From: Muricoccus nepalensis
GTDB taxonomy: Bacteria > Pseudomonadota > Alphaproteobacteria > Acetobacterales > Acetobacteraceae
Reading direction: 5' to 3'
Assembly: GCF_006438825.1 (NCBI RefSeq)
Contig: NZ_RCZP01000012.1
Span: forward strand, 62,001-126,000
Length of the DNA: 64,000 nt
A program made the translations under genes and the position numbers. Below the pieces are notes generated by a model that was not told the DNA's origin, ran no database searches, and saw only the letters and a program-made list of their open reading frames with translations. How positions within the stretch are numbered: the stretch's first letter is position 1; the number at the start of each line of letters is the position of its first letter. Below, piece by piece: positions 1-64,000 of the stretch.

Positions 1-120
1 GCTTCCGGGATTGGCGAAGTTCGCCTCCCACCACGGGCGCATGGCCGCGAGCACGCGCGGGTCGGGCGGCGTGGTCGCGTGGTTGTCGAGGTAGGCGGGG
101 CGGTTCGGGGCGGCCGTCAT
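1..120 (-). CDS. Cysteine desulfurase, N-terminal part (cut by window edge)
   Basis: An open frame starts with ATG at 120 on the minus strand and runs off the left edge, giving 40 residues. They include YLDNHATTPPDPRV and end at NPGS, which matches the conserved start of the NifS/IscS class of PLP-dependent cysteine desulfurases. That family moves sulfur from L-cysteine to a persulfide for Fe-S cluster assembly. It lies 52 bases downstream of a second desulfurase gene on the same strand, so the two are probably cotranscribed behind the IscR-like regulator. The PLP lysine and active-site cysteine lie outside the window. Confidence 0.85.
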   Translation of the reverse strand, partial: MTAAPNRPAYLDNHATTPPDPRVLAAMRPWWEANFANPGS

Positions 121-172
121 CCCCTCAAGATGGGCGAGGCGGGCCGCCCGGACGAGGCCCCGCGGGCGCGGA

Positions 173-1282
173 TCAGCCCACCGCGCGGAGCGCCCCGCCC
201 CCGTTCCCGGGGCGCAGGCGCGCGCGGACCGTGCGGTGGGCGGCCAGGAAGCGCTCCACCGCGTCGTCGGGCGCGTTCCAGGGCAGCGAGACCCGGATGG
301 CCTCGCCCGCCGCCTCGCCGAGCCCCATGGCCGCCAGCACGGGGCTCCGCGCCACCTTGCCGGAGGAGCAGGCGGCGCCGGCCGAGACCCTGACACCCTC
401 GAGGTCGAGGGCGATCACCTGGGTCTCCGCGGGGACGCCGGGCAGGACGAGGCAGGCGGTGTTCGGCAGGCGCGGCGCGCCCGCGCCGGCGACGGGCAGG
501 CCGAGCGCGGCCTCGATCGCGTCCCGCATGGGCGCGAGGCGCGCGGCGGCGGCGGGATCGGCGGCCAGCGCGGCCGCGCCGAGACCGGCGATGGCGGGCA
601 GCGCCTCGGTCCCGCCCCGGCGCCCGCGCTCCTGCCCGCCGCCCGCGACGAGGGGCGCGAGGTCCAGCCCCGGCCGCAGCAGCAGCGCGCCCGCGCCCTT
701 GGGGCCGCCCATCTTGTGGCCGGAGACGGCCAGGCTGTCGGCCCCGCTCTCCGCGAAGGAAAGGGCGATGCGCCCGGCGGCCTGCACGGCGTCGAGGTGC
801 AGCAGGGCGCCGTGCCGGCGGCAGAGGGCGGCGGCCTCGGCGAGCGGGTGGATCACGCCGGTCTCGTTGTTGGCGGCCATGAGGCAGACCAGGGCCGGGG
901 CGCCCTCCGTCAGGGCGCGCGCCATGGCCTCGAGGTCGAGGGTGCCGTCGCCGAGGACGGGAAGCGTCTCCGCCCCCTCGGCGGCGCGCAGCACGGCCGG
1001 GTGCTCGGTGGCGCCGGCGAGGACGCGCCGCCCGCGCCGGAGGGAGGCGATGGCGAGCGCGTTCGCCTCGGTGCCGCCGGAGGTGAAGACCACGTCCCGC
1101 GCCGCCGCCCCGAAGCGCGCGGCCACCCGGGCGCGCGCCTCCTCCAGCACCCGCCGGGCCGCCCGCCCGTCGGCGTGGACGGAGGAGGGGTTGCCGACCA
1201 GGTCCAGGGCCGCGAGCGCCGCCGCCCGCGCCTCCGGCCGCAGCGGCTCGGTGGCGTTGGCGTCGAGGTAGAGGGGCGTCAC
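173..1282 (-). CDS. Cysteine desulfurase (NifS/IscS family)
   Basis: A complete 369-residue class V aminotransferase-fold protein. It shows the N-terminal YLDANAT motif, the substrate-site TSGGTEANA, the PLP lysine in SGHKMGGPKG and the catalytic cysteine in GAACSSGK. It should release sulfur from cysteine for Fe-S cluster building in the cytosol. The start is GTG at 1282, and its first bases overlap the stop of the upstream Rrf2/IscR gene by 4 bases (GTGA), so translation is probably coupled. Another cysteine desulfurase follows immediately. Family assignment is secure; which of the two tandem enzymes feeds which scaffold cannot be told here. Confidence 0.93.
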   Translation of the reverse strand: MTPLYLDANATEPLRPEARAAALAALDLVGNPSSVHADGRAARRVLEEARARVAARFGAAARDVVFTSGGTEANALAIASLRRGRRVLAGATEHPAVLRAAEGAETLPVLGDGTLDLEAMARALTEGAPALVCLMAANNETGVIHPLAEAAALCRRHGALLHLDAVQAAGRIALSFAESGADSLAVSGHKMGGPKGAGALLLRPGLDLAPLVAGGGQERGRRGGTEALPAIAGLGAAALAADPAAAARLAPMRDAIEAALGLPVAGAGAPRLPNTACLVLPGVPAETQVIALDLEGVRVSAGAACSSGKVARSPVLAAMGLGEAAGEAIRVSLPWNAPDDAVERFLAAHRTVRARLRPGNGGGALRAVG

Positions 1283-1749
1283 CCCTCCTCCTCCCCCGGG
1301 CCGTTGCTCGCGACGGCCCCCGGCACGGGCACGGCGCGCCCCATCGTGCGCCCCTCCACCACGTCCTGGAGGGTGATGGCCGAGAGGAAGAAGCGCACCT
1401 GCTCGCCCAGCTCGCGCCAGAGGTCGCGCTGGTCGGGGGGCATGTCCGGGGTCTCCGCGGCCTCGGCGCCGCCGGCGATGGTGTCGTCCACGGCCTCCAC
1501 GATCTCCGCCACCGTGATGGCGGAGGCGGCCCGGCCGAGGCGGTAGCCGCCGCCGGGCCCGCGGGCCGAGCGCACCAGGCCGGCGCGGCGGAGGCGGGCG
1601 AAGAGCTGCTCCATGTAGGCGGCCGACAGCATCTGCGCCTGGGCGATCTCCGCCAGCGTCACCGGCGCCCCCTTGGCACCGTCCAGTCCGCGTCGCGCCA
1701 TCTCCGTCAGCGCCATCACGGCGTAGCGACCGCGGGTCGAAAGGCGCAT
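1279..1749 (-). CDS. iscR: Rrf2-family regulator, IscR-like but lacking cluster cysteines
   Basis: A 156-residue protein starting MRLSTRGRYAVMALTEMARR, with the Rrf2 winged-helix core (LSAAYMEQLFARLRRAGLV, then RGPGGGYRLG), which closely parallels IscR. IscR normally senses Fe-S status and controls the isc/suf genes behind it, and here two cysteine desulfurases follow directly. Classical IscR binds a [2Fe-2S] cluster through three cysteines between about residues 90 and 105. In this protein that stretch (AGGAEAAETPDMPPDQ) contains none, and the whole protein has no cysteine. It therefore cannot use the usual ligation. The call as a regulator of the downstream genes rests on homology and position. 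Confidence 0.85.
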   Translation of the reverse strand: MRLSTRGRYAVMALTEMARRGLDGAKGAPVTLAEIAQAQMLSAAYMEQLFARLRRAGLVRSARGPGGGYRLGRAASAITVAEIVEAVDDTIAGGAEAAETPDMPPDQRDLWRELGEQVRFFLSAITLQDVVEGRTMGRAVPVPGAVASNGPGEEEG

Positions 1750-2183
1750 GTCAGCCCCACCGCCCCGCCGGGCCCGCGAGGCCAGGACGGAGGCGGGCGG
1801 CAGCCATGCATACTGATTCATGAGGCCATGCCATGTTTTGGTTATGAATCCCGTCGGGCGATGCCTATATTGCGCTTGTCCCTCGTACCGGAAGGCCGCG
1901 TGGGGCAGATGGCACCCCCGGAACACGGATCGGACGCGCCGCCGTCGCCCCTGGCCACCCCCCTCCGCGGGGGCGGGGCCGGTTTGACGGAACGTTCTGA
2001 AACCGGTTCCATCGGCGGAACGGGCTCCGCCCGCGGCCTCCCTCGAGGGGCGCGGGTGGAACCCGCTCCGTCCGGGAGCGACTCCAGGATGGGGTCCCGG
2101 GTGCCGGCCATGAAGAAACAGGTGGGGCGGCCCTCCGCGGGGCACCGGCCCACCCCAGATAGACGCCCCTTGCGGGGCGGAAG
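1750..2183. other. Divergent intergenic region upstream of iscR-like gene and hydrolase
   Basis: 434 bases between the iscR-like gene (minus) and the alpha/beta hydrolase (plus). No convincing gene is seen. It must hold both promoters. Several short GGAAC/GGTTCC-like words and GC-rich inverted repeats occur between 1960 and 2170, but none matches a known operator well enough to call. Confidence 0.6.
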
Positions 2184-2189
2184 GTGATG

Positions 2190-2858
2190 ATGCCCGAGGT
2201 CATGTTCGCCGGTCCCGACGGTCGGCTCGAGGGTCGCTACCACCACTCCAAGCAGCCCAACGCGCCCACCGCCCTCATTCTGCACCCCCACCCGCTGCAT
2301 GGCGGGACGATGAACAACCGCGTCGTGCACGCGCTCTACGAGCGCTTCCGGCTGATGGGCTTCTCCACGCTCCGCTTCAACTTCCGCGGCGTCGGCAAGA
2401 GCCAGGGCCGCTACGACGGCGGCATCGGCGAGATCTCGGACGGGACGGCGGCGCTCGACTTCCTGCAGGCGGTGAACCCGGCGGCCTCCATGCTCTGGGT
2501 GGCCGGCTACTCCTTCGGCGCCTATGTCGGCATGCAGGTGCTGATGCGGCGTCCGGAGATGGGCGGCTTCGTCTCCATCGCGGCGCCGGCCAGCCACTAC
2601 GACTTCGGCTTCCTGGCCCCCTGCCCCTGCTCCGGCCTCATCCTGCACGGCGAGGCGGACGAGCTGGTGCCCGAGCCCTCCGTGCGGAAGCTGGTGGACA
2701 AGCTGAACACCCAGAAGGGTATCAAGATCGACTACCGGGTGATGGAGGGCGCGACCCACGTCTTCACCCCCGAGCAGACGGCGCGGGTGGCCGACGCCAC
2801 GCAGGACCACGTCATGACGGTCCTCAACCGCGCGCGGATGTCGATGGCGGCGGACTGA
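2190..2858 (+). CDS. Alpha/beta hydrolase family protein
   Basis: A 222-residue serine hydrolase of the alpha/beta fold. The nucleophile elbow is GYSFGAYVG, the likely acid is the Asp in GEADELVPE, and the base is the His in GATHVF. An HPHPLHGGTMNN segment forms the oxyanion side. The substrate is unknown. GTG 2184, ATG 2187 and ATG 2190 are all in frame; the GGAAGG at 2179-2184 is best spaced for 2190. It is divergent from the iscR/cysteine desulfurase genes, an arrangement that suggests, but does not prove, a link to Fe-S biogenesis. Confidence 0.85.
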   Translation: MPEVMFAGPDGRLEGRYHHSKQPNAPTALILHPHPLHGGTMNNRVVHALYERFRLMGFSTLRFNFRGVGKSQGRYDGGIGEISDGTAALDFLQAVNPAASMLWVAGYSFGAYVGMQVLMRRPEMGGFVSIAAPASHYDFGFLAPCPCSGLILHGEADELVPEPSVRKLVDKLNTQKGIKIDYRVMEGATHVFTPEQTARVADATQDHVMTVLNRARMSMAAD

Positions 2859-2882
2859 ACCTACTACCCGGAACGACGGCCA

Positions 2883-2920
2883 GGGGCGGCGCACCGAGAG
2901 GGCGCCGCCCCTTACCTTTT
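2883..2920 (+). terminator. Intrinsic terminator after the hydrolase gene
   Basis: Ten-base arms GGGGCGGCGC (2883-2892) and GCGCCGCCCC (2902-2911) pair perfectly around a 9-base loop and are followed by TTACCTTTT. It lies 25 bases after the hydrolase stop codon. Confidence 0.8.
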
Positions 2921-2998
2921 GCAAACCTGCCTTCTGCGGGCCGGCCTTGCCATTTCGTTTCGGAATCGATATTGAGGGCGCTTCAAGGGAAGCGACCC

Positions 2999-3346
2999 AT
3001 GGCCAAGCGAATTACCCTTCACCAGCCGTCCACCGGCCTGACCAAGCAGGGTTTCTACGGCTTTTCCTGGACCACCTTGTTCTTCGGCACCCTGCCCGCC
3101 CTGTTTCGCGGCGACTTCGCCGTCTTCCTCGGCGGCTTCGCGGTTCTCTTCGCCCTGGGCATCGTCACCCTCGGGATCGGATCGCTCATCGCGATGGTCG
3201 TCTGGGCCTTCATGTACAACCGCTACTACACCCGCAAGCTGATCGAGCGCGGCTACGTCCTCGCGGGCTCCCCGGCGGAGAACGCCATGGCGGCCGGGTC
3301 GCTCGGCATGACCGCGCCCTCCGTCGCCGTCACCCACCCAGGCTGA
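2999..3346 (+). CDS. Small integral membrane protein (DUF2628/HrgC-like)
   Basis: A 115-residue protein with two hydrophobic segments, roughly residues 25-40 (SWTTLFFGTLPALF) and 45-70 (FAVFLGGFAVLFALGIVTLG). They are followed by NRYYTRKLIERGYVLAG, a pattern typical of small DUF2628-like membrane proteins. The function is unknown. ATG 2999 is preceded by AAGGGAAG, a good ribosome binding site. It stands alone between a terminator and the convergent anmK gene. The family resemblance is from memory and moderate. Confidence 0.75.
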   Translation: MAKRITLHQPSTGLTKQGFYGFSWTTLFFGTLPALFRGDFAVFLGGFAVLFALGIVTLGIGSLIAMVVWAFMYNRYYTRKLIERGYVLAGSPAENAMAAGSLGMTAPSVAVTHPG

Positions 3347-3359
3347 GAAAAGGGCCCTT

Positions 3360-4469
3360 CTAGCTGAAGGCCGGCACCCGCCGGCCGCCCGTCATCGGCC
3401 GGGGTGCCCCGGTCGTGCCCGGGAAGGTCAGGGGCAGGCCGCGGGCGACGCGGGCGGCCAGCACCCCGAAGGCCTGGGCCTCCAGCGCGTCGCCGTCCCA
3501 GCCCTCGGCCTCCGCCGGGCGCAGGGGGGCCGCCAGCGCCGCCTCCAGCGCCCGCATCAGGGCCGGATTCCGGCGTCCCCCGCCCGCCACCAGCCACTGC
3601 CGCGGCGGCGCCGGGAGGTGGCGGACCGCGGCGGCGACGCAGGCCGCGCAGAAGGCCGCCAGCGTCGCCGCCGCGTCCGCCGGCGCCAGCCCCGGCACCC
3701 CGGCCTCCCGGATGGCGCGGTCGAAGTCGAGGCGATCAAGCGACTTGGGCGGCGGGGCCGCGAGGTAGGGGTGCGCCGAGAGCCGCGCCAGGACCGCCGC
3801 GTCCACCCGCCCCGCCGCGGCCAGCGCGCCGTCCCGGTCGCAGTCCTGGCCCAGCGCGCGGCGCGCGAGGTCGTCGAGCGGGCCGTTGGCGGGGCCGGTG
3901 TCGAAGGCGACGAGCTCGCCCCCCTCCCCGATCCAGGTCACGTTGCCCACGCCCCCGAGGTTGAGGAGGGCGACGGGCTTGGGCAGCGCCTCGGCCAGCA
4001 CGCGGTGGAAGACGGGCACCAGCGGCGCCCCCTGCCCGCCCGCGGCCACGTCCGCCGAGCGGAAGTCGTGCACCACCTCCACCCCCGTGCGGCGGGCCAG
4101 CAGGGCGGGGTCGCCGATCTGCCAGGTGTGGCCGCGCTCGCCGGGGCGCGCGGCGGGGCGGTGCAGGATCGTCTGGCCGTGGAAGCCGATGAGGTCGGCG
4201 GGCGCACCGAGCGCCGCCACGGCCTCGGCGTGGTGCTCGGTCAGGCGCCGCGCGCAGTCCAGCAGCGCGGGGTCCCCGGCCAGGCGCCCCGCCGCGTGCA
4301 GGGCCGGCGCCGCGTCGAGCAGCGCCCGGAGGTCCCGCCGGAGCGCAGGGGGGTAGGGGATGGTCAGCGCCCGGCCGAAGCGCCCGACCCGTTCCCCGTC
4401 CGTCTCCACATAGGCGGCGTCCACCCCGTCGAGGGAGGTCCCGCTCATCAGCCCGATGGTTCGCAGCAT
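3360..4469 (-). CDS. anmK: Anhydro-N-acetylmuramic acid kinase
   Basis: 369 residues beginning MLRTIGLMSGTSLDGVDAAY, the characteristic N-terminal ATP-binding motif of AnmK. Further AnmK landmarks are FHGQTI, the NLGGVGNVTW block, FDTGPANGPLDD and the C-terminal VAGGGRRNPALM. The enzyme hydrates and phosphorylates 1,6-anhydro-MurNAc to MurNAc-6-phosphate in cell-wall recycling. Length is normal for the family. It is divergent from tyrS, a common pairing in alphaproteobacteria, with the two starts about 50 bases apart. Confidence 0.95.
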   Translation of the reverse strand: MLRTIGLMSGTSLDGVDAAYVETDGERVGRFGRALTIPYPPALRRDLRALLDAAPALHAAGRLAGDPALLDCARRLTEHHAEAVAALGAPADLIGFHGQTILHRPAARPGERGHTWQIGDPALLARRTGVEVVHDFRSADVAAGGQGAPLVPVFHRVLAEALPKPVALLNLGGVGNVTWIGEGGELVAFDTGPANGPLDDLARRALGQDCDRDGALAAAGRVDAAVLARLSAHPYLAAPPPKSLDRLDFDRAIREAGVPGLAPADAAATLAAFCAACVAAAVRHLPAPPRQWLVAGGGRRNPALMRALEAALAAPLRPAEAEGWDGDALEAQAFGVLAARVARGLPLTFPGTTGAPRPMTGGRRVPAFS

Positions 4470-4522
4470 GGCGCCAGTTGTGCTAGGCGCGGGGCGCTTT
4501 GCAAGGTCCGATTGACAGCTCG

Positions 4523-5770
4523 ATGCCCGACAGCACGCCCGATATGACGAACGAGTTCCTGCGTCTGGCCCGCCAGCGCGGCTACATCCACCAGGTGACG
4601 GACGAGGCCGCGCTCTCGGCCCGCATGGCCGGGGGCGCCCTGCCCGCCTATGTCGGCTTCGACTGCACGGCGGACAGCCTGCATGTTGGCCACCTGCTGC
4701 CGATCATGCTGCTGCGGCTCTGGCAGAGATGCGGGCACAAGCCCGTGGCGCTGCTCGGCGGCGGCACCACGAAGATCGGCGATCCCTCGGGCCGCGACGA
4801 GGGGCGGCAGCTTCTGACGGCGGAGAAGATCGAGGAGAACAAGGCGGGCATCCGACGCAGCTTCGCCTCCTTCCTCGCCTTCGGCGACGGTGCGGGCGAC
4901 GCGCTGATGCTCGACAACGCCGCCTGGCTCGACGGCCTCGCCTATATCCCCTTCCTCCGCGACATCGGCCGGCACTTCAGCGTCAACCGGATGCTGACGA
5001 TGGACAGCGTGCGGCTGCGGCTCGACCGCGACCAGCCGCTCTCCTTCCTCGAGTTCAACTACATGCTCCTCCAGTCCTACGACTTCCTGGAGCTGCGGCG
5101 CCGCCACGGGGTCGCCCTCCAGATGGGCGGCAGCGACCAGTGGGGGAACATCGTCATGGGCGTGGAGCTGAACCGGCGGGTGGACGGGGCCGAGGTCTTC
5201 GGGGCCACGACGCCGCTGCTCGCCACCGCCTCCGGCGCCAAGATGGGCAAGACGGCGGCCGGCGCCGTCTGGCTGAACCCGGACCGCCTCGCGCCCTACG
5301 ACTATTGGCAGTTCTGGCGGAACACGGAGGACGCCGATGTCGGCCGCTTCCTCCGCCTCTTCACCGAGCTGTCGGTGGAGGAGACGGAGCGGCTGGCGGC
5401 GCTCGGCGGCGCGGAGGTGAACGAGGCGAAGAAGATCCTCGCGACCGAGGCGACGGCCCTCCTCCACGGGCGCGAGGCCGCCGAGGCCGCGGCCGGCACG
5501 GCGCGCGCGACCTTCGAGCAGGGGGTGGCGGCCGACACCCTGCCCGCCATCACCGCCGCGCTCCCCGCCGGGCTGCTCGACCTCGCGGTCGCCGCCGGGC
5601 TCGCGGCCAGCAAGGGCGAGGCGCGGCGGCTGGTCGGCCAGTCCGGCCTGCGCCTGAACGACGAGGTCGTGACGGACCTCGCGCGGGAGGTGACGTTGGC
5701 GGACCTGCGGGACGGGGCGGCCAAGCTCTCGGCCGGCCGCAAGCGCCACGTCCTCGTCCGGGCGGGCTAG
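4523..5770 (+). CDS. tyrS: Tyrosyl-tRNA synthetase
   Basis: A class I aminoacyl-tRNA synthetase of about 415 residues. The HIGH-type motif is HVGH in [10 protein letters not shown], the tyrosine site includes GGSDQWGNI, and the KMSKS loop appears as KMGKT in [11 protein letters not shown]. An S4 RNA-binding domain ([14 protein letters not shown]) ends the protein. It charges tRNA-Tyr. In-frame starts are ATG 4523 and ATG 4544; 4523 is chosen because it keeps a typical short leader, but 4544 (MTNEFLRL) is equally possible. Confidence 0.95.
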
Positions 5771-5785
5771 GGCGCCTCAGGCGCC
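5771..5785. terminator. Short hairpin between convergent tyrS and methyltransferase genes
   Basis: GGCGCC (5771-5776) and GGCGCC (5780-5785) form a self-complementary stem whose loop is the TCA stop triplet of the minus-strand gene. There is no T-run, so termination in either direction is only a suggestion. Confidence 0.35.
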
Positions 5786-6805
5786 GCGCTGCACCACGAG
5801 GCCGATGGAGGTGCTCACCTCTCCCTCGGCCTCGATCTTGAAGTGGGGCAGCGCGTAGGGCGGCGCGTCGACATAGGCGTCGAGCGGGCTGTCGCCGGGG
5901 TGGAGGTTCAGCGGCCAGACCGTGTGCCCGCGCGCCGCCAGCCGCTCGAGCAGCCCCTCGATGTCGCGCCGGCGGAAGAGGCTCAGCCCCGGCGTCTCCA
6001 GCGTGCGGTCGTTGGAGCCGAGGTTGAACTCGGTGGTGTGGACCGCGACCCCGCCCGGGCGGAGCGTCGCCAGCGAGTTCTCCACGAAGTCGAGCCCGGC
6101 CGCGATGCCGCCGAGGTGCTCGAAGCAGCAGGAGGACCAGCAGGCGTCGAAGCCCCGCAGCCCCGCCGGGATGGCGTTCATGTCGACGGGGCGGAAGCTC
6201 ACGCGCTCGCGGAAGGCGGCCTCGTCCAGCAGCTCGGGGCGGTGAAGGCCCGAGAGGTCCGAGGAGTGCTGGCGCGTCTCGCTCCAGCCCTGGACGTCCA
6301 CCACCCCGGGCGGCGCATCCGTCGCCACCACCGTCACCCCGTGCGAGGCGAGCATGGCCGGGATCGGCTCCGTCCCCACGCCGAAGCCGAGCGCGCGGGC
6401 GCCGGGGCGGATGGCGTCGGCGGCGCGGAGGGCGGCGAGGATCCAGCAGAACTCCCACTGCTTGCGGTGCGGGCGGGGGGTCTCCGCGATCGTCGCGCAC
6501 CAGGCGGCGTAGTCGGGCTCGTCGAACTGGCCGGCGGTGCAGAGCTGGCTCGTCGGGCGGGCGAGGCTCGGCGGCTCGAGGATCCAGGGCACGAGCGGCG
6601 AGGCCGGGGGGGCGAGCAGCCAGACGGGAATCTGGTAGGCGGCGGGCTGGAGGGCGCGCCGGAGCGCCTCGGGCGAGGGGTGGCGGCGATGGGTCTCGAT
6701 CTCCTCCGCGCCCGGCTCGCGGCCGAGGAGGAGGCGGAAGGCCCAGAGGACGGCCTCGCGCGGCAGGAGGGGCTCGAGCGGGCTCGCGGCGCGGGAGAAG
6801 AGCAC
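5777..6805 (-). CDS. SAM-dependent methyltransferase with DUF4214-like N-terminal segment
   Basis: 342 residues. The first 40 contain LLLGREPGAEEIE, a pattern seen at the start of DUF4214-type domains in glycan-modifying proteins. A class I methyltransferase core follows, with the SAM motif ALGFGVGTEPIPA near residue 140, the acidic VVATDAPPG strand and FDACWSSCCFEHLGG. The substrate is unknown; surface glycan or lipid modification is an inference from the N-terminal segment. The start is GTG 6805, only 3 bases after an in-frame stop (TGA CCG GTG), so no longer N-terminus is possible. It has no obvious ribosome binding site. Confidence 0.8.
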   Translation of the reverse strand: MLFSRAASPLEPLLPREAVLWAFRLLLGREPGAEEIETHRRHPSPEALRRALQPAAYQIPVWLLAPPASPLVPWILEPPSLARPTSQLCTAGQFDEPDYAAWCATIAETPRPHRKQWEFCWILAALRAADAIRPGARALGFGVGTEPIPAMLASHGVTVVATDAPPGVVDVQGWSETRQHSSDLSGLHRPELLDEAAFRERVSFRPVDMNAIPAGLRGFDACWSSCCFEHLGGIAAGLDFVENSLATLRPGGVAVHTTEFNLGSNDRTLETPGLSLFRRRDIEGLLERLAARGHTVWPLNLHPGDSPLDAYVDAPPYALPHFKIEAEGEVSTSIGLVVQRGA

Positions 6806-6909
6806 CGGTCAGGCCCGGCGCGGGGGGGCGGGGAACGTCATCGCCCGATCATACATCGCCCGCAAGCGACGGGTCGATAACCGAAACGGAAGGAAATCAA
6901 GGGGGTGGA

Positions 6910-6984
6910 TGGTGGGCGCAACAGGGATTGAACCTGTGACCCCCTCCGTGTCAGGGAGGTGCTCTCCCGCTGAGCTATGCGCCC
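6910..6984 (-). tRNA. tRNA-Val (GAC)
   Basis: Read on the minus strand it starts GGGCGCATAGCTCAGCGGGA. The anticodon loop CTGACAC gives anticodon GAC, the T-arm is GGTTCAATCC, the acceptor stem closes with GCGCCC, and the CCA end is encoded at 6912-6910. All four arms pair. Confidence 0.97.
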
Positions 6985-7153
6985 ATCCGCTACGGGAACC
7001 GGCGCACGTCGCCGGAGGCGGCCGTTTAGCGCGCCCTTCCCGCGGGGGCAAGCCTGTCGCGGCGGCCGCGGGCGCCCCATCTGTGGAAAAGCCCCGCCGC
7101 GCCAGCGCAAGCATGCGTGACAGACGCGCCCGGCTGTGGTGATTCGGAACAAG

Positions 7154-8032
7154 ATGGACCTCCCGATCAAGTCCCCCGACCGCCTCGATTCGCCGCCGCC
7201 CTTCCTGCTCCAGCGGCCGGCGGAGCCGCTGGCGCCGCTGTTGCTCGCCTCGCCCCATTCCGGCCGGCACTACCCCGCCGCCTTCCTGGCCGACAGCCGG
7301 CTGGACCCCGTGGCGCTCCGGCGCTCGGAGGACGGCTTCGTGGAGGAGATCTTCGCCGGCGCCCCCGGCCTCGGCGTGCCGCTGCTGGCCGCCACCTTCC
7401 CCCGCGTCTACTGCGACGCGAACCGCGAGCCCTGGGAGCTCGACCCCGGCATGTTCGACGGGCCGCTCCCGGAATTCGTCAACAGCGCCTCGCCCCGCGT
7501 CGGCGCCGGGCTCGGCACGATCGCCCGCGTGGTCGCGAGCGGCGAGGCCGTCTACCGGCGCCGCCTCTCCTTCGACGAGGCGGCGGACCGCGTGCGGGGC
7601 CTCTGGGAGCCCTACCACGCCGCCCTCTCGGGCCTCATCGCGGAGACGACGCGGCGCTTCGGCGGCTGCCTGCTGATCGACTGCCACTCCATGCCCTCCC
7701 TGCCCGGCGAGAGCGGGCGGGTGGCGGACATGATCCTCGGCGACGCCCACGGCACCGCCGCCGCCCCGCGGGCGACGCGGCTGCTGGAGGAGGCGCTGTC
7801 GGGCCTCGGCTACCGGCTGCGGCGGAACGACCCCTACGCGGGCGGCTACGTCACCCGCCACTACGGGCGCCCGCGGGACGGGGTGCAGGTCATCCAGCTC
7901 GAGATCGCGCGCAGCCTCTACATGGACGAGCGGCGCGTGCAGCGCCTGCCCGGCCTCGCGACGCTCCGGGCCGACATGGACCGGCTGCTGGCCGCGCTGG
8001 TCGCCGCGGACTGGGACTTCCTGCGGGGCTGA
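7154..8032 (+). CDS. N-formylglutamate amidohydrolase family protein
   Basis: About 292 residues. LLLASPHSGRHYP near the N-terminus, FPRVYCDANREPWELDP, LIDCHSMPS and a final QLEIARSLYMDE are hallmarks of the N-formylglutamate amidohydrolase family (zinc hydrolases related to HutG). The best-known reaction is N-formylglutamate to formate plus glutamate in histidine breakdown, but no other hut genes lie near, so a broader N-acyl amino acid substrate is possible. GTG codons at 7136 and 7139 are in frame; ATG 7154 is preferred. Confidence 0.88.
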   Translation: MDLPIKSPDRLDSPPPFLLQRPAEPLAPLLLASPHSGRHYPAAFLADSRLDPVALRRSEDGFVEEIFAGAPGLGVPLLAATFPRVYCDANREPWELDPGMFDGPLPEFVNSASPRVGAGLGTIARVVASGEAVYRRRLSFDEAADRVRGLWEPYHAALSGLIAETTRRFGGCLLIDCHSMPSLPGESGRVADMILGDAHGTAAAPRATRLLEEALSGLGYRLRRNDPYAGGYVTRHYGRPRDGVQVIQLEIARSLYMDERRVQRLPGLATLRADMDRLLAALVAADWDFLRG

Positions 8033-8053
8033 GCGCCGCGCTGCGGCATGGGC

Positions 8054-8139
8054 AAAAAAAGAGGCGGTGCCCGAGGGCACCGCCGAGTTTAGGGAGGAAA
8101 CGTCCAAGAAAGACAACGACGCGAAGTGGCGTCGCTGCA
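8054..8139 (-). ncRNA. Candidate small RNA, MmgR/suhB-like
   Basis: On the minus strand, about 86 bases run from a predicted start near 8139 to a strong intrinsic terminator. The terminator is a perfect 10-base-arm hairpin (8063-8072 with 8075-8084) followed by seven T (8060-8054). Upstream of it lies the unpaired stretch ACGTTTCCTCCC, an anti-Shine-Dalgarno motif, and before that a small hairpin (CGACGC/GCGTCG). This layout and the TTGGACGTTTCCTCCC wording resemble the alphaproteobacterial MmgR/suhB (Rfam RF00519) RNA family as I remember it. Such RNAs act by base pairing with mRNA start regions. Termination and promoter are seen; the family name is inference. Confidence 0.65.
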
Positions 8140-8145
8140 ATGCAC

Positions 8146-8174
8146 AACGTAGCGCCGAGGCTCGGGTTTCGCAA
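8146..8174 (-). promoter_or_regulatory. Promoter for the candidate small RNA
   Basis: Minus-strand TTGCGA (8174-8169) and TACGTT (8151-8146) are separated by exactly 17 bases. This places the start point near 8139, immediately before the two-hairpin RNA. No protein-coding gene on this strand would use it. Confidence 0.6.
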
Positions 8175-8277
8175 GGGGGTTGCCGCAGCGCACCAACACG
8201 CGAATGCGAAATTTTCGCCTTTCGTTCGCTGGCCGGCCATCGGGCAGCACTGGCACGGGTCTTGAGGTGAGGGCGTC

Positions 8278-9045
8278 ATGCGCCTCCTCGCCCTTCTCCT
8301 CCTGCTGGTGCCCGGCCTGGCCCTTGCCCAGCCCTCCCCGACCGCGCTCTGCCGCGCGGCGATCGCCGCCGCCGAGCGGGAATACAGCATTCCCGCGGGC
8401 CTCCTGGGCGCCATCGGCCGCGTCGAGTCGGGGCGGCGGGACCCCGCCACGGGCGAGGAAGGGCCCTGGCCCTGGACGATGAACGCGGAGGGACGGGGCA
8501 AATTCTTCCCGACCAAGGCGGAAGCGGTTGCCGAGGTGGGGGCGCTTCGTGCCGGGGGCATGCGGATCATCGATGTCGGCTGCATGCAGATCAACCTGCA
8601 CCACCACCCCAACGCCTTCGCCTCGCTCGAGGAGGCCTTCGACCCCCTCGCCAACGCGCGCTACGCCGCCCGCTTCCTCCAGGGCCTGCAGGCGAGCGCC
8701 GGGGACTGGATGGTGGCGGCGGGGCACTACCATTCCCAGACGCCGGGCCGCTCGGAGGCCTACCGCGCGCAGGTCGCGCTCCGCCTGCCGGAGGAGCAGC
8801 GCGCGGGGGCGGCGCCGTCCTGGCAGCCCGGCTGGTCCAACCAGCCCCGCGCCTCCTTCGGCATGGCGGGCCTGGCCGGCATGAGCATCCGCGCGTCCCC
8901 GCCGCCGACCGTGATCCGCACCGCCGGCGCCGCCCCCGAGGCCGGGCGCGGGCGCGACCTCGACGCCTACCGCGCCATGGCGATCCCGCTGGCGACGCGA
9001 TCCGCCCCGCTCCTCCTCCGCGGCCTGCCGGGCGCCCGCGGCTGA
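8278..9045 (+). CDS. Secreted lytic transglycosylase (SLT domain)
   Basis: 255 residues. An N-terminal signal peptide (MRLLALLLLLVPGLALAQ) is followed by an SLT domain. The catalytic glutamate is in IGRVESGR, with the family features MQINLHHHPNAF and AAGHYHSQTPGRSEAY. It should cleave the MurNAc-GlcNAc bond of peptidoglycan in the periplasm. The C-terminal 70 residues are a low-complexity Pro/Ala/Arg tail. It stands alone, oriented away from the sRNA gene. Confidence 0.88.
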   Translation: MRLLALLLLLVPGLALAQPSPTALCRAAIAAAEREYSIPAGLLGAIGRVESGRRDPATGEEGPWPWTMNAEGRGKFFPTKAEAVAEVGALRAGGMRIIDVGCMQINLHHHPNAFASLEEAFDPLANARYAARFLQGLQASAGDWMVAAGHYHSQTPGRSEAYRAQVALRLPEEQRAGAAPSWQPGWSNQPRASFGMAGLAGMSIRASPPPTVIRTAGAAPEAGRGRDLDAYRAMAIPLATRSAPLLLRGLPGARG

Positions 9046-9179
9046 GGCCGGGGGGCTCCGGCGGCCGCGGGTTCGGGCTAGGCTGCCCCACCCTCGCCCG
9101 GAGCCCCGCCCTGCGCCCCTCCCCTCCCCCTCCCGGCGCGGGCCTCCCGCCGCCCGATCCCTCCCACGCGCGGGACGCG

Positions 9180-10535
9180 ATGCCCGGCCCCGACCTCCCG
9201 GGCCGCGGCGCCCTGCCGGCGCTTCCGGGCTTCGGGGCGGCGCTGCGGGTCTGGCTGCGGATCGGCCTGCTCTCCTTCGGCGGCCCCGCCGGGCAGATCG
9301 CCCTTCTCCACCGCGAGGTCGTGGACGAGCGGCGCTGGATCTCCGACGCCCGCTTCCTGCACGCGCTCAACTTCTGCACCCTCCTGCCGGGGCCGGAGGC
9401 GCAGCAGCTCGCCACCTATCTCGGCTGGCTGCTGCACGGGGTGCGGGGCGGGGTGGCGGCGGGGGTTCTCTTCGTGCTGCCGGGCATGGCGGTGATGCTC
9501 GCGCTCTCGATCCTCTACGTCACCCTGGGCGAGGTGCCGCTGGTGGCGGGGCTGTTCTTCGGCCTTCGCTGCGCGGTGCTCGTGCTGGTCGTCGAGGCCC
9601 TGCTCCGCGTCGCGCGGCGGGCGCTGCGGACGCGGGCGGCCTGGGCCCTGGCCGCGGCCGCCTTCGCCGCCCTCTACGCCCTCGCCGTGCCCTTCCCCGC
9701 GGTGGTGCTGGCGGCCGGCCTCGTCGGCTTCCTCGCGCCCGGGGCCTTCCGCGGCGCCGCCCACGGCGCGGCGCGGGACGGCCCGCCCGCCCTGCTGGAC
9801 GCCGTGATGGCCGCCGACCCCGGCCGCCCGGCGCGGCTGGCGGCCAGCGCCTGGCGCGCGGGCTGGGCCGCGGTCGCGCTCTGGCTCCTGCCGGTCGCGG
9901 GCCTGGCGCTGGGCGGCGCCGGCGTCCTCGCGGACGTCGCGCTGTTCTTCTCGAAGCTCGCGGTGGTCACGGTGGGCGGAGCCTACGCGGTGCTCGCCTA
10001 CGTCGCGCAGGAGGCCGTGCAGGGCTATGGCTGGCTGCGGCCGGAGCAGATGCTGGTCGGCCTCGGCCTGGCCGAGACCACGCCCGGGCCGCTGGTGCTG
10101 GTGCTGCAGTTCGTGGGCTTCCTCGCCGGCTACGGCGCGGGCGGGCTGGGCGAGGCCGTGCTGGCCGCGCTCCTGACGGTCTGGGTGACCTTCGCGCCCT
10201 GCTTCGCCTTCATCTTCCTCGGGGCCCCCTACGTGGAGCGGCTGCACGCCAACCGGGCGCTGACGAGCGCGCTGGCGGCGGTCACGGCGGCGGTGGTGGG
10301 GGTGATCGCGAACCTCGCGCTCTGGTTCGGGCTGCGGGTGCTCTTCGCCGCGGTGCACCGGGTCCAGGCGGGGCCGCTGGCGCTGGACCTGCCGGTGGCC
10401 GCGAGCCTCGACCCCCTCGCGCTCGGCCTCGCGGCCCTGGCGGCGGCGCTGCTCTTCGGCACGCGGCTCGGGCTGCTGCCCACGCTCGGCGCCACGGCGG
10501 CGGCGGGGCTGGCCGCGCGCCTCGCCTTCGGGTGA
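9180..10535 (+). CDS. chrA: Chromate efflux transporter ChrA
   Basis: A 451-residue polytopic membrane protein with two homologous CHR halves. The first shows LLSFGGPAGQIALLHREVV and CTLLPGPEAQQLATYLGW; the second shows VTVGGAYAVLAYVAQEAV and GLAETTPGPLVLVLQFVGF. These GGP and LPGPEA/TPGP motifs define the CHR ion transporter family, which expels chromate from the cytoplasm. Length fits the long bidomain type. It directly precedes the Ni/Co export module, suggesting a small metal-resistance patch. Confidence 0.93.
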   Translation: MPGPDLPGRGALPALPGFGAALRVWLRIGLLSFGGPAGQIALLHREVVDERRWISDARFLHALNFCTLLPGPEAQQLATYLGWLLHGVRGGVAAGVLFVLPGMAVMLALSILYVTLGEVPLVAGLFFGLRCAVLVLVVEALLRVARRALRTRAAWALAAAAFAALYALAVPFPAVVLAAGLVGFLAPGAFRGAAHGAARDGPPALLDAVMAADPGRPARLAASAWRAGWAAVALWLLPVAGLALGGAGVLADVALFFSKLAVVTVGGAYAVLAYVAQEAVQGYGWLRPEQMLVGLGLAETTPGPLVLVLQFVGFLAGYGAGGLGEAVLAALLTVWVTFAPCFAFIFLGAPYVERLHANRALTSALAAVTAAVVGVIANLALWFGLRVLFAAVHRVQAGPLALDLPVAASLDPLALGLAALAAALLFGTRLGLLPTLGATAAAGLAARLAFG

Positions 10536-10555
10536 ACGGGCGAAGCGCTTGCATA

Positions 10556-10571
10556 GGGTAGCCCCCTACCC
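10556..10571 (+). promoter_or_regulatory. Putative RcnR operator
   Basis: GGGTAG (10556-10561), CCCC, then CTACCC (10566-10571) form a perfect inverted repeat around a C-tract, ending 12 bases before the rcnR start codon. Operators of the CsoR/RcnR family are typically TA-containing palindromes around a G/C tract. Position and form fit autoregulation of rcnR-rcnA. Confidence 0.6.
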
Positions 10572-10583
10572 CACTTGCGGCGC

Positions 10584-10862
10584 ATGACCCACACCATCCG
10601 CGACCGGGCCAAGCTGCTGGCCCGCGTCCGCCGCATCCGCGGCCAGGTCGAGGCCGTGGAGCGCGCGCTCGACGGCGAGGCCGATTGCGAGCGCGTCATG
10701 CACCTTCTCGCCAGCACCCGCGCGGCCATGGCGGGGCTGATGGCGGAGGTGGTGGAGGACCACGTCCGCTCGCACCTCGTGGACGCGGAGAAGCACCCGG
10801 GCGCGCTGGACGAGGAAGCGGTCGACCAGCTTCTCGCCGTCGTCCGCACCTACATGAAGTAA
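10584..10862 (+). CDS. rcnR: Ni/Co-sensing repressor of the RcnR/FrmR family
   Basis: 92 residues of the all-helical CsoR/RcnR fold. Counting from ATG 10584, the residues used by E. coli RcnR to bind nickel or cobalt are all present at the same positions: His3, Cys35, His60 and His64. This separates it from formaldehyde-sensing FrmR and copper-sensing CsoR. It should repress the operon until metal binds. The gene ends 11 bases before rcnA, and an inverted repeat suited to be its operator lies just upstream. Confidence 0.9.
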   Translation: MTHTIRDRAKLLARVRRIRGQVEAVERALDGEADCERVMHLLASTRAAMAGLMAEVVEDHVRSHLVDAEKHPGALDEEAVDQLLAVVRTYMK

Positions 10863-10873
10863 GGCGACCTCCC

Positions 10874-12010
10874 ATGGGATCCTTCGGCGAGATCATCCAG
10901 CAGGGCTCGGCCCATGCCTGGCTGTTCATCCCCTCCGCCATCCTGCTCGGCGCGCTGCACGGGCTGGAGCCCGGGCACTCGAAGACGATGATGGCGGCCT
11001 TCATCGTCGCCGTGCGCGGGACGGTGCCGCAGGCGGTGCTGCTCGGCCTCTCGGCCGCGCTGTCGCACACGGCGGTGGTCTGGGCGGTGGCGCTGGTCGG
11101 CCTCCACTACGCCGGCCGCTTCGACGCCGAGACCTCCGAGCCCTATTTCCAGCTTCTCTCGGCGGTGATCATCGTCGGCGTGGCGGCCTTCATGCTCTGG
11201 CGAAGCTGGCGCGACGCGCAGGGGGGGCATGAGCACGCGCACGACCATGGGCACGGGCATGGTCACGGGCACCACGCGCACGCGGAGGCGGTGCGGCGCA
11301 TCGACACCGGGCACGGGGTGGCGGCGCTGGAGGTCTTCGAGGACGGGGTGCCGCCGCGCTGGCGCCTGCGCTTCGAGGGCGCGCCCGCCTGGGCCGCGGC
11401 AGGGGTGAGCCTGGAGACGATCCGACCCGGCGGCGCGCGGCAGTCCTTCGCCTTCGCCGACCGCGGCGGCTACCTCGAATCGCTGCAGGAGGTCCCGGAG
11501 CCGCACGCCTTCGACGCCCGCCTCCGCCTCGCCCATGGCGGCCACGCGCACGAGTACGCCCTCGCCTTCGAGGAGCACGGGCATGACCATGGCGCGCTCC
11601 CGGCCGCGGAGGCCGGCTACCAGGACGCGCACGCGCGCGCCCATGCCGAGGACATCCGGCGGCGCTTCACCGGGCGGGAGGTCACGACCGGGCAGATCGT
11701 CCTCTTCGGCCTGACGGGCGGCCTCATCCCCTGCCCCGCGGCCATCACGGTGCTCATGCTGTGCCTGCAGCTTCGCGAGTTCAGCCTCGGGGTGGCGCTG
11801 GTGCTCTGCTTCTCGGCCGGCCTCGCGGCGGTGATGGTCGCGGTCGGCGTCGGCGCCGCCTACGGGATGCGCCACGCGGAGCGGCGCTGGTCCGGCGCCT
11901 TCGAGGCGGTGACGCGGCGCGCGCCCCTTGTCTCGGCAGGGGTGATCCTCCTCGTCGGCCTCTACATGGGCTGGCACGCCTGGGCCGGGCTGGCCCGCGC
12001 CGGCGCCTGA
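10874..12010 (+). CDS. rcnA: Nickel/cobalt efflux protein RcnA
   Basis: 378 residues, NicO/RcnA family. ALHGLEPGHSKTMMAAF near residue 25 and the later GGLIPCPAAITVLMLCLQ are signature segments in membrane helices. Between helices 3 and 4 lies a long cytoplasmic loop with a His-rich run (HEHAHDHGHGHGHGHHAH) and a second smaller His cluster, a typical metal-binding feature. It exports Ni2+/Co2+. It follows rcnR closely and is followed by a CDF exporter, so the three form one metal-inducible unit. Confidence 0.93.
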   Translation: MGSFGEIIQQGSAHAWLFIPSAILLGALHGLEPGHSKTMMAAFIVAVRGTVPQAVLLGLSAALSHTAVVWAVALVGLHYAGRFDAETSEPYFQLLSAVIIVGVAAFMLWRSWRDAQGGHEHAHDHGHGHGHGHHAHAEAVRRIDTGHGVAALEVFEDGVPPRWRLRFEGAPAWAAAGVSLETIRPGGARQSFAFADRGGYLESLQEVPEPHAFDARLRLAHGGHAHEYALAFEEHGHDHGALPAAEAGYQDAHARAHAEDIRRRFTGREVTTGQIVLFGLTGGLIPCPAAITVLMLCLQLREFSLGVALVLCFSAGLAAVMVAVGVGAAYGMRHAERRWSGAFEAVTRRAPLVSAGVILLVGLYMGWHAWAGLARAGA

Positions 12011-12031
12011 CCGGTGGCGGAGGGGGGCGGG

Positions 12032-12919
12032 ATGAGCCGGATCATGCGGGCGGCCTGGGGCAGCCTGGCCGTCAGCCTCGTCGCGCTCGGGCTGAAGCTT
12101 GCGGCTTGGTGGGTCACGGGCAGCGTCGCCCTCTACTCCGACGCGCTGGAGACGATCATCAACGTGGTCGCCGCCGTCGCCGCGCTGCTGGCGCTCCGCG
12201 TCAGCGCGCGCCCGGCGGATCCGGGCCATCCCTACGGGCACCAGAAGGCCGAGTACTTCTCGGCGGTGCTGGAGGGGATGATGGTGATCGGCGCCGCCGC
12301 CGCCATCCTGCACGAGGTCTACGGCGCCTGGGCCCACCCGGCCGTGCCGGACGCGCCGCTGCTCGGCATGGCGATCAACGGCGCGGCGACGGTGCTGAAC
12401 GCGGCCTGGGCGGCCTACCTCCTTCGCGCCGGGCGCGCCTGGCGCTCCCCCGCCATCCTGGCCAGCGGGCGGCACGTCCTGACGGATGTCTGGACCTCGG
12501 CCGGCGTGCTGGTGGGCTTCGCGCTGGTGCCGCTGACGGGCTGGGCTTGGCTGGACCCGGCCCTGGCCGGGCTCGTCGCCGTGAACATCGTCTGGACGGG
12601 CGTCTCGATGGTGCGCGATTCGGTCGGCGCGCTGATGGACCGCGCCCTCGACCCAGCGATGCTCGCCGCCGTCCGGCGCGTCATCGCCGAGGGGGCGGAG
12701 GGCGCGCTCGAGGCGCACGACCTTCGCACGCGCGCCTCCGGCGACGTGAGCTTCGTGGAGTTCCACCTCGTCGTCCCCGCGGCCATGACGGTGGGAGAGG
12801 CGCACGCGATCTGCGACCGGCTGGAGGACGCGCTGCGGGCGGAGATCGGCGAGGCGGTGATCACCATCCACCTCGAGCCCGAGGGGCAGGCGCAGCGGCG
12901 GGGCGTGCCCGTGCTCTAG
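12032..12919 (+). CDS. Cation diffusion facilitator (CDF) metal exporter
   Basis: 295 residues with six predicted membrane helices and a C-terminal cytoplasmic domain. Helix 2 carries YSDALETIIN, and helix 5 carries HVLTD, the HxxxD half of the transport site; the HPYGHQKAEY loop between helices 2 and 3 is typical. The C-terminal part includes HDLRTRASGDVSFVEFHL and ITIHLEP. It exchanges divalent metal for protons. ATG 12032 has a strong GGAGGGGGG upstream; GTG 12014 is less likely. Position after rcnA suggests Ni or Co, but the residues alone do not settle the metal. Confidence 0.88.
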   Translation: MSRIMRAAWGSLAVSLVALGLKLAAWWVTGSVALYSDALETIINVVAAVAALLALRVSARPADPGHPYGHQKAEYFSAVLEGMMVIGAAAAILHEVYGAWAHPAVPDAPLLGMAINGAATVLNAAWAAYLLRAGRAWRSPAILASGRHVLTDVWTSAGVLVGFALVPLTGWAWLDPALAGLVAVNIVWTGVSMVRDSVGALMDRALDPAMLAAVRRVIAEGAEGALEAHDLRTRASGDVSFVEFHLVVPAAMTVGEAHAICDRLEDALRAEIGEAVITIHLEPEGQAQRRGVPVL

Positions 12920-12922
12920 GGA

Positions 12923-13852
12923 TCAGGCCTCCGGAGGCGGGTCGCCGGCGGCCTCGGCGACCAGCGCGCGCATCCAGCGGTGCCCGGCGTCGCGGTCGTC
13001 GCGGGTGTGCCAGACCTGCAGGAAGCGGAGCGGCGGCACCGGTACCGGGATCGGCGGCGGGAAGAGCAGCAGCTCGTCGCGCCGGGCGTGGAGCGAGACG
13101 AGACGCTCCCGGACATGGCCGACGAGGTCCGTGCCGAGGATCACGGCGGGCACGGCGACGTAGTGCGGCAGCACCGCCACGACCCGCCGCGCCATCCCCA
13201 GACGGGCGAGGATCTCGTCGAGCTCGATCCCGACATGCCGCGGTCCCGCGACGGTGACGTGCGCGGCGGCGAGGTAGTCCCCCAGACCCAGCCGCCCGTC
13301 CCGGAGCAGCGGGTGGCGCCGGTCCACCACGCAGGCGAGCGCGTCCGTGTAGAGCTGTTGCGAGAGCAGCCCGTCCGCGAGCTGCGGCAGGACGCCGAGG
13401 CCGATATCGGCCGCGCCCGCCGCCACCATCTCCCCCGCCTCCCCGGCGCCGCTGCCGAGGATGGCCAGGTCCACGCCCGGCGCCCGCTGGCGGACAAGCG
13501 AGACGAGGCGGGGCAGCACCTCCAGCGTCATCACCTCCGTCATCGCGAGGCGGAAGCGGCGGCGGACGGTCGCGGGGTCGAAGCTCGTCCGGCTGCCGAG
13601 GGCGGCGCGGACATGGGCGAGGGCGGCGCGGACCGGGACGTGCAGGTCCTGCGCCCGCTGCGTCGGCTGCATGCCCCCGGGCCCTCGGGTGAAGAGCTCG
13701 TCCTCGAAGAGGTGCCGCAACCGGCGGAGCGCGTGGCTGACGGCGGGCTGGGTCAGACGCACCTGGGCGGCGGCGCGGGTCACCTGGCGCTCCGCCATGA
13801 GGGCGTCGAAGACGACGAGGAGGTTCAGGTCCACGCGGGAGAGGTCGATCAT
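12923..13852 (-). CDS. LysR-family transcriptional regulator
   Basis: 309 residues starting MIDLSRVDLNLLVVFDALM, with the LysR helix-turn-helix (RQVTRAAAQVRLTQPAVSHALRRLR) and a NodD/NahR-like effector domain. It is divergent from a DHDPS-family gene, 122 bases away, and most likely controls that gene and the convergent D-aminoacylase. The inducer is unknown. Confidence 0.92.
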   Translation of the reverse strand: MIDLSRVDLNLLVVFDALMAERQVTRAAAQVRLTQPAVSHALRRLRHLFEDELFTRGPGGMQPTQRAQDLHVPVRAALAHVRAALGSRTSFDPATVRRRFRLAMTEVMTLEVLPRLVSLVRQRAPGVDLAILGSGAGEAGEMVAAGAADIGLGVLPQLADGLLSQQLYTDALACVVDRRHPLLRDGRLGLGDYLAAAHVTVAGPRHVGIELDEILARLGMARRVVAVLPHYVAVPAVILGTDLVGHVRERLVSLHARRDELLLFPPPIPVPVPPLRFLQVWHTRDDRDAGHRWMRALVAEAAGDPPPEA

Positions 13853-13866
13853 GCCGCGCGCATCAT

Positions 13867-13884
13867 GCACCGCGTTGATGGTGC
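13867..13884. promoter_or_regulatory. Possible LysR binding site
   Basis: GCACC (13867-13871) and GGTGC (13880-13884) form an inverted repeat with 8-base spacing, 15 bases upstream of the LysR start in the divergent promoter region. The arms are short and the spacing is not the classical T-N11-A form, so this is tentative. Confidence 0.35.
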
Positions 13885-13974
13885 GATGAATAACTATAGA
13901 TGGATTTCTGGTCGCCAGCGCCGCCATATGCCCTCGTCGTCCCGCACCGAGAGGCGGGGCCGGAGAGGAACGCC

Positions 13975-14961
13975 ATGAGCACCATCGGCCACCGGCGCTA
14001 CGTCGCCCTGCTGCTGCCCTTCGACGAGACCATGAAGGTCGACGAGGCCGCCTTCCGCCGCTACGTCCGCTACTACGCCGACGACGCGCGCTTCGCGAAG
14101 GAGGGCGGGCTCTGCGTGAACCCCGAGGCGGGCGAGATCTTCTATCTCACGCGGGAGGAGAAGCGCCGCGTGCTCGAGATCGCGATGGAGGAGGCGCACG
14201 GCAAGCTTCCGATCATCGCCGGCACCTGGGCGCTCCGCACCGAGGAGATGGTGGAGACCGCGCGCGACGCGAAGGCGCTCGGCGTCGACGGCATCTTCGT
14301 GACGCCCCCGGGCGGCGCGCAGGACGTCACCTCCTGCTGGGACGCGGACACCTATCCCGAGATTTGGCTCGACACCGTTATCGCTCAGGACCGGGCGGTG
14401 GACCTGCCGATCATCACGCACCCCGTCAGCGGCAGCGACTTCCCCTTCTACCCAGGCCTGCCCGTGAAGGCCGCGCTGCACATGTGCCGCGAGGTGCCGA
14501 ACATCGTCGGCTGGAAGATGACCTACACCTATGACGGCTTCCGGATCGTGGCGAAGGGGCTGCGCAGCCTGAACAGGCCCGTCGCCATCATGGGCGCGCT
14601 GGCGTCCCGCTTCCACGAGTACCGCGCGACCGGCATGTTCGACGGCACGCTGAGCGGCTTCTGGACCTTCGCCAAGGAGCCCATGCTCGACCACCTCGAG
14701 GCCTGGGACCGCCGCGACCTCGAGGGCGCCTGCCGGGTCTGGGACAGCGGGCTGGTCAACCTGCACGAGTACATCGCGGACATGGGCCGGCTGCACATCC
14801 GCTATAAGACCGCGGCCTGGCTGCGCGGTCTGATCCCGAGCCCCTTCATGCGCTCGCCGATGCCCAAGCCCAAGCCGGAGGAGATCGACACGATCTACAG
14901 CCTGCTGAAGGCGCTGAACCTCTCCGTCATCGACCGGAGCGACCTGAAGCGCGCGGCCTGA
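13975..14961 (+). CDS. DHDPS/NAL-family (DapA-like) aldolase or hydro-lyase
   Basis: 328 residues of the dihydrodipicolinate synthase superfamily TIM barrel. MSTIGHRRYVALLLPFDE replaces the usual N-terminal strand, PIIAGTWALRTEEMVETARDAKALGVDGI matches the central region, and the Schiff-base lysine is in NIVGWKMTYTYDG. The usual GxxGE motif is altered to CVNPEAGE, so this is not the lysine-pathway enzyme; divergent members act as keto-acid aldolases or dehydratases. The partner D-aminoacylase suggests a catabolic role on a keto acid derived from D-amino acids, which is inference. Confidence 0.8.
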   Translation: MSTIGHRRYVALLLPFDETMKVDEAAFRRYVRYYADDARFAKEGGLCVNPEAGEIFYLTREEKRRVLEIAMEEAHGKLPIIAGTWALRTEEMVETARDAKALGVDGIFVTPPGGAQDVTSCWDADTYPEIWLDTVIAQDRAVDLPIITHPVSGSDFPFYPGLPVKAALHMCREVPNIVGWKMTYTYDGFRIVAKGLRSLNRPVAIMGALASRFHEYRATGMFDGTLSGFWTFAKEPMLDHLEAWDRRDLEGACRVWDSGLVNLHEYIADMGRLHIRYKTAAWLRGLIPSPFMRSPMPKPKPEEIDTIYSLLKALNLSVIDRSDLKRAA

Positions 14962-14967
14962 GGCCGG

Positions 14968-14991
14968 CGCGGGCGCCGCGGGGCGCCCGCG
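14968..14991. terminator. Bidirectional hairpin between convergent genes
   Basis: Perfect 10-base arms CGCGGGCGCC (14968-14977) and GGCGCCCGCG (14982-14991) enclose a 4-base loop. It sits exactly in the 33-base gap between two convergent stop codons. There is no T-run. Confidence 0.6.
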
Positions 14992-14994
14992 TCC

Positions 14995-16446
14995 TCAGCG
15001 GTTGCGGGTGACCAGCCGGCCGGGCTTCTCGCCGGTCGCGCCCCTGGCCGCGGCATAGGTCGGCACGCCGTTGCACCAGACCTCCTCGATCCCCTCGGAG
15101 AGCTGCTTCGGGTCCTCGAAGGTCGCGCGGTCGCGCACCGTGTGGGGGTCGAAGAGCACGATGTCGGCCATCGCCCCCTCCTGCAGCACGCCGCGGTCGG
15201 TCATGCCGAAGAGCTCCGCCGCCTGCCCCGTCATCTTGTGCACGGCGGTCTCGAGGCTGAAGAGGCGGATGTCGCGGACGTAGTGGCCGAGCACGCGCGG
15301 GAAGGTGCCCCAGAGCCGCGGGTGCGGGTGCGCGTCGTGCGGGATGCCGTCCGAGCCGATGACGGAGAGCGGGTGGGCGAGGATGCGCCGCACGTCCTCC
15401 TCGTCCATCTGCCAGGTGACCTGCCCGGCCGGCAGCAGGCGGGCGGCGGCGGTCTTGATGTCGGTGTTCCAGCCGCGGGCGACGTCCTTGAGGTACTTCC
15501 CGGCCATCTCGGGGTGCGGGACCGACCAGGTGACCATCACCTCCACGTCGTCGCGCAGCTTGTCCGGCATCAGCACGGTCGAGCCCGCGGGGTAGGGGTA
15601 GACGTCGAAGGAGAGGCTCTGCGTGCGCGCGTATTCCGCGAGCAGCGGCAGGGTCTGGGTGGAGCGGCCGTAGTTCTCGGGCATGGAGCACTTGTGGTGG
15701 CTGACATGCACGGCGACGCCGGCGCGCTTGCCGATCTTCGCCGTCTCCTCGATCGAGGCGAGGATGCGGTCAGCCTCGTCGCGCATGTGCGTGCAGTAGA
15801 GGCCGCCAAAGGGACGGATCGCCTCGGCGACGGCGATCACCTCCTCGGTCTTCGCCTCGGCGTTGGGCGGGTAGTAGAGGCCGGTCGAGAAGCCGCTCGC
15901 CCCCTCCCCCATGGCCTGGCGCAGCCGGTCCTGCATGCGCGCGATCTCGACGTCGCGCGCGGGGCGGTAGACGTCGCCCCCCATGGCCTCCACCCGCAGG
16001 GTCTGGTGGCCGACGAAGGCGTAGGTGTTCACCTCCGAGCCGCGGGTCCGCAGTGCGTGGGCGTAGTCGCCGAAGCTGTCGAACTCCCACCAGCTCTCGT
16101 CGCCCAGCAGGTCCAGCGGCGGGACGGGCCTCGCCGTCAGGCGGAGCGGCGCGAGGCTGATGCCGCAGTTGCCGACCACCACCGTCGTCACGCCCTGGCT
16201 CGTCTTGCAGGTCGTGCACTCGGGGCCGCAGAGGACGGCGCGGTCGTCATGGGTGTGGCTGTCGATGAAGCCGGGGGCCAGCGCCTTGCCCGTCGCGATC
16301 ACCTCGCGGTCCGCCGTCGCGGCCCCAAGGTCGCCCACCCCCACGATCCGGTCGCCCCGCAGGCCCACGTCGCCCAGGCGGCGTGGGGCGCCGGTGCCGT
16401 CGAAGAGGGTGGCGTCGCGGATGATGGTGTCGCAGCGGAGTGCCAT
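14995..16446 (-). CDS. N-acyl-D-amino-acid deacylase (D-aminoacylase family)
   Basis: 483 residues, amidohydrolase superfamily, normal length for D-aminoacylases. Metal-site motifs: HTH in GFIDSHTHDD, the family-specific cysteine in VVVGNCGISLAP, His in THMRDEAD and VSHHKC, and the catalytic Asp in VIGSDGIPHDAHPHPR. It hydrolyses N-acyl-D-amino acids to the free D-amino acid. The family motifs favour a D-aminoacylase over hydantoinase or dihydroorotase. It is convergent with the DHDPS-like gene. Start ATG 16446 gives MALRCDTIIRDATLFDG. Confidence 0.9.
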   Translation of the reverse strand: MALRCDTIIRDATLFDGTGAPRRLGDVGLRGDRIVGVGDLGAATADREVIATGKALAPGFIDSHTHDDRAVLCGPECTTCKTSQGVTTVVVGNCGISLAPLRLTARPVPPLDLLGDESWWEFDSFGDYAHALRTRGSEVNTYAFVGHQTLRVEAMGGDVYRPARDVEIARMQDRLRQAMGEGASGFSTGLYYPPNAEAKTEEVIAVAEAIRPFGGLYCTHMRDEADRILASIEETAKIGKRAGVAVHVSHHKCSMPENYGRSTQTLPLLAEYARTQSLSFDVYPYPAGSTVLMPDKLRDDVEVMVTWSVPHPEMAGKYLKDVARGWNTDIKTAAARLLPAGQVTWQMDEEDVRRILAHPLSVIGSDGIPHDAHPHPRLWGTFPRVLGHYVRDIRLFSLETAVHKMTGQAAELFGMTDRGVLQEGAMADIVLFDPHTVRDRATFEDPKQLSEGIEEVWCNGVPTYAAARGATGEKPGRLVTRNR

Positions 16447-16556
16447 GTCGAAGCCTTGCCGAAGGGGTCGGGCATGATGGCCCCGCGCGCCCCCGCGATC
16501 CAGGCCCAGGCGGCACGCGCCGGGAACCTTGGCCGCGCCCGCGTCTTCTTGGGGTG

Positions 16557-17198
16557 ATGCAGACCGCCCCCTCCCCACCCGTTTCCCCGCCGGACGGCCC
16601 GGCGGGCGCGCGCCTCGCCGGGCGGATCGATCGCCTCCAGCGCCGGGTGACCGACCTCACCAAGGCAATGCCCCTCGCGGAGCGCCTCGGCGCCGGCGCG
16701 CAGCAGGCGCTGCTCTCGGCGGTCGGTGCCGTCGTCGCCTACCTCCCCACCCAGGCGCTCGGCCTGCGCGAGGGCTTCTGGGGCGCCATCACCGCCATCG
16801 CCGTGATGCAGACGGAGTTCGGCGCGGCCCGGAACACGGGGCGGGACCAGGTGATCGGCTCGGCGATCGGAGGCGCGATCGCGGTGGCCGTGGTGCTGAC
16901 CCTCGGGCAGGGCCTGGGCTTCTACATCCTGGCCGTGGTGCTCTCGGTGCTCGCCTGCGCCGCGCTCAACGTCGGCTCGGCGAGCCGGCTGGCCGCGATC
17001 ACGGCGACCATCATCATCCTCGTGCCCCATTCGGGCTCGCCGCAGCACATGCTCCTCTCCCGGGTCGGGGAGGTCGCCTGGGGCGCGCTGGTCGGGCTCG
17101 GCCTCGTCTGGCTCTTCCAGCGGCTGCGGGAGGCTCAGTCCGAGAAGAAGTCGGGCATGGCCGGCGGCGGCGGCGCCGGGCCGCGCATCGCCCGCTGA
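16557..17198 (+). CDS. FUSC-family inner membrane protein
   Basis: 213 residues. After an N-terminal tail, four hydrophobic segments follow, including LREGFWGAITAIAVMQTEFG and an RDQVIGSAIGGAIA segment, typical of the fusaric-acid/aromatic acid exporter (FUSC) N-terminal membrane domain. It is much shorter than full AaeB-type exporters, as are many stand-alone FUSC proteins. The last 64 bases overlap the 3' end of the convergent DUF188 gene. Confidence 0.8.
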   Translation: MQTAPSPPVSPPDGPAGARLAGRIDRLQRRVTDLTKAMPLAERLGAGAQQALLSAVGAVVAYLPTQALGLREGFWGAITAIAVMQTEFGAARNTGRDQVIGSAIGGAIAVAVVLTLGQGLGFYILAVVLSVLACAALNVGSASRLAAITATIIILVPHSGSPQHMLLSRVGEVAWGALVGLGLVWLFQRLREAQSEKKSGMAGGGGAGPRIAR

Positions 17199-17632
17199 AC
17201 CGTCGTCTCCAACGCCTGGAGGAAGCGGGAGCGGTTGTCGGCGCTGAAGCTGGAGTGGCGTGTCTGGCCGTTCGTCACCTCCCGCATGTGGCGGGAGATC
17301 TCGCGCCCGGCGAGGGCCTGGCCGATGTTGGTGGTGTCCCAGACCTTGCCGCTCGGCGAGACCGCGTGGCCCCCGGCCGCGAGGCAGCGGGAGGCGAGCG
17401 GGATGTCGGCGGTGACGCAGATGTCGCCAGGGCGGATCGAATCCGCGATCCAGTCGTCCGCCACGTCCGGGCCGTCCGCCACGATGACGCGCCGCACCCA
17501 GTCCGGCAGCCGCACCCCGCGCGAGCCGTTGGCGACGACCGTGACGGGCAGGCCGTGCCGCTCGGCGACACGGAAGGCCTCGTCGCGCACCGGGCAGGCG
17601 TCCCCGTCGACGTAGAGGTGCGGCGCGCTCAG
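17135..17632 (-). CDS. DUF188 (YaiI/YqxD) family protein, probable CTG start
   Basis: About 165 residues. LYVDGDACPVRDEAFRVAERHGLPVTVVAN, IVADGPDVADDWIADSIRPGDICVTADIPLA and a GKVWDTTNIGQALA segment match the YaiI/YqxD family, a PIN-like fold of unknown function. No ATG, GTG or TTG lies near the expected N-terminus. The likely start is CTG at 17632, which overlaps the hyuB stop (CTGA), giving MSAPHLYVDGDACP. The extended Pro/Ala C-terminal tail lies within the region shared with the FUSC gene. Confidence 0.8.
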   Translation of the reverse strand: MSAPHLYVDGDACPVRDEAFRVAERHGLPVTVVANGSRGVRLPDWVRRVIVADGPDVADDWIADSIRPGDICVTADIPLASRCLAAGGHAVSPSGKVWDTTNIGQALAGREISRHMREVTNGQTRHSSFSADNRSRFLQALETTVQRAMRGPAPPPPAMPDFFSD

Positions 17633-19269
17633 AGGAGGCCGTCCGCGACGTCGCGCGCGGCCAGCGCCGGGTCGCGCCGCGCGGGGTCGCCCATGCCGCC
17701 GCCGCCCGGCAGCAGCAGGCGCAGGCGCTTGCCCCTGGGGATGACCTGGTAGCCCTTGGTGCGCAGCGGCGTGCCGTCGGTCAGCCCGACCCAGCCGGGG
17801 GCGCCGTCGCCCCCGCCGTCCCGCCCGCGGGGGGCGTTGGCCACGCGGTCGAAGATGGCGTTGACGGCGAACTCGGCGTCGTCCCGCGCGCCGATCTCCA
17901 TGACCTGCCCGAGGCCGCCCCGCGTGCGGCCCGGCCCGCCGGAGCCCGCGCGGAGCTCCTTCTTCCAGAACACCACGGGGGCCACGTTCTCGGTCGCCTC
18001 CACCGGCATGGTCCGCACGCCCGAGGGGAAGGCGGTGCCGTCCAGCCCGTCCTGCCCGGGCCGCGCGCCGGTGCCGCCGGAGTTGAAGGTGATGACCTCG
18101 AAGTCCGGCAGCTCGGCCTCGGCACCGCTCACCTGGCCGCCGCCGCGCAGCGGCGGGTTCCAGAGGCAGGAGGAACCCTCCGCCACCACGCGGTCCGGCA
18201 CCGCCTGGTGCAGGCAGCCCATCATCAGGTCCGGCAGGAGCTGGCCGACGACGTGGCGCACGCTGACGGGGAAAGGCCGCGGGGCGTTGAGGATGCAGCC
18301 CTCGGGGATCGTCATCCGGAAGGGCAGCAGGGAGGCCCAGTTGTTCGGCACCTCCGGCGCGACGACGCACTTGATCCCGAAGCAGGCGTAGGCGCGGCAA
18401 TAGGCAGCAGGCACGTTGATGCCGCGGCCCGAGAGGCCGGTAGTGCCGGCGTAGTCCACCGCGATATGGTCCTCGGCGATGGTCATGCGGGCGCGGAGCG
18501 TGACGAGGGCCTCGTAGCCGTCGGAGCGGATCTCGGAAGCGAACTCCCCGCGCGGCAGCCTGGCGATCTCGGCCAGCGTCGCGCGGGAGGAGGCCTCGAA
18601 GATCGACTCCGCGAGCTCGTCGATCGCCTCCATCCCGTACTCGTCCATCATCTCCACGAGGCGGCGCGCGCCGGCGTCGTTGCAGGCGCAAAGGGAGTAG
18701 ACGTCGCCCTCCAGCTCCGCCGGCGTGCGGGTGCCGGCGCGGAGGATGTCGAAGAATGTCTCGTTCGCGCGCCCCTGGTCGAAGCACTTCACGATGGGGA
18801 TGTAGAGGCCCTCCTCGAAGACCGAGCGCCCCTCCGGCCCCATGCCGAGGCCGCCGACGTCGATGACGTGCGCGGTGTTGGCGAAGAGGGCCACGATGGC
18901 GCCGTTACGGAAGGCGGGCGTCACCACCGTCAGGTCGTGCAGGTGGCCGGTGCCGAGCCAGGGGTCGTTGGTGATGTAGTGGTCGCCCGGCCGCATCGTC
19001 TCCGCCGGAAACTTCGCGAGGAAGTGGCCGACGGATTCCATCATCGAGTTCACGTGCCCCGGCGTGCCCGTCACGGCCTGGGCGAGCATCCGGCCGCGAA
19101 GGTCGAACACGCCCGCCGAGAGATCCCCCGCCTCCCGCACCGTGGTGCTGAAGGCGGTCCGGATCATGATCTGCGCCTGCTCCTCCACCACGGCGATGAG
19201 GCGGTTCCACTGGATCTGGCGCTGGATGGCGGCTAGGGCAGCAGGCACTTGCGGCGGCTTAAATTCCAT
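17629..19269 (-). CDS. hyuB: Hydantoinase B/oxoprolinase family subunit
   Basis: 546 residues of the HyuB family: EEQAQIMIRTAFSTTVREAGDLSAGVFD near the N-terminus, PGDHYITNDPWLGTGHLHD, DYAGTTGLSGRGINVPAAYC, FNSGGTGARPGQDG and a glycine-rich end (LLPGGGGMGDP). With HyuA it forms an ATP-dependent enzyme that opens hydantoins, 5-oxoproline or related cyclic compounds. ATG 19269 has GGAAGGA upstream. hyuA normally abuts hyuB, but here a foreign-looking gene on the opposite strand sits between them. Confidence 0.93.
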   Translation of the reverse strand: MEFKPPQVPAALAAIQRQIQWNRLIAVVEEQAQIMIRTAFSTTVREAGDLSAGVFDLRGRMLAQAVTGTPGHVNSMMESVGHFLAKFPAETMRPGDHYITNDPWLGTGHLHDLTVVTPAFRNGAIVALFANTAHVIDVGGLGMGPEGRSVFEEGLYIPIVKCFDQGRANETFFDILRAGTRTPAELEGDVYSLCACNDAGARRLVEMMDEYGMEAIDELAESIFEASSRATLAEIARLPRGEFASEIRSDGYEALVTLRARMTIAEDHIAVDYAGTTGLSGRGINVPAAYCRAYACFGIKCVVAPEVPNNWASLLPFRMTIPEGCILNAPRPFPVSVRHVVGQLLPDLMMGCLHQAVPDRVVAEGSSCLWNPPLRGGGQVSGAEAELPDFEVITFNSGGTGARPGQDGLDGTAFPSGVRTMPVEATENVAPVVFWKKELRAGSGGPGRTRGGLGQVMEIGARDDAEFAVNAIFDRVANAPRGRDGGGDGAPGWVGLTDGTPLRTKGYQVIPRGKRLRLLLPGGGGMGDPARRDPALAARDVADGLL

Positions 19270-19308
19270 TATTAAATCCTTCCGGATTTCATTAAGAAAT
19301 GGCAGTAA

Positions 19309-19899
19309 ATGACAAAAGCTAAGTCTACTCCCCAAAAAGAATCGCCAAAATGGGACGAGCGATACTTAGAACTTGCTAAACTGGTCGGGAGTTGGTCGAA
19401 GGATCCTCGGGCCAAGGTCGGCGCCGCAATCGTAAATCCCAAGCGGGGCCGCTTAATATCCATTGGTTTCAACGGTTTCCCATCGAACGTTGAAGATAAT
19501 GCTCACCGTCTAGACGATCCTCACACAAAACTCACGATGACAATACATGCCGAACAAAACGCGCTGATTTTCGCAGGACAGCAAGCCCTCGAGTGCGATG
19601 CATACGTTGTTGGTAAGCCAGTTTGCAGTATGTGCGCCACCCTGCTAATTCAGGCGGGCATCAAACGGGTCGTAGCAGCAAAGCCAAGGCAAAATACGGG
19701 CTCCAAGTGGGATAAAATTGGCCTAGTCGCATTGGACATGCTCAAAGAAGCTGGAGTTGAATTCAAAGAATTAACAGATGCCGACCTTAGTCGTCTTGGT
19801 GTTACTGCCGATAAACCGCGTGAAGCACTCCCTCCGGCGGGAACAATCTTGACTGATGAGGAAGCATTGCAACCACACCTGTTTGATCCATTAAGCTGA
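19309..19899 (+). CDS. AT-rich cytidine/dCMP deaminase-like protein inserted in hyu operon
   Basis: 196 residues of the cytidine deaminase superfamily. The zinc and proton-shuttle motif is HAE in TIHAEQNALIF, and the second zinc motif is PVCSMCATLLIQAGI (CxxC). The N-terminal WDERYLELAKLVGSWSKDPRAKVGAAIV and GFNGFPSN resemble dCMP deaminases (CMP/dCMP deaminase zinc-binding domain). Base composition is strikingly different: roughly half A+T, against about 30% in neighbours. It lies on the plus strand, exactly between hyuB and hyuA, with 39 and 7 bases of spacing. This indicates recent transfer. A role in nucleotide metabolism or anti-phage nucleotide depletion is possible but unproven. Confidence 0.85.
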   Translation: MTKAKSTPQKESPKWDERYLELAKLVGSWSKDPRAKVGAAIVNPKRGRLISIGFNGFPSNVEDNAHRLDDPHTKLTMTIHAEQNALIFAGQQALECDAYVVGKPVCSMCATLLIQAGIKRVVAAKPRQNTGSKWDKIGLVALDMLKEAGVEFKELTDADLSRLGVTADKPREALPPAGTILTDEEALQPHLFDPLS

Positions 19900-19906
19900 A
19901 AACGGG

Positions 19907-22003
19907 TCATAAACGGCGGATGAGCTCCAGGTACCCCAGCCCATCCATCCGGCAGGTCCATCCCGGTCCCACCAGCGTGCTCGTCTCCGCCTCGGCCACG
20001 ATGCAGGGACCGGCGACCGCCGCGCCGGGCGCGAAGCCGTCGCGGTCGTAGACCGGCCAGTCCGAGACCTCGCCCCGCGCCGTGTCGCGCACCGCCTGGT
20101 GCCGGATCGGCGCGGGGGCGGGCGCCTCCGACACCTCGGCGACCGGGGGCGGCGCCTCCACCTCGGTCGCGACCGTCACCGCGAAGGAGAGGATCTCCAC
20201 GTCGCTGCCTGGCACCGGCCGGTCGTAGAAGCCGGCATAGGCGACGTCGTAGGCGGCGCGCACGGTCTCCACGTCCGCGGCCGCGAGGGTCTTCACCGGC
20301 AGGTCCACCGCGATCTCGTGGCCCTGCCCGACATAGCGCATGTAGGCGATGCGCCGCTCGACCAGCGGCGCCCCGAAGGCGCCGCGCGCGACGACCTCGC
20401 GCGCCTCGGCCGACATCTCCGCCAGCAGCGCGTTCACCGCCGCGGCGTCGAAGGAGCGGAAGCGCTGGTAGAGGCTGCGCACCACCTCGTAGCCGACCGG
20501 CGCCCGCAGGAAGCCGATCGCCGAGCCCACGCCGGCGCCGGAGGGCACCAGGAGGCAGTTCACGCCGATCTTCTCCGCCACGCGGTAGCCGTGCACCGGC
20601 CCACCGCCGCCGAAGGCGATGATGGCGCGCCCGTCATAGCCCTTGCCGCTCTCGATGGCATGGACGCGGGCGGCGTTCGCCATGTTCTCGTCCACCACCT
20701 CCACGACGCCGAGCGCCGCCATCTCGGGCGCGAGGCCGAGCGTGCCGAGGGCGGTGCCCATCGCGCGGCGGGAATCCTCCGGGTGCAGCGCCAGGCTGCC
20801 ACCGGCGAAGCTCGCGGGGTCGTAGCGGCCGAGCAGCAGGTTCGCGTCGGTCACCGCGGGCTTCGCGCCGCCGCGCCCGTAGCAGGCCGGGCCGGGATCG
20901 GCGCCCGCGCTCTCCGGCCCCACCTGGATGCGGCCGAGCGCGTCCACCGAGGCGATGGAACCGCCGCCCGCGCCGATCTCCACCATCTCGATGACGGGGA
21001 TGCGCAGCGGCAGGCCGGAGCCCTTCTTGAAGCGGCCGATCCGCGCCACCTCGAAGCTGCGCGCGGTCTGGGGCGCGAAGTCGTCGATGAGGCAGACCTT
21101 GGCGGTGGTGCCGCCCATGTCGAAGGAGAGCACGCGGTCCCAGCCCTTCTGCCGCGCCACCTGGGCGGAGAAGATGGCGCCCCCCGCGGGCCCGCTCTCG
21201 ACGAGGCGGATTGGGAAGCGCGCGGCGGTCTCGAGCGTCGTCAGCCCGCCGCCGGACAGCATCAGGAACAGCGGGCAGGCGAAGCCGGCCTCCCCCAGCC
21301 CGTCCCGCAGCCGGCCGAGATAGGTCGCCATCAGCGGCTGGACGTAGGCGTTGGCGGCGGTGGTCGAGAAGCGCTCCCACTCCCGCATCTCCGGCGACAC
21401 CTCGGAGGAGAGCGAGACGGGCAGCCCCGGCCATTCCTCCCGCACGATCTCGGCCGCGCGCCGCTCGTGCGCGGGGTTCACGAAGGCGTGGAGGAAGCCG
21501 ATCGCGAGGCTCTCGATCCCCTCCGCGCGCAGGCGGCGGACGGCCTCGCGCACTGCGTCCTCGTCCAGCGGCAGCAGCACGCGGCCGGTGTTGTCCAGCC
21601 GCTCGGGCACCGTCAGCCGCCAGCGGCGGGGCACCAGGGGCTCGGGCAGGGTGATGTTGAGGTCGTACTGGTCGTAGCGGCTCTCGTTGCCGAGCGCGAG
21701 GACGTCGCGGAAGCCCTCCGTCGTCAGCAGGGCCGTGCGCGCGCCCTTGCGCTCGATCACGGCATTGGTCGCGAGCGTCGTACCGTGGATGAAGAGCGCG
21801 ACGTCGGCCGGCCCCATCCCCGCCTTGGCGAGCACCGCGCGGACGCCCTCCAGCACGCCGCGCTCGGGCGCCGCGGGGGTGGTGAGGACCTTGGCGGTCC
21901 AGCGCGCCAGGCCCCCCTCCCCGTCCGGCCGCTCGAGCGCGAGGTCGGTGAAGGTGCCGCCGATGTCGGCGGCGAGCCGCGCGCCGCCCAGGTCCCCCGC
22001 CAC
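19907..22003 (-). CDS. hyuA: Hydantoinase A/oxoprolinase family subunit
   Basis: 698 residues of the HyuA family with an actin-like ATPase fold. RLAADIGGTFTDLAL is the phosphate-binding loop; FIHGTTLATNAVIERKG, LSGGGLTTLETAARFPIRLVESGPAGG, SFDMGGTTAKVCLIDD and IAFGGGGPVHGYRVAEKIG follow in family order. It couples ATP hydrolysis to opening of a cyclic amide such as hydantoin or 5-oxoproline, together with HyuB. GTG 22003 is 3 bases after the upstream SDR stop, so the SDR and hyuA are cotranscribed. Confidence 0.93.
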   Translation of the reverse strand: MAGDLGGARLAADIGGTFTDLALERPDGEGGLARWTAKVLTTPAAPERGVLEGVRAVLAKAGMGPADVALFIHGTTLATNAVIERKGARTALLTTEGFRDVLALGNESRYDQYDLNITLPEPLVPRRWRLTVPERLDNTGRVLLPLDEDAVREAVRRLRAEGIESLAIGFLHAFVNPAHERRAAEIVREEWPGLPVSLSSEVSPEMREWERFSTTAANAYVQPLMATYLGRLRDGLGEAGFACPLFLMLSGGGLTTLETAARFPIRLVESGPAGGAIFSAQVARQKGWDRVLSFDMGGTTAKVCLIDDFAPQTARSFEVARIGRFKKGSGLPLRIPVIEMVEIGAGGGSIASVDALGRIQVGPESAGADPGPACYGRGGAKPAVTDANLLLGRYDPASFAGGSLALHPEDSRRAMGTALGTLGLAPEMAALGVVEVVDENMANAARVHAIESGKGYDGRAIIAFGGGGPVHGYRVAEKIGVNCLLVPSGAGVGSAIGFLRAPVGYEVVRSLYQRFRSFDAAAVNALLAEMSAEAREVVARGAFGAPLVERRIAYMRYVGQGHEIAVDLPVKTLAAADVETVRAAYDVAYAGFYDRPVPGSDVEILSFAVTVATEVEAPPPVAEVSEAPAPAPIRHQAVRDTARGEVSDWPVYDRDGFAPGAAVAGPCIVAEAETSTLVGPGWTCRMDGLGYLELIRRL

Positions 22004-22006
22004 GCC

Positions 22007-22795
22007 TCAGAAGCCCCGGACCACGCCGCCATCCACGCGCAGGATCGTGCCGGTGATGTAGGACCCCGCCTCGGAGGCGAGGAAGGCGGCCGCCTTGCCG
22101 AACTCGTCCGGCGAGCCGTAGCGGCGCATGGGGATGGTCTTCTCGCGGTCGGCGATCACCTGCTCCGGCGTCGAGTTCGACTTCGCCGCCGCCGCCCCGG
22201 CCAGTTCTACGCTGCGGTCGGTCCGGATGGCGCCGGGGGCGATGATGTTCACGGTCACCCCGTCCGGCCCGACCTCGTCGGCCAGCGTCTTGGCCCAGCC
22301 GACGATGTTGGCGCGCAGCACGTTGGACAGCGCCAGGTTCGGCAGCGGCTGCACCATGCCCGTGCTGCCCACCGCGATGATGCGCCCGTGCTTCTGCGCC
22401 CGCATGGCCGGCAGGACCGCGTTGGCCAGGCGGATCGGCGAGAGGACGATGCGGCGGAACCAGGTCTCCAGCGCCTCCTCCGTCAGGTCCGACGCCGTCC
22501 CGGCCGGCGGGCCGCCGTGGTTCAGCACGAGGATGTCGAGCCCGCCCAGCGCGGCCACGGCGCCCTTGGCCAGCGCGTCCATGTCCTCGCCCCGGCCGAC
22601 ATCGGCCGCGAAGGCGTGGGCGGCCGAGGCGCCCTTGGCCGTCAGCGCCTCGCAGACCGGCGCGAGGCGCCCGGCGTCGCGGCCGGAGATGGCGAGCGCC
22701 GCCCCGTCGGCGGCGAGCGCCTCCGCGATGGCCCGGCCCAGCCCCTTGGAGGCGCCCATCACCAGCGCCCGCTTGCCCTTCAGCCCGAGTTCCAT
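22007..22795 (-). CDS. SDR-family protein lacking the YxxxK motif
   Basis: 262 residues with the Rossmann start ALVMGASKGLGRAIAEALA and a typical SDR end (YITGTILRVDGGVVRGF). In classical SDRs the catalytic Tyr and Lys form YxxxK before a GLxK segment. Here the aligned stretch reads SNVLRANIVGWAKTLA, so Tyr is Ser and Lys is Arg. This matches the BKR-like subgroup that lacks the catalytic tetrad (conserved-domain group cd05344, from memory). The protein may still bind NAD(P) but probably does not reduce by the standard mechanism. It leads the hyuA/hyuB operon. Confidence 0.85.
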   Translation of the reverse strand: MELGLKGKRALVMGASKGLGRAIAEALAADGAALAISGRDAGRLAPVCEALTAKGASAAHAFAADVGRGEDMDALAKGAVAALGGLDILVLNHGGPPAGTASDLTEEALETWFRRIVLSPIRLANAVLPAMRAQKHGRIIAVGSTGMVQPLPNLALSNVLRANIVGWAKTLADEVGPDGVTVNIIAPGAIRTDRSVELAGAAAAKSNSTPEQVIADREKTIPMRRYGSPDEFGKAAAFLASEAGSYITGTILRVDGGVVRGF

Positions 22796-22903
22796 CGCAA
22801 ACCTCCCGTCGAATCAGCGACGCGGACCCTGAACCGCGCCCCGTTTCCTGGCAAGGTCGGGCCCTGGCTTGCATCCCGGCCCCGGACGGGCATCCTCCCG
22901 CCC

Positions 22904-23872
22904 ATGCCGCGCCCGACCCTCCTCCAGACCCGATCGCTGCCCCCGGCCGTGGAGGCCCGCGCCGCGCGGGACTACGAGGTCCGCCGCCCCGAGGGGCCCG
23001 ACCGCGCGCTGGAGCCGGCCGCCCTGCTCCAGGCCGCGGAGGGTTGCGACGGCATCCTCTGCGCCGCCGGCGACGGGCTGGACGCCGCGACCATCGGCGC
23101 CCTCCCCGCCAGCGTCCGCGTCATCGCGACCTTCAGCGTCGGCACCGACCACATCGCCCTCGACGCCGCGCGCGCCCGCGGCATCGCCGTCACGAACACG
23201 CCGGAGGTGCTGAGCGTCGCGACCGCCGAGATCGCGATGCTCCTCGTCCTCATGTGCGCCCGCCGCGCCGGCGAGGCCGAGCGGCTGCTGCGCGCCCGCG
23301 AGTGGACGGGCTGGGCGCCCACCCAGCTCATGGGCGTGACCCTCGAGGGCAAGCGCCTGGGCATCCTCGGCATGGGCCGCATCGGGCAGGAGCTGGCCCG
23401 GATGGCGCGCGGGATGGGCATGCGCATCCACTACCGCAACCGCTCCCGCCTCCCGCCCGAGGAGGAGCAGGGCGCGACCTACCACGCGGAGGACAGCGGC
23501 TTCCTCGCCGCCTGCGACGTGCTCTCGATGCACATCCCGGGCGGGGAGGCGACGCGCCACTGGCTCGACGCCGCGGCCATCGCAACGCTGCCGCGCGGCG
23601 CCATCGTGGTGAACACCGGCCGCGGCACGACGGTCGACGACGCGGCGCTCTGCGCGGCGCTGGCCAGCGGGCATCTCCGCGCCGCGGGGCTCGACGTCTT
23701 CGCGGGCGAGCCGGCCATCTTCGAGGGGTACCACCGCGCCCCGAACGTGACCCTCCTGCCCCATCTCGGCAGCGCCACCGTGGAGACGCGGGACGCGATG
23801 GGCTTCCGCTGCCTCGACAACCTCGACGCCCTGCTCCTCCACGGCGCCGAGCCGCCCCACCGCGCCGCCTAG
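22904..23872 (+). CDS. D-isomer-specific 2-hydroxyacid dehydrogenase
   Basis: 322 residues. The NAD(P) motif is GMGRIGQELARMARGMGM. The catalytic Arg is in VNTGRGTTVDD, the Glu in DVFAGEP and the His in LLPHLGSATVETR. The substrate side shows TFSVGTDHI. The overall pattern is that of glyoxylate/hydroxypyruvate reductase-type enzymes, which interconvert a 2-keto acid and the D-2-hydroxy acid. It is divergent from the hyu operon and 10 bases upstream of the flavin reductase family gene. Confidence 0.9.
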   Translation: MPRPTLLQTRSLPPAVEARAARDYEVRRPEGPDRALEPAALLQAAEGCDGILCAAGDGLDAATIGALPASVRVIATFSVGTDHIALDAARARGIAVTNTPEVLSVATAEIAMLLVLMCARRAGEAERLLRAREWTGWAPTQLMGVTLEGKRLGILGMGRIGQELARMARGMGMRIHYRNRSRLPPEEEQGATYHAEDSGFLAACDVLSMHIPGGEATRHWLDAAAIATLPRGAIVVNTGRGTTVDDAALCAALASGHLRAAGLDVFAGEPAIFEGYHRAPNVTLLPHLGSATVETRDAMGFRCLDNLDALLLHGAEPPHRAA

Positions 23873-23882
23873 GGAGCCCCGC

Positions 23883-24536
23883 ATGCTCTTCGACTTCGCG
23901 GCCCTGCCGAAGAGGGATCGCTACAAGCTGGTGGTCTCCACCATCGTCCCGCGCCCCATCGCCTGGCTCGTCACCCGGGACGCGGAGGGCCGCGTGAACG
24001 CCGCGCCCTACTCCTTCTTCAACGTGTTCAGCAACGACCCGGTGGTCGTCGGCATCGGGGTCGGCGCCCGCGGCATGGGCGGCGAGGAGGGGCCCGAGCT
24101 GAAGGACACGATGGCGAACATCCGCGCGACCGGCGAGTTCGCGCTCTGCCTCGTCAGCGAGGCGACGGCGGCCGCGATGAACGTCACCGGCGCCGACTAC
24201 CCGCCCGGGGTGGACGAGGTGGCCATGGCGGGACTGACGACCGCCCCGTCCGCGAAGATCAAGGTGCCGCGAATCGCGGAGAGCCCCGTCGCCCTCGAGT
24301 GCCGGCTCTGGCAGACGGTGCCGATCGGCACCCACAACCTTGTCCTCGGCGAGGTGCTGGCCGTGCATGTGCGCGACGACTGCATGCTCGATCCCGCCCG
24401 CCTCTACGTCGACACGCCCCGCCTCGGCCTGGTCGGGCGCATGCACGGCGCCGGCTGGTACGCCCGCACCACCGACCTCTTCGACATGCCCCGCGTGACG
24501 CCCGCCCAGGTGGAGGAGCGGCGCGGGCGGGGCTGA
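23883..24536 (+). CDS. Flavin reductase family (FMN-binding split barrel) protein
   Basis: 217 residues. YKLVVSTIVPRPIAWLVTRDAEGRVNAAPYSFFN is the signature N-terminal strand set of the flavin reductase-like family, followed by FALCLVSEATAAAMNVTGADYPPGVDE. The C-terminal LGLVGRMHGAGWYART fits. It binds FMN and may supply reduced flavin or act as a small oxidoreductase. No partner monooxygenase is adjacent. It probably shares a transcript with the 2-hydroxyacid dehydrogenase. Confidence 0.85.
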   Translation: MLFDFAALPKRDRYKLVVSTIVPRPIAWLVTRDAEGRVNAAPYSFFNVFSNDPVVVGIGVGARGMGGEEGPELKDTMANIRATGEFALCLVSEATAAAMNVTGADYPPGVDEVAMAGLTTAPSAKIKVPRIAESPVALECRLWQTVPIGTHNLVLGEVLAVHVRDDCMLDPARLYVDTPRLGLVGRMHGAGWYARTTDLFDMPRVTPAQVEERRGRG

Positions 24537-24602
24537 GCCTCCCGCGGCCGGAAACCACCCCTGGTTGGTGGCAGGCGGCCGGGCACCTGCTATTTGTCCC
24601 GC

Positions 24603-25166
24603 ATGCTCATCTATCTCGCCGGTCCCGAGGTCTTCCTGCCGGACGCCGACGCCCTCGCCCAGGCCAAGCGCGCCGTCTGCGCGCGTCACGGCGCCACCGG
24701 GATCTTCCCGACCGATCCCGTCGACTGCCCCGAGGCAGACCACGCGGAGGAGGCTTGGCTCGCCATCTACCTCCGCAACGAGGCGCATATCCGGCGGGCC
24801 GACGCGCTGATCGCCAACCTCACCCCCTTCCGCGGACCCTCCGCCGACCCGGGCACGGTGTACGAGCTCGGCTTCATGCGCGCCCTCGGCCGGCCGGTCG
24901 CCGGCTACTCCAACACCGACACCCCCTTCACCGAGCGCACCCGCGCCTTCCTCGGTCCGGCGGCCCGTCCGCGGCCGGACGGCGAGTGGGAGGACGCCGA
25001 GGGGCTGCACCTCGAAGCCTTCGGCCTGCACGACAACCTCATGATCGACGGCGGCCTCCGAGCCGCTGGCGGCCCCCTTGTCACGCGGCCGGTGGCGGCG
25101 GCGTCCCGCTGGCACGACCTCTCGGCCTTCGAGGCCGCGCTGGCCGCCTTGGTGAAATCGGCCTGA
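24603..25166 (+). CDS. Nucleoside 2-deoxyribosyltransferase
   Basis: 187 residues. MLIYLAGPEVFLPDA and FPTDP start the fold, and the nucleophile glutamate is in NLTPFRGPSADPGTVYELGFM, a good match for the family (PF05014). It transfers deoxyribose between bases or hydrolyses deoxynucleosides in nucleotide salvage. ATG 24603 is preferred over an in-frame TTG nine bases upstream. It stands alone before tRNA-Ser. Confidence 0.9.
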   Translation: MLIYLAGPEVFLPDADALAQAKRAVCARHGATGIFPTDPVDCPEADHAEEAWLAIYLRNEAHIRRADALIANLTPFRGPSADPGTVYELGFMRALGRPVAGYSNTDTPFTERTRAFLGPAARPRPDGEWEDAEGLHLEAFGLHDNLMIDGGLRAAGGPLVTRPVAAASRWHDLSAFEAALAALVKSA

Positions 25167-25212
25167 CCCCGCTTGCCCCCGGGGCCGAGGCCCCGTATAC
25201 CCCGCCGCCGCG

Positions 25213-25303
25213 GGACAGGTGGCCGAGCGGTCGAAGGCGCGCGCCTGGAAAGTGCGTATAGGTCAAAAGCCTATCGTGGGTTCGAATCCCACCCTGTCCG
25301 CCA
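25213..25303 (+). tRNA. tRNA-Ser (GGA)
   Basis: 91 bases with the long variable arm typical of serine tRNAs. The acceptor GGACAGG pairs with CCTGTCC, the anticodon loop CTGGAAA gives anticodon GGA, the T-arm is GGGTTCGAATCCC, and a CCA end is encoded at 25301-25303. Confidence 0.97.
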
Positions 25304-25684
25304 TCACGCTTTCCCAAGCCTTCCCACCAAGCGCAGAGTTGCTGGGTTTTCGCGCCTCTGCGGAGGAGCGAAGGAATCGTGTGTCCCGTTCAATCCCACC
25401 CCAGCGCGCAAGCCGACCGGGCCGATGACCGGTTAACGGGAGAGTGCGGACAGGCTCGCCGATGAACAGATCGGGGCCGCCGCGAAGGCCGGGCAGCCGT
25501 ACCACCTGGGTGACGGACGAGAGAATCCAGGCGGAATCTTGCGGGAGCATGGTGGGGCTTGTCCTGAGCTGGTGGGCCGATGGCCCGTGGCAGACGCAAG
25601 AGGTGATGTCAGGCGCACCCGTCCAACTTGCCCACCTGGACGCCTTCGCGCCCGCTGGTCACCAGGTTCGCCCACCAAGCCGCC
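25304..25684. other. Gene-poor stretch after tRNA-Ser
   Basis: 381 bases with no recognisable gene. G+C is lower than in the flanking core genes. A short echo of the tRNA 3' end (AATCCCACCC near 25392) occurs but is too short to call an attachment site. Confidence 0.5.
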
Positions 25685-26359
25685 TCAGTGCCGACGCCCC
25701 CCGCGAAAGCCGCCCTGAAAGCCGCCGCCATGGAAACCACGGTATCCGCCGTAGAACCCTCGGTGGAAGGCGGGCCGGTGATAACGTGCGCCATAGCCGC
25801 CGAAGAAGCCGAGGGTAACCGCCGGGGCGCCGAAATAGGGAGGGTAGTAGCCTGGATAGCCGTAATAAGCCGGGCTGCCATAGACGGCGTAGGGAACGGA
25901 GGCGTATGGCGCCGCCACGACGGCAGGAGCGCGGTTGCCACTCGCGGCCATGCACTGCACGTATGCGACATCGTATTGTTGCTGCAGCTCCCCCGCCGAC
26001 GCCTGGGCGTTCCCGCTGCCGATCGCTGAACCCGTCAGGAGGCCACCGCCGGCGCCGATCGCCGCTCCGGCTCCAGGGTTGCCGGCGGCCGCGCCGACGA
26101 TTGCCCCCGCGGCGGCCCCGACCGCCGTCCCGACGGCAGCGCTTCCTGCAGCCCCGGCGTTTGCTGCCTGCTGCGGGGCGCCAAACCCGATGCTCTGCTG
26201 CGCGTAGTTCCGACAGCCCGCGTCCTCGCCCTGGAAGCGCGCTAGGTCCTTGCCCTCCGGCGGCGTGACGTAGACCCGTGGCCCGGAGGGTGGTGCCACC
26301 GCGCAGGCGCCGAGTGACAGAAGTCCAAACAGCAGGACGGGCATGGGCGTGCGCAGCAT
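25685..26359 (-). CDS. Glycine-zipper lipoprotein
   Basis: 224 residues. The signal peptide ends in a lipobox (LLSLGAC), so it should be a lipoprotein. A CRNYAQQS segment is followed by a long glycine zipper of Ala/Gly repeats (GTAVGAAAGAIVGAAAG) that can insert in membranes. The C-terminus is low-complexity, rich in Tyr, Pro, Gly and Arg, ending in FHGGGFQGGFRGGRR-type repeats. ATG 26359 is used; ATG 26344 is also possible. The function is unknown; such proteins are envelope-associated. Confidence 0.8.
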   Translation of the reverse strand: MLRTPMPVLLFGLLSLGACAVAPPSGPRVYVTPPEGKDLARFQGEDAGCRNYAQQSIGFGAPQQAANAGAAGSAAVGTAVGAAAGAIVGAAAGNPGAGAAIGAGGGLLTGSAIGSGNAQASAGELQQQYDVAYVQCMAASGNRAPAVVAAPYASVPYAVYGSPAYYGYPGYYPPYFGAPAVTLGFFGGYGARYHRPAFHRGFYGGYRGFHGGGFQGGFRGGRRH

Positions 26360-26464
26360 GGTCGGGTTCCTCGGTCCGGCAGGCGCGTTGGCGCCGTCCG
26401 CCGGTTCCATCCAGAAGATGCTCCTTCGCCGGAGGGGTTCAATGAGCGTCTTCGTGCGTGAGGT

Positions 26465-26737
26465 AACGTCCGGCGTGACGGACCCGACCTCACCGCGCGA
26501 CAACTCGCCGTCTTTTTGAGGACCTACGTCTAAGCAGGCCCCCACACAGGGCGAGAGCTCGCCACGGCCCTCGAACTTCACGAGCGCATTATCCGGCGGG
26601 TTCTGGACCACCTGATCGAGGCGGATCTCGTGTCTCGCCTCCCCACCCCGCTCGACCAGCGGTTCGTGTCGGGGAGGCGTACCGTCAAAGGCGCAGCCAT
26701 CATCCGCAAGATCATGCAGGAGGCCCAGCCTGGCTAG
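26465..26737 (+). pseudogene. Broken MarR-like winged-helix regulator
   Basis: One frame from 26465 to TAG 26735-26737 reads DLTARQLAVFLRTYV, then a TAA stop at 26531, then AGPHTGRELATALELHERIIRRVLDHLIEADLVSR and RTVKGAAIIRKIM. This is the pattern of small MarR-like regulators (DLTARQLAVF ... GPHTVRELA ... RALDRL), with helix-turn-helix and wing still readable. No start codon precedes DLTARQ (the frame is closed by TGA just upstream). Loss of start plus an internal stop make it a pseudogene. Homology is from pattern memory. Confidence 0.65.
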
Positions 26738-26877
26738 TAGGATGGTCGGCTACTTCCTCAGCGGCCCTCCAGGGGAAGCACCTCGCGGCACCCCTCACGA
26801 TCATATGCGAATGCGACGCTTCCTGATTGGATCAGCGTCGCCTACCGCTTATTGGAATTTCGATATGGAAACGCGGA

Positions 26878-27150
26878 ATGACCCAACTTCGCCGGCAACC
26901 TCACCAGACTTCACCCAGCTCCGTTAGTAACAGTCAGGACCATTGGTTCCTGGTGTTCGACACCGAACAGTGCCTTCTGCACGTCGAGCACGTCTGGGAG
27001 AACGTGGAAGCCCGCCGGGGCGGTGCCCTGTACCAGGGCAACGTTCGCCTCGAGCTTGGCGAGTTCCTCAAGCAGAGCGGCCGCGGCCCGGTGAAGCGCG
27101 AACTCGAGCGCGTGCTGATGGGCGTCTTCGAGAAACAGTTCAGCGCCTAG
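26878..27150 (+). CDS. Small hypothetical protein
   Basis: 90 residues, start ATG 26878 after GGAAACGCGG. The region DHWFLVFDTEQCLLHVEHVWENVEARRGG and the end VKRELERVLMGVFEKQF have the balanced composition of a real protein, with a strand-rich first half and a C-terminal helix. I do not recognise a named family, though similar small hypotheticals occur in alphaproteobacteria. It lies alone in the accessory zone. Confidence 0.6.
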   Translation: MTQLRRQPHQTSPSSVSNSQDHWFLVFDTEQCLLHVEHVWENVEARRGGALYQGNVRLELGEFLKQSGRGPVKRELERVLMGVFEKQFSA

Positions 27151-27951
27151 CTCCACCACCGCCGTGGAACGCAGGACCTGTCGACGTGCCCTGCATGTTT
27201 ACTCAGCGAAGCCATAACGGCGATGGCCGCTATTTTGCTGAAGGGCTGTGATGGAAATCGAAAGGAACGGCAACGGCTGTTCCAGCCCGATCCCTCAATC
27301 ATGGGCAGCTTCCAGCCCAGCTGCGAGCGTGCTGGCGAGGGCGGCGCGTCGGTGAAGCGGCTGGTTCTATTTGTTGGGTGCGATCGGCAGCAGGCAGCGC
27401 TCGAGAGGAAGGCCGGTTGGCGTCTGCCCGAACAGCTCAATAAAGCGACGTACGGCGTACGCAGTGCTTCATAGGTGTGGCGTCCCGACCCCTGCCCTCG
27501 GCATCGTCAACTCGCCGGCCTTAGAACGACCAAGCTGGATGACCGGCAGCTGGCTCGAGGGCGATCAAGCCCCCGCGGCGCCCGTCCTTGTATCGGACAA
27601 GGTCTTTATCATGCACGCCCTTGTGGCGCGCCACTCGCAGCCACGAAGTCCGCCTGTGAATAAAGATCCTCCCGGTTCGGTCTTTCAACAGGGCTGGAGC
27701 GATGGCCATGAGCAGTCAGATGATGATGCGATCGGTATGCTCCTTCTCGCATCGGCAGGGCGTCCGACGTGGCAGGGGGACTTGGCATTGGGCCGCTCTG
27801 AGAGAACGAGCGCATCAGGAGGCACGATGTCAGCATCCCAACCCCTGCGCATCGGTCGGCGCTGGCCGGCATTGGGGGCTATGCTGGGCGCCGGGGTGAG
27901 GCCGTCCACCCATCCGGCCATCCCGGCGTGGACTCCCAGCGGGTCCCTTGC
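27151..27951. other. 800-base region without recognised gene
   Basis: Open frames here lack the G/C third-position bias of neighbours and match nothing I recognise. A 29-codon minus-strand stretch at about 27374-27460 (RRFIELFGQTPTGLPLERCL) looks like a gene fragment ending in a stop but cannot be assigned. The promoter of the ECF sigma gene must lie at the right end. Confidence 0.45.
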
Positions 27952-28518
27952 ATGACGTGGCCCGGCCGAGGGACGAACAAACCGAGGCAAACTTCCCCAA
28001 AGCAGGATTTCGGCGAGGTGGTTCTTACACACCTGGACGCTGCATACAGCCTAGCTCGTTGGTTGGTGCGGGATCCCCATCTGGCGGAGGATATTGTGCA
28101 GGAGGCGGTACTCCGAGGGTTGAGCTATTTTGCGTCCTTCCGCGGCGAGGACGGGCGCGCTTGGCTGATGCGCATCGTCCGCAACACCGCCTACACCATG
28201 CTGGCCACGCGCCGTCGGGCGGATGCAGGCATGGACCGAAACGAGGCGCTGAACGGCGAAGCGGTGCTGAACCTGCCGGATCCAGGGGAGGGTCCGGACG
28301 CAGCGCTGGGGCGCAAGGAGGATACCGAACGGCTGGAGCGGGCGCTGAGCGCGCTGCCGGTCGAATTGCGAGAGTGCCTCATCCTGAAGGAACTCGAGGA
28401 GCTCTCCTACAAGGAGATCGCGCAAATCACCGGTGTGCCGATCGGCACCGTGATGTCGCGGCTTTGGCGGGCCCGGCGCGCCCTGATTGCCGGGGAAAGG
28501 ATCGCCGATGACCAGTGA
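27952..28518 (+). CDS. ECF RNA polymerase sigma factor
   Basis: 188 residues. Region 2 shows LARWLVRDPHLAEDIVQEAVLRGL and RAWLMRIVRNTAYTML; region 4 shows ERALSALPVELRECLILKELEELSYKEIAQITGVPIGTVMSRLWRARRAL. It directs RNA polymerase to a stress regulon. ATG 27952 is chosen; a GTG at 27928 would add eight residues. It overlaps the anti-sigma gene by 11 bases, the usual arrangement. No matching promoter motif could be picked out upstream. Confidence 0.93.
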   Translation: MTWPGRGTNKPRQTSPKQDFGEVVLTHLDAAYSLARWLVRDPHLAEDIVQEAVLRGLSYFASFRGEDGRAWLMRIVRNTAYTMLATRRRADAGMDRNEALNGEAVLNLPDPGEGPDAALGRKEDTERLERALSALPVELRECLILKELEELSYKEIAQITGVPIGTVMSRLWRARRALIAGERIADDQ

Positions 28519-29272
28519 TCTCTGCCACGAGATGAGCCTGCTGGTGCAGGCGGACATGGATGGTGAGTTGCACGCTGCCGAAGCCGCCCGCGTCGCCGCG
28601 CACCTGGAGACCTGTGCAGCCTGCCAGGAGTTCCAGCACCAACTCCTAGCGCTCTCAGGAGTGCTGCGCCGGGACTTGCCGCGCCATCGCGCGCCCGACC
28701 ACCTGCGAAAAGAGGTCCGAACAAGGATCACGAACCGTACCCCCGGTCCATCCGCTTCGCTGCGCCGCTGGGCTCTTGGCATTGGACCTGCGCTCGCAGC
28801 GGGCATCGTCCTTTTCGCTCTAATGCCGTTGGGAGAGGGAAGGCTGGGCATGTCGGACTGGGTGGTAGCGGCCCATGTTCGAGCCCTCCAGCCGCAGCAC
28901 CTCCTGGACGTCGCATCGACCGAACAGCACACGGTGAAGCCGTGGTTTGCCGGGCGGCTGCCCTTTTCGCCCCCGGTCCGTGACTTGGCCTCCCAGGGTT
29001 TCCCGCTGGTGGGGGGACGCGTCGACGCTCTGCCGGGCAGCCCGGCTGCGGCGCTGGTCTACAAGCGGCGGGAGCACGTCATAAACCTCTTCGCGTGGCC
29101 GACCCTGCCGGAGGAGCAGGGCAAGCAACCGGTTTCGGGCAGCCGCGAGGGGTACAACTTCGTGGGCTGGGCAGAGGACGGCATGACCATCTGGGCCGTG
29201 TCCGACTTGAATGAGCGCGAACTTGCTGAGTTCGCCGCCCGATGGGTCGCTAGCGCCACTCCCACGATGTGA
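28508..29272 (+). CDS. Anti-sigma factor with zinc-binding HxxxCxxC motif
   Basis: 254 residues. The N-terminal domain has the ZAS motif HLETCAACQ (HxxxCxxC), which clamps the cognate sigma factor. One membrane helix follows (ALGIGPALAAGIVLFALMPL), and the periplasmic part is about 140 residues, including VYKRREHVINLFAWP and GYNFVGWAEDGMTIWAVSD, as seen in many alphaproteobacterial transmembrane anti-sigma proteins. It overlaps the sigma gene by 11 bases, so translation is coupled. The signal that releases the sigma factor is not known. Confidence 0.92.
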   Translation: MTSDLCHEMSLLVQADMDGELHAAEAARVAAHLETCAACQEFQHQLLALSGVLRRDLPRHRAPDHLRKEVRTRITNRTPGPSASLRRWALGIGPALAAGIVLFALMPLGEGRLGMSDWVVAAHVRALQPQHLLDVASTEQHTVKPWFAGRLPFSPPVRDLASQGFPLVGGRVDALPGSPAAALVYKRREHVINLFAWPTLPEEQGKQPVSGSREGYNFVGWAEDGMTIWAVSDLNERELAEFAARWVASATPTM

Positions 29273-29464
29273 GCAAACGCACAGAAGCATTCAGCGACCG
29301 TGAATAAGCTGCTTCCCGGACAGGTCTTCTCTCTGTTGCTCCTGGGAGGTCGACGTGAGCGGAACAGCTTGGATTTTTGGAAGCGCGGGCAGCACCTCAA
29401 GGGCAGCCCCCTTGCTCGCACCGGTCCCGTCCACACCGCGCGTCGCCCCGGAGGGACAGCCCGG

Positions 29465-30079
29465 ATGAGCGCGCCGATGGCCGCTTTGCTGATGGGCGCC
29501 AGCGTCGGCCTCTCGATTGCCGCACCGATCGGGCCGGCCGCCGTGCTTTGCATTGAACGCACGCTCGCGGCCGGTATCAACCAAGGCCTCGCGACCGGCC
29601 TCGGCGTGGCCACCGTGCACCTCGCCTACGGCACCCTGGCCGTCGCGGGCGGCGTTGGGCTGGCGCAGCAATGGCTAAATACCCCCTTTGTGCCCATCCT
29701 CTCGGGCTTGGTTCTACTCTGGTTCGCGGTCCGAGTGCTCAGGCGAGGCATGATACCGGCTATCCGATCCGAAATGCCGCCGACGCTCGCCTCCTCCTAC
29801 TGGGGTGCGGTCTGCTTCGGATTGCTCAACCCCACAACGCCGATCCTCTTCGCCGCCATGGTGCCAGCGCTGATCGGACGTGGGACCGTGACGCTGGCGC
29901 CTCTGCTGATTGCCGGCATTTTCATCGGCTCCCTCGCTTGGTGGTGCGCCCTCACGGGAAGCATCTCTCTGATGCGAAGCCGGATGACCGCTCGGGTCTT
30001 GGGCTTAATGAACAAAACGGCTGGCCTTGCGCTGGCGGGCCTTGCTGCGGCCATGATCGCGCGTGCCTGGAGCGGCTGA
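29465..30079 (+). CDS. LysE-family amino acid exporter
   Basis: 204 residues, six predicted membrane helices. MGASVGLSIAAPIGPAAVLCIERTLAAG is the LysE/RhtB signature at the N-terminus, and GLLNPTTPILFAAMVPAL is the second conserved segment. It exports amino acids or small metabolites. It follows the sigma/anti-sigma pair by 192 bases and could be a target of that sigma factor, but no promoter evidence supports this. Confidence 0.85.
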   Translation: MSAPMAALLMGASVGLSIAAPIGPAAVLCIERTLAAGINQGLATGLGVATVHLAYGTLAVAGGVGLAQQWLNTPFVPILSGLVLLWFAVRVLRRGMIPAIRSEMPPTLASSYWGAVCFGLLNPTTPILFAAMVPALIGRGTVTLAPLLIAGIFIGSLAWWCALTGSISLMRSRMTARVLGLMNKTAGLALAGLAAAMIARAWSG

Positions 30080-30429
30080 TCTGCCAAGCGTCCTCCGCAA
30101 GGTCGCGGCGTGGCAGGCGGTCGCACCATCCACCCAACGCGAGTGATCCCTGAACCGGTCCCTCCACTTGTTGGTGGTGTGCGCCAGAGCGAAGGGTAAG
30201 CTGTCGCGCCGCCGTAAGTCGGCTCGCGCGCGGCTGTCTTGATGGCCGCCGTCATCCTCGCTGTGCGGCGGCGCGGGTAGATCCGATGTGGTGATTTTTG
30301 AACGCGCTTCGTCGCGGTGGAAATCTCCTGACCCACTTGAACCTTTAGGGTTCAGTCGCTTCCCCCGCTTACGCCATGCGCCCACCATCGCTTTGAGCAA
30401 CGGGGCACGCATCGGCGTGTCGGCCCGCA
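30080..30429. other. Gene-poor stretch before IS110 remnant
   Basis: 350 bases with no recognisable protein or RNA. It may include the lost left part of the IS110-type element, but no transposase catalytic segment can be read here. Confidence 0.45.
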
Positions 30430-30918
30430 GTGCCCTGCCGGAGCATGGCGCCGGTGGTTGAGGAGCTGCAGGCCCTGCGCGGTGTCTCGCTGATCGTTGC
30501 CCCGCTAATGGGGGTCTATGTCGGCGACAGCCAGCGGTTTGACAACCTGCGCCGGCTGACCGCCCATCTTCGGCTCGTGCCCCCGGAGCACGAGAGCGGG
30601 GCCAAGCGCCGCCAGGGCGCGATCACCAAGGCTGCCAGGCCGCTCGCGCGGCGGATGTTGATCGCGGTCGCCTGAGACTACCGGCTGCCGGCCCGCCTGT
30701 CAGTGCCAACGAGGCCCCGCTTGGACGGATTGCCACAAGAGGGGCGTGATACTGCCCGGAAGGCACCGGCGCGCGTCTGCGCCCGATAAGGTCGTCTGCA
30801 GGCGAGCGGCCAACTTCGCCTCCCTGCCAAACAACTTGCCAATGCCGGCATGTTGCATACGGGATCGCGGCGCGCGCAAGCTGCGCCCGGACGGCGGGGG
30901 TCCACATGGGCGGCCTGA
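30430..30918 (+). mobile_element. IS110-family transposase remnant (C-terminal domain, two stops)
   Basis: A single frame reads MAPVVEELQALRGVSLIVAP, then RRLTAHLRLVPPEHESGAKRRQGAITKAARPLARRMLIAVA, which is the C-terminal (IS116/IS110/IS902) domain. It is interrupted by TGA at 30673, where the family has a Trp (AWDYR), continues as DYRLPARL, and has a second stop TAA at 30787 before closing at 30916. The N-terminal DEDD catalytic half is absent. No terminal repeats were found. It is a dead fragment. Confidence 0.8.
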
Positions 30919-30971
30919 AAGGACGTCAGACACCCCACCGACGCATGAAACCCTCGCCGCTCACCGCACTG

Positions 30972-30977
30972 TATAAT
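30972..30977 (+). promoter_or_regulatory. Consensus -10 element upstream of ASCH gene
   Basis: TATAAT, rare in this GC-rich sequence, lies 36 bases before the start codon of the ASCH protein. No good -35 hexamer is found at the proper distance, so it is only a probable promoter. Confidence 0.45.
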
Positions 30978-31013
30978 GAGAGCATCGTTGCGGCGATGTG
31001 GAAGGAGGGACAG

Positions 31014-31457
31014 ATGGACGCCGAACTGAGGTGCGTGCTGAAGGCGGCCTTCCCAGGTGAGGACGCCCGCTACTTTTTCGCGATGTCGATCGGGAGTGCC
31101 CCCGAACAAGCGGACGAGGGCGCTGCCCTGATCCTCGAAGGCACGAAGACGCTCACCTCCTCACCCTTCTGGGACTACCCCGACGGCGTAATCCCTTTTG
31201 TCGGCGCACTCGGCGTCCTTCTCGACGGCGCGAGGCAGCCGCGTGGGGTCGTTGAGACGACGCGTGTGGAGGTGTTGCCGTTCGGGGCCGTGACCGAGGA
31301 CATGGCCCACGCCTATGGTGAAGGGGAACGGACGGTCGAGTGGTGGCGTCGAGTGATGGGGGAGTTCTACCTCGCCTCGGCGACCAGCCATGGAGCAACC
31401 TTCACCGAGGACACATCCCTGATTTGGGAGTGGTTCCGGGTCGTGCGCCACTTGTAA
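31014..31457 (+). CDS. ASCH-domain protein
   Basis: 147 residues. KTLTSSPFWDY, FVGALGVLLDGARQPRGVVETTRVEVLPFGAVTEDMAHAYGEGERTVEWWRRV and the end DTSLIWEWFRVV match the ASCH fold (YhfF-like), a PUA-related RNA-binding or nucleotide-binding barrel. ATG 31014 follows GGAAGGAGGGAC, an excellent ribosome binding site. It is possibly involved in RNA or nucleoside handling; no partner gene suggests more. It is the last gene of the accessory zone. Confidence 0.82.
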   Translation: MDAELRCVLKAAFPGEDARYFFAMSIGSAPEQADEGAALILEGTKTLTSSPFWDYPDGVIPFVGALGVLLDGARQPRGVVETTRVEVLPFGAVTEDMAHAYGEGERTVEWWRRVMGEFYLASATSHGATFTEDTSLIWEWFRVVRHL

Positions 31458-31577
31458 ATCGGAGCTGTTCGCTAAGCCGGAGCTAAGCCTGGAGTTTTCG
31501 TCTCAGCCTCAGTCCGAAGCGCGTTCTAGGACACAAATTTGTCCTCGGCGCTATCCTCCTGATGACAGACCTATCGT

Positions 31578-32315
31578 CTAGGCGAGGGGCCGCGCCAGCG
31601 CCGAGCGGATGTCGATCGCCTCGCGCCGTGGACGGTCCAGCCGGAGGTCCCGCTCGATCTCCAGCAAGTGGTGCCGCATCAGCGCCGCCGCCGCTCGGTG
31701 CCGCCGCCGGCGGACCAGCTCCACGAAGCTGGCGTGGTCGTCGTGCCAGCAAGCCAGGCCGCCACGGTTGTCGAACAGCGCGATCACAAGGCTCGTCCGC
31801 GCCACCAGGAGGCGCACCGCCCCGGCCAGGATCGGGTTGCCCGAGAGGTTGGCAACCAGGACGTGGAACCCGCCCGAGAGCCGGATGGCCTCGCGCAGCC
31901 GCCCGGCGGCCCGCAGCCGGCCCTCCTCCGCCAGGTTCTCCGACAGCGCGGCGACGGCGGCGGGGTCGCCGGCCCGCGCCACCGCCTCGGCCGTGCCCGC
32001 CTCGATGGCGCGCCGCGCCGCGAAGATGGCACGCGCCTCCGCCGCGTCCGGCGACGCGACCCGCGCACCCCGGTTCGGAAGGATCGTGACCAGCCCCTCC
32101 CAGGCGAGGCGGTGCAACACCTCGCCGACCACCCGCCGGCCGAGGTCGAAGGTCTCGACGAGGTCGGCCTCGGTCAGCCGCGTTCCCGGCGGCAGGCGCT
32201 GGTCCACGATCGCCGCAAGAAGGTGCTCGTGCACGCCCGCCGCGTCCCGCGCGCGGGGGCGATTGCCGGCGTGGACCACGCCGACCAGACGGTTCTGCCC
32301 CGGTCCCTTATGCAC
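31578..32315 (-). CDS. GntR-family regulator (FadR/FCD subgroup)
   Basis: 245 residues. N-terminal winged helix: HEHLLAAIVDQRLPPGTRLTEADLVETFDLGRRVVGEVLHRLAWEGLVTILPNRGARVA. The C-terminal FCD domain has FAARRAIEAGTAE, the metal-site pattern FHVLVANLSGNP and HDDHASFVELVRRR. It should respond to a carboxylate ligand. Start GTG 32315 has GGGAGGG upstream. It is divergent from the second hydantoin-type cluster with a perfect palindrome between them, so it very likely controls that cluster. Confidence 0.9.
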   Translation of the reverse strand: MHKGPGQNRLVGVVHAGNRPRARDAAGVHEHLLAAIVDQRLPPGTRLTEADLVETFDLGRRVVGEVLHRLAWEGLVTILPNRGARVASPDAAEARAIFAARRAIEAGTAEAVARAGDPAAVAALSENLAEEGRLRAAGRLREAIRLSGGFHVLVANLSGNPILAGAVRLLVARTSLVIALFDNRGGLACWHDDHASFVELVRRRRHRAAAALMRHHLLEIERDLRLDRPRREAIDIRSALARPLA

Positions 32316-32336
32316 GGCGCCCTCCCGGCACGCAGC

Positions 32337-32352
32337 GGATTGCGCGCAATCC
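32337..32352. promoter_or_regulatory. Perfect palindrome, likely GntR operator
   Basis: GGATTGCGCGCAATCC is a 16-base perfect palindrome (32337-32352) lying 22 bases upstream of the GntR start and 82 bases upstream of the binding-protein gene. Its place and symmetry fit the operator of the divergent regulator. Confidence 0.6.
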
Positions 32353-32434
32353 TGCGGCAGGGCGCCTCCTTCGTCCATTCCGATCTGGCACGGGCCTTGC
32401 GCTCCCTCTCCGCGCCCTCCCCGGAGATCCGCCC

Positions 32435-33457
32435 ATGCTTGCCCGACGCTCGCTCCTCGCGGCCCCTGCCGTTCTCCTCGCGCCCGGTCTCGGTCGGGCG
32501 CAGGGGGCAATGACGGAGCTGAAATTCTCCCTTGCCGCCCCGCTTGACGGCTCGAACGCCGCCTTCTTCCTCGCGGAGGAGCGCGGCTGGTTCCGGGAGG
32601 CCGGGTTGCGCGTGCAGTTCGACCCCTCCGGCGGGTCGGGCGAGGCGGTGACGCGCGTCGGCTCCGGCACCTACGACCTGGGCGTGGCGGACCTCGGCGT
32701 GGTGCTGGAGTTCAACGGCCGCCAGCCCGCCTCCGCCATCAAATGCGTCTACATGCTCTACTACCGCTCCCCGCTCTGCGCCGCCTCCTTCGCAAAGGCG
32801 GGGATCGAGCGGCCGGCGGACCTCGCGGGCAAGCGCGTCGGCGCGGCGCTCACGGACGGCGCCTACAAGCTCTTCCCGGCCTACGCCGCCCGCACCGGCC
32901 TCGATCCGAGCGGCGTGAAGTGGCAATACGGCGACCTCCGCCTGCGGGAGGCGATGCTGCTGCGCGGCGACGCCGAGGCGATCCTTGGCTTCGACAGCAC
33001 GATGTATTTCGGCCTTGTCCGCAACGGCGTGCGCCCCGCCGACCTGCGCTTCCTCTACTTCGCCGACGCGGGCATGCCGCTCTACGGCAACGGGCTGATC
33101 GCCTCGCGCCGCCTGGCCGAGACGAACCCGGAGGCGTTGCGCCGCTTCGTCGCCGCCGCAGCGCGGGGCTGGCAGGCCGCCATGGCTGACCCCGCGGCAG
33201 CGGCCGGGGCGCTGCGCCGGAAGGACTCCTTGATCGAAGCGGCGCTGGAGACGGAGCGGCTGACCTGGCTCGTCCGCAACCAGCTCGTCACGGAGGAGAG
33301 CCGGGCCGACGGCATGGGCGGCGTGCGGCCGGAGCGGCTGGCCGCAATGGCCGAGCAGGTCGGCGCCGCCTTCGGCCTGCCCACGCCCGTCGCGCCGAGC
33401 GCGCTCTTCACGCCGGACTTCCTGCCCGACGCCGCCATTCGCCGCGTTCCTGCGTGA
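32435..33457 (+). CDS. ABC transporter substrate-binding protein (SsuA/THI5-like)
   Basis: 340 residues with a signal peptide (MLARRSLLAAPAVLLAPGLGRAQ). LSLAAP-type start (KFSLAAPLDGSNAAFFLAEERGWFREAGL), SGGSGEAVTRVGSGTYDLGVADLG and DLAGKRVGAAL are typical of NMT1/SsuA-type receptors for pyrimidine or sulfonate-like small molecules. It is the first gene of the cluster with the dihydropyrimidinase, so a cyclic amide or hydantoin ligand is a reasonable guess. No ABC permease or ATPase gene is in the window. Confidence 0.88.
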   Translation: MLARRSLLAAPAVLLAPGLGRAQGAMTELKFSLAAPLDGSNAAFFLAEERGWFREAGLRVQFDPSGGSGEAVTRVGSGTYDLGVADLGVVLEFNGRQPASAIKCVYMLYYRSPLCAASFAKAGIERPADLAGKRVGAALTDGAYKLFPAYAARTGLDPSGVKWQYGDLRLREAMLLRGDAEAILGFDSTMYFGLVRNGVRPADLRFLYFADAGMPLYGNGLIASRRLAETNPEALRRFVAAAARGWQAAMADPAAAAGALRRKDSLIEAALETERLTWLVRNQLVTEESRADGMGGVRPERLAAMAEQVGAAFGLPTPVAPSALFTPDFLPDAAIRRVPA

Positions 33458-33468
33458 GGGACCCCGGC

Positions 33469-34911
33469 ATGAGTTTCGACCTCGTCCTCCGCGGCGGCAC
33501 CGTTGCCACCGCGGCGGAGGTCTTCGCGGCGGATATCGGCATCACCGATGGCCGGATCGCCGCGCTGGCCGAGCGCATCGCGCCGGGCGCGGGCGCGCGG
33601 GAGATGGACGTCACCGGCCGCCTCATACTGCCCGGCGGCATCGACGCGCATGTCCACATCGACCAGGCGCAGTCGCCGGGCGCCGCGGCGGCGGGCGCGG
33701 CAATGGCGGACGGCTTCCGCACTGGCACCACCTCCGCGGCCTTCGGCGGCACGACCACCACGATCTCCTTCGCCGTGCAGCACCGCGGCACCTCGCTGCG
33801 GGACGCCGTGGCCGACTACCACCGACGCGCCGAGGGCAACGCGGTGGTGGACTACGCCTTCCACCTCACCGTTACCGATCCGACCCAGGCCGTGCTCGGC
33901 CAGGAACTCCCCGCCCTCATCGCCGCGGGCTGCCGGTCCCTGAAGGTCTACATGACCTACGAGGCCATGCGTCTCGGCGACCGCGAGATCCTCGAGGTGA
34001 TGGCGGTCGCGCGCGCCCATCGCGCCGTCGTCCTCGTCCATGCCGAGAACCACGAGGTGCTGACCTGGCTCGCCGAGCGTCTGGAGGCGCGCGGCGAGAC
34101 GCGGCCGGTTCACCACGCCCGGTCCCGCCCGCTGTTCGTCGAGCGGGAGGCGACGCACCGCGCGCTGACCCTCTCCGAGGCCGCCGGCGCGCCGCCGACG
34201 GTCATCGTCCACGTCTCCGGCGCCGAGCCGATCGAGGAAATCCGGCGGGCTCGCGCCCGCGGTCTGACCGTGGTGGCGGAGACCTGCCCGCAATACCTCT
34301 TCCTCAGCGAGGGCGACCTCGACCTGCCGGACATGGAGGGGGCGAAGGCCATGTGCTCCCCGCCGCCGCGCGACGCCGCCTCCCAGGCCGCCTGCTGGCG
34401 CGGGCTGGAGGACGGGACCTTCGACCTCTTCAACTCCGACCACGCGCCCTACCGGATGGACGGGGAGGGAAAGCTCCGCGCCGGGCCGAACCCGCCCTTC
34501 CGCCGCGTCGCTAACGGCATCCCCGGCCTCGCCACGCGGCTGCCGCTGCTGTTCAGCGAGGGCGTGGTGACGGGCCGCATCCCCCTCACCCGCTTCGTCG
34601 CGCTGACCGCGACGAACAACGCGCGGCTCTACGGCCTCGCGCCGCGCAAGGGCACGGTCGCGGTCGGGGCGGACGCCGACCTCGCGGTGTGGGATCCGGA
34701 GCGGCGGGTGACCGTGACGAACGCCTTGCTGCACCACGCCGTGGACTACACGCCCTACGAAGGGATGCGGATCACCGGCTGGCCGGAGACGGTGCTCTCG
34801 CGCGGAGAGGTGGTGGTCGCGGACGGCGTGCTCCACGCACGCCCCGGGCGCGGCCGCTTCCTGGAGCAGACCCTCTCCTCGGCCTATGCGGAGGCCGGAC
34901 GGTGGATCTAG
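33469..34911 (+). CDS. Dihydropyrimidinase/D-hydantoinase family amidohydrolase
   Basis: 480 residues. Metal motif HVHID in GGIDAHVHIDQ, the carboxylated lysine in SLKVYMTYEAM, His in VLVHAENH and VIVHVSGAEP, and the catalytic Asp in FNSDHAPYRM are all present. This is the full active-site set of dihydropyrimidinases and D-hydantoinases, which open six- or five-membered cyclic ureides. ATG 33469 follows the previous stop by 11 bases, and the last 10 bases overlap the SDR gene. Substrate ring size cannot be read from the sequence. Confidence 0.92.
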   Translation: MSFDLVLRGGTVATAAEVFAADIGITDGRIAALAERIAPGAGAREMDVTGRLILPGGIDAHVHIDQAQSPGAAAAGAAMADGFRTGTTSAAFGGTTTTISFAVQHRGTSLRDAVADYHRRAEGNAVVDYAFHLTVTDPTQAVLGQELPALIAAGCRSLKVYMTYEAMRLGDREILEVMAVARAHRAVVLVHAENHEVLTWLAERLEARGETRPVHHARSRPLFVEREATHRALTLSEAAGAPPTVIVHVSGAEPIEEIRRARARGLTVVAETCPQYLFLSEGDLDLPDMEGAKAMCSPPPRDAASQAACWRGLEDGTFDLFNSDHAPYRMDGEGKLRAGPNPPFRRVANGIPGLATRLPLLFSEGVVTGRIPLTRFVALTATNNARLYGLAPRKGTVAVGADADLAVWDPERRVTVTNALLHHAVDYTPYEGMRITGWPETVLSRGEVVVADGVLHARPGRGRFLEQTLSSAYAEAGRWI

Positions 34912-35672
34912 GCATCGCGGGGCGCCGCGCCCTTGTCCTTGGCGGCAACCGGAACATGGGGCTGGCCATCGCCCGCGCGCTCGCGGCGGAGGGCGCGCGG
35001 GTCGCCATCGCCGCGCGGGACCGCGCCGCGCTCGAGGCGGCCGGCGCCGCCATCCCTGCCGTGCCCTTCCGCCTCGACCTGTCCGACACCGCCTCTCTGC
35101 CGGGCTTCGCGGACGCGGTGGCGGCCGGCTTCGGCGCGCCGGAGATCCTTATCAACAACACCGGCGGCCCCGCCTATGGCGGCGCCTCGGGGCGCGGGGA
35201 GGCGGATTGGGAGGAGGCCTTCCGCGGCATGGCCCTCTCTGTCATCCGCCTCACCGACCTCTTCCTGCCGGCGATGCGGGCGGCGCGCTGGGGGCGGGTG
35301 CTGACCGTTGTCAGCACGGGGGCGGTGCAGCCCATCCCCGTCCTCGGCATCTCCAACAGCATTCGCGCCGGGCTGATCGCCTGGTCCAAGACCCTCTCGG
35401 CGGAGGTCGCCGCGGAGGGCGTGACCGTGAACTGCCTCATGCCCGGCCGCGTGGGCACGGAGCGCGTCCACCTCACCGACGCCGCGACGGCCGCGCGGGA
35501 GGGGGTTCCGGTCGAGACCGTCCGCGCCCGGTCGCAGGCGGCGATCCCGATGGGTCGCTACGCCGAGCCCGCGGAGATCGCGGCCTGCGCCGCCTTCGCG
35601 GTCTCCGCGCCCGCCGCCTACATGACCGGCGCGACGCTGCGGGTGGACGGCGGCTTCGTGCGGCACGTCTGA
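34902..35672 (+). CDS. SDR-family protein lacking YxxxK (second copy)
   Basis: 256 residues starting at GTG 34902 inside the end of the hydantoinase gene. The nucleotide site is changed to LVLGGNRNMGLAIARALA. As in the SDR of the hyuA/hyuB operon, the catalytic Tyr and Lys are absent: the aligned segment is ISNSIRAGLIAWSKTLSAEV. C-terminal YMTGATLRVDGGFVRHV is standard SDR. The reaction is unknown. That two separate hydantoin-type clusters each carry this atypical SDR suggests a shared, non-classical role. Confidence 0.87.
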   Translation: MDLGIAGRRALVLGGNRNMGLAIARALAAEGARVAIAARDRAALEAAGAAIPAVPFRLDLSDTASLPGFADAVAAGFGAPEILINNTGGPAYGGASGRGEADWEEAFRGMALSVIRLTDLFLPAMRAARWGRVLTVVSTGAVQPIPVLGISNSIRAGLIAWSKTLSAEVAAEGVTVNCLMPGRVGTERVHLTDAATAAREGVPVETVRARSQAAIPMGRYAEPAEIAACAAFAVSAPAAYMTGATLRVDGGFVRHV

Positions 35673-36439
35673 TGGGGGAGAGCGGCCTCGATCTCCGCCG
35701 CGCCGCCCGGGCGGGCTGGGAGGGCCTCACGGTCGGGCGGGCGCGGGGCTTCGTGCAAGCCAACCTCGTGGTCGTGCCGGCGGACTGGGCGGGGGACTTC
35801 GCGGCCTTCTGCCGCGCCAATCCCCGCTCCTGCCCGCTGCTGGCCGCGGGCCGGCCCGGCGACCCGCGCCTGCCCGCGCTCGGCGCCGACCTCGACCTGC
35901 GTGAGGACCTGCCGGCCTATCTCGTGCACGAGGCCGGCCACGCGCCACGCCGCCTCGCCTCCCTTCGCGACGAATGGCGCCGGGACTGGACGCCCTTCGC
36001 GCTCGGCTGTTGGTTCGGTGCGGAAGCTGCCCTCGCTGGTGAGGGCATCCGTCTGCGGCACGTCGAGCTCGGCCTCCAAGGTCCGCTGTTCCGCACCGGG
36101 CGGGCGGCGGTGCCGGTGGGGCGGCTGCGCGGGCCTCTGGTCGTGTCAATGCGGCCCTTCGCGCGGGAGGACGTGCCCCGCGTCGCCGCGGTGACCGCCG
36201 GCCTGCCCCGCAGCCACGGCGCCCCCGTCCATGTCGGTGATCCCGCGGTTCTCGGCATCCCCGACCCGGACCAGCCCGATTGGGGCGAGCCCCTCCGGCC
36301 CGAGCCGGGGGAGGAGGCCGTGTTCTGGGGCTGCGGGCTGACCGCCCTCGCGGCGCTGCAGGCCTCCGGCGCGCCCCTCTTCGCGACGCATGCGCCAGGC
36401 GCCATGCTCGTCACCGACCTCCTGGAGACCCTCCCGTGA
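35672..36439 (+). CDS. DUF1445 putative hydro-lyase (D-glutamate cyclase family)
   Basis: 255 residues. RGFVQANLVVVPADWAGDFAAFCRANPRSCPLL and FALGCWFGAEAALAGEGI are signature blocks of the DUF1445 family, whose annotated members are called hydro-lyases or D-glutamate cyclases. VSMRPFAREDVPRVAAVTAGLPRSHGAPVHVGDP and VFWGCGLTALAAL complete it. The start ATG overlaps the SDR stop by one base (TGATG). In a cluster that opens cyclic amides, a D-glutamate/5-oxo-D-proline interconversion is plausible but inferred. Confidence 0.87.
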   Translation: MGESGLDLRRAARAGWEGLTVGRARGFVQANLVVVPADWAGDFAAFCRANPRSCPLLAAGRPGDPRLPALGADLDLREDLPAYLVHEAGHAPRRLASLRDEWRRDWTPFALGCWFGAEAALAGEGIRLRHVELGLQGPLFRTGRAAVPVGRLRGPLVVSMRPFAREDVPRVAAVTAGLPRSHGAPVHVGDPAVLGIPDPDQPDWGEPLRPEPGEEAVFWGCGLTALAALQASGAPLFATHAPGAMLVTDLLETLP

Positions 36440-36861
36440 CCGCGCTCACCCGCCCCGCCCGCAAGATGACCCATGGGACCGTCATGGCCCTCCTCGCCGC
36501 GGCCGAGGCGGAGGCGAGCCAGATGGGCGTGCCGCAATGCATCGCCGTGGCCGACGAGGGCGCGAACCTCGTCGGCTTCCTCCGGATGGACGGATCGCGC
36601 GTCCTTTCCATCGCCTCCGCGCAGGCCAAGGCCGCAACCGCCGCCGCCACGGGGACGCCGACCGGCGGCATGGCGCCGGCGATGGAGACGCGGCTTGCCC
36701 TCGCGACCGGCCTCCGCATGACAAACCTGAAGGGCGGGCTGCCGGTGGTCGTGGAGGGCGAGGTGGTCGGCGGCATTGGCGTCGGCTCGGGCACGGGCGA
36801 CCAGGACCGGCAGGTCGCCGCGGCCGCCCTGCGCTCCCTCGGCCTGCCCGACGGGAACTGA
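36436..36861 (+). CDS. GlcG/HbpS-like (DUF336) protein
   Basis: 141 residues starting GTG 36436, overlapping the DUF1445 stop by 4 bases (GTGA). AVADEGANLVGFLRMDGSRVLSIASAQAKAATAAATG, then GGLPVVVEGEVVGGIGVGSGTGDQDRQVAAAAL is the GlcG/HbpS fold. Members are found in many carboxylate catabolic operons; some bind heme or cobalamin. Its exact job is unknown. It ends the five-gene cluster. Confidence 0.85.
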   Translation: MTALTRPARKMTHGTVMALLAAAEAEASQMGVPQCIAVADEGANLVGFLRMDGSRVLSIASAQAKAATAAATGTPTGGMAPAMETRLALATGLRMTNLKGGLPVVVEGEVVGGIGVGSGTGDQDRQVAAAALRSLGLPDGN

Positions 36862-37040
36862 GGTCAGCAGCCGAGCCCGAAGTGGAGTCAGTCCTGGCAG
36901 GTGAACTGCGTCGTTGTCGGCGCAGGAAAGGCGGCCTCAGGCGCGGCGGCGTCGCATACACCACCTTGTAGGCGCAGCAGCCCCCGGACGGGTGCGCGTT
37001 CACACGATACGGACATACTCGTACCATGCGGTGCTTGCGC

Positions 37041-38382
37041 TCAACGCTGCAGTCCATGCCCCACTCGAGCCATGAGCAAGGTGCCAGCGGCACCGAGGAG
37101 TGCGCTCGCCAGGACAGGTGGAGGATGGCCCACGAGCAAAGCAATGCCGATCGCTAAAGGCGCCGCCACCAACAGCGCGATGCCGCGGCTGGTGTAGAGC
37201 AAGCCGAGCCTTTCGCCCAACGAGCGCACGCCGAAGCGGTCGGCGACGAAGGCCGGCAGGAGCGCGACGAAACCGCCCTGCAGCGTGCCGAAGCCAATTG
37301 CAAAGGCTTGCAGCACCGGCCTGTCCTCGGCCGCTGCCCAGAGCGGCATCGCGGCCGCCATGCCCCCGCAGCAGATCAGGAACACTCCCCGCCGCCCGAT
37401 CGCATCGGCCATTGCCGTCAGGAGGAAGCGTCCGACGATGGTGCCAACGCCGATCAGACCCAGCAGCGCCACCGCGTCATGCCGGTCGAGGCCCAGGTCG
37501 CGTGCACCGCCAACCAGCATCGCATGCGGCAGCACGGAGTGCAGAGAGACGAGAAGCGTAGCCGCGTAGAGCAGGCCGAAGTCCCGGCTGAGCACGGTTG
37601 CCGACAGCGTGGGGTGCGGCGCTGGTGCGGGTACCCGCTCCTGCGGGGCGGGCGTCAACAGCAGCGCGCGCCGTGCCAACCAAGGCGGCGAGCGCGCCAC
37701 CGGCAATGAAGGTCGTGCGCCAGTCGCCGAACGCGGAGAAGGCCTCGGCTGCCGGCGGCACCAGCGCGGTGCCAACGCCGATTCCGCTCACCGCGATGCC
37801 GGAGGCAAGGCCGCGGTGCACGTCGAACCAGCGCTGCACGGCGGCGAGTGCCGGCACATAGGCAAAGCCGCAACCCAGGCCGATCAGCACGCCATAGCCG
37901 ACATACACCTCAACCAGGCTGCCCGCGGCGGCCGCCACGAGGAAGCCGAGCCCGATGACCAGCATGCCCGTCACCGCGACGAGGCGTGCGTCGATGCGGT
38001 CGGCAAGCTCGCCGGTCAGCGCGCTGACGAAGAAGCAGCTGCCGCCGCTCAGCGCATACACGATGGAGACCGACGCACGGGAGGAACCGAAGGCAGTGGC
38101 GATCTCGTCGGCGAACGCGGCGTAGGAGTAGATAGCGCCGAAGCCCACCATGGTCACCAGAAAGGCCCCGGTAACGACTGTCCAGCGCTGGAACGGCGCT
38201 GGCGCGGCTGGGTGCGGGCGGTGCAGGAAGCGCGGACGGTGCGGCCGTGCCTCGGGAGCGACACGGTGCGCCGTCGGTGGCGTCCAGAGCGTCTGGCTTA
38301 TCGCCTTTGCCGTTCGCGCAGGCACTGCTCCGCTACGATCCGCCGCCAAGCGCTTAGAAGCATGTGGCCGAGCAGGCTCCAC
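37041..38382 (-). pseudogene. MFS transporter (OFA/monocarboxylate type) split by frameshift
   Basis: The N-terminal half (38382 down to about 37690) reads WTVVTGAFLVTMVGFGAIYSY, GELADRIDARLVAVTG and VQRWFDVHRGLASGIAVSG with six membrane helices. The C-terminal half (about 37690 to 37041) reads RDFGLLYAATLLVSLHSVLPH, GVGTIVGRFLLTAMADAIGRRG and SRGIALLVAAPLAIG in a frame one base off. The shift falls between GGALAALVG and RRALLLTPAP, at about 37,670-37,690. Joined, the halves make a normal 12-helix MFS protein. The start is also unclear: ATG 38382 lies inside another small gene. It is either a pseudogene or a sequencing error. Confidence 0.75.
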
Positions 38383-38471
38383 CCGTAGCGGTAGCTCAGC
38401 CGCTCGATTTCCGCCCAGGTCGCCTCATCCGCAGCGCGGAGCACCGCGCGCTTGTAAACCTCAGGGCTCAT
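38298..38471 (-). CDS. Small hypothetical protein coupled to the esterase-like gene
   Basis: 57 residues, starting at an ATG that overlaps the upstream stop codon by 4 bases (ATGA) with AGGAG about nine bases before it. The sequence (ATWAEIERLSYRYGWSLLGHML) is helix-rich and basic at its end. No family is recognised. Translational coupling is the main argument that it is real; it also overlaps the presumed 5' end of the broken MFS gene. Confidence 0.45.
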   Translation of the reverse strand: MSPEVYKRAVLRAADEATWAEIERLSYRYGWSLLGHMLLSAWRRIVAEQCLRERQRR

Positions 38472-39322
38472 TGTGGCGCGCTCCTGACCCGAGGCGCCAA
38501 TGCTGCTGCGAGCCAGTCCGCAACGACCTCCGCGGCCTCGACCGTGACGACGAGATCGGCGCGTGCGCGCAGCCGCCCGCCACCGGCGGGGTTGGGCAGC
38601 ACGGGCCCTGAGTTCGGCCAAACTGCTCCCGGCGCGTCCCAGGCATGGCCCGCGCCAGGCAGCAGCCGTGGTGTGAGGCCGGTCGAGGTCGGCATGGCCA
38701 CGCAGTCCTGGGCGGCGGCAGCACCCTGCAGGATGAGGGCCGGCTCGGCGGCAGGCGGCTTGAGGCCGGAGCAGCCTGGGTAGAGCGCTGCCGCCGGCCG
38801 CCCCGCTGCACCAGCAAGGACAGAACGGCCGCCGAGGCCAAAACCCAGGGCGGCCGTCGCGGCGAGGTCGAATCCGTTGCGCGTCGCCCAGGCAAGCGCC
38901 ACGCCCAGAGCCGCGGACGAGGCGGCCGGCTCAACAGCATGGGTCGGGCTGTCCAAGTCCTCACCCATACCGAGCACCAGGGCGGCAAAGCCACGCCTCA
39001 ACAGGCTCTCCACATAGGGCTCGGAGCGCGCGTCCTCGCTCAGCGCGTCGGGCAGCACGATGACGAGCGGTGTGAGTGATGCAACGGCGGGCCGCACCAG
39101 CCGTGCCAGTCCAACCGGCTCGGGAAGGCGGACCAGCTCGGCACGTGGTTCCGTCCCTTCGACCGACTGAGGCGCGGCGGAGCCTCCGCAGAGGGGATCG
39201 ATGGATAGAGCCGCAACCGTCGCGCTCTCACCCACGATGGCGAGCGCGATCAAGAAGGCGACCACGGCGGACGGGTTCATCGGCCGTCGGCAGGGTTTTG
39301 TGGCGCTCTTGGCTCGCGGCAT
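38468..39322 (-). CDS. Dienelactone-hydrolase-like alpha/beta protein with altered nucleophile
   Basis: 284 residues with an N-terminal hydrophobic signal (VVAFLIALAIVGESATVA). The fold matches the dienelactone hydrolase group: TPLVIVLPDALSEDARSEPYVESLLRRGFAALVLGMG, then the nucleophile elbow, then GAGHAWDAPG with the catalytic His. The elbow, normally GxCxG or GxSxG, reads GFGLGG, so the nucleophile position is Gly, and the Asp loop is weak (QGAAAAQD). It may be a non-catalytic relative. ATG 39322 has GGAGG eight bases upstream; ATG 39280 lacks one. Confidence 0.65.
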   Translation of the reverse strand: MPRAKSATKPCRRPMNPSAVVAFLIALAIVGESATVAALSIDPLCGGSAAPQSVEGTEPRAELVRLPEPVGLARLVRPAVASLTPLVIVLPDALSEDARSEPYVESLLRRGFAALVLGMGEDLDSPTHAVEPAASSAALGVALAWATRNGFDLAATAALGFGLGGRSVLAGAAGRPAAALYPGCSGLKPPAAEPALILQGAAAAQDCVAMPTSTGLTPRLLPGAGHAWDAPGAVWPNSGPVLPNPAGGGRLRARADLVVTVEAAEVVADWLAAALAPRVRSAPQ

Positions 39323-39427
39323 TGGTGGTACCTCCGCAGCGTCGAAAGGGGGATCACTCGAAGGAACGGCCTGTCCGCTCCTGCAACCTGGGCAGGGGAG
39401 AGCAGGCGTCGGCCAGCCGCCGTGACC

Positions 39428-40387
39428 TCAGCCTGCTGCCCTGACGTGCGTCGTGCGGCCGAGCACGGCCGGTGGGATGACGAAGCCAAATTCGCGGGCC
39501 AGATCGAGGTTCACCACGAGTTCGGGCCGCACCACGCGCTCGACTGGGATGTCGCCGGCGCGCTCGCCACGCAGAATGCGATGGACCAGCTTCGCCACGT
39601 TCCGCGACGCGGCGGCGAAGCTCGTGCCACAGGCCAGCAACGGACCGAAGGCTGCCGCATCACGGGCAAGCAGCGTGGGCAGGCGCGCGGCCCAGGCGAG
39701 CGCCGCGATGCGCGCCCCATGCACCCGGACGATCGGTACCCCGAGTCCCACGAATGCGTCGGCCCGCGCCGCGCGCATCGCCGCGAACGCGTCCTCAAGG
39801 TCATCCAGGCCGCGCAGGAGATGAACCTGGGCGATGAGACCCTCGGCCGCGGCCGCCGCCCGGGCCACGTTCGGCAGGGCATCCGGAACTCCCGCATCAC
39901 CGAGGACGGCCAGCCGCCTCACGTCCGGAATGAGCGTCCGCAGCAGGCGCAGGCCCTCCTGGGCCTCATCCGGGTCGAAGGTCGTCACGCCGGTAGCGTT
40001 TCCGTCAGGCCGCCCCGCCTCGGCCACGAGACCGACCGCCACGGGGTCGACGACCGCCGCGAAGACGATCGGGACGCCCGGCGCCGCCTGCTGCGCGGCG
40101 CGGCGATGCACCGCTCCCATCGCGATGATCATGTCCACCGGCGCGGCGGCAAGCTCCGCCGCGAGGACCGGGAGCCGATCCAGGTGGCCGCCGTCAAAGC
40201 GCGCATCGATCGAGAGGTTACGCCCCTCGACGTAGCCCAGCGCCGCCAGACCCTCGAGGAAGGCTGGATGATCGGGGTGCGAGGGATCGCCGCTGAACAG
40301 CGCGCCGATCCGCACCGCGGTGCGCCTCACGACGGCGCCTGCCCCACCCCGTACACCGAAGGGCGGCTGGGAGACTTGGACGAGCAT
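39428..40387 (-). CDS. ABC substrate-binding protein (ABC_sub_bind type), no signal peptide
   Basis: 319 residues of the ABC_sub_bind family: HPAFLEGLAALGYVEGRNLSIDARFDGGHLDRLPVLAAELAAAPVDMIIA, then GVPIVFAAVVDPVAVGLVA and TGVTTFDPDEAQEGLRLL. These bind small aromatic or amino acid ligands. Normally a Tat or Sec signal precedes; here the start ATG 40387 overlaps the stop of a TctC remnant (TGATG) and gives MLVQVSQPPFGV directly before the mature part. Export is therefore doubtful. No permease or ATPase is adjacent. Confidence 0.75.
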   Translation of the reverse strand: MLVQVSQPPFGVRGGAGAVVRRTAVRIGALFSGDPSHPDHPAFLEGLAALGYVEGRNLSIDARFDGGHLDRLPVLAAELAAAPVDMIIAMGAVHRRAAQQAAPGVPIVFAAVVDPVAVGLVAEAGRPDGNATGVTTFDPDEAQEGLRLLRTLIPDVRRLAVLGDAGVPDALPNVARAAAAAEGLIAQVHLLRGLDDLEDAFAAMRAARADAFVGLGVPIVRVHGARIAALAWAARLPTLLARDAAAFGPLLACGTSFAAASRNVAKLVHRILRGERAGDIPVERVVRPELVVNLDLAREFGFVIPPAVLGRTTHVRAAG

Positions 40388-40515
40388 CAATTCACCCTCA
40401 CGCCGGCCGTGCGCACGACCCGCCCCCACTTTTCGGCCTCGCGGGCGAGGAGCGCGGCGAGGTCGGCCGCTGGGCCGGGCATCGGCGTCGCGCCGAGATC
40501 GGCGAAGCGCGCGGC
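40387..40515 (-). pseudogene. TctC (Bug) receptor, C-terminal fragment
   Basis: Minus-strand codons before the stop at 40387-40389 read RFADLGATPMPGPAADLAALL, then AREAEKWGRVVRTAGVRVN, which is the standard C-terminus of TctC-type receptors. Nothing of the first ~280 residues remains: upstream DNA is a LysR effector domain on the other strand. The right boundary is approximate. Confidence 0.75.
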
Positions 40516-41182
40516 CCGGGGGGAGCAAGGGCACCTGCGGCTCTCGGTCCCGCCGACGGCGCCCTTCCACCCCTTCGTGCCGACGGTGATCCGCGCCTTC
40601 CGCGACGCCTATCCCCTCGTCTCGCTCGCGATGGAGGAGAGCCTGCGGACGGAGACGCTGGAGCGGCTCCGCGGCGGGCAGGTGGACGTGGCCTTCCTCC
40701 GCGCCTCCATCGCCGCGCCGGAGGGCCTTGCCGTGTACCCGCTGCGCGAGGAGCCGATGGTCGCCGCGCTGCCGAGCGGGCATGCGCTGGCGCGGGACGA
40801 CGGCCGCGCGGTCCCGCTCCGCGCCCTCGCGGAGGAGACGTTCATCGCCTACGCCCGCGACACCGGGCCGGCCCTCTACGAGGCCATGGCGGCGGCCTGC
40901 CTGCGGGCGGGCTTCGTCCCCCGCCTCGGCCAGGAGGCGCCGCGGATCACCACCGCGCTGAGCCTCGTGGCCACGGGCTTCGGCGTGACCCTCGTGCCGG
41001 CCTCAATGCAGCGCATGGCGCTCGAGGGCGTGACCTACCGGGAGCTGGAAGGCGCCGACGGGCCGCGCGCCTTCCTCGGCATCATGGCGCGGCGCGACGA
41101 TCCCTCGGCCGCGGTCCGGCACTTCGTCGCCCTGGTCCGGCGCGCGGCGCGGCGCAGGGACGATAGCGCGGCAGCGTCATAG
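40516..41182 (+). pseudogene. LysR regulator, C-terminal effector domain only
   Basis: A frame ending at 41182 encodes RAARGEQGHLRLSVPPTAP, FHPFVPTVIRAFRDAYPLVSLAMEES, FLRASIAAPEGLAVYPL and TTALSLVATGFGVTLVPASM, the complete effector-binding half of a LysR regulator. The helix-turn-helix half is missing; the preceding bases belong to the antisense TctC fragment. The left boundary is approximate. It cannot bind DNA as encoded. Confidence 0.75.
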
Positions 41183-41319
41183 GCTTCAGAGAAGTCCAAT
41201 CCGACGATGCGGCCGGCGGCTAACCGGCCGGTAAGTGCGCCCGTCAGGCTGGCGGTGTCGCACCCAAGGTTGAGGTTGGGCACGCCGCCGTCGGTCAAGG
41301 AGAAGGTTGAGGAAGACAT
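41183..41319 (-). pseudogene. Methyltransferase fragment, paralogue of the gene at 43076
   Basis: From ATG 41319 the minus strand reads MSSSTFSLTDGG, then NLNLGCDTASLTGAL and AAGRIVGLDFSEAY before running into the antisense LysR fragment. The intact gene at 43076 reads MTASSTFPATDG, a further 27 residues, then DLGCGTGSLAQAL and RVVGLDASDAY. So this copy has lost an internal segment and everything after motif I. Confidence 0.75.
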
Positions 41320-41411
41320 GGTCTTACTCCCCGAAGGCAGCAGCGCCTTCCCGTGAGGAAAATGGAGAGCGACGAGGTCGGCGGTCCAATAGAGCTTCTG
41401 TCTAGAAATTC

Positions 41412-41426
41412 ATGCCGGCTCGGCAT
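41412..41426. promoter_or_regulatory. LysR-box operator retained in the decayed copy
   Basis: ATGCCGGCTCGGCAT is an inverted repeat with the T-N11-A form of LysR sites. It sits 11 bases from the lost start of the LysR pseudogene and 92 bases from the methyltransferase fragment, the same distances as at the intact locus (42968-42982). Confidence 0.7.
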
Positions 41427-41437
41427 AAACGACGTGG

Positions 41438-41881
41438 ACGCATCTCTGCCAAGCAAAGGCCCTCGTCGCCGTTGCCGAACTCGGCGCCGTCTCCAAGGCG
41501 GCCGAGCACCTCCCCGTCGTGCAGCCTGCACTCGCCCGCCAGGTTGCCGAATTAGAGCGGCAGCTCGGGATCGGGCTCCTCGACCACGTGGGCGGCCGCC
41601 TGATGCTGACCGAGGAGGGTGCGCAGCTCCTGAGCGACTGCTGGGCGCTACTGCCATGCGCCGCAGAGCTATGCGTCGCAGAGATCGGCGAGGGCGCGCG
41701 GCTGTTCCGGCACGGCGATGCAGGCGAGCTGAAGGTGGCGTCATCGCCGCAGTAGATTGGCAGTAGATTGAGCGTGCGCTCGCGACGTTCTTGGTGCGCT
41801 GCGCCGCGCCGTAACCCGAAGGTGCGGGTGACGTTGACTGAGGTGAGGCTGGACACGATGTCCGACAGCTCCCCACGCTGT
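41438..41881 (+). pseudogene. LysR regulator, N-terminal part, start codon lost
   Basis: The frame from ACG 41438 reads LVAVAELGAVSKAAEHLPVVQPALARQVAELERQLGIGLLD, GGRLMLTEEGAQLLSDC and HGDAGELKVASSPQ, then TAG at 41753. It matches the intact regulator at 42030-42956 residue for residue in register. The intact ATG aligns with ACG here. A tandem repeat of CAGTAGATTG at 41750-41770 introduces the stop, and readable homology (RVTLTEV) resumes in shifted frames up to about 41,850. Confidence 0.8.
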
Positions 41882-42029
41882 ACATGCTGGGCGGTAGACC
41901 ACTGCCGGAAAAGCAATGAGCCTCGTCGTGCGTGAGGCAACGCCCGACCGCTCCCAGACAGACCCAGCGGGTCAGAGCCTACCCACGCCTGCCCTGCCCT
42001 GCCGGCTGCGACGTCCCTGGCACACGAGC

Positions 42030-42956
42030 TCACAGAACCGTCGGTCGTGAGATGGGGAACACCTCTCGCATATAGGCGCCGAGCATGTCGCAGAACGCCT
42101 CGGCGTAGCGCGGCAGCGGACGACGCCTGTCCCAGTAGATCGCCGTCCGCTCCCGCAGCGGCTCCCCGCGATAGGCAAGGGCGGCAACGTGCAGCCGGTA
42201 ACGGTCAGTCCGAAGGACCGAGGGGACGATGGCAACGCCGTGCCCGCTCTCCGCCATGGCCAGCAGCGTGTGCGGCGTCCGGCTCTCGTAGGCGATGTTC
42301 GGGCGGAGGCCGGCAAGGCGGCAGGCGCCGTCGAAGTTGCGGCGGAAGACATAGTCCGTGTCGAGGAGGAGCAGGGGATGCGGTGCCAACCGGCCGATCT
42401 CGATGACCCCGCCAGCCTCGAGCCCGAGCGAGGGATTAAAGGCCGCGAGCAACTCGATTGCCTCCAGCGGCTGGCAGGCGAAGCGCGCGTCGTCGGGCGG
42501 TACCGCGCCCATCAGGTTCTGCCCGAGATAGCTCTCGCCGCTTTCGAGCTTCGCGGCCGTGGCGGCCCAGCCCATCACCTCGGTCAGCGTCACCCGCACC
42601 TTCGGGTAAGCCTCGGCGTAACGGATCAGGAAGGCCGATAGCGCGCCCTCGATGATCTGAGGGGAGGACGCCACCCTCAGCAGGCCCGCATCGCCGTGCT
42701 GGAGCGCGCGCGCGCGCTCGCCGATCGCGCCCGCGGCGCCGAGGAGCGCCCGGCAATCGCCGAGGAGCTGCTCGCCCGCGCCCGTCAGCATCAGGCGGCG
42801 GCCGACGCGGTCGAACAACCGGATCCCGAGCTCTCCCTCGAGGTCGGCGATCTGCCGGGAGAGCGCCGGCTGCGCGATGCGCAGCCGCTCGGCGGCCCTG
42901 GAGACGGTGCCGAGCTCGGCGACGGCGACGAAGGTTCTCGCATGCCGCAAGTCCAT
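42030..42956 (-). CDS. LysR-family transcriptional regulator
   Basis: 308 residues. MDLRHARTFVAVAELGTVSRAAERLRIAQPALSRQIADLE is a canonical LysR helix-turn-helix; GHGVAIVPSVL marks the effector domain end. It is divergent from a methyltransferase/TctC pair, with a perfect LysR box 11 bases from its own start, indicating autoregulation and control of that pair. A decayed paralogue lies 150 bases downstream in opposite orientation. Confidence 0.93.
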   Translation of the reverse strand: MDLRHARTFVAVAELGTVSRAAERLRIAQPALSRQIADLEGELGIRLFDRVGRRLMLTGAGEQLLGDCRALLGAAGAIGERARALQHGDAGLLRVASSPQIIEGALSAFLIRYAEAYPKVRVTLTEVMGWAATAAKLESGESYLGQNLMGAVPPDDARFACQPLEAIELLAAFNPSLGLEAGGVIEIGRLAPHPLLLLDTDYVFRRNFDGACRLAGLRPNIAYESRTPHTLLAMAESGHGVAIVPSVLRTDRYRLHVAALAYRGEPLRERTAIYWDRRRPLPRYAEAFCDMLGAYMREVFPISRPTVL

Positions 42957-42967
42957 CCACGCTGCTT

Positions 42968-42982
42968 ATGCCCAGCGGGCAT
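42968..42982. promoter_or_regulatory. LysR-box operator
   Basis: ATGCCC, AGC, GGGCAT form a perfect inverted repeat containing TGCCCAGCGGGCA, the T-N11-A pattern of LysR sites. It lies between the regulator (start 42956) and the divergent methyltransferase gene. Confidence 0.75.
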
Positions 42983-43075
42983 GGATTTCCAGACGAAACC
43001 ACTATTGGACCGCTGGGCCCTGCGCCCGCCATAGCGGCCGTGCAGCGCGACGCGTCGTCGCCAGCGGAGAGCCCG

Positions 43076-43996
43076 TTGACCGCATCCTCGACGTTTCCCG
43101 CCACCGATGGAAATGCCTACGAAGAGCAGATGGGCCGCTGGAGCCGAAGACTGGCCGAGCCCTTCCTGGACTTCGCCGATCCTGGCGGGGCGGGCTGCAT
43201 CCTCGACCTCGGCTGCGGCACCGGAAGCCTCGCGCAGGCCCTGGCGGGCCGGTCCAGGGCATGCCGGGTCGTCGGCCTGGACGCCTCGGACGCCTATGTC
43301 GAGCACGCGCGCCGCCGGATCGACGATCCGAGGGTCGAGGTCCGGGCAGGCGACGCCTGCGCGATCCCCTTCCCCGATCAAAGCTTCGACGGAGTGCTGT
43401 CGCTGCTGATGCTGCCCTTCGTGCCGCGGGCGGACACGGCGGTGGCGGAGATGCGACGGGTGGCGCGACCCGGCGCCATCGTCGCGGCGGCGTCCTGGGA
43501 TGCGCGCGGCGGCCTCGTGGCGCAGCGCATCTTCCTCGACACGGCCGCGGTGCTCGACCCCGGTGGCGCGGGGCTGCGCGCGCGCAACTGCACCCGCCCG
43601 ACGACGCGTCCGGGCGAACTCGCCGCGATATGGCGGGCGGCCGGGTTCCGCGACATCCGGGAGGCCGCGCTGACCATTCGAATGGAATACGCGGGCTTCG
43701 GGGACTACTGGGGGCCCTTCGTCGGCGGGCAGGGACCCGCCGCGGAGTATGTGGCCGCCCTCAATCGGACGGCCCTCGCCCGGCTGCGCGAGCATGTCCG
43801 CCGCGCCTACCTGGACGGCGAGCCGGACGGCCCCCGCTCCTACGCCGCAACGGCCTGGGCCGTGCGGGGGATCGCGCCGGGCGTGGCGCGTGGTGCCGGA
43901 TCCGTCACACGCCCCCTAGAGAGGCGCGCGCCGGCCTCGGGCGCTTCGGAGTGCCGCTCCCACCAACCCCGATCCGGAAGGCGAAGCATCCGATGA
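43076..43996 (+). CDS. Class I SAM-dependent methyltransferase
   Basis: 306 residues. GCILDLGCGTGSLAQAL is the SAM-binding motif I, VVGLDASDAYVEHAR the acidic strand, AGDACAIPFPDQSFDGVLSLLML motif II to III, and VARPGAIVAAASWDARGG motif post-II, a UbiE/type-11 methyltransferase pattern. TTG 43076 is chosen: GGAGA precedes it by four bases, and the decayed paralogue starts at the equivalent place with ATG. The last 4 bases overlap the TctC start (ATGA). The substrate is unknown. Confidence 0.87.
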   Translation: MTASSTFPATDGNAYEEQMGRWSRRLAEPFLDFADPGGAGCILDLGCGTGSLAQALAGRSRACRVVGLDASDAYVEHARRRIDDPRVEVRAGDACAIPFPDQSFDGVLSLLMLPFVPRADTAVAEMRRVARPGAIVAAASWDARGGLVAQRIFLDTAAVLDPGGAGLRARNCTRPTTRPGELAAIWRAAGFRDIREAALTIRMEYAGFGDYWGPFVGGQGPAAEYVAALNRTALARLREHVRRAYLDGEPDGPRSYAATAWAVRGIAPGVARGAGSVTRPLERRAPASGASECRSHQPRSGRRSIR

Positions 43997-44994
43997 AAGC
44001 CATCGTTCGTCGCTCCGCCATCGCCCTGGGCCTCGGCCTGGCCGCAACGCCCCTCCGGCGCACCCTGGCGCAGGAGACGGCGACCTATCCCAACCACCCC
44101 GTGCGGCTGCTGGTTGGCTTCGCGCCCGGCGGCTCGCTCGACTTCGCGGCCCGCTCCCTGTCCGAGAGGCTGACCGCGCGGCTCGGGCAATCCTTCGTCG
44201 TCGAGAACCGAGCCGGTGCGACGGGCAACGTCGCCGCCGAGGCCGTCGCCCGCGCCGCTCCGCCGCGCGACGGCCATCTGCTGTTGATGGGCAATGTGCA
44301 GAACCTCGCGGTGAATGCCGCATCCCAGCGCGACCTCGGCTTTGATCCCGCGCGGGACCTGCTGCCCGTGGCACAGGTCGCGACCGTGCCCTACGTCGTC
44401 GCTGTCCCGGCCGAACTGCCGGTCCGGTCGATGGCCGAGCTCATCGCCCTGGCGCGGCAGCAGCCCGGCCGACTGAACGCCGGGACGCCCGGCGTCGGCT
44501 CGCTGCAGCACCTTGCGCTCGAACTGCTGAAGGCGCGCGCGGGCGTGCTGGACATCGCGCACGTCCCGTTCAGGGGCGGCTCCGAGGTGGCACGCGAGTT
44601 GATCGGCGGCCGGCTGCAGATCGGCATCGACACGCTGGTGAGCTTCGGCCCGGGTGTCGAGGCCGGGCGAATTCGCCCGCTGGCGACGCTCCATGCGGAA
44701 CGTCTCCCGGGCCATCCCGGTCTGCCGACCGTCGCCGAGACGACCGGCCTGGACGGTGTGGAGGCCTCGGGCTGGATCGGCATCGCGGGCCCGTCCGGCA
44801 TGCCGCGCCAAGCGCTGGCACGGCTCGAGGCGGCCGTCGCCTGGGCCATGATGGAAACGGACCTGCCCGCGCGCATGGACGCGCAGGGCCTGGTGGCGCG
44901 CTTCGGTGACACCCAGGCCTTCGGCGTGCTGGTCGCCAGCGAGCGCGAGAAATGGGCACGCGTCGTGCGCGAAGCGGGTATCACCCTGGGCTAG
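43993..44994 (+). CDS. TctC (Bug) family solute receptor
   Basis: 333 residues with a signal peptide ending near TLAQ. YPNHPVRLLVGFAPGGSLDFAARSLSERL, QSFVVENRAGATGNVAAEAVARA and PFRGGSEVARELIGGRLQ are standard Bug motifs. These periplasmic receptors bind carboxylates such as tricarboxylates and aromatic acids, and pass them to TctA/TctB, of which no copy is in the window. It is coupled by a 4-base overlap to the methyltransferase gene, an unusual partner. Confidence 0.92.
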   Translation: MKAIVRRSAIALGLGLAATPLRRTLAQETATYPNHPVRLLVGFAPGGSLDFAARSLSERLTARLGQSFVVENRAGATGNVAAEAVARAAPPRDGHLLLMGNVQNLAVNAASQRDLGFDPARDLLPVAQVATVPYVVAVPAELPVRSMAELIALARQQPGRLNAGTPGVGSLQHLALELLKARAGVLDIAHVPFRGGSEVARELIGGRLQIGIDTLVSFGPGVEAGRIRPLATLHAERLPGHPGLPTVAETTGLDGVEASGWIGIAGPSGMPRQALARLEAAVAWAMMETDLPARMDAQGLVARFGDTQAFGVLVASEREKWARVVREAGITLG

Positions 44995-45384
44995 GCAGGC
45001 CCCTCGAAGCCCTCCATCCGCGGCTGTCGAGACGTGGCCGGCGAGTTGGCTCTCCCGGCTTCCTCCACTCAGTGTCCTGCTCCCTCCCGCAGGCGGTCTC
45101 CTCAAGGACGAGCGTCTTGGGCGGGCCGCGGTGCCGGACGAAGCCGCCGGTCGCGGCAATGACCCCAGTGTCAGCACCCCGACGGCGATGGTGCAGGGTT
45201 GGGCAAGGGCGCGCCAGCGGTAGCAATTCGCTGATCACGGCGAGGCGGAGGCGTGGGGAAGAACGGCATCGCCCACCTGAAGGCCACGCCGCGGCGGCTG
45301 GCCCCGTGCGTCCCGTCGAGGTCGAGCGAAACACCGAAGGCGCGGCAGGCTTCGCTCGACGTGCCGCGGCTCACACGGGTCCGG
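44995..45384. other. Intergenic stretch between two TctC genes
   Basis: 390 bases between convergent TctC genes. Open frames on the minus strand show no recognised domain. No clear terminator with a T-run is present. Confidence 0.45.
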
Positions 45385-46362
45385 TCAGTCCGCGAACTCG
45401 CCCGCCGCTTGCAAGATCGGCCGCCAGCGTTCCACCTCGCTAATAAGGAGGGATCGCAGCGCCTCGGGCGACCCCGTCTCCGCCGGTTCGGGAGCGGTCC
45501 CGAGCTCCGTCAGCCGGGCCACGACGCGCTCGTCGCCGAGAGCAACGCGAAGCGCGCGGTTCAGGCGATCAATCACCGGTCGCGGTGTCCCGGCCGGCGC
45601 GAACAGCGCCTGCCAGATGCTCAGCTGGAACTCAGGCATGCCGCTCTCGGCTGTGGTCGGCACCGACGGCATGGTCGGAAGGCGAGTCGGCGCGGCGATG
45701 GCGAAAGCCTTGACCGAGCGCCCCTGCACCTGGCCCAGCGCGCTCGTCGTCTGGTCGCAGTAGAGGTCGATCCGCCCGGCGATGAGCTGCGGGAACACCT
45801 CGCCGGAGCTGCGGAAGGGGACGGTGTTCGCCTGGGCTCTCAGGGCCGACTGCATCAGCATGGCGCAGAGCTGGCTGGACGAGCCGAGGCCGGCATGGGC
45901 CAGGTTCAGCCCGCCGCCCTGGCGGCGCATGTACTCGGTCATCTCCGCGAGCGTGCTTCCCGGGAAGTCCGGCCGGCCGATCCAGACCATGGGGTTGCGG
46001 TTCATCAGCCCGACCGGTTCGAAGTCCCGCACCGGATCGAAGGACAGGCGCCGGTAGAGGGTGGGCGCGGTCGCCATGCCGATGTTGTGCATCAGGACAC
46101 GATAGCCGTCCGGCCGTGCCTGGGCGGCGCGGGCGACGCCGACCGTGCCACCCGCTCCCGGGATGTTCTCGATCAGCACGGGTTGGCCGAGGTCGCGCGA
46201 CATGGCCTCTCCGATGGTCCGAGCGACGCCGTCGATCGGGCCCGGCGCGAACGGAATGATCATGACGATCGGCTGGGTCGGCCAGGACTGCGCCCTCGCA
46301 GGAACCGAAAGCAGGGCCGCGGCCAGTCCCGCAACGGCCACCAGCATGGTTCGTCCGATCAT
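45385..46362 (-). CDS. TctC (Bug) family solute receptor
   Basis: 325 residues with a clear signal peptide (MIGRTMLVAVAGLAAALLSVPARAQ). WPTQPIVMIIPFAPGPIDGVARTIGEAMSRDLGQPVLIENIPGAGGTVGVARAA is the Bug N-terminal lobe. The usual GGxxD loop reads GPIDG. ATG 46362 has GGGAG upstream. It lies downstream of a RidA-family gene and a short membrane protein on the same strand, so a small operon is likely. Ligand unknown. Confidence 0.9.
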   Translation of the reverse strand: MIGRTMLVAVAGLAAALLSVPARAQSWPTQPIVMIIPFAPGPIDGVARTIGEAMSRDLGQPVLIENIPGAGGTVGVARAAQARPDGYRVLMHNIGMATAPTLYRRLSFDPVRDFEPVGLMNRNPMVWIGRPDFPGSTLAEMTEYMRRQGGGLNLAHAGLGSSSQLCAMLMQSALRAQANTVPFRSSGEVFPQLIAGRIDLYCDQTTSALGQVQGRSVKAFAIAAPTRLPTMPSVPTTAESGMPEFQLSIWQALFAPAGTPRPVIDRLNRALRVALGDERVVARLTELGTAPEPAETGSPEALRSLLISEVERWRPILQAAGEFAD

Positions 46363-46394
46363 CCGAAGAGGCTCCCTTCCAAGGGTTGAGAGGG

Positions 46395-46634
46395 TCAAGA
46401 GGCCAGGAGCACCGCCGCCAGGATCGCGAGCGCCGTCGGATACTCGCAGCGCAGCCAGGCACGATCGCGGACCAGGACCGGCAGAGAGGCAGGATAACCC
46501 CAGCGCCGGAACTCCTCGCGGATGAAGCCTGGACCGGCAAGGTTCAGCCCGCCGCCAATCACCATGGCCGTCGTGAGCAGGAGCGCAATGGGCGTCTCCA
46601 GCCCGGACTCTTCCGCGAAGGCTGCCGCCGGCAT
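46395..46634 (-). CDS. Short DoxX-like membrane protein, possibly truncated
   Basis: 79 residues, start ATG 46634 two bases after the RidA stop. Two hydrophobic segments flank GGGLNLAGPGFIREEFRRWGYP, a pattern typical of DoxX-like proteins. Members of that family have about 120 residues and four helices, so the C-terminal half seems missing; the gene may be a remnant. The call is tentative. Confidence 0.45.
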   Translation of the reverse strand: MPAAAFAEESGLETPIALLLTTAMVIGGGLNLAGPGFIREEFRRWGYPASLPVLVRDRAWLRCEYPTALAILAAVLLAS

Positions 46635-46636
46635 CG

Positions 46637-47092
46637 TCAGGGCCGGTAGGCGGCGATGATGTCCACCTCGACCCGTGCCCCGGGCGTCGAGAGCTGGTTC
46701 ACGCAGAGCGTGGTGCTCACCGGTCGCCAGTCGCCGAAGTAGCGCCCCTGCACAGCGTTCAGCGCGTCCTGGTCGCGCATATCGGTGAGATAGCGCGTGA
46801 CCTTCACGACATCTGTCCAGGTCAGCCCCTGATCGGCGAGGATCGCACCAAGCGTGTCGAAGACGCGTGTCACCTGCTCCTCAATCCGAATGGGGTGCTC
46901 GTGCTCCTCCGGGCGGTGAGGATGGTGGTGGTAGAGGGGCGAGGGTGTCGCGCCCGAGATGTAGAGGACGTCCCCGCTGTGGACGCGCATGGCGGGAGCG
47001 TAGGGCATGTCCGCCTGTCGTTCCGGTAGGGTCTGGATCTCGCCCAGGCGCTGGTTGGTGGGCGATCGGCGGTAAGGCGGTTTCGCGGGCAC
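46637..47092 (-). CDS. RidA family protein
   Basis: 151 residues with an N-terminal extension before the RidA core: VHSGDVLYISGATP, QVTRVFDTLGAILADQGLTWTDVVKVTRYLTDM and RPVSTTLCVNQLSTPGARVEVDIIAAY. RidA hydrolyses reactive enamines or imines; this member carries Cys rather than the usual context at VNQL and lacks a clear arginine match, so it may be another subgroup. GTG 47092 is chosen because GAGGAGG lies seven bases upstream; an ATG at 47134 lacks a site. It leads a small operon with the TctC gene. Confidence 0.85.
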   Translation of the reverse strand: MPAKPPYRRSPTNQRLGEIQTLPERQADMPYAPAMRVHSGDVLYISGATPSPLYHHHPHRPEEHEHPIRIEEQVTRVFDTLGAILADQGLTWTDVVKVTRYLTDMRDQDALNAVQGRYFGDWRPVSTTLCVNQLSTPGARVEVDIIAAYRP

Positions 47093-47175
47093 GTCATGCC
47101 TCCTCGTCCGCTCAAATTGGGTCCCTAGGTTCATCTCGATGTCAAGAAGCTCGACGGCGAGAGAAATTGACATGA

Positions 47176-47466
47176 TGGAGGGCTGCTCGGCCCAGTCTGA
47201 ACGCGGGCCACCTTCACGTCTTCGGCCGCGTCTCCCGCACCGACGCCGCCTTCCGGCGCCGGGTGAACGGCCGGCTTGCCCCCCTTGGCCTCCGTTGGGG
47301 CATGTTCGACGTGGTGGCGACGCTCTGGCATACGCCGGTCCGTGCCGTGCGTCGCAGTGAACTCTCCCGACGGTGCCTGCTCTCCTCTATCCGACAGGCT
47401 GCCTCAACGCCCCGTCGGCGCATCGCGCCGCGCCTTCGGCAGGTCCATCGCCGGGGCGTCGGATAG
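47176..47466 (+). pseudogene. Broken MarR-family regulator
   Basis: One frame reads WRAARPSLNAGHLHVFGRVSRTDAAFRRRVNGRLAPLGLRWGMFDVVATLWHTP and ELSRRCLLSS, the dimerisation and recognition helices of MarR regulators, then degenerates after LLSSIRQAA. The frame opens directly after a TGA, and the wing and C-terminal helix are gone. It is divergent from the RidA/TctC operon, so it was probably its former regulator. Confidence 0.7.
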
Positions 47467-47528
47467 TTAGGCCAACCTGCGGCTTCTGGAAGGCACGGCT
47501 GTGTGCCAGGAACCACCACTGCACCGTG

Positions 47529-47545
47529 ATGCTGCAACGCAGCAT
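47529..47545. promoter_or_regulatory. PhaR-type operator upstream of phasin
   Basis: ATGCTGC, AAC, GCAGCAT form a perfect inverted repeat containing CTGC-N3-GCAG, the site reported for the PHB-responsive repressor PhaR in alphaproteobacteria. It ends 108 bases before the phasin start codon. Confidence 0.6.
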
Positions 47546-47653
47546 TTGCCTTGCGCGCAAGCTTGCCCGGCCTCAGACATAGCGATGCGTTCCGTTGGGG
47601 CCGATCAAGTGGGAATTTCCCTGCGACGGTGTTCCAGCGGGAAGGAGCCGCTC

Positions 47654-48061
47654 ATGACCCTTTCTGATGGCAAGCGGCAGATGACCAGCTTCCTGGATAG
47701 CTTGGCGACGGTCGCCACGCACGGCACCGCGTTCAACCGCGCCTCCATCGAGGCAATGCAGCGCTCCAGCCGCCTCTGGGCTGCGGGGCTGCAGGATATC
47801 GGGCAGCGCTGCGTCGGCGCAGCCCAGAACAGGACCGAGCGCTTCCAGGCGACGGCCAAGGCTCTCTCCTCCGCCAAGAGCGTCCGGGAAACCCTTGCCA
47901 TCCAGGCGGCGCACCTCGGCACCGAGGTCGAGCAGTCCGTGAAGCAGGCGACCGACCTCCAGGAGGCCGCGCTCCAGGTCGTGCAGCGGGCGTCGGCGCC
48001 GCTGATCGATCACCTCACTGCGTCCTCGACGGCCGCGGCGGCGCGCCATTTCCAGGGCTGA
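47654..48061 (+). CDS. Phasin family protein
   Basis: 135 residues, almost entirely helical, with MTSFLDSLATVATHGTAFNRASIEAMQRSSRLWAAGLQDIGQRC and AHLGTEVEQSVKQATDLQEAALQVVQRASAPL, the Phasin_2 pattern. It coats polyhydroxybutyrate granules. ATG 47654 has GGAAGGAG upstream. A PhaR-type operator lies in its promoter region. No PHB synthesis genes are in the window. Confidence 0.88.
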   Translation: MTLSDGKRQMTSFLDSLATVATHGTAFNRASIEAMQRSSRLWAAGLQDIGQRCVGAAQNRTERFQATAKALSSAKSVRETLAIQAAHLGTEVEQSVKQATDLQEAALQVVQRASAPLIDHLTASSTAAAARHFQG

Positions 48062-48231
48062 CGCCCTCGGCCATCGGAACGGCGTCTCGGTTCATGCGCC
48101 GCCCACCCACAGCGAAATCCGACCGCCCCGCTGTCCATGACGGTGCCCTCGCCGCTGCCCGACGCCGCGGCTTCCCGGCTCCGGCACCGCCGGTCCCTGG
48201 TCACCACCACAAACCCACGAAGGATCAACGA

Positions 48232-49449
48232 ATGTCGCTCCGCACCCTGATGCAAGAAGGCTCCAGCAAGGTGAACGATCTGTTCGCCAAGCTCTCCGAT
48301 ACCTCGGAGGGCGCCGTGAAGACCCGCGAGAAGCTCTTTGGCGAACTCAAGGCCGAGCTCGAGCTGCACGCCAGCCTGGAAGAGGAGTTCCTCTTCCCGC
48401 TGCTCCGCAAGAACCCGGAGACCCGCAGCCTCGTGGTCGAGGCGATCGCCGACAACAAGAACCTCCGCGCCCGGCTCACGGACCTTGAAGCCCTGCCGAA
48501 GAACGGGGAGGCCTTCCTCCCGCTCGTCACCGAGTTGCAGAAGGCCTACCGCCAGCACTCGCGCGACGAGAAGAAGGAGCTTCTGCCGGCCGTCCAGAAC
48601 GCGCTGAGCGCCGAGCAGGTCCAGCAGGTCGCGGCGAAGATGGAGGCGGGCATCGCCGAGGTCGAGCAGGCCAGGCAGGACGAGGCCGAGGAGCGCCGGG
48701 CCAAGGCACGCCAGGAGCGCGAGCAGGCCGAGCTCGAGGCCGAGGCCGCGGAGCGCCAGCAGCAGGAGCGCGAGACGGCCGAGCGCCGCGCGCGCGAGAC
48801 CGCCAGCCGCGTGGCCAGCGCGGCGGTGATGCCGCTGGAGGTGGCGGCGGACGCCACGGGCAAGGTGGCGCGCCTCGTGGCGGGCACGGCGACCGCCGCG
48901 GAGCAGGCCGCCCCCGTCCCCGCGCGGACGCCCTCCCCTGCCCCGGCGCGCCCCTCGGCCAGCGCCTTCAGCGACATGTTCCTGTGGCCCTGGGCCGGCG
49001 CCATGCAGGGGCTTCAGCAGGGCCGCGCCGCCGTGCCGTCCGGTGCCCGCGCTCCCACCAGCCAGGAGGAGGTCATTCCCCTCGGCGAGGAGGTGCTCGA
49101 GGTCACCAAGCGCACGGAGAACCGCGGCACCGCGCGCGTCCGGCGCTACGTCGTCGAGACCGAGGTCGAGGAGCAGGTCACGCTGCAGAGCGAGCGGGTC
49201 GTGGTCGAGCGTCGCCGCCCGGTGAGCGACAAGATCACCGGCGAGATCCTCAGCGAGATGACGGTCGAGGTGGTCGAGACCGCCGAGGTGCCCGTGGTCA
49301 ACAAGCGGGCCCGCCTGCGCGAGGAGATCGTCGTGCGCACCGAGCGCACGCAGCAGGTCGAGACCGTCCGCGAGACCGTTCGGCGCGATGAGGTCGAGAT
49401 CAGCCAGCCCGGCAAGCGCAAGGCCGCCCGCGAGCGCGCGAGCACCTGA
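48232..49449 (+). CDS. Hemerythrin-like / DUF2382 fusion stress protein
   Basis: 405 residues in three parts. Residues 1-130 form a hemerythrin HHE-like helical bundle (KTREKLFGELKAELELHASLEEEFLFPLL ... QHSRDEKKELLPAV). Residues 140-290 are a charged coiled-coil and Ala/Pro linker. Residues 290-400 are a DUF2382 (YsnF) domain: EEVIPLGEEVLEVTKRTENRG, VETEVEEQVTLQSERVVVERRRPV. The HHE part keeps only two His ligands; the first (normally DH) is Ser and the third is Asn. Oxygen binding is thus doubtful. It follows the phasin by 170 bases. Confidence 0.88.
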   Translation: MSLRTLMQEGSSKVNDLFAKLSDTSEGAVKTREKLFGELKAELELHASLEEEFLFPLLRKNPETRSLVVEAIADNKNLRARLTDLEALPKNGEAFLPLVTELQKAYRQHSRDEKKELLPAVQNALSAEQVQQVAAKMEAGIAEVEQARQDEAEERRAKARQEREQAELEAEAAERQQQERETAERRARETASRVASAAVMPLEVAADATGKVARLVAGTATAAEQAAPVPARTPSPAPARPSASAFSDMFLWPWAGAMQGLQQGRAAVPSGARAPTSQEEVIPLGEEVLEVTKRTENRGTARVRRYVVETEVEEQVTLQSERVVVERRRPVSDKITGEILSEMTVEVVETAEVPVVNKRARLREEIVVRTERTQQVETVRETVRRDEVEISQPGKRKAARERAST

Positions 49450-49459
49450 GACTCCACGG

Positions 49460-49487
49460 GGCGGGCAGGGAGCGATCCCTGCCCGCC
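49460..49487 (+). terminator. Strong hairpin after the hemerythrin/DUF2382 gene
   Basis: Twelve-base arms GGCGGGCAGGGA (49460-49471) and TCCCTGCCCGCC (49476-49487) pair perfectly around a GCGA tetraloop, ten bases after the stop codon. No T-run follows, but stem strength and place fit a terminator. Confidence 0.65.
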
Positions 49488-50863
49488 TCGCCGGAACGGA
49501 CGAGCCTGAATCCTTCCCGACCGGCCCTAGCGAGAAGGGGCGACGAGACCCGAAGCTGGTTGCCTCCTGGCGATCCGGGCTTGGGCTCTACTCCGTCTGC
49601 TTGAATGCGCGGGTGCTGGTCGCTGAGGCGCTGGCAACGCGGCCCTCGGCGAAGCCGCTCAGCCAGGCGTCATGCAGGAGCCGCGTGTTCGGCGAAAACG
49701 GACACTCGGTCGGAGAACTCAACGGGTTAGTGCCCGCCTTTCATCCATGAACAGCAATATGGGCGAGGAGCTTGAGCAGCTCGACATACGCTTCCCTTCT
49801 CTTCTGCGAATTATGCACACCACCCCCCTGTCATGCTTCTATTGGCGCAATCGGTCTTGAAGGCGAGGCCAAGCCTGTCGCGCTCCAGGGCGTCCGGTGC
49901 GTCGAGCCTTTGGCTGATGTTTACCTGACCAGGCGCTTCAAGCGGCCCGCATGGCGATGGCGATGGCGCATCGGCGTCGTGGCGAAGGAGCAGCGAACGC
50001 CTCACGTGCTCCGTCAGCCAGCTGCTCCAGAACTTCCATCAGAGGCTTCCAACGGTCCGATCCTGCCGCTTCCTTAGTCGGCGCACGAGCCAGGCAGGTC
50101 AGCGCTGCGGAGGACGGTGAGGGGACGATACGCTGAACTGATCTCGTCATGGTTGTTCCACCGGAAGAGGACATCCGCGGCACTCACGAAACGGTGAGGT
50201 AATCTTTTCTAGGCGCGCCGAGGCCACGAACGCAATCTCTATTCTGCTCGGCGGAAAATAGTTTTGATAATGCCACGACCACTCTGTCCGCCCCGTGTGG
50301 TGGTGAGGATCGGACACCTCTTGAGCCGGGTGAGCGAAATACGATCATGCACGACGCCCCGGCCGCCGGCTTGTTCCTTGCTGCCGCGCTTGCACCGAAA
50401 GCAGCGCGCCAGCGCAGCGAAAGGTGGCTGGAAGCACAGCCGGCAGGCGGTGACCTCATCCATCGCATCGACAATCACCGGGGGATAAGATCGTCGCTCG
50501 TAGAAATCGCCGCCGACTGGGGAAACGACCGTCCTGATTTGACCGTCGCCCTAACGGAATACCGGGCGCACGGGATGAACTTCCCTGTCCCCACACCTTG
50601 GGACCGCGCGTGAGAAACCGTCGTGAGGCCTTGCAGTAGAAGGCCCGTGCCGGGTTCGCTGAGCTGTTTCCGCTGTCATCCATCACCAAAGCCGGACTAG
50701 GGCCTGGGCACTTCGCCAGCCGCAGCGTCAAAGCGAGCCAGCACCGCGCGCTTCAGAGAGACGTTATCCACCGTTCCTGGGGATAGTTCGGTGGGTATCG
50801 AGGTGGTCTGTTGGCCCGCCGGCCGATCCATTCATCGAGATCCTGAAAGATCAAGCAGCGCGA
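49488..50863. other. 1.4-kb region with no recognised gene
   Basis: Open frames on both strands lack coding bias and family motifs. A 70-codon minus-strand frame ending at 49938 (start 50150) includes WKPLMEVLEQLADGAREAF and could be a small gene, but nothing confirms it. G+C is about 60%, lower than the flanking genes. It is a candidate scar of deletions. Confidence 0.45.
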
Positions 50864-52258
50864 TCACCGCCGCGCATCTCCCTCGTCCCGCTCCGCCGCC
50901 GCGAGCCGCTCCACCGCGCGGACATAGCCGTCAGCATCGAACTTCTTCAGGCTGGCCTCGCTCATGGAGCGCACGTTGCCGAAAACCGGCTGAGGTCCCC
51001 AGGGCCGGTCGTGCAGACCGAAGAGCCAGGCCACGTTGGTGAAGGAGTTGGCGTCGCGGCCGTCGATGAAGTAGCGGTTGTTTAGCCGCAGCGCCGTCTC
51101 CCACGCCTCCTCCGGCGAGGCGGACCACTGGACGATCTTCTTTCCCCAGTACATCCGCATGTGGTTGTGCATGTAGCCGGTCTCGCGCATCTCCATCATG
51201 GCCGCGTTCCAGTAGCGGTCGTGGGTCAGGCCCTGCTCGAACTGCTCGGGCGTGTACCGGTGCAGCCGAGGGTCGTCCCGATGCGCGTCGAGCGTCTTGC
51301 GCGCCCAGCCGGGCACGCAGGCGTAGTCGTCGTAGCGCGGCTCGTAATGGATATGGTTGATGGCGAGCTCGCGGCGGATCACGACCTCCTCGACATAGGC
51401 GGCCTTGTCGTCGACGTCCCCGGTGTTTGCCGCCCGCACCGCCAGCGCGATCGCCACGGGCGAGATCTGGCCAAAATGCAGGTAGGGGCTCATGTGCGAG
51501 GCGGCGCCGGCCTCGGGCCTTCCCCGCACCGTCGCGTACCGGCCGAAGGGGCCACCCAGGTAGTGCCGCAGCCGCGCCTCGGCCACGGAGGCTCCGCCCC
51601 GGAACCGCCGCACGGGCCGAACGCTTTGGTCCGCCTTCAAGCTGGCGACCAGCCTCGGCACGTCCTCCAGGCCCAGGGTGCTCTTATACCGCAGGTCCGA
51701 GGCGGGGCGATTAACCCGTCGCTCGTCGAGCGGCACCAGGTAGTCCGGCAGCAGCCGGTTGAGCTTGGGCCGTAGTGTCCGCGCGGCAATCTCGTGCTTG
51801 GGCGACGCGGTCTCGACCGGAACCACCACGTCGCCCTCGACCTGCACCACCCCGCAGGGCGCGCGCGCGGCGAAGTCCGCGTAGAACCCGATGGCCGGCT
51901 TGAGGTAGGTCCGGTCGCAGACGACCAGGGCGGCGTCGGCCGCGTAGCGCAGCGCTGTCTCCACCGGCGGGTCCCGGTGGGCCACGAAGGCGATGCCGCG
52001 CCGTTCCAGCGCCGGTCCCACCTCCGCCATGCCCTCAAGCAGGAAGCTCCAGTGGCGGGCATTCACCTCTGGGAACCCTTCGGCGATGCCGTAGCAGACC
52101 AGGACGGGCAGGTTGCGCGCGTTGGCTTCGTCGACCGCGTGCTCGAGGGCCGGGTTGAAGACGGCGCGCTGCGACAAGCCCATCCAGTAGAGAACGTAGG
52201 ACGCGCGCGCGTTCTCCGGCAGGTCGTTGAGGGAACGGATCCGTGTCGGCTGAATCAT
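50864..52258 (-). CDS. Class II CPD photolyase
   Basis: 464 residues. The N-terminal antenna domain begins with RASYVLYWMGLSQRAVFNPALEHAVDEAN; the FAD domain includes SHMSPYLHFGQISPVAIAL, VEEVVIRRELAINHIHYEPRYDDYACVPGWARKTLDAHRDDPR and MHNHMRMYWGKKIVQWSASPEEAWETALRLNNRYFIDGRDANSF, all typical of class II enzymes. It repairs cyclobutane pyrimidine dimers using light. ATG 52258 follows the standard IRSLN leader. It is downstream of a small unknown gene on the same strand. Confidence 0.93.
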   Translation of the reverse strand: MIQPTRIRSLNDLPENARASYVLYWMGLSQRAVFNPALEHAVDEANARNLPVLVCYGIAEGFPEVNARHWSFLLEGMAEVGPALERRGIAFVAHRDPPVETALRYAADAALVVCDRTYLKPAIGFYADFAARAPCGVVQVEGDVVVPVETASPKHEIAARTLRPKLNRLLPDYLVPLDERRVNRPASDLRYKSTLGLEDVPRLVASLKADQSVRPVRRFRGGASVAEARLRHYLGGPFGRYATVRGRPEAGAASHMSPYLHFGQISPVAIALAVRAANTGDVDDKAAYVEEVVIRRELAINHIHYEPRYDDYACVPGWARKTLDAHRDDPRLHRYTPEQFEQGLTHDRYWNAAMMEMRETGYMHNHMRMYWGKKIVQWSASPEEAWETALRLNNRYFIDGRDANSFTNVAWLFGLHDRPWGPQPVFGNVRSMSEASLKKFDADGYVRAVERLAAAERDEGDARR

Positions 52259-52479
52259 GGTCTGGCATGTGGTGCGTGAGCGCGAGGCGTGTAGCCGCTG
52301 GCGTGGCAACGCCCGGATGGGCCAGGCCTTCGGGGAGCGACGCGGGCCAACGCCTGGCCCGCTGAACTCAGACCCCAACACTCAGTCGCGCCGAATGGAT
52401 GGAGCCGGCGGGTTCCGCACGGTCCGGTTCCCCCGAACCGCATCGACCAGCCTTGAAACCTTGCCGCCGCCACCCTCCC

Positions 52480-52911
52480 TCAGCGTCGGAAGCGGCAGCC
52501 CGCGATGCGCTTGGCCCGCGCCTTGGATGAGGTCTTCGTGGGGGTCTTCGTGGGGGCCTTCGGAACGGGCTGGGCCAAGGGGATGCCATCGGTCCCCGCG
52601 TAGCGCTGGAGCGTCGCGCCGGCGGCGAGGTGCGGGTAGGCCTGCGCGCCTTTCGCCCATGTCCTGGCGAAGGCGGCCACTTCGGCGTGGTCTTGTCCCC
52701 GTATGGTCTGGACGAGGAAATGCGCGGCCTGCGCCGGACGGAGCCGTTCCCGGCGCAGCAGGTGGAGGTGCCATTCGCGGGCCCGGAGGGGACACCAGTC
52801 CACCAGGGCTTCCTGCAGCGCCCTGCGCACCTCGGCCGGCAGTTCCTCGTAGGCCCGGTAGGGGTCACCCTTGAGCTTGCTGTAAGGCTTGGCGGCCATG
52901 CTGTTGTCCAT
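52480..52911 (-). CDS. Hypothetical protein with basic Lys/Thr tail
   Basis: 143 residues, ATG 52911 after AAGGCGG. The first 105 (DPYRAYEELPAEVRRALQEALVDWCPLRAREWHLHLLRRER) are helix-rich; then a KAPTKTPTKTSSKARAKR tail follows, similar to histone-H1-like tails. No family is recognised with confidence. It may share a transcript with the photolyase, 221 bases downstream. Confidence 0.6.
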   Translation of the reverse strand: MDNSMAAKPYSKLKGDPYRAYEELPAEVRRALQEALVDWCPLRAREWHLHLLRRERLRPAQAAHFLVQTIRGQDHAEVAAFARTWAKGAQAYPHLAAGATLQRYAGTDGIPLAQPVPKAPTKTPTKTSSKARAKRIAGCRFRR

Positions 52912-53096
52912 GGCCGCCTTCTACCGGAGGAAAGCCCTGGGGCAAGCCGTGGCGCTGATTGCCCGGTACTCCGTTCGAAGGCCGTGGCACCGAGGGCGGC
53001 AAAGGGCGACGGTCCGGCCGGCCGGTCACCCCGGCCTGACGTGCCGCGTCGCAGGGGTGCGACCGGCCTGCTTCTGACACCGGTCCTCCGCAGCCC

Positions 53097-53969
53097 TCAT
53101 GAGCAGATTTCATTCGCAAGCCAGGCGCGCAGCGCCGCGAGAGCGGGATCCCCTGCCCTGGCCGCGTCGTGCAGCAGGGTGAAGTGCCGGCTGGTCCGCC
53201 GGATATGCGGGTGGGGCGCGACCACCCGGCCGGTAGCGAGGTCCTGCGCGACCAGGGCCTGGATGGCCATGGCGACGCCCAGACCCTCCGCGGCCGCGTC
53301 GAGGGCAAGGGCGATGCTCTCGAACCGCGGGCCGGCGGCGGCATCCACGCCGTCCAGGCCGGCCTCCGCGAGCCAGCGCGACCAATCGTCGGGGCGCTGG
53401 CGGGAATGCAGCAGCGTCGCACGCTGCCAGTGGAAGCGGGGGAGGAGCGAGGGCGCGCAGACCGGTCCCGTTTCGATCGCCACGAGCGGCATCGCCTGGA
53501 GACCGGGGCGCGGGCGGCCATCGGCCACCGCGATCACCGCGTCGAAGTGGCCGGGGACGAGTTCCAGCGGATCAGCGGTGGTCTGGAGCTCGAGCTCCAG
53601 CTCGGGATGACGCTCCCGCAAGCGGTTCCAGCGCGGGATGAGCCACCGGCTGGCGAAGAGCGCGTAGGCGCCGATCCGCAGCCGCCGCGGCGGCGTGGCG
53701 CGCCGCGTGGCGACGAGACCGGCGGCGATGCGGTCCAGCCCCTCCTTCGCGGCGGCGAAGAGCGCCTCCCCGGCCGGGGTGAGGGCAAGGCCGGTGGCAC
53801 CCCGCGTGAAGAGGGCGGTGCCGACCTCCTCCTCCAACGCTCGCACGCCACGGCTCACGGCCCCGGGGGTGACGAGCAGTTCCCCGGCGGCGCGCGTGAC
53901 GCTGCGGTGGCGGGCCGCCGCCTCGAAGCTGCGGAGCGGGATAAGCGAGGGAAGGCGCCGGTAGGTCAT
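53097..53969 (-). CDS. LysR-family regulator (GcvA/AmpR type)
   Basis: 290 residues: LPSLIPLRSFEAAARHRSVTRAAGELLVTPGAVSRGVRALEEEVGTALF is the helix-turn-helix of the GcvA/AmpR subgroup, where the protein starts with RLPSLxxLRSFEAAAR. A perfect LysR box lies 4 bases upstream of its start. It is divergent from an acyl-CoA dehydrogenase/TctC unit and probably controls it. Confidence 0.92.
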   Translation of the reverse strand: MTYRRLPSLIPLRSFEAAARHRSVTRAAGELLVTPGAVSRGVRALEEEVGTALFTRGATGLALTPAGEALFAAAKEGLDRIAAGLVATRRATPPRRLRIGAYALFASRWLIPRWNRLRERHPELELELQTTADPLELVPGHFDAVIAVADGRPRPGLQAMPLVAIETGPVCAPSLLPRFHWQRATLLHSRQRPDDWSRWLAEAGLDGVDAAAGPRFESIALALDAAAEGLGVAMAIQALVAQDLATGRVVAPHPHIRRTSRHFTLLHDAARAGDPALAALRAWLANEICS

Positions 53970-53973
53970 GGGA

Positions 53974-53992
53974 CGTTGAGCCTAGCTCAACG
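53974..53992. promoter_or_regulatory. LysR-box operator (perfect 8-base arms)
   Basis: CGTTGAGC (53974-53981), CTA, GCTCAACG (53985-53992): a perfect inverted repeat containing TGAGCCTAGCTCA (T-N11-A). It lies right before the LysR start and 77 bases before the acyl-CoA dehydrogenase. Confidence 0.78.
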
Positions 53993-54069
53993 CCACCCCC
54001 GAACAAATCGATTGGAACGATGCCGGGCCGGGGCCAACCTCCGGGCAAGCAGGCCTCGAGGCAGCACCC

Positions 54070-55773
54070 ATGCACATCCGTTCCCCCGCCCCCCCGTCCG
54101 GTGCCGCCACGATCCCCGACAGCCAGGGACTGAACCTCTACCGGGCCGATCCAGCGCTGGCGGACCTGGCCTCGCTCTACCTGCCGGGGGGGCTGGCATC
54201 GCACCTGGCGCCGCACCTGGACCGGCTGGGCGCCCTCGCCGGCGGCGCGCTGGACCGGCTGGCGATGACGGCGGACCAGAACCCGCCGGTCCTGCACCAC
54301 CGCAGCCGAAGGGGCGGCGACGAGCAGAGAATCGAGTACCACCCGGCCTATCGCGAGATGGAGCGGCTCGCCTTCGGGGAGTTCGGGCTGGCCGCCCTGT
54401 CGCACCGCCCGGGCGTGCTGGGCTGGGACCAGCCCATGCCGCCGGCGGCGAAGTACCTGCTGACCTACCTCTTCGTGCAGGCGGAGTTCGGGCTGTGCTG
54501 CCCTGTCTCGATGACGGACAGCCTGACCCGGACGCTGCGGAAGTTCGGGGCGCCGGAGCTGGTCGCGCGCTACCTTCCGGCGCTGACCAGCCAGGACCTC
54601 GACGCCCTGCACCAGGGCGCGATGTTCATGACCGAGCAGGGCGCGGGGTCCGACATCGCGGCCACCGCGGTGCGCGCGGCGCCCCGCGAGGACGGCACCT
54701 GGGCGCTGAGCGGCGACAAGTGGTTCTGCTCCAACCCCGACGCCGGGCTGGCGATGGTGCTGGCCCGCCGGGAAGGCGGCGCGCCCGGCCTGAAGGGGGT
54801 CTCTCTCTTCCTTCTGCCCCGCACCCTGCCGGACGGCACGCCGAACCACCACCGCGTCGCCCGGCTGAAGCCGAAGCTCGGCACCCGTTCCATGGCCTCC
54901 GGCGAGGTCACGATGAACGGCGCCATCGCCTGGCTGGTGGGGGAGCCGGAGGCCGGGTTCCGGCAGATGGCCGACATGGTCAACAACTCCCGCCTGTCGA
55001 ACGGCGTCCGCGCGGCGGGGATGATGCGGCGCGCGGTGACGGAGGCGCTGTTCATCGCGCACCGCCGGGTCGCCTTCGGCCGGCGGCTGGTGGAGATGCC
55101 GCTGATGCGGCGCCAGCTCCTGAAGATGACCGTGCCGATGGAGCAGGCGCGGACGATGGTGTTCCAGGCCGCCGAGGCCCTGCGCCGCGCGGATGCCGGG
55201 GAGGAAGGGGCCTACCCGCTCCTCCGGATCCTGACGCCGCTGCTCAAGTTCCGGGCCTGCCGCGACGCGCGCAAGGTGACGGGCGACGCGATGGAGGTGC
55301 GCGGGGGCTGCGGCTACATCGAGGAGTGGTCGGACGCCCGGCTGCTGCGCGACGCCCATCTCGGCAGCATCTGGGAGGGCACGAGCAACATCGTGGCGCT
55401 CGACGTGCTGCGCGCCGCGACGCGCGAGGGATCCCTGCCCGTCCTGCGCGACCACCTGCGCGGGCTGCAGGGGAACGGCGGGGCGCTTCCGGAGGCGGGA
55501 CCGGCCATGGAGCGCGCCGTCGCGCTGGCGGAGGCCGCCCAGGAGGACCCCTCGCTCGCCCGGCAGGCGGCGTCCGCGCTGTACCACGTGACCTCGGCGG
55601 CCGCGCTGGCCTGGGAGGCGGAGCGGCTGGGCCGGCCGGAGCGGCTCGCGCTGGCGCGCCTGGTGCTGCGGCACCGCGTGCTGCCGCGCGACCCGCTGGA
55701 TCCATTCCAGGGGAACGAGCACGACGGGGACCTGCTGCGCGATCCGGGCGCCGGGACGGGAGACGAGGCATGA
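54070..55773 (+). CDS. Acyl-CoA dehydrogenase family protein (AidB-like)
   Basis: 567 residues. DSQGLNLYRADPALADLASLYLP is the AidB-type N-terminal domain; MTEQGAGSDIAATAVRA, SGDKWFCSNPDAGLAMVLAR and GCGYIEEWSDARLLRDAHLGSIWEGTSNIVALDVLRA are the FAD-binding acyl-CoA dehydrogenase core. AidB-like proteins bind DNA and FAD; whether this one dehydrogenates an acyl-CoA is unknown. The long C-terminal helical part fits AidB. It overlaps the TctC gene by 4 bases (ATGA). Confidence 0.9.
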   Translation: MHIRSPAPPSGAATIPDSQGLNLYRADPALADLASLYLPGGLASHLAPHLDRLGALAGGALDRLAMTADQNPPVLHHRSRRGGDEQRIEYHPAYREMERLAFGEFGLAALSHRPGVLGWDQPMPPAAKYLLTYLFVQAEFGLCCPVSMTDSLTRTLRKFGAPELVARYLPALTSQDLDALHQGAMFMTEQGAGSDIAATAVRAAPREDGTWALSGDKWFCSNPDAGLAMVLARREGGAPGLKGVSLFLLPRTLPDGTPNHHRVARLKPKLGTRSMASGEVTMNGAIAWLVGEPEAGFRQMADMVNNSRLSNGVRAAGMMRRAVTEALFIAHRRVAFGRRLVEMPLMRRQLLKMTVPMEQARTMVFQAAEALRRADAGEEGAYPLLRILTPLLKFRACRDARKVTGDAMEVRGGCGYIEEWSDARLLRDAHLGSIWEGTSNIVALDVLRAATREGSLPVLRDHLRGLQGNGGALPEAGPAMERAVALAEAAQEDPSLARQAASALYHVTSAAALAWEAERLGRPERLALARLVLRHRVLPRDPLDPFQGNEHDGDLLRDPGAGTGDEA

Positions 55774-56732
55774 CGCACCGCCGCACCCTGCTGACCGCCG
55801 CGGCGCTCGGCGCCCTGGCCCGGCCGGCGCTGGCCCAGACCGGCGCGCGGCCCGTCACGCTGGTCGTCCCCTTCTCGCCCGGGGGGCCGACGGACCTGAT
55901 CGCCCGGCGGCTGGCGGCAAGCCTCGGGGAAGGATTGGGGCAGACCGTCGTGGTCGAGAACCGCGCGGGGGCCGGCGGAAACATCGGCGCGGAGTTCGTC
56001 GCGCGGTCCGCGCCGGATGGGCACACCATCCTCTTCGGCACCTCGGGCCCCCTGGCCATCAACCGGATGCTCTACCCCGGCCAGTCCTACGACCCGGCCA
56101 GGGACTTCACCCCGGTCGCGCCGCTCGGGCGCATCCCGAACGTGCTGGCGGTGAACGGAAGCGTGCCGGCGACGAACGTTCAGGAACTGATCGCGCTGGC
56201 GAAGCGGGAGCGGCTGACCTTCGGCTCCTCCGGGAACGGCGCGTCCTCGCACCTCGCGGGCGCCCTGTTCAACGCCATGGCCGGCACGAGCATCGAGCAC
56301 ATCCCCTACCGCGGCACCGGCCCGGCGCTGAACGACCTCGTGGCCGGGCACGTGGCCATGGTGTTCACGGACGTGCTGACCGCCCTCCCCCATCTGCAGG
56401 GCGGCCGGGTGCGGGCGCTGGGGATCACCACGGCCGAGCGCTCCACCGTGCTGCCGGACCTGCCGACCGTCGCCGAGCAGGGGCTGCCCGGCTACGACGC
56501 CTCGGTCTTCTTCGGCCTGGTCCTGGCGGCCGGGACACCGGAACCGGCCCGGGAGCGGCTTCGCGGCACCTTCGCCACCGTCGTCGCCGGGGCGGAGATG
56601 CGGCGCTTCCTGGAGAGCCAGGGCATGCAGGTCGCGCCGGAGCTCACGCCGGGGGCTCTCACCGCGCTGATGGCGACGGAGACGGAACGCTGGGCGCGGG
56701 TCATCCGGGAGGCGAAGGTCAAGGCGGACTGA
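55770..56732 (+). CDS. TctC (Bug) family solute receptor
   Basis: 320 residues, signal peptide MTHRRTLLTAAALGALARPALAQ. PVTLVVPFSPGGPTDLIARRLAASL, QTVVVENRAGAGGNIGAEFVARSAPDGHTILFGTSG and IPYRGTGPALNDLVAGHVAMVFTD are classic Bug motifs, with the conserved GGxxD loop intact. Paired by overlap with an acyl-CoA dehydrogenase, so a carboxylate taken up as substrate for CoA-linked oxidation is a reasonable idea. No TctAB here. Confidence 0.93.
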   Translation: MTHRRTLLTAAALGALARPALAQTGARPVTLVVPFSPGGPTDLIARRLAASLGEGLGQTVVVENRAGAGGNIGAEFVARSAPDGHTILFGTSGPLAINRMLYPGQSYDPARDFTPVAPLGRIPNVLAVNGSVPATNVQELIALAKRERLTFGSSGNGASSHLAGALFNAMAGTSIEHIPYRGTGPALNDLVAGHVAMVFTDVLTALPHLQGGRVRALGITTAERSTVLPDLPTVAEQGLPGYDASVFFGLVLAAGTPEPARERLRGTFATVVAGAEMRRFLESQGMQVAPELTPGALTALMATETERWARVIREAKVKAD

Positions 56733-56862
56733 CGTCGCGCGTGGGTGACCGCCCGGCCTGCACGATTGAACCAGGCCGAGGCCCAACCCCGGCCACAGGT
56801 CGGGGCGGTGAGCGCGACGCGTCCGATGCCCCGGCCGCCCGGAGGCAGGGGCATCCGGCTCC

Positions 56863-58892
<2,030 letters not shown>

Positions 58893-58906
58893 CCGGGTGA
58901 CGGGTG

Positions 58907-58936
58907 AAGCTCCGCCGACAAGCGTTGGATTGTCAA
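58907..58936 (-). promoter_or_regulatory. Probable thiC promoter
   Basis: A perfect -35 TTGACA (58936-58931, minus strand) stands 18 bases from GAGCTT (58912-58907), a weak -10. This starts transcription near 58900, just before the riboswitch. Confidence 0.5.
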
Positions 58937-59383
58937 CAGGCCTTTTGAGCATCCCCCTCCCTGTAACCTTGCCCGGCGACGAACGGCGGTAGCCGAAACG
59001 CGGTTGACCGCGTGCACCCGACCTTGCGGCTCGCACGAGCATCAACGGCGCCAACCGTGACCCCCGCCGGCGGGCTAAAGCCCTCGGCGCGCTTCGGGAC
59101 CGCGCGCCGACCCCGCCGCAAGCGCAGCAAGCGCCGCCCTGACAAAGCCCGTGACCACCGCCGCGGCCAGCGTCAGTGCCACGCCCGCGGCATCACGCTG
59201 CGCCCGGCCAAACGGTGGGGGGCCAGTCCCTGCCCCGCGCACCAAGGTCACGCCCCGCTCGGCCCGGCACCAACTCACCGGCCAAGGCCCGCAAGCGCCC
59301 TTCGCGTAGGACATTCTTTACGAAGCCAAGTCCAATGTGAGCGGCGCCAGTTCGATCCCCAAGGGAAGGGAGGTGGGGTTATC
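58937..59383. other. Intergenic region between thiC leader and heme oxygenase
   Basis: About 450 bases, divergent promoters expected. No gene is recognised; G+C-rich repeats such as the GCGCCGC words near 59100-59240 give long but non-coding frames. Confidence 0.5.
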
Positions 59384-60022
59384 ATGCGACAAGCGACCTG
59401 TTCCCCGCTCCTCCACACGGCTCCGCTATCAACCCCGCTGTCCCAGCGGCTCCGCGAGGACACGCGGCAAGCCCACACGGCCGTTGAGCGGCAACTCCGT
59501 CTCCCGGAAGCGATCGCCTCCCGTGAGGATTACGTCGCCTTCCTCCGGCGGTTCTTCCGCCTCCTGCGTCCGTTGGAGAAGCGCTTGCTCGCTTTTCCGG
59601 ACTGGCAGGACCACGGAATCGACGTCGTCGAGCACTGCCAGGTGCCGCGGCTGGAGGCCGACCTTCGGTCCCTCCAACCCGGCGTGCCGCTCCCTCCGCA
59701 CGCACCGGCGGCGGCGCTCCCCTGCCTTCCCGGGTTCGCCCAGGCCCTCGGCGCCCTCTACGTCCTGAAGGGATCGATGATGGGCGGCGAGGTGATCCTC
59801 CGCCACCTCCTGGCAGCCGGGATCGACGGCGTGGCGGTGGCCAGCCGCTTCCTCGGCGCCGGCCGGGCGCAGGCGGGCGGTCACTGGCAGGCCTTCCGCG
59901 CCTGCCTCGACCACTACGGCGCCGCCGCCCCGGAGGACGCCTCGATGGTCGTGGCCGGGGCGGAGGAGAGCTTCCGATCAGTTGGCGAGTGGATGCAGAG
60001 CACCCGCTGGAGAGAGATGTGA
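59384..60022 (+). CDS. Heme oxygenase (biliverdin-producing, BphO-like)
   Basis: 212 residues of the helical heme oxygenase fold. LSQRLREDTRQAHTAVERQLRLPEAI has the proximal His; FLRRFFRLLRPLEKRLLAF and ALGALYVLKGSMMGGEVI match bacterial members associated with phytochromes. It converts heme to biliverdin, the chromophore of the phytochrome encoded immediately downstream; the two genes overlap by 4 bases. ATG 59384 has GGAGG a few bases upstream. Confidence 0.92.
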   Translation: MRQATCSPLLHTAPLSTPLSQRLREDTRQAHTAVERQLRLPEAIASREDYVAFLRRFFRLLRPLEKRLLAFPDWQDHGIDVVEHCQVPRLEADLRSLQPGVPLPPHAPAAALPCLPGFAQALGALYVLKGSMMGGEVILRHLLAAGIDGVAVASRFLGAGRAQAGGHWQAFRACLDHYGAAAPEDASMVVAGAEESFRSVGEWMQSTRWREM

Positions 60023-62919
60023 CCGAGCCTTACATCCTGGTGCCGGCGCCGCCGGCGGCCGACCTCACCACCTGCGACCGCGAGCCGATCCACACGCCGG
60101 GATCGATCCAGCCGCACGGGGCGATGATCGTCCTCGACGCGCGCGATCTCCGCGTCACCCACATCAGCGCCAACCTGCCCACGCGTCTTCTCGGGCGCCC
60201 CGCCCCGGAGGCCCTGGACAACAGCATCGTCCTCGCCGCGCAGACGGCGCTGCACGAGGACGGGCACTCCCTCAGCCGGATCCACGCCGCGCCCCGCACG
60301 CCGGAACTGCCCTACAGCGAGATGGTGGTGCACCACCTCGATGGCAGGATCTACGCCGAGTTCGAGACGCCGGTGAGCGACCATGACGAGGCGGGCGCCG
60401 TGGCGGGTGTCCAGGCCATCATCCAGGCGCTGCGCCGGACGCGGTCGCGCCAGGAACTCTGCGACGTCGCGGTGCGCGAGCTGAAGTCGCTTACCGGTTT
60501 CGACCGGGTCATGGCCTATCGCTTCGACCCGGCCGGCAACGGCGAGGTCATCGCCGAGGCGTGCGAGCCGGAACTCGAGCCGTTCCGCGGATTGCACTTC
60601 CCGGCCAGCGACATCCCGAAGCAGGCGCGGCAGCTCTACCTGCGGCAGAGGGTGCGCACCATCGCGGATGTGGGATACACGCCCGTCCCCATCCTTACAG
60701 AGGCCATCCGTCCCGGCCACGCCGAAGTGGCCGCCCTTGACATGAGCCTTTGCCACCTGCGCGGCCTCTCCCCGCTGCACATCGAGTATCTCCAGAACAT
60801 GGGCGTGGGCGCGACGCTCGCCATCTCCCTCATCCCCGATGACGCGCTGTGGGGCATGCTGATCTGCCATCACCGCACGCCCCGCCGGGTCTCGGCCCGG
60901 GTGCGGGCGCTCTGCGACCTGATCGGGCAGCTCATGTCGTTCCTCATCGGCGAGAAGGGCCAGAACGAGCGGCTTGCGGAACGCGTCGTGCGCGCCCGCA
61001 TCCTGGACGCGATCGGCGAGCGGGTGAACGCCGCTGCCGCGATGCCGGTCCAGGCCTTGCTCGAGCGTCCCGAGGAGGTGCTGGAGCTGCTTGAGGCGGA
61101 CGGCGCCCTCGTGCAGATCGGCAACCAGACCCAGCTGTTCGGCCGGACGCCGACCTTGCCCCAGGCGCTCACGATCGCCGCGACGATGCGCGCCCGTCAC
61201 GGCGGAGAGGCGGCCGCGACCAACGCGCTCGGCACCATCGCTCCGGAACTGGGTCCCCTCTCCGGCGTGGCGGGCGGCGCCCTTGTCCTGCCCATCCTCC
61301 ACGGTCCGGACGATTTCATCGTCTGGTTCCGCGACCAGGTCGCCCAGACCGTGACATGGGGCGGGAATCCGGAGAAGCCGGTGGAGAGCGAGGCGGGCCG
61401 GCTCACGCCCCGCAAGTCCTTCGCCGCCTGGCAGAGCGTGGTGCAGGGGCAATGCCAGCCCTGGAAGGAGGTGGACCTGGAACTGGCGAAGGATCTTCGC
61501 CGCCTCGTCACCACCGCCATGCTCCGCAACCTCGAGACCCAGACAAAGCTCGCGGGCCTGCGGCACTACGATGCCCTGACCGGCCTCCCCAACCGGCGCC
61601 TCCTGGAGGAGCGGCTCGCCGCCCGCCGCGCCGACAAGGACGCGTCGCCGGCCACCATGATCTTTCTCGACCTCGACCGCTTCAAGACCGTCAACGACAG
61701 CCTTGGCCACGCCGCGGGCGACGACCTCCTCGTGCAAGTGGCCAACCGCCTGGTGGAGAGCGTCGCGTCCCATCACCTGGTCGCCCGCATCGGCGGGGAC
61801 GAGTTCGTGGTCCTCTGCGAGAACGCTCCCCTGGCCGCCGGGCAGGAGATCGCGGAGGCCGTCATCGCCGCCTTTCGCGCGCCGTTCCAGCTTGCCGGCC
61901 GTCCCTACCGCCTGTCCACCAGCGTGGGAGTCGCGCAGGCGGGGCTGGGACAGCCCGACCACATGCTCCGCTCCGCGGACTCGGCGATGTACGCGGCGAA
62001 GCGCGAAGGCGGCAACCGCGCCGTCACCTTCGACTCGTCCCTGCACGAGGCCGCGCTGCAGAAGCTGGAGATCGAGCAGGACCTCCACCAGGCGCTCGAA
62101 CGAGGCGAGTTCGAGGCGCATTACCAGCCCTTGGCTGCCCTCCCGTCCGGCGAGATCGTCGGCTTCGAGGCCCTGCTGCGCTGGCGCCATCCCGAGCGCG
62201 GCCTCGTGTCCCCGGCGGATTTCGTGCCGCTCGCCGAGGAGACGGGTCTCATCAGCCCGATCGGTGCGCAGGTGCTGCGGCAAGCCCTCTGCCAGGTGCG
62301 CGCCTGGCGCGAAATCTCGGGGCGCGGCCTCTTCGTGTCGGTCAATGTCTCGGCCTGTCAGGCCGCCCGCCCCGACTTCCCGGCCGAGATAGCGGCTGCC
62401 CTGGCGGAGGCGGGACTGCCCGGGGAGGCGCTCCTGCTGGAGGTCACCGAGAGCATCGTGGCCCAGAGCGTTGCCATCGGTCACCTGGAGGCGGTCCGGC
62501 GCACCGGGGTTCGCATCGCCATCGACGATTTCGGCACAGGATACTCCTCGCTCGCCTACCTCCAGACGCTGCCCGTCGACGAGCTCAAGATCGACAAGAT
62601 GTTCGTGTCGCAGCTCGGCCGGGACACGCGCTCGTCCACGGTCACGCAGGCCCTGATCCAACTCGCTCACGCCTTGTCCCTGACCGTGATAGCGGAAGGG
62701 GTCGAGGATGAAAGGCAGTGGGCGGAACTAAGGTCGCTCGGCTGCGACGCGGCGCAGGGCTACTGGATTTCGCGGCCCGTGCCGGTGGCGCAGGCGCTGG
62801 CGCTCTGCGGATGGCGGGTGCGCAGCGATGAGGGCGAGGATGAGGCGGCCCAGGTCTCGGTGAAGCGTCGTCTCCCTCACTCTGAGCCGACGCCGGTCTC
62901 TGCGGCGGAGATGGCGTGA
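60019..62919 (+). CDS. bphP: Bacteriophytochrome diguanylate cyclase/phosphodiesterase (PAS-GAF-PHY-GGDEF-EAL)
   Basis: 966 residues. The biliverdin-binding Cys19 is in TTCDREPIHTPGSIQPHG; PAS to about 110, GAF with FPASDIPKQARQLY, PHY with the tongue WGGNPEKPV and PRKSF. Then GGDEF (RIGGDEFVVL, active-site intact) and EAL (FEALLRW, VNVSACQ, LEVTES, IDDFGTGYSSL, AEGVED) with all catalytic residues present. The GGDEF has no upstream RxxD inhibitory site. Red or far-red light should thus set c-di-GMP synthesis or breakdown. Start GTG 60019 has GGAGAGA and overlaps the heme oxygenase stop (GTGA); GTG 59989 is also in frame. Confidence 0.95.
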   Translation: MTEPYILVPAPPAADLTTCDREPIHTPGSIQPHGAMIVLDARDLRVTHISANLPTRLLGRPAPEALDNSIVLAAQTALHEDGHSLSRIHAAPRTPELPYSEMVVHHLDGRIYAEFETPVSDHDEAGAVAGVQAIIQALRRTRSRQELCDVAVRELKSLTGFDRVMAYRFDPAGNGEVIAEACEPELEPFRGLHFPASDIPKQARQLYLRQRVRTIADVGYTPVPILTEAIRPGHAEVAALDMSLCHLRGLSPLHIEYLQNMGVGATLAISLIPDDALWGMLICHHRTPRRVSARVRALCDLIGQLMSFLIGEKGQNERLAERVVRARILDAIGERVNAAAAMPVQALLERPEEVLELLEADGALVQIGNQTQLFGRTPTLPQALTIAATMRARHGGEAAATNALGTIAPELGPLSGVAGGALVLPILHGPDDFIVWFRDQVAQTVTWGGNPEKPVESEAGRLTPRKSFAAWQSVVQGQCQPWKEVDLELAKDLRRLVTTAMLRNLETQTKLAGLRHYDALTGLPNRRLLEERLAARRADKDASPATMIFLDLDRFKTVNDSLGHAAGDDLLVQVANRLVESVASHHLVARIGGDEFVVLCENAPLAAGQEIAEAVIAAFRAPFQLAGRPYRLSTSVGVAQAGLGQPDHMLRSADSAMYAAKREGGNRAVTFDSSLHEAALQKLEIEQDLHQALERGEFEAHYQPLAALPSGEIVGFEALLRWRHPERGLVSPADFVPLAEETGLISPIGAQVLRQALCQVRAWREISGRGLFVSVNVSACQAARPDFPAEIAAALAEAGLPGEALLLEVTESIVAQSVAIGHLEAVRRTGVRIAIDDFGTGYSSLAYLQTLPVDELKIDKMFVSQLGRDTRSSTVTQALIQLAHALSLTVIAEGVEDERQWAELRSLGCDAAQGYWISRPVPVAQALALCGWRVRSDEGEDEAAQVSVKRRLPHSEPTPVSAAEMA

Positions 62920-63440
62920 ATCGGTGGCCGGCTGAGACGCCTGCCCCGTGTTCGCCGAAGCGCTATACGGTAGGGGCCAAGCTATTCGCCGGTCGAGGTG
63001 ACACCTCGTGAGGCAGCTTGCGGTGATGGGACGGGACCCCAGTCGCTATGTCGTCCGACACGTCTCGTTCAAGGCGATGCACGGCATGGCCCCTGTCAGA
63101 CCGCGCGAAGGCTAGGTTGGAGGGAGGGCCGTGCAGTGGGGATTCCGACAGCTGGGCGGGCATGGCACCCTTCGCCAAGGGACAACGTCCTTCCGGAGGC
63201 GAGCGGCTCGTAGGGCACATCTCGCGGTGGACACGGGGAGGCGACCCCGGATGATCGACCTCACGCCGGCCGTTACGCCGAAGAGCACGGGTGACGGAAA
63301 GACAACCTCGCTCCCACGGTGCCTTGCGCCGGGCGCGCTGTCGCTGAACTTGGCGCATCAAGGTAGGATTGATGTTCCCGACGAGGCCGAGTTTGCTGCT
63401 GGAGCCGCGTCGCGTGGCGCCGGTACGGTAGGAGGCAAGG
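62920..63440. other. Intergenic region before the nitroreductase
   Basis: 521 bases without a recognisable gene; frames on both strands lack coding bias. It should contain the terminator of the phytochrome operon and the nitroreductase promoter, neither of which can be picked out confidently. Confidence 0.5.
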
Positions 63441-64000
63441 TTGCTCGAACGTCTAAGGTCCGTTCTGCAGGCACGTTTCGGCTCGGCGCCCGCTCTTCAG
63501 GCAGCACCGGACGGCGTGGCGACCCTGGCGGCGATGGCTGATCGCCGCGCCATCCGCCGGTACGCCGACAAGCCCGTCGATCCCGCGCTGCTGGAGACAC
63601 TCTGTGCGGTTGCGCTTGCCGCCCCGTCGAAGTCTGACCTGCAACAGGCGGACATCATCATCATGTCTGACGAGGCGCAGCGCGCCAAGCTGCAGGCTCT
63701 TATCCCCGACAATGCCTGGATCAGGGAGGCGCCGGCGTTCCTTGTGTTCTGTGCCAACAACCGCCGCCACCGCCTGCTGTTCGAGTGGCGTGGGCAGCCC
63801 TTCGTCAACGACCATCTCGACTCCTTCTTCAACGCGTCGGTGGACGCTGGGATCGTCCTCGCCACCTTCATCGCTGCGGCGGACCGTGTCGGGCTCGGAA
63901 CCTGTCCGGTCAGCGCCATCCGTAACAGGGCCTCCGACGTTTCCGACCTTCTCGCGCTGCCGGACCATGTCTTCCCGGTGGCCGTACTGGGCATTGGATG
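63441..64000 (+). CDS. Nitroreductase family protein, N-terminal part (cut by window edge)
   Basis: An open frame from TTG 63441 runs off the right edge (186 codons). DRRAIRRYADKPVDPALLETLCAVALAAPSKSDLQQADIIIM is the FMN-binding N-terminal pattern of nitroreductases (RRAIRRY ... APS), and later DAGIVLATFIAAADRVGLGTCPVSAIRN is the dimer helix. AGGAGG at 63430-63435 lies five bases before TTG, strongly supporting this start. ATG 63535 inside would remove 31 residues. It is an NAD(P)H-dependent flavoenzyme; the substrate is unknown. Confidence 0.88.
   Translation, partial: MLERLRSVLQARFGSAPALQAAPDGVATLAAMADRRAIRRYADKPVDPALLETLCAVALAAPSKSDLQQADIIIMSDEAQRAKLQALIPDNAWIREAPAFLVFCANNRRHRLLFEWRGQPFVNDHLDSFFNASVDAGIVLATFIAAADRVGLGTCPVSAIRNRASDVSDLLALPDHVFPVAVLGIG

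Follow-up and report, generated by a model that had tools for sequence, protein, structure and literature searches.

An AT-rich gene separates the hydantoinase genes hyuB and hyuA on the opposite strand of a 64-kb bacterial genomic stretch (hereafter the window, meaning the whole stretch of DNA analyzed), raising the questions of what this gene encodes, how it came to lie there and whether the junction that it occupies also receives other genes. We assigned the following features to the locus in window coordinates:

17629..19269, minus strand: hyuB (hydantoinase B/oxoprolinase) with new N-terminal residues MEFKPPQVPA, from Pfam and comparison with empty-site relatives
19270..19308, no strand: divergent spacer of 39 bp with a ribosome-site-like stretch for hyuB
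19309..19899, plus strand: dCMP deaminase-type gene, 196 aa, AT-rich, with a zinc site
19870..19884, plus strand: codons of the QPHLF peptide (residues 188–192), which resembles a sliding-clamp-binding peptide, a putative function
19900..19906, no strand: convergent spacer of 7 bp from the deaminase stop to the hyuA stop
19907..22003, minus strand: hyuA (hydantoinase A/oxoprolinase) with a new C-terminal end LIRRL, from Pfam and comparison with empty-site relatives

Probable acquisition of the deaminase gene

The hyuB start (19269, minus strand) and hyuA stop (19907, minus strand) are separated by 637 bp in which the deaminase is the sole recognized gene, and Pfam assigns the flanking genes to PF02538 (Hydantoinase_B, E 8.9e-138) and PF01968/PF05378 (Hydantoinase_A). 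An earlier note on this DNA had described an AT-rich deaminase gene placed between hyuB and hyuA on the opposite strand, and our analysis confirms this arrangement. The gene has a GC content of 0.496, with values of 0.60, 0.43 and 0.46 at the three codon positions; third-position GC is 0.96 in hyuB, 0.97 in hyuA and 0.95 in the host's own deaminase paralogue. The 591-bp stretch with the lowest GC in the window begins at 19259 and overlaps the deaminase gene. Elsewhere in the window, a nucleoside 2-deoxyribosyltransferase gene (PF05014) at 24594–25303 is followed by a tRNA-Ser, and GC is lower (0.64–0.68) over the 7 kb beyond that tRNA.

We compared the hyu locus with that of close relatives, a check that the earlier note had proposed while conceding that presence of the gene at this site throughout the genus would undo its reading. 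Instead, none of the 14 other genomes in the genus has the deaminase at this site: 13 have an empty junction, with the two hyu genes overlapping or almost abutting (projected gaps −31 to +2 bp), and the remaining genome, G004, carries a 921-bp AT-rich insert with a different gene, a PDC-S14 family member. Foreign composition and an empty site in relatives point to horizontal acquisition of the insert, in keeping with the earlier proposal of a foreign single-gene insert lacking mobile genes. In L044 and L045, the nearest relatives with an empty site, the hyuA stop and the hyuB start overlap as ATGA, and the hyuA product finishes in ..LELTR*. The window's hyuA instead runs to ..LELIRRL*, and its hyuB opens with a new ATG and new first residues, preceded by a ribosome-site-like stretch that is likewise new. 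Both reading frames survive with altered ends because the inserted DNA supplies a stop codon for hyuA together with a ribosome-site-like stretch and start codon for hyuB, so the claim that neither hyu gene was damaged holds for the frames but not for the hyuA end and the hyuB start, both of which changed. The further suggestion that hyuB needs its own promoter found no support: a scan for sigma-70-type promoters, which is blind to other promoter types, found none at 19100–20100, and hyuB transcription by read-through from hyuA is possible.

End repeats, inverted repeats and target duplication at the insert did not exceed chance when compared with shuffles, and no recombinase was found within the 637 bp; judged by terminal repeats, target duplication or a recombinase, the insert has no mark of a transposon or an integron cassette. 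A recombination tract was considered and rejected, since no donor-like block was present and identity to the second genus described below was lower throughout (0.64–0.88) than to L044. Identity between the window and L044 is 0.77 over the first 100 bp of hyuB and 0.87–0.95 beyond, and 0.83–0.88 over the last 400 bp of hyuA and 0.90–0.93 beyond.

The hyuA/hyuB junction is occupied by a deaminase in a second genus as well. A Rubritepida sp. metagenome-assembled genome (L021; NCBI family Roseomonadaceae) carries an AT-rich homologue with 58% identity at the same junction and in the same orientation, with 42% GC (L021/L025). The same deaminase occurs in G414, a member of the host's family that is probably the same genome as L021. 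Within the genus of G414 (g68), the deaminase is at the junction in one of 13 genomes and absent there from all 12 others with a listed hyuB: in nine of these the hyu genes overlap, in two they lie 31–34 bp apart, and in L123 a VapB/PIN insert separates them. These two deaminases are the only ones known at a hyuA/hyuB junction.

Varied cargo at the hyuA/hyuB junction

We searched 397 genomes of the family, found a hyuB match in 226 and measured the 130 best-ranked loci, with close relatives counted apart and with one less certain orthologue (L163, hyuA 61% identical) still included. The gap between hyuB and hyuA was at most 20 bp in 104 loci, 21–100 bp in four and more than 100 bp in 21, and one locus had no hyuA within about 2.6 kb. 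By the script's count, which places L142 at the limit, seven of the 21 inserts have a GC content at least 10 points below the hyuA flank.

The junction holds varied cargo, including toxin–antitoxin and defense-candidate genes. Matches to toxin–antitoxin families (VapB/PIN and others), PDC-S14 or both occur in seven of 22 interrupted junctions, a total that counts the locus lacking hyuA. The deaminase is the cargo of L043 and of the window. L063 and L092 encode nearly full-length PADLOC PDC-S14 proteins (E 1.6e-57 and 5.2e-58) that match DUF4357 in Pfam, and PDC-S14 also occurs in L099 and in L137, where the copy covers 181 of 320 positions. By eye we also labeled these inserted PDC-S14 proteins as GIY-YIG, a domain that Pfam did not return. 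Passages in the literature term PDC genes phage defense candidates (PMC11514479) and report DUF4357 alongside GIY-YIG domains and within homologues of GmrSD (PMC4619093). PIN matches are present in L099, L123, L137 and L163, VapB in L123 and L142, and Phd/YefM in L163; by eye only, we also noted a PIN-like stretch in L159 and VapB- or PIN-like partners in L099, L137 and L142. Other inserts encode a glycosyltransferase (L090, with L060 similar by eye), a DUF3574 protein (L096, which L112 and L114 resemble by eye), small, mutually related proteins of unknown kind (L058, L071 and L073, one of which was scanned and gave no match) and unknown proteins in L093, in L095 and, beside its toxin–antitoxin genes, in L142. 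The insert of L094 is one gene that lay outside the family scans, and two further inserts are short (115 and 206 bp). The earlier note had held that such inserts typically carry defense or toxin genes, which is true of some relatives' junctions, while most inserts are not recognizably defensive.

The AT-rich inserted genes of L142, L093 and L095 encode 241, 310 and 172 residues without a Pfam or PADLOC match and are candidates for new cargo functions. PDC-S14 also lies elsewhere: a total of 35 matches came from 33 genomes out of 299, and three of these sit at hyuA/hyuB (G004, G072 and G177). Two of the three were seen in the set of 30 loci examined and the third was placed by its coordinates; for the other four, contig numbers were the sole basis.

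As a control pair in the same family we used glcD/glcE, in a set of 110 loci (30 plus 80 chosen stretches), three of which had no glcE in reach and fall outside the 107 scored. The 80 stretches do not follow the ranked list without breaks, as G387 (a short contig end) and three kinds of short or lower-ranked rows were passed over. The glcD/glcE gap exceeded 100 bp in 7/107 loci, including two of 111–112 bp in the host's genus, and exceeded 200 bp in 5/107, all in genus g119 with host-like GC (0.72–0.77). These g119 inserts measure 656–1709 bp (L249, L273, L282, L289 and L290). With relatedness uncorrected, Fisher tests gave p = 0.026 for gaps above 100 bp (hyuA/hyuB 21/129, glcD/glcE 7/107), p = 0.0097 for gaps above 200 bp (20/129, 5/107) and p = 0.088 when missing partners were counted on both sides (22/130, 10/110), a suggestive excess of interrupted hyuA/hyuB junctions. 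The SDR/hyuA junction was dropped as a control, since among 100 loci SDR lay beside hyuA in 12, did not in 71 and could not be judged in 17. It is likely that interruptions are more frequent at hyuA/hyuB than at other gene pairs, a grade we keep at likely because relatedness is uncorrected and a single control pair cannot fix the base rate. Titles and abstract openings of literature on hydantoinase, hotspots and integration describe no hyuA/hyuB hotspot. Should it prove a true hotspot, the junction would offer a simple address for unrecognized defense and toxin–antitoxin genes across a whole bacterial family.

Enzyme identity and the C-terminal tail

The insert encodes a member of the dCMP deaminase family (PF00383, dCMP_cyt_deam_1, 64.1 bits against a cut-off of 25) that also matches phrog_174 "dCMP deaminase" in PHROGs (146.6 bits). 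Its only Pfam matches, PF00383 and PF14437, cover the same residues 14–132, and there is no second domain. The HAE and CxxC zinc motifs are intact, as the earlier note had read them, with H80–E82, C106 and C109 invariant in a 28-sequence alignment; as is usual in the family, H80, C106 and C109 would form the zinc site and E82 would be catalytic. The solved relatives nearest by sequence are dCMP deaminases (7fh4, 2w4l, 2hvv, 1vq2 and 4p9c), and an AlphaFold2 model (mean pLDDT 86.1) has a confident core and a loose tail from about residue 171 (pLDDT 52–56).

In a 68-row tree the two junction copies pair with weak support (92/42), their neighbors being genes from genus g16 and the resident copies in the host's genus. 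Next outward lie two plasmid copies and one from another family of the class, and six viral proteins fall outside; neither the tree nor the motif count includes the duplicates L021, L022 and L043. KP[VI]CxxC replaces PCxxC in the clade of the insert and is common to L177, L202 and L203. A blastn search of plasmid DNA gave no match to the deaminase gene, and protein relatives occur in 49 of 72,556 plasmid records, all below 60% identity. On a Vibrio campbellii conjugative plasmid (L203, 3785–6712), a deaminase with 47% identity adjoins DUF2726 and HEPN-domain genes.

The tail ends in QPHLF in the insert and in QTDLF in the other junction copy, and Q..[FL].[FL] stands near the end of all 17 g16 proteins with variable residues between, so that a clamp-type peptide is present in the flexible end of 19/19 tailed proteins. 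We presume that Q..LF and Q..L.L/F tail peptides are akin to bacterial sliding-clamp-binding peptides. Within the last 30 residues, the pattern is absent from 11 resident copies and 38 other relatives (0/49) and occurs in 3/80 viral relatives, always 17–21 residues inside the end and never terminally. The pattern was chosen after the tails were seen, and shuffled tails match it in 2–12% of cases; since the g16 proteins are close kin, it represents about three independent lineages. Titles and abstract openings, among the matches listed, on dCMP deaminase with clamp or clamp-binding motif contain no clamp-bound dCMP deaminase. A tail that binds the clamp would mean a nucleotide-supply enzyme tethered to the replication machine in bacteria. 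A fuller scenario, in which a clamp-riding dCMP deaminase would alter nucleotide supply at the fork, as a core gene in one genus and in AT-rich form as defense cargo spread through the hyuA/hyuB hotspot, strikes us as a long shot.

We consider it probable that the insert is a zinc-dependent dCMP deaminase gained by horizontal transfer, a one-gene cargo at the hyuA/hyuB junction, where insertion recurs in this bacterial family. From its intact motifs and homology, the enzyme is predicted to convert dCMP to dUMP alongside the dCTP deaminase and the second dCMP deaminase of the host, and such activity would shift the deoxynucleotide pool; more weakly, we infer that the C-terminal QPHLF peptide may dock on the DNA sliding clamp. 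Of more weight than the deaminase itself are the repeated use of this junction and the conservation of the tail.

Competing readings and known systems

Canonical dCTP deaminase (Dcd, TIGR02274) scores above cut-off in the host and 23/23 relatives (24/24 genomes), and the host carries, next to dapF, a GC-rich resident paralogue of the dCMP deaminase with 55% identity (L002 1423–1959, minus strand; G000:C1:80270–80725). A related GC-rich deaminase is found in 11/15 genomes of the host's genus, and g16 has the deaminase as a GC-rich chromosomal core gene in 17/17 genomes. With Dcd in every genome examined and a second dCMP deaminase in the host, dTTP supply is independent of the insert, and the plain dCMP deaminase needed for dTTP, which the earlier note had named as fatal to its reading, is not what we find. 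A spare enzyme of ordinary accessory metabolism, salvaging dCMP to dUMP and kept by drift or mild benefit with no role in defense or at the fork, would agree with the standard motifs and with a clade shared with these g16 and resident genes. Against it stand the Dcd and paralogue already in place, the AT-rich and sporadic nature of the junction copies, and a junction shared with toxin–antitoxin and defense-candidate genes, and we give this reading a real chance that falls slightly short of even.

An anti-phage role, in which an AvcD/DCD-like enzyme without the regulatory half would drain dCMP/dCTP or raise dUMP/dUTP during infection and so spoil phage DNA synthesis, appears rather unlikely. 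The insert is a sporadic, AT-rich single gene, redundant for dTTP supply, at a junction whose other occupants include the toxin–antitoxin and PADLOC defense-candidate matches described above, and a passage of PMC10511110 states that AvcD deaminates dCTP and dCMP after phage infection. Membership in this dCTP-depleting defense family, toward which the earlier note had pointed, is nonetheless not supported: the protein scores 39.6 bits against a cut-off of 400 for NF041025 (AvcD/DCD; best stretch 337–384 of 437) and 39.1 bits for PADLOC dCTPase, and falls outside both. AvcD/DCD proteins have an upstream regulatory (kinase-like) domain. The 196-aa insert has no such domain, and Rfam, which may or may not cover AvcI, the adjacent RNA antitoxin of AvcD, returned no match at 18900–20200 up to E 0.1. 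The nearest relatives also include the chromosomal core genes of g16, and among the 21 other interrupted junctions 14 lack a toxin–antitoxin or defense match (one, L159, is PIN-like by eye).

It is improbable that the insert is a leftover phage gene, a dCMP deaminase picked up from a phage that was infecting the cell or had been degraded. Relatives are encoded in 1,754 of 50,697 phage records, and the phrog_174 match and AT-rich composition would suit such an origin, but the best places of all 1,754 are below 60% identity (at most 45.9% among the 30 matches listed), the viral proteins fall outside the clade in the tree, the terminal peptide is found in 0/80 viral loci (the three internal matches being attributed to chance) and no phage gene was found beside the deaminase. 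One viral dCMP deaminase (L361, 2001 onward) has a long C-terminal run of "YSAATNTG"-like repeat units. An ancestral hyuA/hyuB gene lost almost everywhere is similarly improbable, for although the two genera share junction and orientation and their deaminases pair weakly in the tree, the junction lacks the deaminase in 14/14 other same-genus and 12/12 other second-genus genomes and the gene is AT-rich among GC-rich neighbors in both.

Acquired single-gene cargo at a recurrent site, the reading that we prefer, can be set beside three known systems. The insert shares HAE and CxxC motifs, core length and a confident single-domain model with dCMP deaminases, and differs from them in having KPVCxxC where most aligned relatives have PCxxC and a C-terminal tail of ~40 residues that ends in a Q..LF peptide. 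Likeness to AvcD/DCD is confined to the deaminase motif region, and the 196-aa protein contrasts with the 437-position NF041025 model. Insertion hotspots between conserved genes without mobile genes are a known kind, and the hyuA/hyuB junction resembles them in its conserved flanks, varied cargo and mostly empty sites. It differs from known hotspots in that the site is the stop/start overlap of two subunit genes, and in that codon overlaps, at one end or at both, fit the cargo of L063, L092 and L095 into the operon.
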